Part shown: in pieces, positions 1-44,029 of the stretch
Numbering within the stretch: the stretch's first letter is position 1
Layout of the letters: each line of letters starts with the position of its first letter
NCBI GenBank assembly: GCA_947479085.1
Contig: CANJYB010000031.1
Span: 1 to 44,029 of the forward strand
DNA: 44,029 bases
Source: Bacteroidota bacterium
GTDB taxonomy: Bacteria; Bacteroidota; Bacteroidia; 2-12-FULL-35-15
Reading direction: 5' to 3'
Program-made: the position numbers and the translations under genes
The notes under the pieces: generated by a model
Databases searched by the model: none
What the model was told of the DNA's origin: nothing
The model's input: only the letters and a program-made list of their open reading frames with translations

Positions 1-123
1 TTGGTGAGCGGAACAAATACAATGAAAACCAACATTGAAGATTTCAAAAACGGAATGTATTTCGTGAGATTATTAGATGTTAATTCAAATGTTATCCACT
101 CTCAAACGGTGATTAAACAATAA
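1..123 (+). CDS. 3' end of a T9SS cargo protein (type A C-terminal sorting domain)
   Basis: The frame is open from base 1 to a TAA at 121-123, so the start lies outside the window. The 40 residues fit the end of a Por-secretion type A domain: a short 'FKNGMYFVRLLD' strand followed by a basic 'VIKQ' terminus. This segment normally directs a periplasmic protein through the type IX secretion system and is removed or used for surface attachment. Nothing can be said of the passenger domain. A strong terminator follows directly. Confidence 0.75.
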   Translation: MVSGTNTMKTNIEDFKNGMYFVRLLDVNSNVIHSQTVIKQ

Positions 124-141
124 GAATAAAGTTAATTTAAA

Positions 142-187
142 AGAACTCCTCCTTCCGGAATATCCGGAAGGGGGAGTTCTTTTTTTT
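142..187 (+). terminator. Rho-independent terminator after the first T9SS gene
   Basis: An 18-bp stem (142-159 with 163-180, one G-T type mismatch) with a 3-nt loop is followed by a run of T (178-187). It lies 19 bases after the stop codon. Confidence 0.85.
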
Positions 188-189
188 AT

Positions 190-641
190 AGGATGTATGT
201 GGATTGTTATTAGAAATAGAATTCTTTAACATAAAGTATAAACTTCAATTAAGTTTGATTTGCCATTGAGAGGTCATCTTTTTTTACCTTATGGGAAGAA
301 AATTAATTTTCTTCCATTTTTAAATCAAAAGGAAAAATTCAAATTAGTTTTTGTTTAAAATAACTTCATTAAATATTAAATCAATTTAACATGTATAAAA
401 GTAAGGAGGATTAGAGGGAAATTTAATTTCTTTACCCTCTTAATCATGCATCAATACTTTACTTTTTTTTAGCTTTTCCTGATTTCTTTTGAACCTTATT
501 TAATAAAATATTAACAATATTTTATTCCAATGCAACTTTTTTGTACTTTTACGCATCTGTATAACAAAGAACTAACAGTTTTATCAACAATTATTTATTT
601 TGAAGAAAAATTATTAACCCATTGCTAATCCAGTAAATATA
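190..641. other. AT-rich intergenic region upstream of the large T9SS gene
   Basis: This 450-bp stretch has no convincing gene. Its right end holds the promoter-like box at 544-551 and about 90 bases of leader. The rest is AT-rich sequence in which I see nothing specific. Confidence 0.5.
520..551 (+). promoter_or_regulatory. Bacteroidota-type promoter of the first large repeat protein
   Basis: TACTTTTA at 544-551 resembles the -7 box TAnnTTTG. The surrounding bases (ATGCAACT..TTTTGTA.TTTTACGC) recur almost unchanged before the paralogous gene at 4360-4367. The -33 element (T-rich, about 520-525) is weak here. The leader would be about 85 nt. Confidence 0.45.
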
Positions 642-3600
642 ATGTTGCTTCCTTACAAAACCATCTTATTAAAAGCCAAAATCGTCTTTGTTTCATTGAT
701 GGTATTGGTTTTTTGTTTTGATACAAATAAAGCAAATGCACAGGCCACTGCCACCTGTGGTGCAGTTGTTTCTTTTATGCCATTAAACACATGCGCTACA
801 AACGTTGCTATTAGTGATCCAACTAATGACTATCCCGCTCTTCCTGCTGCTGCTTGTTTAAATGGTGGTACTTTCCGTAGAGAAGGTTGGCTTGGGTTTA
901 CAGTCCCGGCAGGACCAAATCAAAATGTTACCATTACGGCTACCCTAGCATCCACAACACAAAATTTGGGAATTGAAGCTTTTTCTGCTTGTAATGCTGC
1001 AAATATAATAAACTGTGCAAATGCAATCCCGGTGGGCACCGCTTCTTGTGAAGCGCTAGCTTTACCTAATCTCGCTCCGGGTAATTATTATTTCAGGCTA
1101 TTAAATCTTTTAGCAGGAGGTTCTAATATTACAGTTGCCAAACTTTGTGTTAATACAACACCTGTGAACGATGATTGTTCAGGTGCTATTACTTTAACCC
1201 CTGCTGCTGCTTCGGCTCCCTGCTCTAATTACAATGCCAGTACTGCTGGAGCCACACAATCGTTACCTGCTAATTTAGGATGTTCTTTAACTTCTGCTAA
1301 TTCTGCCAATGATGATGTATGGTTTACTTTCTTTGCTACCACTACTACTCATGTAATTACCGTTACTCCTTCTGTAAATTTTAATGCTGTTTTCGAAGTA
1401 TATACGTCTTCATGTGGAGGTACTTCCATTAATTGCACCAATGTTAATAATAGCGGTGGTCAGCCGGAAATATCAACATTGACAGGGCTTTCTATTGGTA
1501 CTCAATATTGGATTCGAGTATTTGATAATGGTTCAAATGCTTCCGGAATTCCTCTTACTTCTACTTTTGATATATGTATTCAAACTCCTCCTGCAAATGA
1601 TAATTGCCCTAATGCAATAGTACTTACTCCTTCGGCTTCCTGTGTGGGAGTATCAGGAAATGTAGGAGTTGCTTCCAATTCCGGAATTGCAGTTTCCGCA
1701 GGTTGCCCTACAAGTAATCCTGATGATGATGTGTGGTACACCTTTACCGCTACCGGCACTTCGCATACTATTTCAGTAACAGGTTCTGCCAGTTTTGATC
1801 CTGGATTCGAAGTATTTACCGGTCCCTGCGGTGCCCTTTCTTCTGTTATTTGCAATGCTCCGGGTGGTGTTCCGGGAACTACTATTACTACCATCCTTAC
1901 CCCCACTGTTATTGGTACACAATATTGGGTAAGGGTATATGATTACGGAGTGGCATACCCGGGCACTACTACATTTACTATTTGTGTGTTAAATCCTCCC
2001 CCAGCCAATGATGATTGTGCAGGTGCAGTAGCTTTATCTCCTTTAAGCACCACTTGTGTGGCAGGTTCCAATCAACAAACCGGAAATGTTTCTGGAGCTA
2101 CACAGTCAATGATTGGATGTACAGGTAATGCAAATGATGATGTCTGGTATAGTTTTACTACTAATGGCACAGCTTCGCAACCGTATTTGGTTTCAGCTAG
2201 CGGAAACGGTACATTCGACCCTGTTATTCAGGTGTTTTCGGGCACCTGTGCAGGGCTGGTTTCCTTGGCTTGTATAAATGCAAATTCAGGAGGTGGTACT
2301 TCCGAATCAACCACTTTAACCACCGGAATTCAATTAACAGCAAGCACTACGTATTACATTAGGGTGTATGATGCAAATTCCGGTTACCCATCAAATACTA
2401 CCTTTTCAGTATGTGTCACCATACCACCACTTAGTGATAATTGTCCTGGGTTAACAATAGGAGTATATGGAAATAATACAACTCCTGCACTCTGTGGCAT
2501 TTCCACAGGAGGCAATGCCTTAGGAGCCACAGCTTCCGGTTTGCCCGCTACCTGCGGAGGTTCTCCTTCTGCAGATGTATTTTATAACTTTTTCGCAACC
2601 TCTACTTCTCATATTGTTACTGTAACCGCTTGTGCTAATTTCAACCCTGTGATACAGGTATATTCAGGTTCCTGTGGAGGAACTTCCATTAACTGTACCA
2701 ATGCAGGAGGAAATGGAGCTACTGAAACGGCTTATTTATCAGGGCTCACCATCGGAGCTCAATATTGGGTCAGGATTTACGATTTTAACGGAGTTTCCGC
2801 ATGTACCAATTACAGCATTTGTGTTTCCACTCCTCCAATCAATGACCCATGTACAGCTGCCATTACACTCACGCCTAATACAAGTTGTACCAATGTTTCC
2901 GGTTCAGTCTTAAACGGAACACAATCTTTTCCTGCCAATTGTGGTGGAACGGTTACTTCTGATGTATGGTATAAATTTACGGCCGTTCAATCCAGCCAAA
3001 CCGTTACTGTTACTGCATCGGGAGGCATCAATATTGTTTATGAATTATTTTCCTCTAATCCTTGCGGAGGCGCAGGAACATCTTTAGGATGTATTAATGC
3101 GGGAGGTGTTGGAGTAAGTGAAACCAATAACTGGACAGGTTTAACAGCAGGGGCACAATATTGGATACGTGTGTATGATTTTTCAGGAGCACCATCTACT
3201 TTTACTTTTGCAATCTGTGTTATTTCTCCAAATATATTGGCAAATGACTGTATAAATGCATATAATATATGTACCAATTTTACTTTTTCCATCAGTCCTG
3301 TAGGGCCAGGAAGTGTTGCTGATTTACCTGCAGTTGGAACAATGGGAAACCCACAATATATTGCTGGGGATGGAGTTTTTAGCCCATGGGGTACCGACCA
3401 CCAGGGATGTTTGCAAAGTGGAGAAATTAATCCAACATGGTGGCTGGTGAATATTTCCGGCACGGGAACGCTTGAGTTTACCATGGGAGTAGGTACTCAG
3501 GCTGGGTTTACCGACTGGGTAATGTATCCTTATACCACCTGTGGTGCCATTGCAGCGAATACAGTAGCTCCAATTCGTTGCAACTGGAACGCCACGCCAA

Positions 3601-4193
3601 GCGGAGGTACAGGTTGCGTTGCCACCATACCTGGGGGAGGAAATGCGCAAAATTACGAACCACCTATAGCTGTTACTGCCGGGCAACAGTATGTGATCTG
3701 TTTTACTAACTGGAGCGGGCTTACTACCACCGTGCCATTGGTATTTGGAGGTTCGGCTTCTGTAACCTGTGCCCCATTGCCAATTGAACTTACCAGCTTT
3801 ACAGGTGAAAAATTAAGAGATGGAGTCAATTTATTAAAATGGACCACTGCTACAGAAACAAACAATGATTATTTCCGGATAGAAAGAAGTGCTGATGCTG
3901 TAAACTGGGAGAACATAGGAATGGTGCAGGGTGCCGGAACCTCCTACAGTCAGCTCAATTACGCTTTAAAAGATTATACCCCTCCAAACATGATTAATTA
4001 CTACCGCCTGGTGCAGGTAGATTATGATGGTCATTGGGTTCCTTCGGGTATTGTTTCCATCAATAATTCCTTTCAGACTTCCGGAATTATGAGAATAACC
4101 AACATGATGGGACAGGATGTACCTGTTGATTATGAAGGCATGAGGCTGATTTATTATAAAGACGGAACGGTGGTTAAAAAGTTAGGAAAGTAA
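642..4193 (+). CDS. Large secreted repeat protein with PPC-like modules and T9SS-type end
   Basis: A signal peptide (residues 1-34, hydrophobic core then ANAQA) is followed by a divergent N-terminal module (35-172). Five modules of 135-145 residues then follow, starting near 173, 315, 452, 595 and 731. Each has a 'PPxNDxC' opening, a '(D)DVWYTF' core, an '(F/Q)V(F/Y)SGxC' strand, a '(Q)YW(I/V)RVYD' strand and a closing 'ICV' before the next opening. This is the pattern of bacterial pre-peptidase C-terminal (PPC)-like beta domains. A different Cys-rich module (864-1045) follows, then the 'IELTSF' beta domain (1046-1141) common in T9SS cargo, and a 40-residue tail. The tail lacks the usual 'PNP' strand of type A sorting domains. 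The likely role is extracellular adhesion or binding, but no ligand can be inferred. It is a tandem paralogue of the next gene. Confidence 0.85.
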   Translation: MLLPYKTILLKAKIVFVSLMVLVFCFDTNKANAQATATCGAVVSFMPLNTCATNVAISDPTNDYPALPAAACLNGGTFRREGWLGFTVPAGPNQNVTITATLASTTQNLGIEAFSACNAANIINCANAIPVGTASCEALALPNLAPGNYYFRLLNLLAGGSNITVAKLCVNTTPVNDDCSGAITLTPAAASAPCSNYNASTAGATQSLPANLGCSLTSANSANDDVWFTFFATTTTHVITVTPSVNFNAVFEVYTSSCGGTSINCTNVNNSGGQPEISTLTGLSIGTQYWIRVFDNGSNASGIPLTSTFDICIQTPPANDNCPNAIVLTPSASCVGVSGNVGVASNSGIAVSAGCPTSNPDDDVWYTFTATGTSHTISVTGSASFDPGFEVFTGPCGALSSVICNAPGGVPGTTITTILTPTVIGTQYWVRVYDYGVAYPGTTTFTICVLNPPPANDDCAGAVALSPLSTTCVAGSNQQTGNVSGATQSMIGCTGNANDDVWYSFTTNGTASQPYLVSASGNGTFDPVIQVFSGTCAGLVSLACINANSGGGTSESTTLTTGIQLTASTTYYIRVYDANSGYPSNTTFSVCVTIPPLSDNCPGLTIGVYGNNTTPALCGISTGGNALGATASGLPATCGGSPSADVFYNFFATSTSHIVTVTACANFNPVIQVYSGSCGGTSINCTNAGGNGATETAYLSGLTIGAQYWVRIYDFNGVSACTNYSICVSTPPINDPCTAAITLTPNTSCTNVSGSVLNGTQSFPANCGGTVTSDVWYKFTAVQSSQTVTVTASGGINIVYELFSSNPCGGAGTSLGCINAGGVGVSETNNWTGLTAGAQYWIRVYDFSGAPSTFTFAICVISPNILANDCINAYNICTNFTFSISPVGPGSVADLPAVGTMGNPQYIAGDGVFSPWGTDHQGCLQSGEINPTWWLVNISGTGTLEFTMGVGTQAGFTDWVMYPYTTCGAIAANTVAPIRCNWNATPSGGTGCVATIPGGGNAQNYEPPIAVTAGQQYVICFTNWSGLTTTVPLVFGGSASVTCAPLPIELTSFTGEKLRDGVNLLKWTTATETNNDYFRIERSADAVNWENIGMVQGAGTSYSQLNYALKDYTPPNMINYYRLVQVDYDGHWVPSGIVSINNSFQTSGIMRITNMMGQDVPVDYEGMRLIYYKDGTVVKKLGK

Positions 4194-4336
4194 TTATTTT
4201 CTAACCTTTTTTATTCTGATTCTTTTAACAACAATTTTTTAATTGACGGACTTTTCGAAAATAGTCTTTTTTAATACTACATATTTCTACTTTGGTCGAA
4301 ACCTGCCTTTTTTTGTAAAAATAAATTTACTATTAT

Positions 4337-4367
4337 TTTGTGTTCATGCAACTATTTTGTAATTTTA
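4337..4367 (+). promoter_or_regulatory. Promoter of the second large repeat protein
   Basis: TTTG at 4337-4340, a 19-bp spacer and TAATTTTA at 4360-4367 fit the Bacteroidota -33/-7 promoter with one change in the last position. The block matches the one before the first paralogue, so the promoter was copied with the gene. The leader is about 85 nt. Confidence 0.5.
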
Positions 4368-4455
4368 CGCGTCTATAATTAAGATAGAAGTAATATACAA
4401 TTAAATTTATATTTGCATAGAAATTATTAACCTCATTATAAAACCCAACAAAATA

Positions 4456-7400
4456 ATGTTGAATCCTTACAAATTCATTTTATCAAAAACCAAAATCCTC
4501 TTTGTTTCATTGATGATATTGGCTTTTTGCTTTTATTCCAATAAAGCTAATGCACAGGCGCCCGGAGCTACATGCATCGCTGCTGTTGCTATTGGAGGTA
4601 CCGGGGCTGTTCCTGGTTGTACCGGTGCAGTAACAATGAATGATTTTACTCAGGAAGTAGGTTCACCAGCCATGACCTGTTTGGGTGCAGGAATATTTAG
4701 GAGGGAAGGATGGTATACATTCAATGCGCCAGGAGGACAAGCCATTACTGTAACTGCCACTGCTACAACTGCTACCAGCAATCTTTTAATACAAGTTATT
4801 TCTGGTACTTGTGCAGCCGAAGTGCAAATTGGCTGCGCAAATAATATTATAACTAATAGTGCTCAAACTGAGGCCGTTTCCTTAGGCGTATTAGGTGCTG
4901 GAACTTATTTCATCCGAATTGTTAATGTTGGTACATCAGTAAACATGGCTGTTTCTAACGTTTGTGTTAATGCAACTCCTGCCAATGATGACTGTGCCAA
5001 TGCAAGTCCGATTGTTCCCTTAGGTGCTTCGTTAGGTTGTGGAGGAACCGCAGGTACAACAGCAGGTGCGACCCAACAAAATACAATAGCTCCTTGCACC
5101 GCTGCAAACACCACTAATGATGATGTTTGGTACACTTTCACGACCACTTCTACTTCGCATATTATTACCGTTACTCCTTCCGCAAGTATGAATATAGTTT
5201 TCGAATTATTTTCAACCAATCCTTGCGGTGGCGCTGGAACTTCACTTAATTGTGTAAATATAAACGGGGTAGGACAGACAGAAACATTAAGTCTTACTGG
5301 TATAGGAATTGCAACTCAATATTGGGTTAGGGTTTATGATGTAGGGACAGGTATTCCTGCTACCTCCACATTTACCATCTGCATTCAAACACCTCCGCCC
5401 AATGATAATTGTTTAAATGCAATAGTTCTTGCTCCTGCTGCAACCTGTGTTACAACTACAGGTAATGTAGGGGTTGCCTCCTCTTCAGGAATTGCAGCTT
5501 CAGGAACTTGCGCATCCAGCAACCCTGACGATGACGTTTGGTATACTTTTACCGCTACAGGTACCACACATACTATCCAAGTAACAGGTTCTGCAAATTT
5601 CGATCCGGGGTATGAGGTTTTTACAGGTTCCTGCGGGGCTCTTACATCCATATTCTGTAATGCATCCGGAGGAAATTCGGGACTTACTCTTACAGATGTT
5701 ATTGCCACCATTCCTACTACTCAATATTGGATTCGTGTATATGATTATGGTATTGCCTATCCAGCATCCACCACTTTTACCATTTGTATTTTAAATCCGC
5801 CTCCGGCTAATGATGATTGTACAGGAGCTATAGCTTTAACTCCTTTAACTTCAACCTGTGTAGCCGGTTCTAATCAGCAAACAGGAGATGTTTCCGGTGC
5901 CACACAATCGATGGTAGGATGTACAGGAGTAGCCAATGATGATGTATGGTATACATTCACCACTACTGCAACTCCTAATCAGCCTTATTTAATTACTGTC
6001 AGCGGTGCTGCCCCTTTTAATGCTGTATTTGAAGTGTTTTCAGGAACCTGTGCTGCTCTTGTTTCTGTGCCAACAAGCTGTACAAATGCGACAGGTGCTG
6101 GAGGCACGGAGACGTTAACATTGACGGCAGGATTTCAATTAGCTGTAAGTACTACTTATCGCATAAGGGTTTATGATGCAAATTCAGGTTATCCTACCAA
6201 TACTAATTTTACTATTTGTGTTACTATTCCACCTATTAATGATAATTGTAATGGAACTTCAATAGGAGTATATGGTAATATAACAACTCCGGCAATTTGT
6301 GGTTTAACTACTGCGGGAACCTTAACAGGTGCAACTGCTTCCGGATTTGCAGCTACCTGCGGAGGAACCCCTTCTGCAGATGTGTTTTATACTTTTACAT
6401 CTACCTCCACTACTCATATTATAACCGTAACCCCTACCTGTGGAACAATGAATCCTGCAATACAGGTGTATTCCGGTTCCTGTGGAGGAACTTCTATAAG
6501 CTGTACCAATGCTTTTGGAAATGGGGTGGCCGAAAATGCCTATTTATCAGGGCTTACTAATGCCACTGTTTATTATGTAAGAGTATATGATTTTAATGGT
6601 GTTTCTGCCTGCACTTCTTTTAATATTTGTGTTTCCACACCTCCAGTTAATGACCCTTGTGCTTCGGCAATTAACTTAACTGTTTCTACTTCCTGTGTTA
6701 ATACTTCCGGTTCCATCTTAAACGGAACACAATCGTTTGTTTCTAATTGTGCAGGCACAACAGTTTCTTCTGATGTATGGTATAGGTTTACAGCTGCGTC
6801 TGCCACACAAACTATAACAGTTACAGGTGCAGCAGGGATAGATGTCGTGTATGAATTATATTCGAGCAGTCCTTGCGCAGGAGGAGGAACATATGTAGGT
6901 TGCCGGAATTTAACAGGTACAGGAGGTAGTGAAACTAATGCATGGACAGGATTAACTGCAGGAAATGTTTATTGGGTAAGAGTGTATGATGCCAGTGGTG
7001 GCAATACCACTTCAGCATTTGCTATTTGTGTGGTTACTCCTTTAAATAATACATGTGCCAATGCTATTCCTGTTACTTGCGGTGTAACCTATACAGGAAA
7101 TTCAAATATAGGTATCGCCAATGCACCGGCATCCTGTACATCCAACGCAGGAGGAAATCCTGGAGTATGGTATGTATTTACGGGTACAGGACAAAATGTA
7201 TTTGCCAGTTTATGTGGTTCCAGTTATGACACCCAGATATATGTTTATAGCAGTACCGGCCCTTGTACTGGCTTAGCTTGTGTTGCGGGAAATGATGATT
7301 CGGGAGGTGTTTGTGGTTTACAATCGATTACAACGTTTGGAACCACGGCCGGTGTTAATTACTATATTTTTATATGTGGTTTTTCGGGTCAAACAGGTGC

Positions 7401-8448
7401 ATTTACCATGAACCTTACTTGTCTTACTCCTCCTGTTAACGATATGTGTGCAGGGGCAATAAATGTAACCTGTGGTATACAAGGAAGTACAGGTTCCAAT
7501 ACAACCGCGGGGTCTACAGCCCAGGCTTCCGCTAATGGTGACATTACCAATTGCAGCGGAGCTTCAGGTGCAACAGCACAATACCCCACTGGAGTTTGGT
7601 ATCTTTTTGATGGAAATGTTAATGGTGGAAGCACGGTCAACGTAAGTTTATGTGGCTCGAGTTTTAATACGATGCTTGGAGTATGGAGCGCCACTTCCTG
7701 TGCTGGTCCTTTTACCTGTGTGGCAGGTAATGACGACTTCTGCGGAACCTCTTCTCAGGTAACCTTTACCGCAGGAGTAGGCACCCTTTACTATATTGAA
7801 GTTTTTGGATTTTATACACAGTTTTATAGTGGTCCTGCCACAGGTTCATTCACATTGAATGTTCAGGCCACAGGCGCAGGTTGTCAGGTTTTGCCTATTG
7901 AATTAGTTTACTTTACTGCAGAAGCAGCCGGTAAGCGAAATCTTATAAAATGGTCCACAGCAACGGAAACCAACAATGATTATTTTACTATTGAAAAAGC
8001 AAATGATGGTGTGGGCTGGATGACCCTAGGAAGAGTAAATGGTGCAGGAACCAGCACCCAGGTGATTGATTACCATACTTACGATGACGAACCTTATAAT
8101 AATGTTACGTATTATCGTTTAAAACAAACAGATTACAACGGTGCTTATACTTACTCCGCAATAATAGCTGTTAACAATAGTATGAACGAGGTTAGTGTTA
8201 ATAATGTTCATCCCAACCCTACTACTGATGATATTGCCTTTGATTTCAATTCGGTTGCAAAAGGTAATGTTCGGGTTCAGATTCTTGATTACTTAGGAAG
8301 AGTTGTTTCTGATGAAGTGCAAAACGTAAATGATGGTGTCTCCGTTATCAATTCGAAAATGGGAAATCTTTCAAAAGGTGTATATTCTTTGAAAGTAATG
8401 TTTGAGCAAACCGGTTATATATCTATAACCAAGGTGGTGAAAAATTAA
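4456..8448 (+). CDS. Large secreted repeat protein with canonical T9SS type A sorting domain
   Basis: The signal peptide (1-34) is nearly the same as in the upstream paralogue. An N-terminal module (35-173) is followed by five PPC-like modules starting near 174, 312, 448, 591 and 729, with the same 'NDxC', 'DVWYTF' and 'RVYD' signatures. Two further modules (862-990 and 991-1144) are of a second type with 'GVWYxF', 'SLCGSSxxT' and 'CVAGNDD' motifs. An 'IELVYF' beta domain (1146-1240) and a full type A sorting domain (about 1245-1330: 'HPNPTTD', 'ILDYLGRVV', 'LSKGVYSLKV', 'KVVKN') end the protein. Secretion to the cell surface or medium by T9SS is well supported; the bound target is unknown. 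The gene probably arose by duplication, with later exchange of the C-terminal modules. Confidence 0.88.
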   Translation: MLNPYKFILSKTKILFVSLMILAFCFYSNKANAQAPGATCIAAVAIGGTGAVPGCTGAVTMNDFTQEVGSPAMTCLGAGIFRREGWYTFNAPGGQAITVTATATTATSNLLIQVISGTCAAEVQIGCANNIITNSAQTEAVSLGVLGAGTYFIRIVNVGTSVNMAVSNVCVNATPANDDCANASPIVPLGASLGCGGTAGTTAGATQQNTIAPCTAANTTNDDVWYTFTTTSTSHIITVTPSASMNIVFELFSTNPCGGAGTSLNCVNINGVGQTETLSLTGIGIATQYWVRVYDVGTGIPATSTFTICIQTPPPNDNCLNAIVLAPAATCVTTTGNVGVASSSGIAASGTCASSNPDDDVWYTFTATGTTHTIQVTGSANFDPGYEVFTGSCGALTSIFCNASGGNSGLTLTDVIATIPTTQYWIRVYDYGIAYPASTTFTICILNPPPANDDCTGAIALTPLTSTCVAGSNQQTGDVSGATQSMVGCTGVANDDVWYTFTTTATPNQPYLITVSGAAPFNAVFEVFSGTCAALVSVPTSCTNATGAGGTETLTLTAGFQLAVSTTYRIRVYDANSGYPTNTNFTICVTIPPINDNCNGTSIGVYGNITTPAICGLTTAGTLTGATASGFAATCGGTPSADVFYTFTSTSTTHIITVTPTCGTMNPAIQVYSGSCGGTSISCTNAFGNGVAENAYLSGLTNATVYYVRVYDFNGVSACTSFNICVSTPPVNDPCASAINLTVSTSCVNTSGSILNGTQSFVSNCAGTTVSSDVWYRFTAASATQTITVTGAAGIDVVYELYSSSPCAGGGTYVGCRNLTGTGGSETNAWTGLTAGNVYWVRVYDASGGNTTSAFAICVVTPLNNTCANAIPVTCGVTYTGNSNIGIANAPASCTSNAGGNPGVWYVFTGTGQNVFASLCGSSYDTQIYVYSSTGPCTGLACVAGNDDSGGVCGLQSITTFGTTAGVNYYIFICGFSGQTGAFTMNLTCLTPPVNDMCAGAINVTCGIQGSTGSNTTAGSTAQASANGDITNCSGASGATAQYPTGVWYLFDGNVNGGSTVNVSLCGSSFNTMLGVWSATSCAGPFTCVAGNDDFCGTSSQVTFTAGVGTLYYIEVFGFYTQFYSGPATGSFTLNVQATGAGCQVLPIELVYFTAEAAGKRNLIKWSTATETNNDYFTIEKANDGVGWMTLGRVNGAGTSTQVIDYHTYDDEPYNNVTYYRLKQTDYNGAYTYSAIIAVNNSMNEVSVNNVHPNPTTDDIAFDFNSVAKGNVRVQILDYLGRVVSDEVQNVNDGVSVINSKMGNLSKGVYSLKVMFEQTGYISITKVVKN

Positions 8449-8500
8449 AGTTCTGCAATACATTTGCATTATAGTTACTCACTTCGTTAATATGTTTCAA

Positions 8501-8532
8501 AAAAGAATCCCGCAAGTGCGGGATTCTTTTTT
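8501..8532. terminator. Bidirectional terminator between convergent genes
   Basis: A perfect 12-bp stem (8502-8513 with 8518-8529), a 4-nt loop, and A-rich and T-rich flanks on both sides allow it to serve the plus-strand T9SS gene and the minus-strand peptidase gene that converge here. Confidence 0.88.
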
Positions 8533-8628
8533 GATATTAATCGATGTTTAAAATTGAGGTTACTATAATAAGAAACACTTTATGTGCGGATGGATTTATA
8601 GCTATTCCAATCCTGAATCAGCAGTGTA

Positions 8629-9405
8629 TTAAATAATCCTCTTGAGTAGCCTTAACCGGTGGGTATAATCCTTTCCTTCGTTATTAAATATCCCCTGGTG
8701 GTCAAATCCATCTATCCTTACTTTTCCTGAAGCATGAATAATTTTATTATTATTCATTACTATTCCCACATGTACAATGCGGCCTTCGTCATTATCAAAA
8801 AAAGCAAGGTCACCGGGCTCTGCCTCTTCCACAAAACTTAATGTTTCGCCTTGTTCGGCTTGCTGGTAAGCGTCCCTAAACAATTTTGTTCCGTTCAGTT
8901 TATAAACCATCTGCGTTAAACCTGAACAATCAATACCAAAAGGTGATTTGCCTCCCCATAGATAGGGAGCATGAAGATACATCAGGGCCATTTCTACTAT
9001 ATCTTCCTTTAAAGAAGGAACTCCGCAATTAACAAAGGATCCATCATAAGTATAATTTTCTTTTTCTACCACACATTCCCCTGCATCAAAACAAGGAAGG
9101 GAACTACCTAAAACGATAGGGAAAAACTGGGATGTTTTGATATTGGTGATAACCTGTATTATTTCATCTGTACAGAAAGAATCGGAAGAATTCAGTTTAT
9201 CAAACGTGTGTGAATTAATTGGAAGAAATTGTTTCCTGTCTATCCAGCACTCATAATTATCATAAGCTATTTTTATTTTACACCAACTGCCAAGCGTTTC
9301 CAATACCTGAAAGTTATCTCCGAATAAAAGTTGAGTGACCATCTCGCTTTTATCAGCAGGCTCTTTTCGGCAGGGTACTATACTTAAATTGCAGATTCCG
9401 TACAT
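8629..9405 (-). CDS. NlpC/P60 (C40) family cell-wall peptidase with SH3-like N-terminus
   Basis: The C-terminal domain (about 130-258) carries the NlpC/P60 signature: 'GIDCSG' with nucleophile Cys160, 'HVGIV' with His212, and His224 in 'IIHAS'. These form the expected Cys-His-polar catalytic set. The first ~60 residues fit a bacterial SH3 domain ('GDNFQVLETLGSWCKI'), and the middle is a second targeting segment. Such enzymes cleave gamma-D-Glu to diamino-acid bonds in peptidoglycan stem peptides. There is no signal peptide, so the enzyme may act on recycled muropeptides in the cytoplasm, as YkfC-like enzymes do. The thiolase gene lies 64 bp upstream on the same strand. Confidence 0.85.
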   Translation of the reverse strand: MYGICNLSIVPCRKEPADKSEMVTQLLFGDNFQVLETLGSWCKIKIAYDNYECWIDRKQFLPINSHTFDKLNSSDSFCTDEIIQVITNIKTSQFFPIVLGSSLPCFDAGECVVEKENYTYDGSFVNCGVPSLKEDIVEMALMYLHAPYLWGGKSPFGIDCSGLTQMVYKLNGTKLFRDAYQQAEQGETLSFVEEAEPGDLAFFDNDEGRIVHVGIVMNNNKIIHASGKVRIDGFDHQGIFNNEGKDYTHRLRLLKRII

Positions 9406-9469
9406 TTTAGAGAATGAGAAAAGAGAAGTTTAAATTAAAATGGGCTCACCTGAAATTTGAAATCTGAAG

Positions 9470-10648
9470 TTAAATTGATTCCAAAACCAGAGCGCTTGCA
9501 CCACCACCACCGTTACAAATTCCGGCAGCTCCATATCTTGCTTTGTTTTGTTTCAACACGTGGATTAAAGTTACTACTATCCTAGCTCCAGAACACCCTA
9601 GTGGATGTCCGAGAGAAACCGCACCACCATTAACATTCACTTTTGTAGCATCCAATTTCATTTTTTGAATGTTTACAATACCTACAGTAGAAAAAGCCTC
9701 ATTCAATTCAAAATAATTGATATCTCCTAAAGTTAGTCCTGCTTTTGAAACTGCTAAAGGAACTGCTAAAGAAGGTGCTGTCGTAAACCATTCAGGTGCA
9801 TGCGCTGCATCTGCATATCCTTTGATAACAGCAATAGGTTTTAATCCTAACTGTTCTGCTTTTTCTTTACTCATTAAAACCAATGCAGCTGCACCATCAT
9901 TCATAGTTGAGGAATTAGCAGCTGTTGCTGTACCTTCTTTCGAAAAAGCAGCTTTTAATTCAGGTATTTTATCAAATTTTACATTTTTGTATTCTTCATC
10001 TTCTTTCATTACTATAGGATCTCCTTTTCTTTGAGGAATTTCCACCGGAACAATCTCATCATTAAATTTGCCTGCTGCCCATGCTGCCTGCGAACGTTTG
10101 TATGATTCAATTGCAAAAGCATCCTGCTCTTCTCTGGAAATATTGCATTCCTTAGCACATAAATCAGAAGCATTTCCCATTGGGTAATTATTATAAACAT
10201 CCACCAAACCATCTTTTGCAAGACCATCTATCATGGTTACATTTCCGTATTTATTTCCCCAACGAAGATTTTCAGAGTAAAAAGGTACCTGGCTCATGCT
10301 TTCCATTCCTCCTGCTACCACTACATCCGCATCTCCACACATAATAGTTTGTGCTCCCAGCATAATAGCTTTCATTCCGGAAGCACATACTTTATTAACG
10401 GTAGTACAAGGAACTGTGTTTGGCAAACCCGCAAACAATGCAGCCTGACGTGCAGGAGCCTGTCCTAAATTGGCTTGCAATACACTCCCCATAAATACCT
10501 GGCCAACTTCTTTTCCATCCACTCCTGCTTTTGCCAATGCTCCTTTTATAGCAGCTGCCCCTAACTTGGTTGCAGAAATACCTGATAATGCTCCTCCAAA
10601 ACTGCCTATGGGGGTACGTACTGCTGAAATAATATAAACTTCTTTCAT
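9470..10648 (-). CDS. Thiolase, acetyl-CoA C-acetyltransferase type
   Basis: The 392-residue length is typical of degradative/biosynthetic thiolases. The active sites are present: Cys88 in 'NKVCASGMKA', His348 in 'SLGHPLGCSGAR' and Cys378 in 'GICNGGGGAS'. It joins or splits acetoacetyl-CoA (or longer 3-ketoacyl-CoA) in the cytoplasm and feeds beta-oxidation, ketone-body or isoprenoid pathways. No beta-oxidation partner lies nearby, so the substrate is open. The ATG is preceded by a 48-nt leader and a TAAATTTG box. Confidence 0.93.
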   Translation of the reverse strand: MKEVYIISAVRTPIGSFGGALSGISATKLGAAAIKGALAKAGVDGKEVGQVFMGSVLQANLGQAPARQAALFAGLPNTVPCTTVNKVCASGMKAIMLGAQTIMCGDADVVVAGGMESMSQVPFYSENLRWGNKYGNVTMIDGLAKDGLVDVYNNYPMGNASDLCAKECNISREEQDAFAIESYKRSQAAWAAGKFNDEIVPVEIPQRKGDPIVMKEDEEYKNVKFDKIPELKAAFSKEGTATAANSSTMNDGAAALVLMSKEKAEQLGLKPIAVIKGYADAAHAPEWFTTAPSLAVPLAVSKAGLTLGDINYFELNEAFSTVGIVNIQKMKLDATKVNVNGGAVSLGHPLGCSGARIVVTLIHVLKQNKARYGAAGICNGGGGASALVLESI

Positions 10649-10699
10649 ATTTTATTTAATAGTTTTATAGATTAATAAGATTTGTTTTAAAATCGGATT

Positions 10700-10707
10700 C
10701 AAATTTA
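10700..10707 (-). promoter_or_regulatory. Putative -7 box for the thiolase gene
   Basis: On the minus strand the bases read TAAATTTG, an exact TAnnTTTG match, about 52 bases before the ATG. I could not find a good -33 TTG at normal spacing. Confidence 0.35.
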
Positions 10708-10984
10708 CGCATATTAGTGATTGGAAAGAGTAATATTGGAAAAATATGGACTTGATTAATAGTTCAGCCTATGGTTTGAAAATTATTGGGATAAGAAACA
10801 TAACCTCTAAATTAGTTTAAACCTTTCAAAATTCTTTTTTATAGACACTTAACTTCCTTAGTAACCAATTTCCCTATGCGGAGGATTAGTAGTATATAAG
10901 CATTAACTATTTGGGAACATTTCATTTCCCTTTCTTGTGATAGCTACTTGTACCGCAATTCCCTTCTTTGAGAGGGGGTAGGGG

Positions 10985-11065
10985 GGGCTTTACAAAACTT
11001 TCGCCCGCATGCGGAGGCGTTTTTCGCCTGTTTCAATTATTTAGTAGCGTCCCGCCACTACACAA
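10985..11065. repeat. REP-like hairpin cluster
   Basis: Three possible hairpins lie close together: a GC-rich one at 11002-11019 centred on CGCATGCG, AGGCG/CGCCT at 11015-11019 with 11025-11029, and GTAG..CTAC at 11044-11061 around GCGTCCCGC. The 12-mer GTAGCGTCCCGC also forms the core of the REP hairpin next to the transposase at 43.6 kb. It is probably a decayed REP element. Confidence 0.45.
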
Positions 11066-11349
11066 AGCACTCCCGCCAACAATTAAAATCATTTTTACCT
11101 TAACACTCAGCTTTATTTGCATTCCATTTTTAAAAACTTACAAAAAACGTAACCCAACCCTAAATCCTGCTGAAAACTATCAAAGAAAAAAACTTACCAA
11201 AAACTGAAATCTTATTAATAAATCAGCATAAAGCAATATAGAGTCAATTAATGGATGTATTCTCACAAGATTAGCAATAAAACCCAATATGTAGTTTTTT
11301 AAGTTCTTTGATTCAATAAATGAATGATTCTGACCCTTTTTAGAGGTTC

Positions 11350-11601
11350 TGAGGCTTATGGAAAATGTGTTTTTGCATAAATCAGGCCCATCGGCATACG
11401 CGGATGCTCCATCGGGATATGCGGATTACGTTTTCGCGTATGTAAAAATTTCATCGGGATATGTGGATGGTGTTTTGGCATAAGTAAAAAGAGTATCGGG
11501 ATATGCGAATGCAATTTTCACGTACGTTAAAATCGTTTTCACTTACGTGAAAATCGTTTTCGCGTACGTGAAAACCTTATCCGCATACGTGGATGAAGCA
11601 T
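11350..11601. repeat. Tandem array of twelve degenerate 21-bp units
   Basis: Units start at 11350 and recur every 21 bases (11371, 11392, 11413 and so on to 11581). Each has a core like TACGTGAAAATCGTTTTCGC and is partly palindromic: the motif TTTTC(A/G)CgTACGTGAAAA recurs at unit junctions. On the minus strand one frame reads degenerate heptads such as 'TYAKTIF' and 'AYPDTLF', but it contains two stops. Confidence 0.8.
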
Positions 11602-11743
11602 CCAAGATGGTCATAATGGTGTTTTAAATAGGTGAAAATCAAGCAAATAAACTGAAAATGACTTAATAATAGAAAAACACCTACGCAAGGCGCGATGTGT
11701 TTCGGTAGCAAAGTCGATTCGATTAAGAAATGATCGATTATAC

Positions 11744-13675
11744 CTATTTATAACAATACCTTTTTATAACCTGGTAGGCTTCCTGAATTCCAAGTTCACC
11801 CGCTTTACTGATGTCTTTGCAGGCTTCGGCCTTATAGCCCAGAAATATCAATATTAATCCACGATTAAAATAAGCATCCGAAAGCGTAGGGTACAGTTGA
11901 ATGGCCCGGGTCAAATCATCGGCAGCTTCCTTGTATTTGCCAAGCAGAATTTTTGTATTGGCATTGTTAAACCATGCAAAAGTAAAGGAGGAGTCCAGTT
12001 TTAAGGTTTTGTTATAATCGTTAATCACCATTTCGTAGGTATGGTCAGCTTGTACCGCTGGTTTATCTTTTTTAATGTTCGGACTTTCCGATTGATTTAC
12101 ATCATCAAACGAATGTATTATTTCCAGTAGCTTAAAGCGTGTATTCGCTCTACTGAACCAGGCCATCGGGTTTTTAGGATTGAGTAGAATGGCTTTGTCA
12201 TAGTCAGCAAAAGACTCGTTATAACTTTTAATGGAACTGAAAAGAATAGCCCGGTCAAGGTAATTCGATGCATCACTTGGGTTTTTAGCTATTGCTAGGG
12301 CTAATTGACTAATTTCATCCTTCACTTTTTTACTGTCCACACTGTCTTTATTATTAACCAGGCTAACCATTTCCGACTGGTAATGCTGCTTACCGACTGT
12401 TTTATATATCCTGAAGTTTTTAGGAACAGGAAGCAAGGTAATAGAATACACAGAATGCAACTGGATATCAGCCATGCTGTTTTGTATTTTTTCATTGGCT
12501 TCATTTTTCTTTTCATCCGGAGTGTTTTCGGTCAGCAGTTTCATCAGTTGAATGCCTTTTGTGAACTTAATGCTGTCGTTCAATGAATAATTGCGCTGTT
12601 TTATTTCCATTGCCTTTTTATAATCATCTGTTGAACCTTTTAAGTTATTCAAATCTTTTTTGAGCAAGGAACGGTTATAATACGCATCAGCAAAGTCGGG
12701 GAAGAGTTCTATCACTTTATCGTAATCTTTCAATGCTCCTTTCAAATCCTTGTTCTCAGATTTTACAATAGCCCGGTTAAAATAAGCCAACACATTTTCA
12801 GGATTCAGCTCAAGTACTTTGTCATAATCGTTCAACGATTCTTTATATTTTTTTGAATTGCCAAATATAATAGCACGATTAAAATAAGCGGAAGCATAGT
12901 CGGGCGAAAGGCGAATAGCTTTTTTCAAATCTGCTAAGGCAAGGTCTGTTTTCATATCTGTCATGTAAACGGTCGAACGGTTAAACAAGGCATCAATATT
13001 GGTCGAATCGATTTTAAGAACCAGGTTAAAATCCATTAGCGCAGAATCTTTTTTAGATAATTCTGTCAATGCTTTTCCCCGTTGGTTAAGTGCGTAAGTA
13101 TTTTTCGGATTTTTCTTTATAACTTTATTAAAATCATCAATGGCAGTGTTATGGGAAGTCAGGCCGGCTTTGGCTGCTCCGCGGATAATATAGAGGTTTT
13201 CGTTTTTAAATTTTAATCGTTCTGCATTGTTGCAATCCAGTATGCAGGCCTCAAACTGGTTTAATGAAAGAAGACTTACCGCACGATTAAAATAGATGTT
13301 AGCATCGGCAGAATCAATGGAAATTGCTTTTGCAAAATCTTCAAACGCACCGGTGAAATTAAATAACCTGTCCCGTATAACAGCCCGTTCGGTAAACACA
13401 TCAGCTCTGTTAGGATAAATGGCAATGGCTTTCGTGTAATCCTGTTCAGCACCCACAAAATCTTCTAATGCTTCTTTGGCAATGCCCCGGAAATAAAAGC
13501 CATAATAAAGGTCGGGTTGTTGTTGTATAGCTTGGTTAAGGTAATCGACAGAGCGGGTATAGTGTCCCCGGCTTAATTCATACTTACCCATTTCAAGGTT
13601 ACTGATTCGCTGCTGGGCAAAGGAAATGAATGTGAACGAGAGAATAAAAAGAAGAAAAGTAATTTTTAATTTCAA
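11744..13675 (-). CDS. Exported tetratricopeptide-repeat protein
   Basis: A signal peptide (1-21, ending 'SFAQQ') is followed by about ten TPR units (24-360) and four more (455-640), each with the 'A..ff.RA......A..DY.KAI.L.P' pattern. A 95-residue insert without TPR signature (360-455) separates the two blocks. TPR solenoids bind protein partners, so a periplasmic or outer-membrane scaffold role is likely; no enzyme motif is seen. The start is a TTG at 13673-13675, since no in-frame ATG lies upstream and the signal peptide begins there. Confidence 0.85.
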   Translation of the reverse strand: MKLKITFLLFILSFTFISFAQQRISNLEMGKYELSRGHYTRSVDYLNQAIQQQPDLYYGFYFRGIAKEALEDFVGAEQDYTKAIAIYPNRADVFTERAVIRDRLFNFTGAFEDFAKAISIDSADANIYFNRAVSLLSLNQFEACILDCNNAERLKFKNENLYIIRGAAKAGLTSHNTAIDDFNKVIKKNPKNTYALNQRGKALTELSKKDSALMDFNLVLKIDSTNIDALFNRSTVYMTDMKTDLALADLKKAIRLSPDYASAYFNRAIIFGNSKKYKESLNDYDKVLELNPENVLAYFNRAIVKSENKDLKGALKDYDKVIELFPDFADAYYNRSLLKKDLNNLKGSTDDYKKAMEIKQRNYSLNDSIKFTKGIQLMKLLTENTPDEKKNEANEKIQNSMADIQLHSVYSITLLPVPKNFRIYKTVGKQHYQSEMVSLVNNKDSVDSKKVKDEISQLALAIAKNPSDASNYLDRAILFSSIKSYNESFADYDKAILLNPKNPMAWFSRANTRFKLLEIIHSFDDVNQSESPNIKKDKPAVQADHTYEMVINDYNKTLKLDSSFTFAWFNNANTKILLGKYKEAADDLTRAIQLYPTLSDAYFNRGLILIFLGYKAEACKDISKAGELGIQEAYQVIKRYCYK

Positions 13676-13840
13676 TGGCGCAAACTGCTTTTTATTTTAT
13701 AGAAAGCAGATAATGATGTTATATCACACTTTCTGATAGGGTAAAATTACCAAATAAAAGCGGAAGGGATTTTATTGGGGAAGGAATTTAGTTTAATTAA
13801 CAAAGGAAAGTTTCAAGCGCTGCTCAAAAAATCCTTATAA

Positions 13841-14782
13841 TTAATCTCTGTAGATCCCGATAAATAATTCTTCCCCGGATTTTTTAGTGGCTCTGTACAT
13901 TCCTTCTGAATTGAAAGGCAATTCGATGTTGCCATTTGCATCCATGGCAATTAAACCTCCTTCACCACCAAAAGCAACAAGCTTTTTATTTACTACCAAA
14001 TCACAGGCTTGCTTTAAGGTCAATCCTTTATATTCCATAAGGCACGAAATATCGTAGGCTACCACCGCGCGGATAAAGAATTCTCCATGCCCTGTGCAGG
14101 AAATGGCACAGCTATTATTGTTTGCATAAGTACCGGCACCTATCATCGGGCTATCGCCAACACGACCGAATTTTTTATTCGTCATTCCACCGGTTGAAGT
14201 CCCGGCAGCAAGGTTCCCGTGCACATCTAAAGCAACACATCCTACCGTTCCGGTCTTGTCTTTACCTGTGGATTTGGAATCATTATGATCCATGGTGATG
14301 CTGTCAGTTTCTTTTGCCTGTAATAACTGGTTATAGCGCTGTTCAACAAAAAAGTATTCATCAGGAGCAAATTCTAGTTTCATTTTTTCTGCAAATTCCA
14401 TCGCCCCGAGCCCTGATAAAAAAACATGTTCAGATTCCTGCATTACTGTTTTGGCAAGGGAGATCGGGTTCTTAATATTTTTTACACCGGTTACAGCACC
14501 AGCCATCAATGTTTTTCCTTCCATAATGGAAGCATCCATTTCGTTCTTTTCGTCATTGGTAAATACTGCACCTCTCCCGGCATTAAATAACGGATGGTCC
14601 TCCAGGCTCCGGATGGCAGCTTCCACAGCATCTAAGGAAGAGCCTCCGGCAGAAAGAATTTTTTCTCCGGAAATGATGGCATCTTCAAGTCCTTTTTTAT
14701 AATTCAATTCTTTTTCAGCAGTCATTGAACTCCGAAGGATAGTTCCGGCACCACCATGTATAGCTATTGCAAATTTGTTCAT
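13841..14782 (-). CDS. iaaA: Isoaspartyl peptidase / plant-type L-asparaginase
   Basis: This 313-residue N-terminal-nucleophile hydrolase (peptidase family T2) is made as a precursor and self-cleaves before Thr179 in 'KTGTVGCVALD'. 'HGGAGT' (9-14), 'FNAGRGAVFT' (66-75), 'TSTGGMTNKKFGRVGD' (195-210) and 'TGHGE' (230-234) line the active site as in IaaA. It hydrolyses beta-aspartyl dipeptides and asparagine. There is no signal peptide. It is transcribed alone, divergent from the NUDIX gene. Confidence 0.93.
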   Translation of the reverse strand: MNKFAIAIHGGAGTILRSSMTAEKELNYKKGLEDAIISGEKILSAGGSSLDAVEAAIRSLEDHPLFNAGRGAVFTNDEKNEMDASIMEGKTLMAGAVTGVKNIKNPISLAKTVMQESEHVFLSGLGAMEFAEKMKLEFAPDEYFFVEQRYNQLLQAKETDSITMDHNDSKSTGKDKTGTVGCVALDVHGNLAAGTSTGGMTNKKFGRVGDSPMIGAGTYANNNSCAISCTGHGEFFIRAVVAYDISCLMEYKGLTLKQACDLVVNKKLVAFGGEGGLIAMDANGNIELPFNSEGMYRATKKSGEELFIGIYRD

Positions 14783-14891
14783 ATAGTATTGTTTTGAATA
14801 ATTGTATTTAAACTCATGAAGGAATACCTTCGTTTATCAATTTATCTTCCCGCAAATCTATTATTTTTATCTTCGCAAAAAATATTAAACA

Positions 14892-15455
14892 ATGGATAGT
14901 AACGAACAAAAGAACCCATGGGTAACCTTGAAATCTGAAAAGATATACGATTCTCCCTGGATAGGGCTCACCAAACATGATGTTTTAAATCCGAGTGGTA
15001 ACCCGGGGACGTATTCCGTGGTTCATTTTAAAAACCTTGCTATAGGTGTATTGCCATTGGATAAAGATTACAATACATGGATAGTGGGACAGTTTCGTTA
15101 CCCGATTAATCAGTATTCATGGGAAATTCCGGAAGGAGGAGGAGACCGCAATGTACCGCCAATTGATTCGGCAAAGCGAGAATTGCTGGAAGAGACAGGT
15201 ATAACGGCCAATAAATGGACGCAAATACAGGAAATGTATTTGAGTAATTCCGCAAGTGATGAATATTGTATACTATATATTGCACAGGAATTAACCTTTG
15301 GCGAAGCCGAACCCGAGGAAGATGAAGAGCTGGTGTGCCGAAAAATCCATTTCAATGATTTATATAAGATGGTGGAAAAGGGAGAAATAACGGATAGTTT
15401 AACAGTAGCTATAGTTCTGAAAGCAAAAATTATGATGCTGGAAGGAAAACTTTAA
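14892..15455 (+). CDS. NUDIX hydrolase, ADP-ribose pyrophosphatase-like
   Basis: The 187-residue protein carries a NUDIX box at 82-104 ('G....VPPIDSAKRELLEETGI') that binds the metal and cleaves nucleoside diphosphate-X substrates. The 'SWEIPEGGGD' strand before it and the length resemble ADP-ribose/ADP-sugar pyrophosphatases. The first Glu of GX5EX7REUXEEXGU is Val88, while the catalytic REXXEE glutamates are kept. It ends 4 bp from the convergent acyltransferase stop. Confidence 0.85.
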   Translation: MDSNEQKNPWVTLKSEKIYDSPWIGLTKHDVLNPSGNPGTYSVVHFKNLAIGVLPLDKDYNTWIVGQFRYPINQYSWEIPEGGGDRNVPPIDSAKRELLEETGITANKWTQIQEMYLSNSASDEYCILYIAQELTFGEAEPEEDEELVCRKIHFNDLYKMVEKGEITDSLTVAIVLKAKIMMLEGKL

Positions 15456-15459
15456 ATGA

Positions 15460-16365
15460 TTATTGAGGCTGTTCTTTCCAGAAAGCATAGTAGTTAAACC
15501 ATTGTTCAGGATAGCGATACACCATTTTTTCAACTTCTGTAAGATAGTTTTGTAATAATTCTTTTACAGCTGCATTGGTTTGTTCTTCCGTTCTCGCTCT
15601 TTTTACTTCAATCGGGTCGGTGGCAAAAAAATGATAATGAGTACTCGATTCTTTTACAGCAAAAACAACTGATAAGGGTACTCCGAATTTAGCTGCCATA
15701 ATGAAAGGCCCTGCAGGAAAAAGAGCAGTTTTCCCTAGAAATGTAGCTTCCATTGTTACTGCATTTTCTCTGAAGCGGTCACCGTGCATCACCACTAGTT
15801 CGTTATTACTAAATGCATTATGAAGTTCAATTAAATGTCCCATTTCACCATCTTTAATGGCAATTATTTTAACATTCTTTTTTTTCTCTACACCGTCCAG
15901 GTAGCTTTTCAGTTTTTCCCTTTCGTTTTCATACATCAGAATATTAAAGGTGGTTTCCAAGCGGTTTAATAGTTGACCAGCTATTTCCCAGTTACCAATA
16001 TGGGCACTAACCAGAATTCCTCCTTTACCCATGGCCGCTATTTTGTCAAGATTTTTTCCCCCATCATGGTTAATGGTAAACTTTGTTTTAACACCTGCAA
16101 GGAGTGCTACTTTATCAAGAATAGTTTGACCAAAAATATAATAGTTTTTGTAAATTTTTAACCAGGAAGTAGTGCGTTTGTATTTTAATACATCGTGAAA
16201 GAAAAAGTAAATGCTTCGGTTTGATTTTCGCGCAAACAGAAAATAATAAAGGGCTACAAACCTTAGTACAATGTACGCCAGTTTAAGCCCTAAATGATTT
16301 AAAATAAAAACAAATATTTTATGCCCTAATACGGTTCCCTTCGATTTCCCTTCCCACTTGGACAT
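15460..16365 (-). CDS. Lysophospholipid/lipid A-type acyltransferase of the pigment operon
   Basis: The HX4E motif His122-Glu127 ('HIGNWE'), 'HGDR' (194-197) and 'FPAGPFIMAAKFGVPL' (216-231) match the LpxL/HtrB (LPLAT) family, which moves acyl chains from ACP to an acceptor. An N-terminal hydrophobic segment (about 15-45) would hold it at the inner membrane. It is the last gene of the run ammonia-lyase, fabG, ketosynthase, acp, so here it more likely transfers or anchors an aryl-polyene chain than builds lipid A. That is inferred from context; classic late lipid A acylation remains possible. Confidence 0.82.
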   Translation of the reverse strand: MSKWEGKSKGTVLGHKIFVFILNHLGLKLAYIVLRFVALYYFLFARKSNRSIYFFFHDVLKYKRTTSWLKIYKNYYIFGQTILDKVALLAGVKTKFTINHDGGKNLDKIAAMGKGGILVSAHIGNWEIAGQLLNRLETTFNILMYENEREKLKSYLDGVEKKKNVKIIAIKDGEMGHLIELHNAFSNNELVVMHGDRFRENAVTMEATFLGKTALFPAGPFIMAAKFGVPLSVVFAVKESSTHYHFFATDPIEVKRARTEEQTNAAVKELLQNYLTEVEKMVYRYPEQWFNYYAFWKEQPQ

Positions 16366-16444
16366 TTTTACAGTGAATAGTTAATAGTGAATAGCGAAGT
16401 TATTTGCAGAATATAGTTCTCTAATGCCTATTGCCTGTAGCTTA

Positions 16445-16714
16445 TTAAGTCTCAGGAACAACTGCTTTTTTCTCTTCTACTTTACGATTTACATAGTCAT
16501 AGAAATCCTGAAAAGTACTAATGGTAATAAAATCTTCGGCAACCACTTTGAAACCGAAATTACTCTCCATTATTACTACAAGGTCTACATAATCCAAACT
16601 ATCCAGTTCCAGTGTTTCGCGAAGATTCGCAGTTGGGACAATCTTTTCAGGTTCCACCTCAAATTCTTCAATTAAAAACCCATTGATCCTTTCAATAATT
16701 TCTTCGTTTGTCAT
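16445..16714 (-). CDS. Acyl carrier protein
   Basis: This 89-residue acidic helical protein has the phosphopantetheine attachment motif 'ELDSLDYVDLV', with Ser39 as the modified residue. It would carry the growing acyl/aryl-polyene chain for the adjacent ketosynthase and reductase. It sits 26 bp after the ketosynthase stop and 79 bp before the acyltransferase, consistent with one transcript. Its placement marks it as a dedicated carrier rather than the fatty-acid ACP. Confidence 0.93.
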   Translation of the reverse strand: MTNEEIIERINGFLIEEFEVEPEKIVPTANLRETLELDSLDYVDLVVIMESNFGFKVVAEDFITISTFQDFYDYVNRKVEEKKAVVPET

Positions 16715-16740
16715 TTTACTTAAATATAGATTATTAAATG

Positions 16741-17964
16741 TTATTTTATTTTCTTCATAACTAATGATGAGTTTGTTCCCCCGAATCCGAAAGAATTAGA
16801 CAAAAATACATCAATATTCTTTTCGGTAGTCTTAGTAACAATATTTAATTTTTTTGATGCTTCATCACCTTCTTCAAAATTAATGTTAGGAGCAATAAAA
16901 TTATTCTGCATCATTAATGTAGAATATACTATTTCGCTTGCACCGGCCATCCAACATTCGTGCCCTGTCATTGATTTGGTAGAACTTACCATTGTATTAC
17001 ATTCCCCGAAAACAGCATCCAGCGCCTGGGCTTCAGCAAAATCTCCACCCGGAGTAGAGGTAGCGTGCGCATTGATATAATCAATATCATTGGCTTTCAA
17101 ATTGGCATCATTCAGGGCCATCCTTAAAGAACGAATCTGCCCATCCACATTTGAATTGGAGATATGTTCACCATTCGAGGAGAATCCATAGCCAACCACT
17201 TCAGCCAAAACAGGAGCACCTCTTTCTATTGCGCTTTCATAACTTTCAAGAATCAAAGTAGCTGCACCTCCGCTTGGAATAAGCCCATCCCTGTTTTTAT
17301 CAAAAGGACGGGAAGCTTTGGTTGGTTCATCTTCTCTGATAGAAAAGGCACTTAAACCATCGAAGCTGCCAAAAGCAAAAGGATTAACTTCCTGAGCTCC
17401 TCCGCAAATAATATGTTTCTGTAGCCCCCATTTTATCATTAAATATCCTAAACCAATGGAGTGAGAACCGCTTGCACAGGCAGCACTTATGGTGAAATTA
17501 ATTCCTTTCAGTTTAAATATGGTAGAAAGGTTCATGGTTACCGTACAATTCATGGATTGAAAAATAGAACCAGAACCAAGTAAGGTAGTGTCTTTTTTTA
17601 AGCGGATAGTATCAATTGCTTCACTTACTGCTTTTGCCGAACTATCGTTACCATATAGAATTCCAACTTCATTTTTTTCCACCCAACTCATATCCATTTT
17701 GGCGTTTTTCATTGCTTCAAGTGTAGCCATATATGCATATTCTGCTTCCTCGGATAAACCTACCCGGGCCCTTCTATCCAGTAATCCTTTTAATTGAGGT
17801 TTTTCGACAATACCGGTTAATCCGGAACGATAACCCCATGCCTTGCGTTCCATATCCATGCCTATACCGGATTTTCCGCTAAATAATGCGTCTTTTACCT
17901 CATCCAGATCTTTGCCCAGACAACTCCAAATACCTAAACCGGTAATAACTACCCTATTATTCAT
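16741..17964 (-). CDS. Beta-ketoacyl-ACP synthase (FabF-like ketosynthase) of the pigment operon
   Basis: The protein has 407 residues when started at ATG 17962-17964. The frame is open for 24 more codons upstream, but those residues are not thiolase-fold-like. The Cys-His-His triad is intact: Cys163 in 'SAACASGSH', His300 in 'NAHATSTPGGD' and His335 in 'SMTGHE'. It condenses malonyl-ACP with an acyl- or aryl-ACP primer. The active Cys is kept, so it is an elongating ketosynthase and not a chain-length factor. A minus-strand promoter-like box at 18071-18097 could give it separate expression. Confidence 0.9.
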   Translation of the reverse strand: MNNRVVITGLGIWSCLGKDLDEVKDALFSGKSGIGMDMERKAWGYRSGLTGIVEKPQLKGLLDRRARVGLSEEAEYAYMATLEAMKNAKMDMSWVEKNEVGILYGNDSSAKAVSEAIDTIRLKKDTTLLGSGSIFQSMNCTVTMNLSTIFKLKGINFTISAACASGSHSIGLGYLMIKWGLQKHIICGGAQEVNPFAFGSFDGLSAFSIREDEPTKASRPFDKNRDGLIPSGGAATLILESYESAIERGAPVLAEVVGYGFSSNGEHISNSNVDGQIRSLRMALNDANLKANDIDYINAHATSTPGGDFAEAQALDAVFGECNTMVSSTKSMTGHECWMAGASEIVYSTLMMQNNFIAPNINFEEGDEASKKLNIVTKTTEKNIDVFLSNSFGFGGTNSSLVMKKIK

Positions 17965-18070
17965 TATTCTTTTTTCTAAAAGGAGGCAAAGATAAAATTT
18001 TTTTTTGAAGTGTGTGGAAGTGTTTGGATGGAACAATAAAAATCAGTACTGGTACGGATGATAATCGTAT

Positions 18071-18097
18071 CAAAAGTAAACAAGACTTTTAACTTCA
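18071..18097 (-). promoter_or_regulatory. Possible internal promoter before the ketosynthase gene
   Basis: On the minus strand TTG (18097-18095), a 16-bp spacer and TACTTTTG (18078-18071) approach the Bacteroidota consensus. It lies in the 149-bp gap after fabG. Confidence 0.35.
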
Positions 18098-18113
18098 AAA
18101 GATTCAGAATGAA

Positions 18114-18842
18114 TTAGCTGTAGAGTCCCCCATTTACAGAAAGTACTTGTCCTGTAATATAAGAAGCCTTTTCAGAAGCTAAAAATGCAACAGCTTCCGC
18201 CACTTCTTCTGAGGTTCCGAAACGGTTCATTGGTATTAATTGTTTAAAATCCTTCTCATTAATACCTTCTGTCATGTCTGTTTTGATAAAGCCCGGAGCA
18301 ACTGCATTTACAGTAATTCCTCTTCGTCCCACTTCCTGGGCCAGTGCTTTGGTAGCACCTATTACTCCGGCTTTGGCAGCAGAATAGTTGGTTTGTCCGG
18401 GTAATCCTTTTAATCCGCTTAAAGAAACAACATTTACCACACGACCATATTTTTTTACCAACATCCCTTTTATTATTAATCTGGTAACATTGAAAAAACC
18501 TCCCAGATTAACGCCTAAAACAGAATTCCATTCTTCATTACTCATCCACATTAATAATTGGTCTTTGCGGATTCCTGCATTGTTTACTAATATTTCTATT
18601 ACTTTTTCAGGATTTTTTTCCAACCAAACGCCTAAGGTACCTTCTACTTCTGCCTGATCGGAAACGTTGAATTTCATTATTTCCCCATCACTTCCTTTTT
18701 CACGAATCAATTTCAAAGTATTTTCAGCTTCTTCTTCTTTGGAAGTATAGTTCACCAAAACATAATATCCCATTTCTGCAAGTTTAATGCAAATTGCGCG
18801 TCCTATTCCTCTTGAACCTCCTGTTACTAATGCGTATTTCAT
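18114..18842 (-). CDS. fabG: 3-ketoacyl-ACP reductase (SDR family, FabG)
   Basis: This 242-residue short-chain dehydrogenase has 'TGGSRGIG' (7-14) for NADP(H), 'NNAG' (87-90) and the catalytic Ser140, Tyr153 and Lys157 ('YSAAK'). It reduces the keto group made by the neighbouring ketosynthase. It starts 12 bp after the ammonia-lyase stop, so the two are co-transcribed. A stand-alone fatty-acid role is possible, but the operon points to polyene synthesis. Confidence 0.92.
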   Translation of the reverse strand: MKYALVTGGSRGIGRAICIKLAEMGYYVLVNYTSKEEEAENTLKLIREKGSDGEIMKFNVSDQAEVEGTLGVWLEKNPEKVIEILVNNAGIRKDQLLMWMSNEEWNSVLGVNLGGFFNVTRLIIKGMLVKKYGRVVNVVSLSGLKGLPGQTNYSAAKAGVIGATKALAQEVGRRGITVNAVAPGFIKTDMTEGINEKDFKQLIPMNRFGTSEEVAEAVAFLASEKASYITGQVLSVNGGLYS

Positions 18843-18854
18843 TTTTATTTTGTT

Positions 18855-20396
18855 TTAAAGTATGTTTGGATTGTTTTCCTGCAAATAAATTTTAATTTTT
18901 TCAAGGTCTTTGTATAAAATACTATCCTTTTCGAAACGCTCTTTTAGGTTACGTATTTGTTTGTAAATCTTTTTTGACTGAGAAGATAACTTACTTTCAA
19001 ATTTTAATGCGTCCACCGCCTGAACAATGCTTAATAATTCAATTGCCAGAACCTGGTAAGCGTTTTCAATTACTTTGCTGCAAATCAGGGCAGCATTGGT
19101 TCCCATGGAAACTATATCCTGGTTGTCGTTATTGTTTGGTATACTATGGATGTACATTGGGTTCGACAGCATTTGATTTTCGGCTGTAGTGGAAGTGGCT
19201 GTAAACTGTGCGGCCTGCATACCCAAATTTAACCCCAAAGTACCAAGGTTTACAAATGGAGGTAATTTGCCATTTAACTTATCATTCATTAAAAAATTCA
19301 GTTGTCGCTCTGCGAGCATGGTAAGTTTGGTAATGGCAATTTTTAATTTGTCCATTTCCAGTGCCACATAATCTCCGTGGAAATTACCTCCATGAAATAC
19401 ATTGTTGTTTTCTTTGTCAATAATCGGGTTGTCATTTACACTGTTCACTTCGTTTTGTAAAACAGTTTGAGTGTAAGTTACAGTGTCCCATACAGGGCCA
19501 ATTATCTGAGGAACGCAGCGAATGGAATAATACTCCTGAACTTTGTCCTGAAAAACTTCAACTGCAGTCATTTCTGCGTTAAAAAGATGATCTTCACGTT
19601 TACGGATAAGTTTGCTGTCTTTCATGGCGTCATCCATTGCATGTGCAACAGTTCGCTGACCAATATGTGGTTTTACTTTATGTAATTCTTTTGAGAAATG
19701 GTCGCTGTAAGATTCAACAAGTTCAATAATCATCATGGAGGCCGAAACACTCCAGTTTACAAGACTTTTGGCATGAGAGAGATTTACCATGGAAATCCCG
19801 GTCATAATACTTGTACCATTAATAAGAGCTAATCCTTCTCTTAATTTAACGGTAATAGGTGTAAGACCAACTTCTTTGTAAACATCTGCTGTAGGTCGTA
19901 ACTCCCCTTTGTATGTTACCTCTCCTTCTCCTATTAAGTTAAGAGCAAGGTGCGCCAATTGCACCAAATCGCCACTTGCACCCACTCCGCCATGCTCGAA
20001 AATCTGTGGGTAAATGTCTCTGTTAATCAATTCTTTTAAAAGAATTACTACTTCCGGATGAATTCCGGAAAAGCCCTGCATCAAAGAACTTAAACGGCAT
20101 ATCATGGTCGACTTTACATCCGTATCTGATAATCGTTTTCCGGCTCCTGCACAGTGACTGCGAATGAGGTTGTATTGTAACTCCAATTGATTTTCATTCG
20201 ATATTTTATACTGGGCCATAGGACCGAAACCGGTATTAATGCCGTAAATAAGCTTGTCCTTTGAAAATTCTTTTAAAAATTCATGACCTTCACTTACTTT
20301 TTTAAGAGCAGCTTCATCCAGATCAATCTTTTCGCCTGCATAGAGAATTCTGTTAAAATCTTCCAGCTTTAATTCTTTTGCTCCTATATATATCAT
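18855..20396 (-). CDS. Aromatic amino acid ammonia-lyase (tyrosine/histidine type)
   Basis: The 513-residue protein has the MIO prosthetic-group triad Ala140-Ser141-Gly142 in 'GGVGASGDLVQ', the lid tyrosine in 'YGINTGFGP' (51-59), and the C-terminal 'NPMYIHSIPNNNDNQD' motif. From memory its sequence pattern closely follows the characterised tyrosine ammonia-lyase of Flavobacterium johnsoniae, including 'YNLIRSH' (75-81). It would deaminate tyrosine to 4-coumarate, the starter of flexirubin-type pigments. No hut genes are near, which argues against histidine catabolism. It is first in the five-gene operon, with a good promoter at 20452-20481. Confidence 0.9.
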   Translation of the reverse strand: MIYIGAKELKLEDFNRILYAGEKIDLDEAALKKVSEGHEFLKEFSKDKLIYGINTGFGPMAQYKISNENQLELQYNLIRSHCAGAGKRLSDTDVKSTMICRLSSLMQGFSGIHPEVVILLKELINRDIYPQIFEHGGVGASGDLVQLAHLALNLIGEGEVTYKGELRPTADVYKEVGLTPITVKLREGLALINGTSIMTGISMVNLSHAKSLVNWSVSASMMIIELVESYSDHFSKELHKVKPHIGQRTVAHAMDDAMKDSKLIRKREDHLFNAEMTAVEVFQDKVQEYYSIRCVPQIIGPVWDTVTYTQTVLQNEVNSVNDNPIIDKENNNVFHGGNFHGDYVALEMDKLKIAITKLTMLAERQLNFLMNDKLNGKLPPFVNLGTLGLNLGMQAAQFTATSTTAENQMLSNPMYIHSIPNNNDNQDIVSMGTNAALICSKVIENAYQVLAIELLSIVQAVDALKFESKLSSQSKKIYKQIRNLKERFEKDSILYKDLEKIKIYLQENNPNIL

Positions 20397-20451
20397 TTCA
20401 GTTTGTGCTTTTCTTTTGAATTTTTACTTTTCCCTTTTTTAAAAAGGGACG

Positions 20452-20481
20452 CAAAAATAAACCTTTATTGTATATATACAA
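20452..20481 (-). promoter_or_regulatory. Promoter of the ammonia-lyase/fabG/ketosynthase/acp operon
   Basis: On the minus strand TTG (20481-20479), a 19-bp spacer and TATTTTTG (20459-20452) match the Bacteroidota -33/-7 consensus exactly. The predicted leader is about 50 nt. Confidence 0.65.
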
Positions 20482-20521
20482 AGTTTTGTTTTTAAATGAC
20501 TGAACTATGATAACAGTCAGA

Positions 20522-20555
20522 TTTGTAAAATGTTTCACAATTTGAACTATTTTTG
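20522..20555 (+). promoter_or_regulatory. Promoter of the CrtI-type desaturase gene
   Basis: TTTG at 20522-20525, a 22-bp spacer and TATTTTTG at 20548-20555 match the consensus. Only about 15 bases separate the likely transcription start from the ATG at 20573. Confidence 0.6.
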
Positions 20556-20572
20556 GCAGGAAAAAAAATGAA

Positions 20573-22051
20573 ATGATAAAGGAAAATAACAAAACCTGTG
20601 CTATTATAGGTTCAGGTATAGCAGGGATAGGGGCTTCTATAAGGATGCGAAACATGGGTTACAAAGTAACTGTTTTTGAAGCGAACAGTTTTCCCGGAGG
20701 GAAATTATCCCAGGAAAGCATCAAGGGATACCGATTTGATTTTGGTCCATCGGTTTTTACGATGCCACATTATGTGGACGAATTATTTGAGTTGTCAGGA
20801 AAAAATCCTCGCGAATATTTTAATTATATCCATCTCAATCCTGTTTATCGTTATTTCTTTGAAGACGGAACTGTATTGGATTCTTATCATGGAAAGAAGG
20901 AATATGCCCGCCAGATGGCTGCTAAAACAAAAGATTCCGAAGAAACAATTTTGAAATACCTTGATAATACAGAAGAGGTATATCATCTTACAGCAGATGT
21001 GTTTTTATATAATTCATTACATAAGTTCAAAAATTATTTTACTAAATCGTTTGCAAAAGGAATATTGAACTTTGGAAAAATCGGAGCTTTTGAAACCATG
21101 AACCAGGCAAATGAAAAAGCCTTTACTGACAAAAAACTGGTTCAGATATTTAATCGTTACTCTACTTACAATGGTTCCAGCCCTTATCTGGCACCCGCCA
21201 CACTTAATGTAATTCCTCATCTTGAAATCATTGAAGGTGCATATTACCCGATTGGTGGAATTTATGCCATTACCCAATCGCTTGTTCAACTTGCAAAAGA
21301 CATAGGAGTTACATTCCAATTTTCTTCTCCTGTTAAAGAAATAGTGGTTGAAGACAAAAAAGCAGTTGGAATAAAAACAGCAACACAAACTTATAAGTTT
21401 GATAAAATCATTTCCAATTCCGATGTATACAATACTTATACGAACTTATTGCCGAATGAGGACAAACCTGAAAAGACATTGCGCCAGCCTAAATCTTCTT
21501 CGGCAGTTATTTTTTATTGGGGAATAAAAAATGATTTTAAACAACTGGGTTTACATAACATTTTGTTCAGTGAAAATTATCCTGAAGAGTTTAACCACGT
21601 AGTAGAAAAGAAATCCATCTACCATGACCCTACTATTTATATTAATATAACCTCGAAGCATACGCCAACTGATGCTCCTCCGGGATGCGAGAACTGGTTT
21701 ACAATGATTAATGTTCCAAATAATTCTGGACAGGATTGGGATAAGTTGGTGGCCGATGCCAGGGAAAACATGATTGAAAAAATTTCAAGGATATTGAAAA
21801 CGGATATTCGTCCATTGATAGAATGTGAATTGTTGCTTGACCCTCGGGTTGTGGAACAAAGAACTTCCAGTGCTTTTGGTGCTATCTATGGAAATGCTTC
21901 GAATAATAAATTTGCTGCATTTATGAGGCATCCTAATTTTTCAAAAAAAATAAAGAACCTTTATTTTTGCGGTGGCAGTGTGCATCCTGGACCTAGTATG
22001 CCATTATGCTTGCTTTCTGCTAAAATCACCACGTCTATGATAAAAGATTGA
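20573..22051 (+). CDS. CrtI/CrtD-type carotenoid desaturase family oxidoreductase
   Basis: The 492-residue FAD enzyme has the N-terminal dinucleotide fold 'GSGIAGIGAS' (13-22), 'FPGGKLSQ' (40-47), 'DFGPSVFTMP' and the C-terminal FAD motif 'CGGSVHPGPSMPLCLLSAK'. The 'CGGSVHPG' form resembles 1-hydroxycarotenoid 3,4-desaturase (CrtD) at least as much as phytoene desaturase (CrtI). No phytoene synthase or lycopene cyclase is nearby. It is divergent from the aryl-polyene operon with a 176-bp shared upstream region, so a part in pigment polyene formation is plausible but unproven. Confidence 0.8.
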   Translation: MIKENNKTCAIIGSGIAGIGASIRMRNMGYKVTVFEANSFPGGKLSQESIKGYRFDFGPSVFTMPHYVDELFELSGKNPREYFNYIHLNPVYRYFFEDGTVLDSYHGKKEYARQMAAKTKDSEETILKYLDNTEEVYHLTADVFLYNSLHKFKNYFTKSFAKGILNFGKIGAFETMNQANEKAFTDKKLVQIFNRYSTYNGSSPYLAPATLNVIPHLEIIEGAYYPIGGIYAITQSLVQLAKDIGVTFQFSSPVKEIVVEDKKAVGIKTATQTYKFDKIISNSDVYNTYTNLLPNEDKPEKTLRQPKSSSAVIFYWGIKNDFKQLGLHNILFSENYPEEFNHVVEKKSIYHDPTIYINITSKHTPTDAPPGCENWFTMINVPNNSGQDWDKLVADARENMIEKISRILKTDIRPLIECELLLDPRVVEQRTSSAFGAIYGNASNNKFAAFMRHPNFSKKIKNLYFCGGSVHPGPSMPLCLLSAKITTSMIKD

Positions 22052-22187
22052 AGAAAAGGACTTTTTATTTGTTGTATAAACTGGAATTACTAAAAAAGGT
22101 CAAACTTGTTAAGCAATAAAATAAGTAAATAGAATTATTCAAAATTCTTTGGGTAACCAGAGCCTTTTATATTTAGTATTGGTATAA

Positions 22188-22544
22188 CTAATTATTCAGA
22201 CTTCCCCCATCTTCAAACCATTTTTTAATAATATCAATATCAGAAGCTGATAAATTGCCACCTTGTGGCATTCTATGGTTGGTAGGCGTTACAGGGTCTG
22301 CCACAGCTGCCTTTATGCCTGATGCATGATAAACTATATCTGTATCATTTTCAAGAACTACCGGCAGCCCTATGTTAAAACCCATTGATGGTGCATGGCA
22401 GGATACTGTGCAGTTTGAACGTACAATGATTTTTACTTTTGGAAATAGTTTTTCTGCTAAAGGAATTGCTATTGGAGCTTTGTCATTTTTGCAGGAAAAT
22501 AAAAAGAACAAAAACAGCAATAATAATAGAATACATTTTTTCAT
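22188..22544 (-). CDS. Small lipoprotein, cytochrome c-like with CX3CH motif
   Basis: A lipoprotein signal ends in the lipobox 'LFSC' (Cys18). The body has 'SNCTVSCHAPS', a CX3CH variant of the haem c site, and ends with 'MPQGGNLSASDIDIIKKWFEDGG'. That Met-Pro plus 'I..W...G' end is typical of the cytochrome c-like domains often attached to Bacteroidota surface lipoproteins. It probably binds a single haem at the outer face of the cell envelope, with Met as possible distal ligand. It stands alone. Confidence 0.65.
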   Translation of the reverse strand: MKKCILLLLLFLFFLFSCKNDKAPIAIPLAEKLFPKVKIIVRSNCTVSCHAPSMGFNIGLPVVLENDTDIVYHASGIKAAVADPVTPTNHRMPQGGNLSASDIDIIKKWFEDGGSLNN

Positions 22545-22750
22545 TAACTGAAGATTTAATCATTACTCAACAAAATTAAAAACAGGATACTTATATGTTA
22601 GAAAAATGGTACGAGTGGTGAAATTTAATGAAGAGTCAATTGGATTTCAAAAATGAACATTGAAATAAATGCATATTAAAGAAAATAAAATATCGACAAA
22701 AGAGTCAAATTTATTCATTAAAAAAAGATTAAAAATTTATTCAAAAATAG

Positions 22751-22782
22751 TTGTTTTTATATTTAAAATCTTTGTACTTTTG
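22751..22782 (+). promoter_or_regulatory. Promoter of a small RNA candidate
   Basis: TTG at 22751-22753, a 21-bp spacer and TACTTTTG at 22775-22782 match the Bacteroidota consensus exactly. Confidence 0.6.
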
Positions 22783-22787
22783 TATCA

Positions 22788-22863
22788 CTAAATTTCGAAA
22801 GTGATTTAGTTGTTTTCATGAAGTGTTGGAGCCGAGGTAGGAGTGCCTCGGCTTCTTTTTTTT
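22788..22863 (+). ncRNA. Candidate small RNA of about 75 nt
   Basis: It starts just after a consensus promoter and ends in a strong terminator. The 5' part can fold (ATCACT with AGTGAT, 22784-22805 region) and is followed by a short linker and the terminator stem. No start codon with a useful frame lies inside. It could be a stand-alone small RNA or a terminated leader for the glycosyltransferase gene 120 bases downstream, but that gene has its own -7 box. I recognise no named RNA family. Confidence 0.5.
22828..22863 (+). terminator. Terminator of the small RNA candidate
   Basis: Stem GGAGCCGAGG/CCTCGGCTTC (22828-22837 with 22846-22855) with an 8-nt loop and a T-run to 22863. Confidence 0.82.
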
Positions 22864-22971
22864 ACCTGCCTGATGTATTTTAAAAATGAAGAATTATTTA
22901 TTCTTTAAGTTTTCAAAGAAAAGTTGTTCATTTTTTATGTTCTTCATTTCAAAAGCAGGTTGCTTAAAACA

Positions 22972-22979
22972 TATCTTTG
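22972..22979 (+). promoter_or_regulatory. -7 box just before the glycosyltransferase start
   Basis: TATCTTTG is an exact TAnnTTTG match and ends 6 bases before the ATG at 22986, so the mRNA would have almost no leader. No clear -33 TTG is seen. Confidence 0.45.
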
Positions 22980-22985
22980 CGTATC

Positions 22986-24131
22986 ATGTCAACTAAAAAG
23001 CGAAAAGTAATTATTGTAGGCCCGGCTTTCCCGCTTCGCGGGGGGATTGCTAATTTTAATGAAGCCCTATGCAGAGCATTAAATGTAGCAGGTTATCATA
23101 CCAAAATAATTTCTTTCTCACTTCAATACCCTAAAATTTTATTCCCTGGTAAAACTCAAATGGACACAGGCAAAGGTCCGGAAGACTTAATTATTGAAAC
23201 AAAAATAAATTCTGTTAATCCGTTTAACTGGATTAAGGTTGCAAATGATATAAAAAGAGAAAACCCTGACCTTGTTATTTTTCGCTATTGGCTTCCATTT
23301 ATGGGTCCATGTCTTGGAACCATTGCAAAACGAATTAAAAGAGGAACAGCAATTAAAACAATTGCAATTACTGATAATATTATTCCCCACGAAAACAGGA
23401 TAGGGGATGAGGTGCTTACAAAATATTTTGTTAAACAGATAGATGGGTTTATAGCCATGTCTAATTCTGTTTTAAATGATTTAAGTGAATTTACTGATAA
23501 TGAGAAGAAAGTTTTTTTACCGCATCCTATCTATGATATTTTTGGGAAAGCAGTCGATAAGCAAAAAGCCCTGGAGCATCTTAAATTATTGCAGAATGAT
23601 AAATACATTTTATTTTTCGGATTTATTCGCAAATACAAAGGCCTTGATTTATTGCTGGAAGCAATGGGCGATGAACGGGTAAAGGAACTTGGAGTGAAAT
23701 TAATAGTAGCGGGAGAGTATTATGAAGATGCTGCCCCTTACAACGAAATAATAAAGAAACATAAACTTGAAAAATCGGTTATTTTAAGAACAGAATACAT
23801 CCCGACCGAAGAAGTAAAATATTATTTCTGCGGATGCGATATGGTAGTACAGCCATATCGGCACGCTACTCAAAGCGGAGTTACTCAAATTGCCTATCAC
23901 TTTGAAAAACCAATGCTGGTAACCCATGTAGGTGGGTTGCCCGAAATAGTTCCCCATGGCAAGGTTGGTTATGTGTCCACTATTAACCCTACTTCCATTG
24001 CCAATTTTATCGTGGAGTTTTATGTTCACCACCGTGAAGAACTTTTCATTGCCCACATAGCAAAGGAAAAGGAACGGTTTTCATGGAATGCATTTGTAAA
24101 GGGGGTGGAAGAGCTGATGGAGAAATTGTAG
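22986..24131 (+). CDS. GT4-family glycosyltransferase
   Basis: The 381-residue protein has the GT-B fold pattern: an N-terminal 'GPAFPLRGGIANFNEAL' acceptor-side loop and a C-terminal donor-binding half with 'ILFFGFIRKYKGLDLLLEAM', 'QPYRHATQSGVTQIAYHF' and 'VTHVGGLPEIV' including the conserved EX7E-like region. It would move a sugar from a nucleotide donor onto a lipid or glycan in the cytoplasm. The frame is open from a TTG nine bases earlier, but ATG 22986 follows a -7 box and starts the 'KRKVIIVGPAF' strand. It is not part of a visible polysaccharide operon. Confidence 0.87.
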   Translation: MSTKKRKVIIVGPAFPLRGGIANFNEALCRALNVAGYHTKIISFSLQYPKILFPGKTQMDTGKGPEDLIIETKINSVNPFNWIKVANDIKRENPDLVIFRYWLPFMGPCLGTIAKRIKRGTAIKTIAITDNIIPHENRIGDEVLTKYFVKQIDGFIAMSNSVLNDLSEFTDNEKKVFLPHPIYDIFGKAVDKQKALEHLKLLQNDKYILFFGFIRKYKGLDLLLEAMGDERVKELGVKLIVAGEYYEDAAPYNEIIKKHKLEKSVILRTEYIPTEEVKYYFCGCDMVVQPYRHATQSGVTQIAYHFEKPMLVTHVGGLPEIVPHGKVGYVSTINPTSIANFIVEFYVHHREELFIAHIAKEKERFSWNAFVKGVEELMEKL

Positions 24132-24190
24132 AATTAAAAAAGAATTAATTAATTCTGAAATTTAACAAATCTGAAATTCAACAATTCCTA

Positions 24191-25267
24191 TTACTTCTGC
24201 GCCTTCTTTAATAAATACCAGGCAAGAAAACTAAACACAAAATTAGGAATCCAAACTGCTATTAATGGTGATAGTAATCCCCCTGCCGCGAAAGTAGTAC
24301 TCACCTGCATAAACATAATAAAAGTAAAACTGATAAAAATACCTAACCCAATATGCATTCCTATTCCTCCTCTAACTTTGCGACTGGCTATGGAAACACC
24401 AATGAGGGTTAAAATAAAAGTAGCAAAGGGAAAAGAACTGCGCCTGTATTTTTCTATTTCGTACACCTCAATATTATCAGAACCTTTCAGCCTTTCCGAC
24501 TCAATGTATTTATTCAACTCAGGTGTATCCATGGTTTCCACCGTATTATCTTTTCTACCAAATTCCTTGGGAGTAAAAGCAAATGTGGTATCTATTTTAA
24601 CTCCTTTGCGGATATGTTCATTTATGCCATTAATGGTACGGATATAAAAATTGTTCACCGTCCACCGGCTTTTGGTGCTGTCCCATTTAATACTTTCAGC
24701 CATTAATTTATAATACAATTCTCCTTTTCTGAATTTTTCGATTGAAAATTTATAACCTGTATTTTCTTCCGTACTGTATCGTTCAAGGTAAATATAATTT
24801 CCAGGTGATTCCTGTTTATGAATATTCCTGTCCAGGTTTCTGAACTGATCTCGTATATAAATATCTTCGAATGCAATTCTTTTTTTAGTAGCACGAGGGA
24901 TAATATAATTATTAAGATAAAGTGATAAACCTGCAATTACAGTTGCTGAAAGAATATAAGGGTAAAGAATGCGTGTATAACTTATTCCGCTGCTAAGAAT
25001 AGCCACTATTTCGGTTCGCGAGGCCATTTTGGAAGTAAAAAGAATAACTGCAATAAAAGTAAAAAGCGGGCTGAACAGGTTAACTATATAAGGAATAAAA
25101 TTAAAATAGTAATCTACAACAATGACACTTAGAGGCGCTTGTTTTTCCAGGAAATCATCTATCTTTTCTGAAATATCAAACACCACTACGATAAGAATAA
25201 TAAGAGCCATGGAAAGAAAAAAGGTTCCAAGGAATTTCTTAATAATATACCAATCTAAAATTTTCAA
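24191..25267 (-). CDS. LptF/LptG family lipopolysaccharide export permease
   Basis: The topology is three N-terminal membrane helices (about 12-32, 50-78, 95-118), a periplasmic beta region (about 130-265) and three C-terminal helices (about 275-355), as in LptF/LptG, which with LptB pull LPS from the inner membrane. 'ASRTEIVAILSSGISYTRIL' (82-101) matches the coupling region. The start is TTG at 25265-25267; no in-frame ATG exists upstream and the usual 'KILDWYIIKKFLGTFF' begins there. Which of the two subunits it is cannot be told from sequence alone. Confidence 0.9.
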   Translation of the reverse strand: MKILDWYIIKKFLGTFFLSMALIILIVVVFDISEKIDDFLEKQAPLSVIVVDYYFNFIPYIVNLFSPLFTFIAVILFTSKMASRTEIVAILSSGISYTRILYPYILSATVIAGLSLYLNNYIIPRATKKRIAFEDIYIRDQFRNLDRNIHKQESPGNYIYLERYSTEENTGYKFSIEKFRKGELYYKLMAESIKWDSTKSRWTVNNFYIRTINGINEHIRKGVKIDTTFAFTPKEFGRKDNTVETMDTPELNKYIESERLKGSDNIEVYEIEKYRRSSFPFATFILTLIGVSIASRKVRGGIGMHIGLGIFISFTFIMFMQVSTTFAAGGLLSPLIAVWIPNFVFSFLAWYLLKKAQK

Positions 25268-25344
25268 AGTGCACGGATAACGAATTATTACGAATTTACG
25301 AATCTAAAAAATCAATCAATTACTATATATAACCATAAGTTTAA

Positions 25345-26475
25345 CTATAACCTATTAGTCATTTGTTTTACCATTTTATTTTTCCATTCTCTGAAAGTCC
25401 CTGCAATAATCTGGTTGCGGGCCTCCGTTACCAGCCATAAATAAAAGGCAAGGTTGTGGATGCTCGCAATTTGCGCGCCAAGTAATTCCTGAGAATGTAC
25501 CAGATGCCTTAGGTATGCTTTTGAATATTCTTTGTCCACATACGATGTACCTTCTTCATCAAGCGGAGAAAAATCATTTTTCCATTTTTCATTTTTGATA
25601 TTCATCACACCCCTTTGTGTAAACAAAAATCCATGACGAGCGTTACGCGTGGGTAATACACAGTCAAACATATCTATTCCAAGGTCAATGCATTCCAAAA
25701 GATTGATAGGAGTACCAACCCCCATCAGGTATCTTGGTTTTTCATAGGGCAATATATTACAAACCACTTCTGTCATGGCATACATATCCTCAGCTGGTTC
25801 ACCCACCGAAAGCCCTCCGATGGCATTGCCTTCCCTGTTTTGTGATGCTATAAATTCAGCCGACTTTTCTCTTAAATCTTTGTACACACTTCCCTGAACT
25901 ATCGGAAAAAGTGTTTGCGAATATCCATATTTTCCTTCTGTTTCATCAAAGCGTTGGCAACATCTTTTCAGCCAGCGATGGGTCATGTCTAATGATTTTC
26001 TCGCGTAGTTATATTCGCAAGGGTAAGGTGTACATTCATCAAAAGCCATAATGATGTCTGCCCCGATGGTACGCTGAATATCCATTACGCCTTCCGGAGA
26101 AAAAAAATGTTTGCTTCCGTCAATGTGTGAAGTAAACTTTGCCCCTTCTTCCGTAAGTTTTCTGGAATTAGATAAAGAATACACCTGATAGCCACCACTG
26201 TCAGTTAACAACGGTCGGTCCCAGCCATTAAACTTATGCAAACCGCCTACCTGTTCTATGATATCCAAACCTGGACGGAGATATAAATGGTAGGTATTCC
26301 CGAGTATTATCTGCGCTTTTATGTCATCTTTCAGTTCACGCTGATGTACCGTTTTTACTGTTCCCGCTGTGCCCACTGGCATAAAGATAGGGGTCTGAAT
26401 GGTTCCATGGTCAGTGGTTATTTCTCCTGCACGTGCCTTGCTGTTGGTATCGGTATGCGATATGGTAAACTTCAT
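25345..26475 (-). CDS. tgt: tRNA-guanine transglycosylase
   Basis: The 376-residue enzyme exchanges guanine-34 for the queuosine precursor in GUN-anticodon tRNAs. Asp92 ('LLTDSGGYQV') and the nucleophile Asp271 ('MFDCVLPTRNARHG') are present, as is 'GGLSVGE' (220-226). The zinc-binding CXCXXC of characterised bacterial enzymes aligns with Gly309-Thr-Ser311-Tyr-Val-Asp314, so all three cysteines are missing, while His340 remains. I believe this is usual in Bacteroidota. It lies 77 bp upstream of the LptF/LptG gene on the same strand. Confidence 0.95.
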   Translation of the reverse strand: MKFTISHTDTNSKARAGEITTDHGTIQTPIFMPVGTAGTVKTVHQRELKDDIKAQIILGNTYHLYLRPGLDIIEQVGGLHKFNGWDRPLLTDSGGYQVYSLSNSRKLTEEGAKFTSHIDGSKHFFSPEGVMDIQRTIGADIIMAFDECTPYPCEYNYARKSLDMTHRWLKRCCQRFDETEGKYGYSQTLFPIVQGSVYKDLREKSAEFIASQNREGNAIGGLSVGEPAEDMYAMTEVVCNILPYEKPRYLMGVGTPINLLECIDLGIDMFDCVLPTRNARHGFLFTQRGVMNIKNEKWKNDFSPLDEEGTSYVDKEYSKAYLRHLVHSQELLGAQIASIHNLAFYLWLVTEARNQIIAGTFREWKNKMVKQMTNRL

Positions 26476-26651
26476 AGTTATTGCGAATTACTTATTTTAA
26501 CGAATAACGAATAGATTGATTTGAAAAGAAAACTTTTATTCAGCTATTTTAAAATTCGTAATTCGTCTTTTTTCGTTATTCGTTGATTGAATTGTTAATT
26601 ACTTTGTATAAAACGTGCCAAAGATAATACAATACATAGTACACTTAAATC

Positions 26652-26659
26652 TATTTTTG
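26652..26659 (+). promoter_or_regulatory. Putative -7 box for the GT2-sigma-rsmG genes
   Basis: TATTTTTG matches TAnnTTTG. The -33 position has no clear TTG. The leader would be about 70 nt. Confidence 0.35.
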
Positions 26660-26734
26660 CAGGCTTAATAAAAGCACTATTAATGATGAGTTTCGATAAG
26701 TAAAACGCGAAACTTATAACCTGAATTTTTAATT

Positions 26735-27868
26735 ATGGATTGGTCAGTATTTATAACTCTTTCACCGGAGTTAGTTATATTTTATGTTTTTGCTTTTGCC
26801 TTGCTGGTGCAATTATGGTATTACCTTGGCTTTTTTTCCAGGCTTGCCTTTTATAAAAAGAAAGAACTTCCTCCTAACACCCCTCCAACTTCTATTATTA
26901 TTTGTGCTAAAAACGAAGACCAAAATATCGTTAATTTTCTTCCTTTAATTTTTCAACAGGAATATCCTGAATTTGAAGTGGTGGTAGTAAACGACTGTTC
27001 ATTTGACAATACTGGTGACATATTAAATGAGTTTGCAAAAAAGCATACTAACCTTAAAATAGTGACCATTAAGGAAAACGAAAATCATTCGCATGGCAAA
27101 AAGGTAGCATTAATGATGGGGATTAAAGGAGCAACGCATGAACACCTTTTACTAACTGATGCTGACTGTTATCCTACCGGTAAAGACTGGCTTAAAAATA
27201 TGATGCAACATTTTACCGGTGATACTGAAATTGTTTTAGGATATGGAGCTTATGAAAAACAAAAAGGATTTGTAAACAAAGTAATTCGTTTCGATACCTT
27301 TATGATTGCGCTTCAGTTCCTTTCTTTTTCATTGGCCAGAAAAACCTATATGGGGACAGGCAGAAACCTGGCTTACAAAAAATCATTGTTTTTTAAAATG
27401 AAAGGCTTCGCCTCTCATTACCATATTGAATCCGGAGACGATGACTTGTTTGTAAATGAAGCGGCTACAAAAAAGAATTCAAAAGTAGAGGTAAGTATCG
27501 AGAGCCATACCATTTCGAGGGTAAAAGGCACCTTGAAATTATGGATACGTCAGAAACGCAGGCATGTTACTACTTTCCGTCAATATAATTTTGGAAGCAA
27601 GTTTCGTTTAACAATGATTAGTTTCAGCCAGTATCTTTTTTTTGCAACCTTTACCACCCTTCTGATAGTACAATTTCAACCCATTATTGTGCTTTCCGTG
27701 TTTGTTTTCCGACTGATAATACAACTACTGGTTTTCAATAAATCCATGAAAGTTTTGTCAGAAAAGGATTTATTACTATATTCGCCACTGATTGAGTTGT
27801 TTTTACTGGTATTATATCCCGTAATTACTTTATCCAATATGTTTATCAAGAAAAGTATCTGGAAGTAA
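26735..27868 (+). CDS. Membrane-bound GT2 glycosyltransferase
   Basis: A membrane helix (about 10-33) precedes a GT-A domain with 'SIIICAKNEDQNI' (53-65), 'VVVNDCSFDNT' (88-98), the DXD-type 'TDADCYP' (142-148) and a late 'SGDDDLF..EA' plus 'RQKRRH', a QXXRW-like product-site motif. Three or four helices (about 285-370) end the protein. This is the processive-synthase-like arrangement of family 2. The substrate is unknown. It is followed after 51 bp by a sigma factor gene, so the two may share a transcript. Confidence 0.87.
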   Translation: MDWSVFITLSPELVIFYVFAFALLVQLWYYLGFFSRLAFYKKKELPPNTPPTSIIICAKNEDQNIVNFLPLIFQQEYPEFEVVVVNDCSFDNTGDILNEFAKKHTNLKIVTIKENENHSHGKKVALMMGIKGATHEHLLLTDADCYPTGKDWLKNMMQHFTGDTEIVLGYGAYEKQKGFVNKVIRFDTFMIALQFLSFSLARKTYMGTGRNLAYKKSLFFKMKGFASHYHIESGDDDLFVNEAATKKNSKVEVSIESHTISRVKGTLKLWIRQKRRHVTTFRQYNFGSKFRLTMISFSQYLFFATFTTLLIVQFQPIIVLSVFVFRLIIQLLVFNKSMKVLSEKDLLLYSPLIELFLLVLYPVITLSNMFIKKSIWK

Positions 27869-27919
27869 ATCGGGTTTAATAATTTTAAAAACGCTTTATT
27901 AACGGATAAAAAATTTAAA

Positions 27920-28537
27920 ATGACTGAAGGAGAATTAACACCCAAACTTACAGAAAAAGCCCAGCACGATACCGTTTTGATTCGTGCAGCATTGGATAAT
28001 GGTGATCAGCAGGCGTATGCCGAATTGCTGGAACGTTACCGCGATTCGCTGTATGCCATGATGTTGAGGATGGTGGGACATGAAGACGATGCAGATGATT
28101 TGACCATTGAAGCATTTGGTAAAGCATTCAAAAGGCTTGATCAGTATCAAAATACTTTTGCTTTCAGTACCTGGCTGTTTAAAATAGCTTCTAACAACTG
28201 CATCGATTTTATGAGAAAAAGAAAGATGCCGACTTTTTCAATAGATACCCCAATTACCAATGATGAAGGCAAGGAATTTACCATTGATGTTGTTTCTTTA
28301 AGCCTTACTCCTCACGAGGATATGGAAAAGAAACAAAAAATGAAAATGTTGCGTGACATTGTTGTTCATCTTAAACCGCATTACCTTCAATTGATTGAAA
28401 TGCGTTACTTTGAAGAATTAAGTATAGAAGAGATTTGTGCCAGAATGGACATCCCGGAAGGTACCGCAAAAGCTCAGCTTTTTCGCGCAAGAGATCTGTT
28501 AGCTAATATATTAAAAGGTTCCGAACATAAGATTTAA
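27920..28537 (+). CDS. RNA polymerase sigma factor, ECF (sigma-70 family)
   Basis: The 205-residue protein has region 2 at about 40-103 ('DDADDLTIEAFGKAFKRLDQY', split here as DDADDLTIEAF and GKAFKRL; then 'FSTWLFKIASNNCIDFMRK') and region 4 at about 135-195 ('MRYFEELSIEEICARMDIPE', 'GTAKAQLFRAR'), the helix-turn-helix that reads the -35 element. No anti-sigma gene is adjacent. It sits between a glycosyltransferase and rsmG with ~50-bp gaps on each side, and its regulon cannot be deduced. Confidence 0.92.
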   Translation: MTEGELTPKLTEKAQHDTVLIRAALDNGDQQAYAELLERYRDSLYAMMLRMVGHEDDADDLTIEAFGKAFKRLDQYQNTFAFSTWLFKIASNNCIDFMRKRKMPTFSIDTPITNDEGKEFTIDVVSLSLTPHEDMEKKQKMKMLRDIVVHLKPHYLQLIEMRYFEELSIEEICARMDIPEGTAKAQLFRARDLLANILKGSEHKI

Positions 28538-28589
28538 TTTCCTCTTGCTTACACAGGATCAATCCTAACTATATTTATAAAATACCTAT

Positions 28590-29216
28590 TTGGTTTCGCT
28601 CATCACCCATTATTTTCCAAATCTTACCGATGTTCAGCTAAAGCAGTTTGCTGAATTGCAGACTGTTTACGAACATTGGAATGCTCAAATAAATGTGGTT
28701 TCCAGGAAAGATATTGATTTACTTTACGAACGTCATGTACTCCATTCCTTGGGTATTGCAAAAGTAATGCAGTTTAAACCCAATACCAATGTCATGGATG
28801 TAGGCTGTGGAGGAGGTTTTCCGGGTATTCCCCTTGCCATTCTTTTCCCTGAAGTTAATTTTTACCTGGTGGATTCCATTGGAAAAAAAATAAAAGTGGT
28901 TAACGAAGTGGCGGCAGCATTGGGTTTAACCAATGTAAGAGCCGAACATAAAAGGGCAGAGGAGGTGAAGGGAAAATTTGAATTTATTGTAAGCCGTGCA
29001 GTTACCGAATTCCCTGAGTTTTACCGTTGGGTTCAGAATAAAATAAGTAACAAGAAATTCAATGACTTACCAAATGGGATATTATATCTTAAAGGTGGAG
29101 ATTTGGAAAAAGAACTGGAAAGTTTTAAAAAGCGGGTCGTGATTTATGACTTAAAAAACTATTTCAAAGAAGAATTCTTTGAAACTAAAAAGGTGGTTTA
29201 CCTTCCAATGAATTAA
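28590..29216 (+). CDS. rsmG: 16S rRNA (guanine-527 N7) methyltransferase
   Basis: The 208-residue SAM enzyme has 'NVMDVGCGGGFPGIPLAI' (68-85), 'LVDSIGKKIKVVNEVA' and 'IVSRAV' typical of RsmG (GidB), plus the N-terminal 'NVVSRKDIDLLYERHVLHSL'. It methylates G527 near the decoding site; loss in other bacteria gives low-level streptomycin resistance. The start is TTG at 28590: a stop lies four codons upstream, no other Met occurs for 60 residues, and the family begins at this point. Confidence 0.95.
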   Translation: MVSLITHYFPNLTDVQLKQFAELQTVYEHWNAQINVVSRKDIDLLYERHVLHSLGIAKVMQFKPNTNVMDVGCGGGFPGIPLAILFPEVNFYLVDSIGKKIKVVNEVAAALGLTNVRAEHKRAEEVKGKFEFIVSRAVTEFPEFYRWVQNKISNKKFNDLPNGILYLKGGDLEKELESFKKRVVIYDLKNYFKEEFFETKKVVYLPMN

Positions 29217-29227
29217 ATAGCAGGCCT

Positions 29228-29617
29228 TTATTGTTCTTTAGAAACCTGCAGTCTGAGCCATTCTAATGCAATTCCATAATCAGGAAATAATCGGGTAGGG
29301 GCAGGCGGTTTGTTAAACTTAATTATAAAATTTCCCAATAAACGGTTTGCAAGCGAATTTACAACAATGGCCTGAGCAATCAGGTTTTCCTGTCTTTCTT
29401 TTTGTGCACCATATATCCTCGCTTCCGGGGTTACCTGCACCCGAATACAGGCGTCAATAAGTACAGCATACCTTTTCCCTTCAGTAATTTTTAAGGTTTC
29501 CTGGAAAGTTTCTTCTGCCTCCCGCACATCTATTTCCGAATCCTGTAGTATTTTAATCAGCAAAATATCTTTTTCGTAATAGGAAATACTTGCTGTTTTT
29601 GTAATAATTGGTTGCAT
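29228..29617 (-). CDS. Small STAS/SpoIIAA-like hypothetical protein
   Basis: The 129-residue soluble protein has the order 'YYEKDILLIKIL', 'A..TFQETLKITEGKRYAVLID', 'ANRLLGNFIIKFNKPPAPTR' and 'ALEWLR'. I recognise this as a widespread uncharacterised Bacteroidota family resembling the SpoIIAA/STAS fold. No catalytic residues are evident. It converges on rsmG with 11 bp between the stops. The function is unknown. Confidence 0.6.
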   Translation of the reverse strand: MQPIITKTASISYYEKDILLIKILQDSEIDVREAEETFQETLKITEGKRYAVLIDACIRVQVTPEARIYGAQKERQENLIAQAIVVNSLANRLLGNFIIKFNKPPAPTRLFPDYGIALEWLRLQVSKEQ

Positions 29618-30240
29618 TGCAGATAAATGAAAATTAATTATAAGTTATAATTATTCCGATTAACAATTACACAGTTACGATTAACTTGCCAAATGTATTG
29701 TTTAGTTTTTTATTTTCAAAATTTATTAGTCAAAAAGTCTATTTTTATCTGAATAGTAAAAAGCTCTCAGTACAAAAAAGCCTAATTGTTTTTTACCAAC
29801 CAAAACTGAAGTGCTTAAATCTGAATGTTTTAATGGTTCGAAACCTCTAAAGGTATTTTGTAACCTTGATTATATGTGTCCAAATCAGGGGGGTAGGTTA
29901 TCCGAACTTGCTTGATGAGTAGTATATATTTGTTTTGGTAAGTCAGAGAAATGGTGTTAGAGGTTCCCGGGTTATTAATCATTGCCCCCCCGCTCAATAG
30001 TGATAGTTTCCCAACCAATAGTTATTCATCCCCAACCAATAGTTACTCATTACCAACCAATAGTTATTCATTCCCAACCAATAGTTATTCGTTCCCAACC
30101 AATAGTTATTCGTTCCCAACCAATAGTTATTCATTCCCAACCAATAGTGATGCATTTCCATCAAAATATAACGTATTCCAATACTTAGTTTGCCTGTTAA
30201 CAATACCCTATTGTTGAAAAACTTAGTAATAAAAGAAAAA
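29618..30240. other. Gene-free region with a 21-bp tandem array
   Basis: No credible gene is found. The left 370 bases are AT-rich. The right part is the 21-bp array at 29990-30178. Open frames here on both strands exist only because the period is a multiple of three. Confidence 0.6.
29990..30178. repeat. Tandem array of nine 21-bp units
   Basis: Seven well-kept units start at 30011, 30032, 30053, 30074, 30095, 30116 and 30137 with consensus CCAACCAATAGTTATTCATT plus C. Degenerate units flank them (29990 and 30158). All frames stay open: the plus strand reads heptads 'SFPTNSY' and the minus strand 'NNYWLGT'. Confidence 0.92.
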
Positions 30241-31446
30241 TTACCAGGAAATTCGTTTTACTCTTGCCATGTAAAAACCATCAAACCCTTCGCTTGGCAT
30301 TACTTTTCTATCTTCTTCCAATTCAAAAGCGGGATGAGTCTTTAAAAATTCTTCTATTTGCAGTTCATTTTCTCCGGGTAAAATACTGCAGGTGGCATAT
30401 ACCATCAAACCGCCCGGTTTCAACATTTTAGAATAGTCAGACAGTATTTTTTTTTGTACGTTTTTTATTTCTTCAATTTTTTCAGCGCTAAGTTTCCATT
30501 TGGTATGAGGTTTTCTGCGCAAAACGCCCAGTCCCGAGCAAGGTACATCCAGCAATAACCTGTCACCAATATTGGTTAACTGATCTACCACCAAATCATT
30601 CACTACCCTGGTTTCTATTATTGTTACTCCTGCTCTTTCTGCTCTTCGGGTTAGTTCCTCCAACTTTTTTTCGTTCAGGTCCATCGAAATAATCGTTCCG
30701 GTATTATTCATTAATGCGCCAATATGCACTGATTTTCCACCTGCACCCGCACAGGCATCTATCACTTTCATTCCCGGTTCCACCTGCAGATACTGGGCAA
30801 CCAACTGAGAAGATGCATCCTGAATTTCGAACCAGCCTTTTTTAAATTGAACCAGGTTATGCAGGTTTTTTCGTTTGAGTACTATTAATGCATCCGGGTA
30901 TTCTTCGGAAGTGATGGTTTCTATTTCCTGTTCCTTTAACATTCGTTGTACCTGGCCGGATGTTATTTTTATTGTATTTACCCTTATCACCAGCTTTGCC
31001 GGTTTGTTCAGTTCAGCTATTTCTCTCGACCATACTTCTTCTCCCAGTTCCTTACTTCCCAGTTCATCCAGCCAGTCCGGAATAGATTCTCTTACCTTCC
31101 TGTCCGATTTTAATTTCGATGCATTTTCAATAATTTTGTTTTTGTCAATCCCGGCAAATTCCTCCCAGTCGGGCAATTCATTGCCATTGATTAGTTGCCA
31201 AGTGGCAAACAGCCGGTAGTGATTAGTAACAGAATTATCATTTTCTTCTGCCAGCGATTCATTAATCAGCCTCCACCAGCGCACCAATTCATAGGTAGAT
31301 TCAGCCACAAAACTCCTGTCGCGGGCTCCCCATTTAGGATTGTTTTTTAATGCATAACTTATTACTTTATCCGCATACAAACCTTCAACAAAAATTTTCT
31401 GAAGTAAATCGATTACGCCTTTAAGTGTTGTTCTATAGTATTTCAT
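30241..31446 (-). CDS. RsmB/NOP-family rRNA cytosine-C5 methyltransferase
   Basis: The 401-residue protein has an N-terminal NusB/RsmB-like helical part (1-140) and a SAM domain with 'VIDACAGAGGKS' (228-239), the motif IV Cys303 ('LDVPCSGLG') and the catalytic motif VI Cys353 ('YATCSILPGENE'). It methylates a cytosine in rRNA, probably 16S C967-like. I start it at ATG 31444-31446; the frame is open 15 codons further to a TTG, but those residues are unlike the family. Confidence 0.9.
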   Translation of the reverse strand: MKYYRTTLKGVIDLLQKIFVEGLYADKVISYALKNNPKWGARDRSFVAESTYELVRWWRLINESLAEENDNSVTNHYRLFATWQLINGNELPDWEEFAGIDKNKIIENASKLKSDRKVRESIPDWLDELGSKELGEEVWSREIAELNKPAKLVIRVNTIKITSGQVQRMLKEQEIETITSEEYPDALIVLKRKNLHNLVQFKKGWFEIQDASSQLVAQYLQVEPGMKVIDACAGAGGKSVHIGALMNNTGTIISMDLNEKKLEELTRRAERAGVTIIETRVVNDLVVDQLTNIGDRLLLDVPCSGLGVLRRKPHTKWKLSAEKIEEIKNVQKKILSDYSKMLKPGGLMVYATCSILPGENELQIEEFLKTHPAFELEEDRKVMPSEGFDGFYMARVKRISW

Positions 31447-31464
31447 ACGGTAAATTTCGGGATG

Positions 31465-31491
31465 CAAAAGTACGTATAACTTATAAAGCAA
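31465..31491 (-). promoter_or_regulatory. Promoter of the RsmB-like gene
   Basis: On the minus strand TTG (31491-31489), a 16-bp spacer and TACTTTTG (31472-31465). The leader would be about 15 nt. The -7 box is exact and the spacing is slightly short. Confidence 0.45.
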
Positions 31492-31501
31492 TGATAGATG
31501 T

Positions 31502-31534
31502 TTGAAAAATATAGGAGCAAATTCATTACATTTG
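31502..31534 (+). promoter_or_regulatory. Promoter placing recR on a leaderless mRNA
   Basis: TTG at 31502-31504, a 22-bp spacer and TACATTTG at 31527-31534 match the consensus. The -7 box ends only 5 bases before the recR ATG at 31540. Confidence 0.55.
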
Positions 31535-31539
31535 CCTCT

Positions 31540-32160
31540 ATGAATTTTTCATCAAAATTAATTGAAGAAGCTGTTAATCAATTCAGCAGACTTCCGGGTG
31601 TGGGGAAACGAACAGCCTTAAGGTATGTCCTCTTTTTATTGAAACAAAACGAAACCGAAGTTACCCAGTTTGGAAGTGCTTTTATAAAATTACGTAACGA
31701 ACTTCGTTACTGCGAAAAATGCCATAATGTTTCCGATAAACCTTTATGCGAAGTATGCTCCAATCCTCACCGCGAGCATAGCCTTGTATGTGTGGTGGAA
31801 GATATAAGAGATGTAATGGCTATTGAAAATACCAATCAGTTTCGTGGCGTTTATCATGTTTTGGGAGGAATCATTTCGCCCATGGATGGCATAGGCCCTT
31901 CTGATTTGAATATCGAGACCCTTGTTGGTAAAGCTACTTCGGGTGAAATAAAAGAAGTCATCATGGCCCTGAGCACTACCATGGAAGGCGACACTACAAA
32001 TTTTTACATCTATAAAAGATTAAAGGAATTTAATATTACCGTTTCCACCATTGCCCGCGGTATTTCCATTGGTGATGAACTGGAATATGCTGATGAAATT
32101 ACCTTGGGGCGTTCCATTGTCAATCGTACTCTTTACGAAAATACGTTTTCCATAAAATGA
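31540..32160 (+). CDS. recR: Recombination mediator protein RecR
   Basis: The 206-residue protein has an N-terminal helix-hairpin-helix ('[11 protein letters not shown]', 18-28), a four-Cys zinc finger (Cys58, 61, 70, 73) and a Toprim domain beginning '[15 protein letters not shown]'. With RecO and RecF it loads RecA on gapped DNA. The frame is open 14 codons upstream from a TTG, but ATG 31540 is the family start and follows the promoter. It is divergent from the RsmB-like gene. Confidence 0.95.
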
Positions 32161-32164
32161 TTTT

Positions 32165-32231
32165 CCGATTTACCAATGTACCAATGTGCGGATGGAAGCG
32201 CAAATTATTTTATTAATTAAAATGAATTAAT
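32165..32231 (+). repeat. Left copy of an imperfect direct repeat around the S23 gene
   Basis: The block CCGATTTACC..ATG..GGATGGAAGC followed by G(C)GCAAA and TTTTATTAATTAAAA ends at the ATG of the four-helix-bundle gene. A matching block lies at 32601-32660, just after the gene. Confidence 0.7.
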
Positions 32232-32579
32232 ATGGAACCTAAAAAGGATAACCTAATCGTTAATTTAACTTTCAAATTTTCGTTAGAGATTATTGAATTT
32301 ACTGAACTGCTTGAGTCAAAAAGAAAATACAATATGGCTAATCAGCTATTTAGAAGCGGTACAAGTATAGGTGCAAATGTCAGGGAAGCTCAAAATGCTG
32401 AAAGCAAAGCTGATTTTATTCATAAAATAAAGATTGCTGCCAAAGAAGCCGAAGAGTCTGAATATTGGCTATTATTGTGCAAATCCAGTAAAAATTATCC
32501 TGATTGCGATTCCCTGTTATTGCAAGCACAAAGTATATTAAAGGTAATTGGTAAAATACTATCCTCATCAAAAAAATGA
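32232..32579 (+). CDS. Four-helix-bundle protein (23S rRNA intervening-sequence / S23 family)
   Basis: The 115-residue, all-helical protein has 'LFRSGTSIGANVREAQNAES' (40-59) and 'DFIHKIKIAAKEAEESEYWL' (61-80), the hallmark of the S23/four-helix-bundle family. These are found within 23S rRNA intervening sequences, beside diversity-generating retroelements (Avd), and as free-standing genes of unknown role. This copy is free-standing with no reverse transcriptase or rRNA near. It is bracketed by direct repeats and followed by a palindromic repeat cluster, which suggests it travels as a unit. Confidence 0.9.
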   Translation: MEPKKDNLIVNLTFKFSLEIIEFTELLESKRKYNMANQLFRSGTSIGANVREAQNAESKADFIHKIKIAAKEAEESEYWLLLCKSSKNYPDCDSLLLQAQSILKVIGKILSSSKK

Positions 32580-32586
32580 ACAGTCT

Positions 32587-32660
32587 GATTTACCGATGTG
32601 CCGATTTACCGATGTGCCGATGGAAGCACAAAAGATTTTTTTAATTAAAAGGAATTTCAT
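32587..32660 (+). repeat. Right direct repeat plus tandem GATTTACCGATGTGCC units
   Basis: Two tandem copies of GATTTACCGATGTGCC (32587-32618) run into GATGGAAGCACAAAAGATTT and TTTTAATTAAAA (to about 32660), matching the block before the gene. Confidence 0.7.
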
Positions 32661-32713
32661 TAATAAGAAAACGAATAAAATAATAATAAGAGTATAAATT
32701 TAATTAATCAATT

Positions 32714-32877
32714 GGCAAATCAAATCATAGGTAAATCGGTACATCATACAATCGGTACATCGGTAAATCTCTTAATCTGTAAATCAGTACATCAATTAAT
32801 CGGTAAATCGGTACATCATACAATCGGTAAATCGTTACATCAATTAATCGGTACATCATTTAATCAGTAAATTAATC
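32714..32877. repeat. Cluster of GGTAAATCGGTACATC repeats
   Basis: At least eight degenerate copies of (G)GTAAATCGGTACATCA(A/T) occur. They are the reverse complement of the GATTTACCGATGTGCC units 100 bases upstream, so long hairpins can form. The cluster ends at the ATG of the next gene, leaving no separate promoter visible. Confidence 0.75.
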
Positions 32878-32879
32878 CA

Positions 32880-34835
32880 ATGAAATTAACTGTCATTATT
32901 GTTAATTACAATGTTCAGCACTTTCTCGAACAGTGTTTACACTCTGTTTACAAGGCGGTGAAGAATGTGGAAGCAGAAATATATGTAGTCGATAATAATT
33001 CTGTGGATGGTTCGGTGGCAATGGTGAAGCAGAAATTTCCCGAAGTACTCCTTATTGAAAATAAAAAGAACACCGGATTTTCTTATGCAAATAACCAGGC
33101 CATACGCATTGCAAAAGGTGAATATGTTTTGCTTCTTAATCCTGATACGGTGGTGGAAGAAGATACCTTTGAAAAAACCATTGCATTTATGGATGCACAT
33201 CCTGATGCGGGAGGATTAGGTGTTAAAATGCTGGATGGAAAAGGTAATTTTCTGCCCGAATCAAAACGTGGATTGCCAACCCCTTCCGTAGCATTTTATA
33301 AAATATTTGGTTTGTCCGCCTTGTTTCCAAAATCAAAACTATTTGGAAAATATCATCTTGGTTTTTTAGATAAAGATAAAACAAACGAAGTAGATATACT
33401 TTCAGGAGCCTTTATGTTGATGCGAAAAACCGTATTGGATAAAGTAGGTTTGCTGGACGAAACTTTTTTTATGTACGGAGAAGACATAGATTTGTCTTAT
33501 CGTATAGTATTAGGCGGATATAAAAATTATTATTTCCCCGAAACACGCATTATTCATTACAAAGGCGAGAGCACCCGCAAGAGCAGTGTGAATTATGTGT
33601 TTGTGTTTTACAAAGCCATGGTCATTTTTGCGCAGAAACATTTTTCACAAAACAATGCAAAACTATTTTCCTTTCTTATCAACTTTGCCATTTACCTGCG
33701 TGCCGGAACAGCCATCATCATTCGTTTTCTTAAATCCATAGCCTTACCTGCGTTCGATTTTGGTTTAATACTTATAGGATTATTTTTAATCAAGGATTAT
33801 TACGCCACCAATTTTAAATTCATTGCCGGTGGTTCTTACTCCGATACCCTTATCAAAATTGCATTTCCGGTGTATATTCTCATCTGGATGTTTACCGTTT
33901 ATTTAAGCGGTGGATATGATAAACCCATTCGTCTTACTAAAATTTTGCGGGGAGTATTTGTAGGTACAGGTATTATATTAATCGGATATTCATTGTTGCC
34001 CGAGGCATATCGTTTTTCAAGAGCATTGATTTTATTGGGTACCGGTTGGGTGGTATTGTCGTATTTAATTTCACGTATTGCATTTCATGTGGCAGGGTTT
34101 AAATCGTTTAATCTCAACCCGGATAAAAGTAAACGTATAGCAATTATTGGCAAGCAGGAAGAGTTTGAAAGGGTCAATAATTTACTCAAACAAACCAATA
34201 TCCAGGCAAGCTTCCTTGGCTTTATAAGCGCTGACGAGAGCGGAAACGGACATGTGAACTATGTGGGAACCATCAACCAGATAAGCGAAGTAATAGAAAT
34301 TTATAAAATCAATGAAGTGATATTTTGTTCCCGCGATATTTCTTCACAAGGTATCATCGATTACATGCATACCCTTGTTTCGGCAGATGTTGATTTTAAG
34401 ATAGCACCGCCTGAAAGCCTTTCTATTATTGGAAGTAACTCTATTGATACCGCAGGAGATTTATACATTATTGATGTTAATTCCATCAGTAAATCAAAGA
34501 ACAAAAGAAACAAACGATTATTCGATATTCTTGCCAGCCTTTTATTCCTGGTGCTTTCCCCGGTCCTTATTTTATTTCAGAAAAACAAAGCAGGCTTTAT
34601 TCGTAATGTTTTTTCCATATTATTTGGAGTTAAATCATGGGTTGGTTATGGCAGCGAAAAACAGGAGCACTTACCAAAATTAAAACCATCCGTTTTATCG
34701 CCTGCCGATGCCATAAAAAATATAAACATAACCACCGATACCCGAAACCGCCTGCATCTTGCGTATTCCAAAGATTACCGAATTCAAAACGATTTGAATA
34801 TTGTATGGAAATCGCTTAGTAATTTAGGGAAGTAA
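32880..34835 (+). CDS. GT2 glycosyltransferase fused to a CoA-binding/sugar-transferase-like membrane protein
   Basis: Residues 1-240 form a GT2 rhamnosyltransferase-like domain ('VIIVNYNV', 'VVDNNSVDGS', 'LLNPDT', 'MYGEDIDLSYRI'). Residues 265-405 hold about five membrane helices. Residues 415-535 resemble the CoA-binding_3 domain of polyprenyl-phosphate sugar phosphotransferases ('RIAIIGKQEEF', 'NEVIFCSRDIS'). Residues 545-566 match the start of the PglC/WbaP-type catalytic domain ('KRLFDILASLLFLVLSPV'), but the following catalytic part is shortened and has no recognisable Asp-Glu pair. The phosphotransferase half is therefore probably inactive and may act as a membrane anchor or sensor. 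A role in surface glycan assembly is likely. Confidence 0.82.
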   Translation: MKLTVIIVNYNVQHFLEQCLHSVYKAVKNVEAEIYVVDNNSVDGSVAMVKQKFPEVLLIENKKNTGFSYANNQAIRIAKGEYVLLLNPDTVVEEDTFEKTIAFMDAHPDAGGLGVKMLDGKGNFLPESKRGLPTPSVAFYKIFGLSALFPKSKLFGKYHLGFLDKDKTNEVDILSGAFMLMRKTVLDKVGLLDETFFMYGEDIDLSYRIVLGGYKNYYFPETRIIHYKGESTRKSSVNYVFVFYKAMVIFAQKHFSQNNAKLFSFLINFAIYLRAGTAIIIRFLKSIALPAFDFGLILIGLFLIKDYYATNFKFIAGGSYSDTLIKIAFPVYILIWMFTVYLSGGYDKPIRLTKILRGVFVGTGIILIGYSLLPEAYRFSRALILLGTGWVVLSYLISRIAFHVAGFKSFNLNPDKSKRIAIIGKQEEFERVNNLLKQTNIQASFLGFISADESGNGHVNYVGTINQISEVIEIYKINEVIFCSRDISSQGIIDYMHTLVSADVDFKIAPPESLSIIGSNSIDTAGDLYIIDVNSISKSKNKRNKRLFDILASLLFLVLSPVLILFQKNKAGFIRNVFSILFGVKSWVGYGSEKQEHLPKLKPSVLSPADAIKNINITTDTRNRLHLAYSKDYRIQNDLNIVWKSLSNLGK

Positions 34836-34954
34836 TATTTACCTCCGAAATGCGGCAATTCATCTCATTAATTTTCAGGGAATAAAACGAAAGGATACTT
34901 TTGAAATGAAATAAACGATGTAAGGAACCGTTTATTTTCATGTTATGTGTTTTA

Positions 34955-34988
34955 CAAAAAATCCCCCTTATAGTAAGGGGGATTTTTT
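34955..34988. terminator. Bidirectional terminator
   Basis: An AAAAATCCCCCTTA/TAAGGGGGATTTTT stem with a short loop lies between the convergent glycosyltransferase-fusion gene and the minus-strand 71-residue membrane protein gene. Confidence 0.87.
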
Positions 34989-35008
34989 ATTTTCTAAATA
35001 CTGTTTTT

Positions 35009-35224
35009 TTAATAAGCGAAGTGGTCGTAAAGTTTCAGACCTATTACTCCCAACCCGATCAGCATAAAGCCCACACCACCCACGTAACCAATTAAATCTT
35101 CCGAAATACTTGGCTTGTCCACAATGGAATTTTTCCAGATTCCGATTATCATCGACATACCTAATAAAGTTAATACAAATCCTCCCGGATAAGTATTTAC
35201 AATAAATTCAAGAAAACCTTTCAT
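35009..35224 (-). CDS. Small two-helix membrane protein
   Basis: The 71-residue protein has two hydrophobic helices (about 13-30 and 44-63) joined by a polar loop. I do not recognise the family. It starts 36 bp after bshB1 on the same strand, so it may be co-transcribed, and a terminator follows. The ATG (35222-35224) is the only plausible start. Confidence 0.6.
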   Translation of the reverse strand: MKGFLEFIVNTYPGGFVLTLLGMSMIIGIWKNSIVDKPSISEDLIGYVGGVGFMLIGLGVIGLKLYDHFAY

Positions 35225-35260
35225 ATTGTTTCAGAATTTTAAATGATGGCTACTTTTTAA

Positions 35261-35977
35261 TTATTTTAAATCAAATAAATTGTTTACTCCCATACTTCTT
35301 TCCACTGTAAAGCCTTCAGCAAAGTCATAACCTGCATCACGGCCAAAAACACTCATTTTGCCTTTCACCACATCCATAAAGTTTTTTACTGAAATGGGAG
35401 ACTCTGGTTCGTTGGAATCAGGATTATAAAACTGTGATTTGTATGCCTGTATGGCTTCCATTTTTTTATCAATAAAAGCGGTGATGTCCACCACAAAATC
35501 AGGCTTTAACTGCCTGTCCTGTATATAATGGTAAACTGCTTTTGGTCTCCATGCTGTTTGACTAACTCCATTTACATTGGTTTCTACTTTTCGTAATCCA
35601 CTGTAAAAACAGGCTTCCGAAACCAACTCAGCTGCTCTTCCGTGATCGGGATGACGGTCAGAAACCGCATTGCAAAGCACAATCTCAGGCTGGTATTCTC
35701 TTATCTTTTTTATTATTTCCAGCTGATGCGCTTTATCATTCATAAAAAAAACATCTGCCATACCTAAATTGTCACGAACCGTAATGCCCATTATTTTAGC
35801 AGCATTTGCAGCTTCTATCAACCTGAGTTCACCACTTCCCCGTGTTCCTAATTCTCCGCAACTCAGGTCAACAATACCAACGGTTTTTCCCATTGCAATG
35901 TGTTTAAGCAACGTTCCTGAACAGGAAAGCTCCACATCATCCGGGTGAATACCAAAGGCAAGAATATCTAATTTCAT
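35261..35977 (-). CDS. bshB1: Bacillithiol biosynthesis deacetylase BshB1
   Basis: The 238-residue LmbE-like zinc deacetylase has His11 and Asp14 ('GIHPDDVE') and His112 ('SDRHPDHGR') as metal ligands, and 'GELGTRG' (41-47). It removes the acetyl group from GlcNAc-malate, the second step of bacillithiol synthesis in the cytoplasm. BshA and BshC are not in the window. The adjacent peroxidase gene, on the same strand 69 bp upstream, fits a thiol-redox neighbourhood. Confidence 0.93.
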   Translation of the reverse strand: MKLDILAFGIHPDDVELSCSGTLLKHIAMGKTVGIVDLSCGELGTRGSGELRLIEAANAAKIMGITVRDNLGMADVFFMNDKAHQLEIIKKIREYQPEIVLCNAVSDRHPDHGRAAELVSEACFYSGLRKVETNVNGVSQTAWRPKAVYHYIQDRQLKPDFVVDITAFIDKKMEAIQAYKSQFYNPDSNEPESPISVKNFMDVVKGKMSVFGRDAGYDFAEGFTVERSMGVNNLFDLK

Positions 35978-36046
35978 AAAGTAATTTCTAAGTTCTGGAA
36001 TTAACCCTTCATTCTAAAATTCAACAAATCTAAAAATCTAAAAATA

Positions 36047-36601
36047 TTATTTATTCCAATCCGTAATCCAGTTGATCAACTCTTTACTGTCCGGTTTATC
36101 TCCCGGGTTAATAATATCCACCAGGTTACCTTTTTCGTCAATCATGTATTTCTGGAAATTCCATTTTACCGAAGAATCCCTCTTTCCGTTCAGTTCTTTT
36201 TGGGTCAGCCATTTATATACGGCATCCATATCGTCTCCTTTTACCGATATTTTTTCCATCATCGGAAAACTAACCCCATAGTTTTTGGTACAGAATTCTT
36301 TTATCTCTGCATTTGTTCCCGGTTCCTGGCGCCCGAAGTTATTGGCAGGAAAGCCAATGATAATAAAGTTTTTGTCTTTGTATTTCTGATACAGTTTTTC
36401 CAGGTCTTCGTATTGAGGGGTGTTCCCGCATTTAGATGCTGTATTTACCACCAGTACTTTTTTGCCTTTCAGGTCAGCAAAACTGAAATCTTTGCCATCA
36501 ATGGTTTTGGCCTTTAAAGAGTAAAAAGAAGTTTGTGCTTTTAATGTTACAGCCACCAATAAGGTGAACGCGGTGAAAATTGTTTTTAAATGTTTTTTCA
36601 T
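36047..36601 (-). CDS. Exported glutathione-peroxidase-family thiol peroxidase
   Basis: A signal peptide (1-22) precedes a 160-residue thioredoxin-fold peroxidase. The peroxidatic Cys58 ('NTASKCGNT'), Gln92, Trp147 and Asn148 form the usual tetrad, and Cys104 ('EFCTKNYGVSF') is placed as resolving Cys. It is therefore a Cys (not selenocysteine), probably thioredoxin-like-dependent enzyme that detoxifies hydroperoxides in the periplasm. It lies directly upstream of bshB1. Confidence 0.92.
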   Translation of the reverse strand: MKKHLKTIFTAFTLLVAVTLKAQTSFYSLKAKTIDGKDFSFADLKGKKVLVVNTASKCGNTPQYEDLEKLYQKYKDKNFIIIGFPANNFGRQEPGTNAEIKEFCTKNYGVSFPMMEKISVKGDDMDAVYKWLTQKELNGKRDSSVKWNFQKYMIDEKGNLVDIINPGDKPDSKELINWITDWNK

Positions 36602-36623
36602 AATCTGTTTAAGTTTTAGGGTG

Positions 36624-36631
36624 CAAAGATA
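36624..36631 (-). promoter_or_regulatory. -7 box for the peroxidase gene
   Basis: On the minus strand TATCTTTG, an exact TAnnTTTG match, about 22 bases before the ATG. The -33 element is not clear. Confidence 0.4.
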
Positions 36632-36720
36632 CTAAAATACAATATTGATGTGGTAAAGCTAATAAATGAAATAAAAGAAGAAGGGATTATAAATTATTTG
36701 GGGGGTAAGATACCACAACT

Positions 36721-36748
36721 AAAAAACTCCTTACATTTTTGTAAGGAG
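36721..36748 (-). terminator. Terminator at the end of the accessory minus-strand array
   Basis: CTCCTTACA/TGTAAGGAG stem (36727-36735 with 36740-36748), followed on the minus strand by six T. It would end transcripts from the 36.8-39 kb genes. A-rich and T-rich flanks make it partly bidirectional. Confidence 0.75.
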
Positions 36749-36778
36749 TTTTTGGAGTCTTTAAAGATGCTTAGATAA

Positions 36779-36807
36779 ACCTTCAAGGTTTTTAAAACCT
36801 TGAAGGT
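36779..36807. repeat. Perfect palindromic repeat
   Basis: CCTTCAAGGTTTT and its complement AAAACCTTGAAGG face each other with no real loop. I have the impression that this palindrome is dispersed in Bacteroidota intergenic regions. Confidence 0.7.
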
Positions 36808-36812
36808 TTCTG

Positions 36813-36935
36813 TTACCGCAACACTATTTTCCTTTTCACAATATTTTTCACTTGTGCTGAGCATGCCGTAGTATCTTCTATTTTAACAAAATAAACTCCC
36901 TTTGCATTCCCACTCATATCTAATACGACACTTTT
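36813..36935 (-). pseudogene. 3' remnant of a T9SS type A sorting domain
   Basis: The frame between the TAG of the next gene (36936-36938) and a TAA at 36813-36815 encodes 'SGNAKGVYFVKIEDT' and ends 'KRKIVLR'. This is the last strand and basic tail of a T9SS sorting domain with no upstream part. It is in the same frame as the membrane-protein gene that precedes it, separated only by that TAG. Confidence 0.65.
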
Positions 36936-37322
36936 CTATTGTTTTATTTCAGTTTTTTGATTTTGTTTTGCCTGCACATTTCTATCATGATGTAATTTTG
37001 CCATTCCTATTGCTAGTGTAACCGACACAATTATATAAATTATTGTATTCCTTCCACTATTAGGTTTGAGCTTAACTTCTTTGTACCTGGCTGGTAAAAT
37101 AATAATCAAGTAATTTAGAACGCAAACAATTACCGCTAAAGTATTGGTTACCTTGCTAGAAATTGGTATATCGGGATAAATAAAATAGCTGATTATATCA
37201 TAAATACTAAAAAAGTTAGCTGTTACAATAAAGGATGATGCCCAAAAAGTATATATAACCGGATGGCTATCCCTGCGAGCATAGAAATGATAAATTGTAG
37301 AACAAAGTCTTAAATAAAACAT
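36936..37322 (-). CDS. Multi-spanning membrane protein, possible immunity protein
   Basis: The 128-residue protein has about four hydrophobic helices (roughly 24-46, 60-76, 88-104) and a charged, Gln/Lys-rich tail. I do not recognise a named family. Its place at the end of a toxin/immunity-like array, 34 bp after another candidate immunity gene, makes an integral-membrane immunity protein possible. That is inference from position only. Confidence 0.5.
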   Translation of the reverse strand: MFYLRLCSTIYHFYARRDSHPVIYTFWASSFIVTANFFSIYDIISYFIYPDIPISSKVTNTLAVIVCVLNYLIIILPARYKEVKLKPNSGRNTIIYIIVSVTLAIGMAKLHHDRNVQAKQNQKTEIKQ

Positions 37323-37356
37323 AGTAATTACAAAGTAATTGTGATTGCCATTAACT

Positions 37357-37770
37357 TCAATTTTTTTCCAATTCTATTTTTCTTTTAAAGTATATTTGAA
37401 TTGCATCTATATTTCTTTCCACTAATTGATTGTAAAAATCTTCATTATTGCATAGTTCGTCAAATCCAACTATTGAATAAATATCACTTTTACTTGACTT
37501 GCCATTCACTTTTAAAAACCACTCTTTTGGTAAACAGTTATCAGTAATTTCAAATAATAAATAAGGAAACCAATCTGGCTTTCCGTTAACATCAATTAAA
37601 AAATATATACAATTAGTATCTTTATAAACAACAAGCCCCATAATCAAATATTCTCTATTAATCTCGAGACCATAACCACCAAAACTATAATCAAAATCAT
37701 GCGAAAATACAGTAGTTACTTCCTTTAGGTCAAACCCTTTAGATGTTGTTTGTTTACATATAGCTTTCAT
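37357..37770 (-). CDS. Hypothetical protein, candidate immunity protein
   Basis: The 137-residue soluble protein has 'LEINREYLIMGLVVY', 'IYFLIDVNGKPDWFPYLLFE' and a C-terminal 'DAIQIYFKRKIELEK'. The pattern resembles small proteins found after Rhs/CdiA toxin genes, though I cannot name the family. The key evidence is position: a 25-codon toxin-like tail ends in TAG at 37773-37775, two bases before this ATG (37768-37770), as in a toxin/immunity pair. Confidence 0.55.
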   Translation of the reverse strand: MKAICKQTTSKGFDLKEVTTVFSHDFDYSFGGYGLEINREYLIMGLVVYKDTNCIYFLIDVNGKPDWFPYLLFEITDNCLPKEWFLKVNGKSSKSDIYSIVGFDELCNNEDFYNQLVERNIDAIQIYFKRKIELEKN

Positions 37771-37772
37771 AA

Positions 37773-37847
37773 CTATTTACCATCAATAAATTTAAAATCA
37801 TCAACCGCTTTCAAAACCCCATTTTTAAACTGTCCAACAAAATGATT
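37773..37847 (-). pseudogene. 3' scar of a toxin gene
   Basis: Twenty-five codons read 'NHFVGQFKNGVLKAVDDFKF' then 'IDGK' and a TAG. This looks like the basic last strand of a polymorphic toxin ('G.FKNG.L..V'). A stop precedes it at 37848-37850, so the rest is gone. It abuts the immunity candidate at 37770. Confidence 0.4.
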
Positions 37848-37867
37848 TCAACCTTCAAGAAGTATTT

Positions 37868-38224
37868 TTAAACTAAAATTTTAAGTTCTCCCTTATTAAT
37901 TGAATATGATTCAAATTGGTCGTCTTCAATTAGTGTTAAAATAATCTTATTGGAGAACTTTATATGCAAATTTTTTCGTTCGAAATCAGTATAGGAATCT
38001 ATTATTTCGGTTTCAATTAAAGAAAAAAGACCACTATCATTTTTCACAGGGTAGACATTGTACTTCAATTGTTGGTTATTTTCTTCTATAATAAAGTCTC
38101 CTTCAATAGTTATTCGAGTTAAACTTTCGAAATGAAAATGAATTTGATTTGCGGTAAAGCAAATCATGTTTAATTTTTCTCCTTTAAGGATTTTCGGGTC
38201 AAAAGAACTTAGAAGTGAATACAT
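37868..38224 (-). CDS. Hypothetical beta-rich protein, candidate immunity protein
   Basis: The 118-residue protein has alternating beta strands and ends 'KIILTLIEDDQFESYSINKG', then 'ELKILV'. That end resembles small immunity-type proteins annotated around polymorphic toxins (a DUF6188-like impression, low certainty). There is no signal peptide or membrane helix. It follows the WapI-like gene by 44 bp. The function is otherwise unknown. Confidence 0.5.
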   Translation of the reverse strand: MYSLLSSFDPKILKGEKLNMICFTANQIHFHFESLTRITIEGDFIIEENNQQLKYNVYPVKNDSGLFSLIETEIIDSYTDFERKNLHIKFSNKIILTLIEDDQFESYSINKGELKILV

Positions 38225-38268
38225 GTTATTTTTATCTAAAGAAAGCCTAACGGAACTTAATTATTAAG

Positions 38269-38700
38269 CTACAAATATTTATCAATTGGGCTTTCTTTGG
38301 TAAATCTATTTACCACTTCTTCACATTGATTTATAAGTTCAGGAAGTAATTCTTGTCCCATTTCAAATTTAAATTCTAATCTCGAGGAATAATCTTCACT
38401 TCTTAGATTGCCTGTAATCATTATTTGTCCTGTAGTATTAGGCTCAAATTTTATGGTCAAGTATTTATCATTATGCTGAAAGAAAAAAATTCTTTTAAGT
38501 GACTCATTTAAAACTTTCAAGTTAGCTAACATTTCAGAAATATCCGTTAACTCAACTAAAATATTTGATTTAGCTTCAAAGCCATTAATATTAACAGACG
38601 TCAAAAAGTTAATAAATATAAATGGTTCAATACTCCCCTTTTTAAAATTACTAAATGTAATAATTGGAGTTCCAATTGTATTTTTTATTTCTATTTTCAT
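38269..38700 (-). CDS. WapI-like immunity protein
   Basis: The 143-residue protein has the pattern 'ILVELTDISEMLANLKVLNE', 'YLTIKFEPNTTGQIMITGNL' and 'RLEFKFEMGQELLPELINQC', which I recognise as the WapI-type immunity family (named for the partner of the WapA toxin). It starts 6 bp after the stop of the toxin-like gene at 38707, the classical order and spacing for a toxin with its cognate immunity. It should bind and block that toxin in the cytoplasm. Confidence 0.6.
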   Translation of the reverse strand: MKIEIKNTIGTPIITFSNFKKGSIEPFIFINFLTSVNINGFEAKSNILVELTDISEMLANLKVLNESLKRIFFFQHNDKYLTIKFEPNTTGQIMITGNLRSEDYSSRLEFKFEMGQELLPELINQCEEVVNRFTKESPIDKYL

Positions 38701-38706
38701 TTTTTA

Positions 38707-39426
38707 TTAATGGAATGGAACAATTTCTTCAAAACATCTATGAAAAATAACATTATTAGAATTAATGCCAATTTGATATACTCCTTCAGTTCCGTTTACA
38801 GTACCCGGCAATTCATACCAATCTGCGCCATCTTTAAGTCGTTGAGCCCAAGCTCCTTCGTTTATTATATGTTTGTCCCAAGAATAAGGAAATTTGTGGT
38901 AAGAGCCCTTTTTTCCAGCTATTTCCGGAATATATTCATACGGAAAATCTTGGGAAATATTATACAAAGATATAGCTGTTTTTAATATAGCACCCATATT
39001 TACCAAATAAAAATCCAAATAAACAGGTTGCATTCCCTCTCCTCTTAGGGCAACATCATGATAATGTTGAGCTTCAGAATAAGTAGGTTGAAAAATTGGT
39101 CCATCCCCACCGCCACCACCATGCGGACCACTTGAAGAAGCACTACCAATACCATCATACCCAGCCCCATTCTCACTTGCCGGTGTTCCTTGGTTTACAC
39201 CTGGAAGCGAATATGAGGGAGATGGCGAACTCATAGAAATACCATCTGAAGGCCCATAGTATGGAGAAACCGAACCATGATCCCTACTATTCGCATCGAT
39301 TGATATTGAAGAAATGCTTAAAGATGTCATATTTTCATACTCCACCCGTTGGGCGTAGCGTCCCGCTACGTCCTGTTTAGCAAGGCATCCTGCCTTTTTA
39401 GTATTCATTCCTAATATGTTTTCCAC
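38707..39426 (-). CDS. C-terminal region of a polymorphic (Rhs/CdiA-type) toxin joined to a REP-derived 5' end
   Basis: Residues 1-27 (from a GTG at 39424-39426) are translated RAYT/REP repeat sequence. From 'VEYEN' on, the protein has a Ser/Gly/Pro-rich linker (35-112), a helical pretoxin part (113-160) and a compact C-terminal domain with 'KGSYHKFPYSWDKHI', 'DGADWYELPGTVNGTEGVYQ' and a final 'VIFHRCFEE'. The Gly-rich linker, small basic/aromatic end domain and the downstream immunity gene fit a secreted polymorphic toxin; the fold may be of the BECR RNase type, but I cannot assign it. The large upstream delivery part is missing, so this is a displaced toxin tip, possibly silent. Confidence 0.6.
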   Translation of the reverse strand: MENILGMNTKKAGCLAKQDVAGRYAQRVEYENMTSLSISSISIDANSRDHGSVSPYYGPSDGISMSSPSPSYSLPGVNQGTPASENGAGYDGIGSASSSGPHGGGGGDGPIFQPTYSEAQHYHDVALRGEGMQPVYLDFYLVNMGAILKTAISLYNISQDFPYEYIPEIAGKKGSYHKFPYSWDKHIINEGAWAQRLKDGADWYELPGTVNGTEGVYQIGINSNNVIFHRCFEEIVPFH

Positions 39427-39476
39427 TGCCTTGCAATTAAAATTACGTCCAACAAACCCTTTCCATCAGCATAGTC
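39345..39476 (-). repeat. Copy A of a 132-bp RAYT-tail/REP unit
   Basis: It contains the last 20 codons of a RAYT transposase (to a TAG), then two hairpins: AAGGCA-TCC-TGCCTT (39382-39396) and CGTAGCG-TCC-CGCTACG (39354-39370). It differs from copy B (43634-43765) at two bases. It joins a truncated T9SS gene (right) to a toxin gene fragment (left). Confidence 0.92.
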
Positions 39477-39950
39477 AATTGCATCGTTTGAATTACTATC
39501 CAATAAACTATCGTTAGAAATGTACGCACCTAAATTACTTATTGCGTATCCTGAATTTTCTGCTCTCGATATATAAAATTCAACACAATAATTTCTATTG
39601 GCGATTAGTGTATCCAATAATGGCACTTCCATATATTCACGATAATTCATAGTATCAGTATATACAATTATGCCAGCATATTTTACTCCAGTTCTAGCCC
39701 ATTGGTATCCTCCATCATTATATGGAACTCCAGCCCCGCTACCAACAGAGTTATCGCAAGTATCATACAAATCTGTTGAAGACCAATTAGTATGAGGTAC
39801 AAACCATGGTATTGCATAAAACAGATCACTCCCCATAAATGGGCAAGCGGTATCAACTTCAAAAGAGTAATTTGGAACTATATTTTGTGCAGTAACAAGT
39901 GAATGTTGCAGAATACTAAACAAAACAATAGAAAAGATTAATTTTTTCAT
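39411..39950 (-). pseudogene. T9SS small-protein paralogue truncated by the RAYT-tail/REP unit
   Basis: The signal peptide (1-21) and first 155 residues closely match the intact paralogue at 39952-40908 ('NLVPNYSFE' type, 'GYQWARTGVKYAGIIVY', 'NRNYCVEFY'). At 'DAIDY' the sequence switches to 'ADGKGLLDVILIARQWKTY', the RAYT C-terminus. The whole C-terminal half, including the sorting domain, is lost, so the product cannot use T9SS. Its ATG is one base after the previous gene's TAA. Confidence 0.85.
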
Positions 39951-39951
39951 T

Positions 39952-40908
39952 TTATTGAACCACTATTTTTTTCCTCAAAGTTCCATTCTCTGTTTTCACT
40001 TGCACAAAATACAGCCCGGGTTTGGTTATAATATTAATGGTAGCAATATTCATATCCTTTATTTCTTCAATGTAAATCTTTTCTCCTATAACATTGAAAA
40101 TCTCAATTTCCTTTATTTTTAACTTATCCGTTCTTACTTCAAACACTCCTTTATTTGGGTTTGGATAAACCGTTATTCTTTCATCTTTGTTCTCTTCTTT
40201 TATACCTATTTCCGTACAATCCACCACACTCACATCATCAATATAATAATAGGCCGTTCCATTTGGATTTAAATTTGGTCCTATTTGAGTACTTGTGTTT
40301 GCTGGATTATGAAAATTACCAATCGTTATAAATCGTTCCCCTCCGTTAGCAATAAAATTACCAGAAACTAACATCCAATTGGATGTATCACTTAACATAT
40401 TTCCTAATGGATTTTCTCTTTGCGGAGTAACGTAATCTATGGCATGGTATAAATTACTATCCAATAAACTATCATTAGAAAAATAAGCCCCCAAATCACT
40501 TATTGCCATGCCAGATAATTCAGCTAATGAAACATAAAATTCAACACAATAATTTCTATTAGCTATTAGTGTGTTTAATAGGGGAATTTCTAAATATTCT
40601 CTATAGTTTATAGTATCAAAATATACAATTATACCAGCATATTTTACTCCTGTTCTTGCCCACTGGTATCCGTCATCATTATATGGAACTCCTGATCCAG
40701 TTGTGATTGAATTGTCACAGGAATCAAACAAATCTGTTGAGGACCAAGCTGTATGTGGCACAAACCAAGGAATTGCGTAATACAGATTACTACTACCAGA
40801 AGGGCAAGCGGTATCTATCTCAAATGAATAATTCGGCACTAAATTTTGAGATTTCGAATTGTATAAAGCACCAAACACAAAGCACAAAATACAAAATATT
40901 TTTTTCAT
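39952..40908 (-). CDS. Secreted T9SS type A protein with jelly-roll-like domain
   Basis: The 318-residue protein has a signal peptide (1-20, ending 'SKSQ'), an N-terminal 'NLVPNYSFE' strand, a carbohydrate-binding-like beta domain (21-230; 'YREYLEIPLL', 'NYCVEFYVS', 'YYYIDDVSVVDC') and a sorting domain (about 245-318; 'VYPNPNKGVFEV', 'IEIFNVIGEKI', 'GLYFVQVKT', 'KKIVVQ'). It should be exported and released or anchored by T9SS. It is the intact member of a tandem family at 39.4-42.9 kb. The ligand is unknown. Confidence 0.85.
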   Translation of the reverse strand: MKKIFCILCFVFGALYNSKSQNLVPNYSFEIDTACPSGSSNLYYAIPWFVPHTAWSSTDLFDSCDNSITTGSGVPYNDDGYQWARTGVKYAGIIVYFDTINYREYLEIPLLNTLIANRNYCVEFYVSLAELSGMAISDLGAYFSNDSLLDSNLYHAIDYVTPQRENPLGNMLSDTSNWMLVSGNFIANGGERFITIGNFHNPANTSTQIGPNLNPNGTAYYYIDDVSVVDCTEIGIKEENKDERITVYPNPNKGVFEVRTDKLKIKEIEIFNVIGEKIYIEEIKDMNIATINIITKPGLYFVQVKTENGTLRKKIVVQ

Positions 40909-40926
40909 TTTATTGAACCACTTTTT

Positions 40927-41879
40927 TTATTGCTTTACAAACTTCCTTCTCGCAGTTCTTACCTGTGGTGAGCCTGTCGAACCATCCGTTTCCAATTCTA
41001 TAAAATACAAACCTCTTGGTAAATTACTTATATCTATTTTAGTTTGTGTGTTTATGGTATTGTAAACCACCTCACCAATTACATTATATATTTTAGTACT
41101 TAATACCTTGTAATTAGCACTTAAATTTAGTTCATTCTTTGCCGGATTTGGAAATAATTTAAAATCAGCTTCTTCTATTTCATTTACTCCAGCATCAGTG
41201 CAGTCTATAACACTTACATCATCTACAAAATAATATGCTTCCGAAAAATATTGAGAAGGATTTACAGCTACAGTATCTGTTAAGCTATCCGGAAAAAAAT
41301 TACCAATTATAATATATTGCTCCCCACCATTAGCAATGTATTGCCCTGAAATTAATGTCCAATTGGCTGTATCAGTTATTAATGTTGTATTATTTATTTG
41401 TGGTGTAAAATTCAAATAGTCAGTAGTAGCAATATAGGTGTGTGTCTCAGTAAAATACATTCCTATTTTGCTGAGCGCATAACGAGCAGAATCAAATAAA
41501 TTCACATAAAAACTTGCACAGTATTTTCTCCCAGCTATTAATGTATCATTTAATTGCACTTGCAAGTATTCTTTAAATTCTGGAATATTAGCCCAGTATA
41601 AACCGACTCCAGAACAACTATTGCCTGCATGAGCGTTCTGATAACCTAAGCCACCCAAAAAGGGAAGCTGCGCACTAGCAGAGGTGCAGCAAGTATTAAA
41701 AAGGTCAGGACTTCCATCGCTTGGGGCATCCCAAGGGGGGGCTACACCAGAAAAACCCCCCCCCCAAAAAAATTACATCCTAGAATGGTTTCAAAACCAG
41801 GATTTGGAACTAAATTTACTTGTGATTTGACGCTTAAAGCAATTAAGCCAAACAGAATAAAGAGGATTAGATTTTTCAT
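40927..41879 (-). pseudogene. T9SS small-protein paralogue frameshifted at a G10 tract
   Basis: From ATG 41877-41879 the frame encodes a signal peptide ('FILFGLIALSVKSQ') and 'NLVPNPGFETILGC', then 'FFGGGVFLV' and a stop. The other part, open to the stop at 40927, continues the family sequence ('FSGVAPPWDAPSDGSPDLF', 'GGLGYQNAHAGNS', sorting domain to 'RRKFVKQ'). The switch lies in T7-G10 on the minus strand (plus-strand C10 at 41756-41765). Eleven or eight G would restore the frame. It is either a phase-variable gene in the off state or a sequencing error. Confidence 0.85.
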
Positions 41880-41910
41880 TAGCTTAAACATCAAATGATT
41901 TTTATATCTC

Positions 41911-42885
41911 TCATTCTTTTACAAACTTCCTTCTCGCAGTTCTCTTTCCTTGTGAGCTTGCCGAACCATCCGTTTCTATTTCTATAAAGTACAAACCTGA
42001 TGGGATATTACTAATATCTATTTTAGTTTGTGTGTTTATGGTATTGTTAACCACCTCACCAATTACATTATAAATTTTAGTACTAAGTACTTTGTAATTA
42101 GTACTAAAATTTATTTCATTCTTTGCCGGATTTGGAAATAATTTGAAACCATCTTCTCCCACCTCATCAACCCCTTGGTCTGTGCAATCTATTACGCTAA
42201 CATCATCAATAAAATAATATGCCCATGGAACTAAATTCCAACCACCAACAAGCGTAGTATCAGTTTGTAAATTAGGATAAAAATTCCCAATGATAATATA
42301 GCTTTCGCCTCCGAGCGCTGTATATTGACCCGTGATTTCAGTCCAATTAAATTGGTCAGTTATTATGTTTGTATCGTTTATTTGAGGAATATAATTCAAA
42401 TTATTTTGCGTTGAGGAATCATGTAAATGCACATTAGAAAAATACAACCCCAAATTATTACATGCTATTAGAACTGTATCTGCTAAGTTTACAAAAAAAC
42501 TTGCACAGTAAGTTCTACCTGCCACCAGAGGAGAAAGCAATTGAACCTGTATATATTCTCTAAATTCATTACTTTCATAAAAAGTTGCTCCTGCAAAAGC
42601 CCCTCCTGAATGTGGTTGTTGATATCCATACATGCTATTAGGAACACCAGCACTTGAAAATTGTGAAGCACATGTATCAAAAGGATCCGGGCTTCCATTA
42701 GATGGACTATCCCATGGAGGAACCATTCCTAAACCGAAACCGCCTAAAGGAAGAATGCAGCTCCCCGAGATGCTATCATAAGCAGCTGTATTTATTTCAA
42801 AACTTGGGTTTGGTACCAAATTTTGTGCTTTGCAAAACAATAAAGAAATAGCAAAGCATAACGAAAGCATGTAGACCTTTTTCAT
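41911..42885 (-). CDS. Secreted T9SS type A protein, tandem paralogue
   Basis: The 324-residue protein starts at ATG 42883-42885 (an upstream GTG five codons earlier lacks support). A signal peptide (about 1-20, 'LLFCKAQ') is followed by 'NLVPNPSFE', a jelly-roll-like domain with 'EFREYIQVQLL', 'TYCASFFVNL' and 'YYFIDDVSVIDC', then a sorting domain ('LFPNPAKNEINF', 'IYNVIGEVV', 'PSGLYFIEIET', 'RRKFVKE'). The last 100 residues are nearly identical to those of the frameshifted neighbour, which points to recent duplication or gene conversion. Confidence 0.85.
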   Translation of the reverse strand: MKKVYMLSLCFAISLLFCKAQNLVPNPSFEINTAAYDSISGSCILPLGGFGLGMVPPWDSPSNGSPDPFDTCASQFSSAGVPNSMYGYQQPHSGGAFAGATFYESNEFREYIQVQLLSPLVAGRTYCASFFVNLADTVLIACNNLGLYFSNVHLHDSSTQNNLNYIPQINDTNIITDQFNWTEITGQYTALGGESYIIIGNFYPNLQTDTTLVGGWNLVPWAYYFIDDVSVIDCTDQGVDEVGEDGFKLFPNPAKNEINFSTNYKVLSTKIYNVIGEVVNNTINTQTKIDISNIPSGLYFIEIETDGSASSQGKRTARRKFVKE

Positions 42886-42890
42886 TTTCT

Positions 42891-42928
42891 TAAAAAGCAC
42901 CTTTGTAGAAATTTTTTACAAAGGTGCT
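42891..42928 (-). terminator. Terminator after the T9SS 3' fragment
   Basis: AGCACCTTTGTA/TACAAAGGTGCT stem (42896-42907 with 42917-42928) with five T on the minus strand, ending 6 bases before the next ATG. It separates the fragment at 42945 from the tandem family. Confidence 0.75.
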
Positions 42929-42944
42929 ATTATTATTAGTAGTA

Positions 42945-43715
42945 TTATTTAATTATTATGAGTTTATCAGATTTTACATTTACATCATTAACTTTTACAT
43001 TATAAAAATATGAACCTGCGGAAATGTTTGATATATCAATATTAAGATGGGATGCAGTATTGCTAAAATTAAAAGAATTAACAACTGTGCCTGTTAAATT
43101 ATAAAAGGTAATTATTCCTTTTTCATCTTCATTTAAATTATATTCCAGTATCATTTTTCCATTATTTGGATTAGGATAAAGTCTAAACGCCTCTTTAGTT
43201 GGAGCTTTATCATCAGGTAAATTATACCAATGTAAGCTTTTCTCTCCTCCAGCATTATCATCATCTGTCATATTCATAAACAGCATTACCCTTGCCATAT
43301 ATACAGCATCGCCTCCTGATAAGGGGTTTTGGTAAGCTACATTTTGTAATGTTACTATCTCTGTGGAATCATATATGTAACGAGGGTCCATTAAATAAGT
43401 ACTGTCTGTCCTCAAATTTAAATGTTGAAGATAAATACTATTCACTATCTTTTGATTTTCTTCCATCGAACATCTGGTAGGTATATTATTATTAGTAATT
43501 ATGGCTGCTGTAGTATCCTGTAAAGTACTGTCTGTTATATATTCCTTTACCCTTTGGAATGCACCAATATTATTATTTTCAGCAAAGGTATAAAATGACT
43601 GATAAACAGCATCGTCTGAGGTTCCCATATTTCCCCGTTGGGCGTAGCGTCCCGCTACGTCCTGTTTAGCAAGGCATCCTGCCTTTTTAGAATTCATTCC
43701 TAATATGTTTTCCAC
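42945..43715 (-). CDS. 3' fragment of a large T9SS protein joined to a REP-derived 5' end
   Basis: Residues 1-27 from a GTG (43713-43715) are the translated RAYT/REP unit, as in the toxin fragment at 39426. From 'GNMGTSDDAVYQ' on (43633 down) the sequence is the late part of a large exported protein: a helical region with 'FYTFAENNNIGAFQRVKEYI', a 'GEKSLHWYNLP' linker and a full type A sorting domain ('FRLYPNPNNGKMILEYNL', 'ITFYNLTGTVV', 'ISAGSYFYNVKV', 'LIIIK'). There is no signal peptide, so the product cannot be secreted as it stands. A terminator follows. Confidence 0.75.
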   Translation of the reverse strand: MENILGMNSKKAGCLAKQDVAGRYAQRGNMGTSDDAVYQSFYTFAENNNIGAFQRVKEYITDSTLQDTTAAIITNNNIPTRCSMEENQKIVNSIYLQHLNLRTDSTYLMDPRYIYDSTEIVTLQNVAYQNPLSGGDAVYMARVMLFMNMTDDDNAGGEKSLHWYNLPDDKAPTKEAFRLYPNPNNGKMILEYNLNEDEKGIITFYNLTGTVVNSFNFSNTASHLNIDISNISAGSYFYNVKVNDVNVKSDKLIIIK

Positions 43716-43765
43716 TGCCTTGCAATTAAAATTACGTCCAGCAAACCCTTTCCATCAGCATAGTC
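43634..43765 (-). repeat. Copy B of the 132-bp RAYT-tail/REP unit
   Basis: Here the unit is in its native place, as the end of the transposase gene with two REP hairpins just after the stop (43643-43659 and 43671-43685, both with a TCC loop on the plus strand). It is 130/132 identical to copy A. Confidence 0.92.
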
Positions 43766-44029
43766 TATGGCACTCGAGTACTGGTAATCTTCAGGTTTAA
43801 ACACTATTGCTGCCCTCACCGGATTATTGTGTATATAATCGAGTTTCTGTTCAATAAATTTATTTGAAAAAAGCAGTTCAGCGTGGTTTTCGTGTGTCCA
43901 GAATTGATAGTCAGAATTTCGTTTGTGTTTAAATGCAGCTTCTTTAAATTGTTTTAACATCCATTCTTTCCTGCTTTCGCCAGGTGAGTCTATTTCGGAT
44001 AGTATCAGTTTACTTGTATAACTTTTAAA
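43700..44029 (-). CDS. REP-associated tyrosine transposase (RAYT), C-terminal part, cut by the window edge
   Basis: The frame is open from the window end to a TAG at 43700-43702. The 109 residues carry the conserved RAYT/Y1-transposase C-terminal signature: 'YQFWTHENHAELLFSNKFIE', 'LDYIHNNPVRAAIVFKPEDY', then 'YSSAIDYA'. The HUH motif lies outside the window. RAYTs cut and mobilise single-stranded REP hairpins and normally sit beside them, as here. Confidence 0.85.
   Translation of the reverse strand, partial: FKSYTSKLILSEIDSPGESRKEWMLKQFKEAAFKHKRNSDYQFWTHENHAELLFSNKFIEQKLDYIHNNPVRAAIVFKPEDYQYSSAIDYADGKGLLDVILIARQWKTY

Follow-up and report, generated by a model that had tools for sequence, protein, structure and literature searches.

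A small S23/IVP gene of the Bacteroidota lies inside an operon between its own pair of mirror-image repeat arrays, and in about a hundred loci compared the version of the protein predicts whether the repeats step every 7 or every 8 bases. We discuss genomic context, repeat structure, protein clade, and turnover of this gene and its relatives. Together these features point to an undescribed kind of compact mobile cassette, in which binding of the repeats by the protein and movement of the element are both inferred. We place the probability of this reading at roughly 0.62.

The window is the whole 44,029-nucleotide stretch analysed: contig CANJYB010000031.1 of assembly GCA_947479085.1, a Bacteroidota genome of 4.28 Mb in 50 contigs. 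The features of the cassette and its host genes are as follows.

31498-32160, + strand: recR (Pfam RecR/Toprim), the upstream host gene; its TGA stop lies directly at the start of the cassette, and the same junction was read in 30 genomes of the genus.
32162-32193, + strand: left array, four 8-nt units with a RAT core (TTTCCGAT TTACCAAT GTACCAAT GTGCGGAT).
32158-32228, + strand: left copy of a 71-nt direct repeat (array plus spacer), 83% identical to 32586-32656.
32232-32579, + strand: S23/IVP gene, predicted four-helix bundle protein of 115 aa, here assigned to clade B1.
32586-32656, + strand: right copy of the direct repeat, four units at 32590-32621 plus spacer; it looks like a local duplication of the left end and is not seen beside the IVP of the near relative G005.
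32703-32878, - strand: right inverted array, 22 units in unbroken 8-nt register, with an AT core in 22 of 22.
32880-34835, + strand: glycosyltransferase family 2 gene (GT2, PF00535), the downstream host gene.

An earlier note, made from the sequence alone, described a free-standing S23 gene bracketed by direct repeats of about 60 bp and followed by an inverted cluster of at least eight units reaching up to the next ATG. That observation is real, and the structure is larger than described. The inverted array holds 22 contiguous units and ends one base before the ATG at 32880. All 22 units start with AT, whereas 2000 dinucleotide shuffles of the same stretch reach 6.4 on average and 11 at most; four of the other six positions vary widely. 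A core is thus kept without an indel over 176 bases, although the left arm has only 4 units (8 with the direct copy) to pair with. Chance is excluded: 11 matches to GATKTRCCRATKTRCC with up to 2 mismatches lie in the window, all between 32159 and 32841, against 0.65 expected (largest of 100 shuffles, 2). The note also had the right copy continue into tandem units; in fact, the tandem units come first in that copy. Its statement that no transposase, reverse transcriptase (RT), or rRNA is present held within the scope of our searches: no transposase or RT family was matched by the 44 window ORFs scanned against Pfam, of 50 ORFs of at least 90 aa, and no rRNA or other Rfam family reached its gathering score in the window.

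The protein belongs to the S23/IVP family, scoring 78.3 bits against PF05635 where the curated cut-off is 33.8. The AlphaFold2 model is a confident four-helix bundle (pLDDT 93.8; helices 8-29, 33-54, 59-85, and 93-114). In a Foldseek search, the closest folds are 2rld (E 1.6e-6) and 2gsc, each with five chains in its entry, and, much more weakly, the diversity-generating retroelement (DGR) accessory protein Avd (4dwl, 8ub7; E-values of 0.15 and more), also inside a DGR ribonucleoprotein. The protein is under strong purifying selection: dN/dS is 0.02-0.18 in 7 of 10 IVP pairs tried, where 2 further pairs had saturated dS and 1 (ratio 0.79) was discarded because it compared two different IVPs.

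Mirrored arrays flank most IVP genes examined. In the first search, 57 of 59 genomes, this one among them, have a PF05635 match. The window's genome has eight, seven over the cut-off; by eye, those seven have arrays on both sides, each with its own sequence. By ORF calls, six of the seven lie between two co-oriented neighbours; in the seventh (locus L072), the upstream call is an 87-aa frame on the other strand next to the array, probably spurious. The eighth (L073, on contig C18 at about 7.7-8.3 kb) is a weak match beside a gene that, by eye, ends like a DGR variable region, with a second similar stretch; it looks like a DGR Avd and has no matching arms (p 0.71).

To quantify the arms, we collected 57 distinct IVP frames, L073 among them, from this genome and relatives, and scored the left flank against the reverse complement of the right. 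Of 53 with usable flanks, 45 show inverted complementarity at p<=0.05 (the window locus at p 0.025) and 39 at p<=0.01; the median score is 35, against 14 for left and right arms taken from different loci. Many of these are orthologous sites, so they are not all independent. All 8 failures were kept in the count, although L043, L077, and L081 probably have a misplaced start or a truncated frame and a fourth is L073. The same test on 115 other genes of 33 of these loci gives 6 at p<=0.05 and 4 at p<=0.01; 3 of the 6 are an IVP or next to one. In the 80 best of 565 confirmed relatives of a type-A IVP among one genome per species, 63 of 73 scored pass p<=0.05; 4 of the 80 coincide with genomes already used. 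In 27 viral contigs, several of them near copies of each other, 18 of 20 scored pass. The window IVP as query in viral contigs gave 18 pattern matches, none a relative.

The spacing of the units is constrained, while their sequence is not. Self-similarity of the flanks exceeds shuffles at lags 7 and 14, less at 8, 15, and 16, and at 18 in the viral set; the other lags from 3 to 20 are near background. Unit sequence varies freely between sites, although orthologous sites in different species often keep a similar one, and we therefore rejected a fixed arm sequence as the binding site.

Unit length follows the protein clade. We searched 295 genomes of the class with the window protein (126 have a match at E<=1e-12), took the 30 loci returned plus 40 stretches chosen down the list, and added the recR-site loci and six other loci of this genome, for a chosen sample of 89 distinct IVP frames. 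Of the 58 with at least 50% identity to the window protein, 51 have 8-nt units, none 7, and 7 are unclear or other. Of the 31 below 50%, 24 have 7-nt units, 1 has 8, and 6 are unclear. Fisher's test gives 7e-19, without correction for kinship. On a tree of 127 IVPs, 108 of them labelled, the 7/8 label needs 2 changes, against 36 on shuffled labels, with 0 of 500 as low. The switch is essentially one change on this tree, so the coupling of clade and step is strong in loci but not in independent origins. Two rows stand out: L336_0, a 7-nt IVP on a long branch at the base of the 8-nt clade, and L353, an 8-nt IVP outside it. L353 is the only scored IVP below 50% identity with 8-nt units (AAAAAGAT-like), a possible second switch of step. 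In this genome the window's cassette is the one with 8-nt units; five of the other six scored as 7, with L072 unclear by threshold.

The site does not seem to dictate the step. Downstream frames were found for 84 of the 89 IVPs. Those of the 8-nt clade form 15 clusters, of which two are the same glycosyltransferase gene and three look like spurious frames, leaving at least 11 apparent different genes; the others form 24 clusters, one shared.

The units of the 8-nt clade share a core. From 48 of the 58 loci, 36 distinct circular 8-mers align with AT at 96-97% and a purine before it, at 7.32 bits per unit against 3.45 +- 0.15 for letter-shuffled units. The signal is weaker for 7-nt units: 5.70 against 4.21 +- 0.36 in 10 units of clade B2, 4.75 against 3.83 +- 0.31 in 13 viral units, and 3.27 against 2.85 +- 0.08 in 66 units of type A. 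Pooled 7-nt units give 2.88 against 2.61 +- 0.07, weak support for a single core across IVPs; separated by clade, the core is strong only in B1. Within one locus, both arms carry the same unit: the mean circular distance is 1.68 against 3.10 for mispaired arms of the 8-nt clade, in the 40 of 58 loci with units on both arms, and 1.46 against 2.64 in 24 of the 31 other loci, with 0 of 2000 permutations as low in either set. Common descent alone would blur all positions alike; here the core stays and the rest turns over.

Presence of the cassette at the recR site is patchy. recR was found in 33 of 36 genus genomes, this one included, and 30 loci were read; the recR|GT2 junction is conserved in them. 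Eleven hold an IVP with 8-nt-type arrays. Two (G020 and G013) hold an ORF-less array. Seven are empty sites with the bare 4-base stop/start overlap intact, and one more (G033) is nearly so. The remaining nine have short spacers or other inserts, some resembling scars of the right arm. Near neighbours differ: G010 has the cassette and G019 the bare overlap. Occupied and empty sites share ATGA at both ends in some genomes, but keeping both codons would give this anyway, and no target-site duplication was proved. On a recR+atpG tree of the 30 genomes, presence needs 9 changes, no fewer than shuffled labels (mean 9.2), and well-supported branches force at least 7; one row, G023, is very long, probably misframed, and unreliable.

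The cassette's tree conflicts with that of its hosts. The IVPs of the site reject the host tree (11 genomes, difference of 88 log units, AU p 8e-67), and recR and IVP protein identities are uncorrelated over 78 pairs of 13 genomes (Spearman 0.08). For example, G002 and G027 have recR 95% but IVP 69% identical, while G000 and G093, from different families with the cassette at the same junction, have recR 69% and IVP 83%. Repeated arrival, or tandem copies with hidden paralogy and differential loss, could both give this: the recR|GT2 junction of G030 (L107) holds a broken and an intact IVP copy in tandem, with arrays between them, and the window shows a duplicated left end. Nucleotide identity of IVP against its flanks, compared for evidence of independent movement, shows no sharp step at the recR site in the genus, but identities are near saturation and an automated extraction found no IVP in two genomes.

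Arrays of this kind also occur without an IVP gene. The earlier note had named repeats unlinked to S23 genes as evidence against its reading, and that condition is half fulfilled: IVP implies arrays, but arrays do not imply IVP. Two arrays of the window's motif family stand elsewhere in this genome without an IVP, between atpA and atpG and between a peptidase and a hydrolase gene (gene names by eye). At atpA|atpG, about 19 of 26 resolved genus genomes (30 loci read) carry such a hairpin by eye, with 7- or 8-nt units that differ between species. In other intergenic regions of the fetched loci, 6 of 105 co-directional ones show both a hairpin and a 7/8 period, against 0 of 49 divergent or convergent ones.

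A second gene family shows a similar layout. G005 carries a GxxExxY gene (PF13366, PD-(D/E)XK-like) at atpA|atpG. GxxExxY genes are present in 36 of 36 genus genomes and are also flanked by inverted arrays, of other motifs (CACAGAG, CGCAAAG, CGCAGAT, CACTAAG): 16 of 20 scored of 30 loci pass p<=0.05, where the 10 others had no frame by pattern search. This is possibly a parallel cassette class with a nuclease.

Cassettes sit mostly between co-directional genes. Upstream neighbours are co-oriented in 55 of 56 and downstream in 55 of 57, against 117 of 165 other adjacent pairs; the counts are 74 of 75 and 73 of 76 in the one-genome-per-species set, and 69 of 72 and 61 of 70 in the class-wide set. 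Co-orientation is not universal: in viral contigs, 18 of 26 upstream and 21 of 26 downstream neighbours are antisense.

We favor a reading in which this is one copy of a compact, horizontally moving cassette: an S23/IVP gene between two inverted arrays of short iterated units, sitting in the junction of two co-directional genes and probably expressed by read-through. The computation establishes that arrays flank IVP genes generally; that the two arms carry the same unit, inverted; that unit sequence is free from site to site while its length and, for this clade, its core follow the IVP clade; that the protein is under strong purifying selection; that presence at a site turns over and conflicts with the host tree; and that ORF-less arrays exist. 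The remainder is inference, namely binding, excision, and transposition. In this view, IVP would be an oligomer like its solved relatives and DGR Avd and would bind the arms with one core per 7- or 8-nt step. It would in this way mark and protect, pair, or process the ends of the element, as end-binding proteins do on iteron-ended elements. The core is kept in right-arm units beyond those that can pair, and it faces opposite ways in the two arms; both facts suit recognition of a double strand, or of a hairpin stem, more than pairing alone. No recombinase, nuclease, or RT lies in the cassette, so movement is inferred. The cutting or copying step would come from the host or from another element in trans.

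The earlier note's interpretation, a gene-plus-repeat cassette that duplicates or moves with the repeats as possible binding or folding sites of the protein, is thus partly supported. The cassette itself is supported, and the coupling of step to clade fits recognition of the repeats by the protein. The bracketing 71-nt direct repeat, in contrast, is not the general boundary; the general boundary is a pair of inverted arrays.

Other explanations appear less likely, but each accounts for part of the data. The cassette may be a host regulatory module, in which the arms form a stem in the polycistronic mRNA around the IVP frame and IVP with host RNase III controls processing or coupling between the two operon genes, the repeats being RNA sites under host selection. 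The co-directional setting agrees with this, and RNA folding pairs the arms by at least 12 bp in 46 of 53 cassettes, against 17 of 53 with a swapped right arm; the window cassette has an RNA z of -3.03 on 20 shuffles, and the related rRNA element of Coxiella is excised by RNase III (PMC4990558). However, the antisense strand folds equally well, many relatives do without the cassette at the same junction, and at least 14 right units cannot pair at one time, yet all keep register and core. We consider this module unlikely, though it is the strongest of the alternatives.

Still less likely, the cassette moves only with its neighbours, by homologous recombination between species. The conserved recR|GT2 junction could serve as homology, and flank and IVP nucleotide identities are of the same order. 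Against this stand the uncorrelated recR and IVP identities and the occurrence of one IVP clade in many unrelated junctions. It is similarly doubtful that the arrays come from replication slippage or another general process of operon junctions, with IVP genes landing there by chance or preference and not acting on them. The ORF-less hairpins of co-directional junctions and the atpA|atpG arrays of both step lengths favor this view; the step length that follows the clade across many sites, the contrast of 45 of 53 with 6 of 115, the match of arms within a locus, and the lack of matching arms at L073 argue against it.

The closest comparison is with 23S rRNA intervening sequences (IVS) that carry an S23 frame, such as that of Coxiella burnetii, where the frame lies inside terminal inverted repeats that pair as a stem and tandem heptamers (GACAGAT) precede it (PMC4990558). 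ORF-less IVS exist elsewhere. The present cassette likewise has inverted ends able to pair around the frame and may work much like an intervening sequence moved out of rRNA, but it lies between recR and GT2 and not in a 23S rRNA gene, the defining feature of an IVS, both of its ends are iterated arrays, and its frame is under strong purifying selection, whereas the Coxiella paper describes reductive evolution. The DGR protein Avd has a similar four-helix fold, at weak Foldseek E-values, but DGR membership of the window gene was rejected: no RT family was matched among the 44 window ORFs scanned. The DGR-like IVP hit of this genome has no matching arms. As in an insertion sequence, there are terminal inverted repeats and empty sites in relatives, but only PF05635 matched in the cassette's frame, with no transposase.

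REP sequences with RAYT genes (PMC2817692) offer a further parallel. They have a single gene between inverted extragenic repeats, with gene-less copies elsewhere in intergenic DNA; here, no Y1 tyrosine transposase was matched, and the units are 7-8 nt iterons with site-specific sequence rather than conserved palindromes. By these tests the cassette is not a DGR, an insertion sequence, or a RAYT. Iteron-ended elements such as Tn7 or Mu ends, and plasmid iterons, carry repeated protein-binding units in opposite orientation at the two ends; in the present cassette there is no transposase, and only step and core, not unit sequence, are fixed across sites. Searches of the open-access literature, which reached few subscription papers or preprints, showed no description of free-standing IVP genes with arrays.

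S23/IVP proteins are widespread, structurally solved, and functionally unknown; the entry 2rld is titled as of unknown function. If the protein sets the step of its own flanking repeats, the arms are a concrete, testable ligand, with a predicted spacing per clade and, for this clade, a predicted core. This would also explain a class of intergenic 7-8 nt arrays in Bacteroidota, link rRNA intervening sequences to a mobile element of operon junctions, and provide a natural series of proteins whose binding register changed from 7 to 8 nt. A broader and more tentative possibility, which we hold to be somewhat less likely than not, is that free-standing S23/IVP genes are the protein half of an undescribed class of iteron-ended mobile elements. 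In that case, a pentameric four-helix protein would read double-stranded or hairpin arms through a short core at a fixed, clade-specific step of 7 or 8 nt, while the rest of each unit is free and is homogenised across both arms of a site. Such elements would home repeatedly into the same junctions of core operons and shed ORF-less hairpins; rRNA IVSs would be one branch of the class, and enzymes supplied in trans, or a parallel class built on GxxExxY nuclease-like genes, would do the cutting.

One arm in a viral contig (L258) resembled the TAACTGA heptamers of Beggiatoaceae, cyanobacteria, and Bacteroidetes, intergenic 7-nt tandem repeats of unknown origin (PMC4679880), and we asked whether those arrays are IVP arms. 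They are not in this sample: 0 of 104 viral-contig loci have an IVP within 300 nt, and 1 of 104 has one at all. Some of these loci (L366 at 2453-2905, L433 at 4802-5261, and also L368, L381, L395, and L426) hold pairs of TAACTGA arrays in direct orientation, about 432-439 nt apart, around a small region without IVP, perhaps another cassette kind. Elsewhere in the window, outside the cassette, tandem repeats of a 21-nt unit (7.3 copies) lie at 30008-30160 and an approximate array of 21/42 nt at 11410-11591. Finally, positions 36936-39950 hold a run of small minus-strand genes, five of six without a Pfam match, with one WapI-like immunity protein gene.
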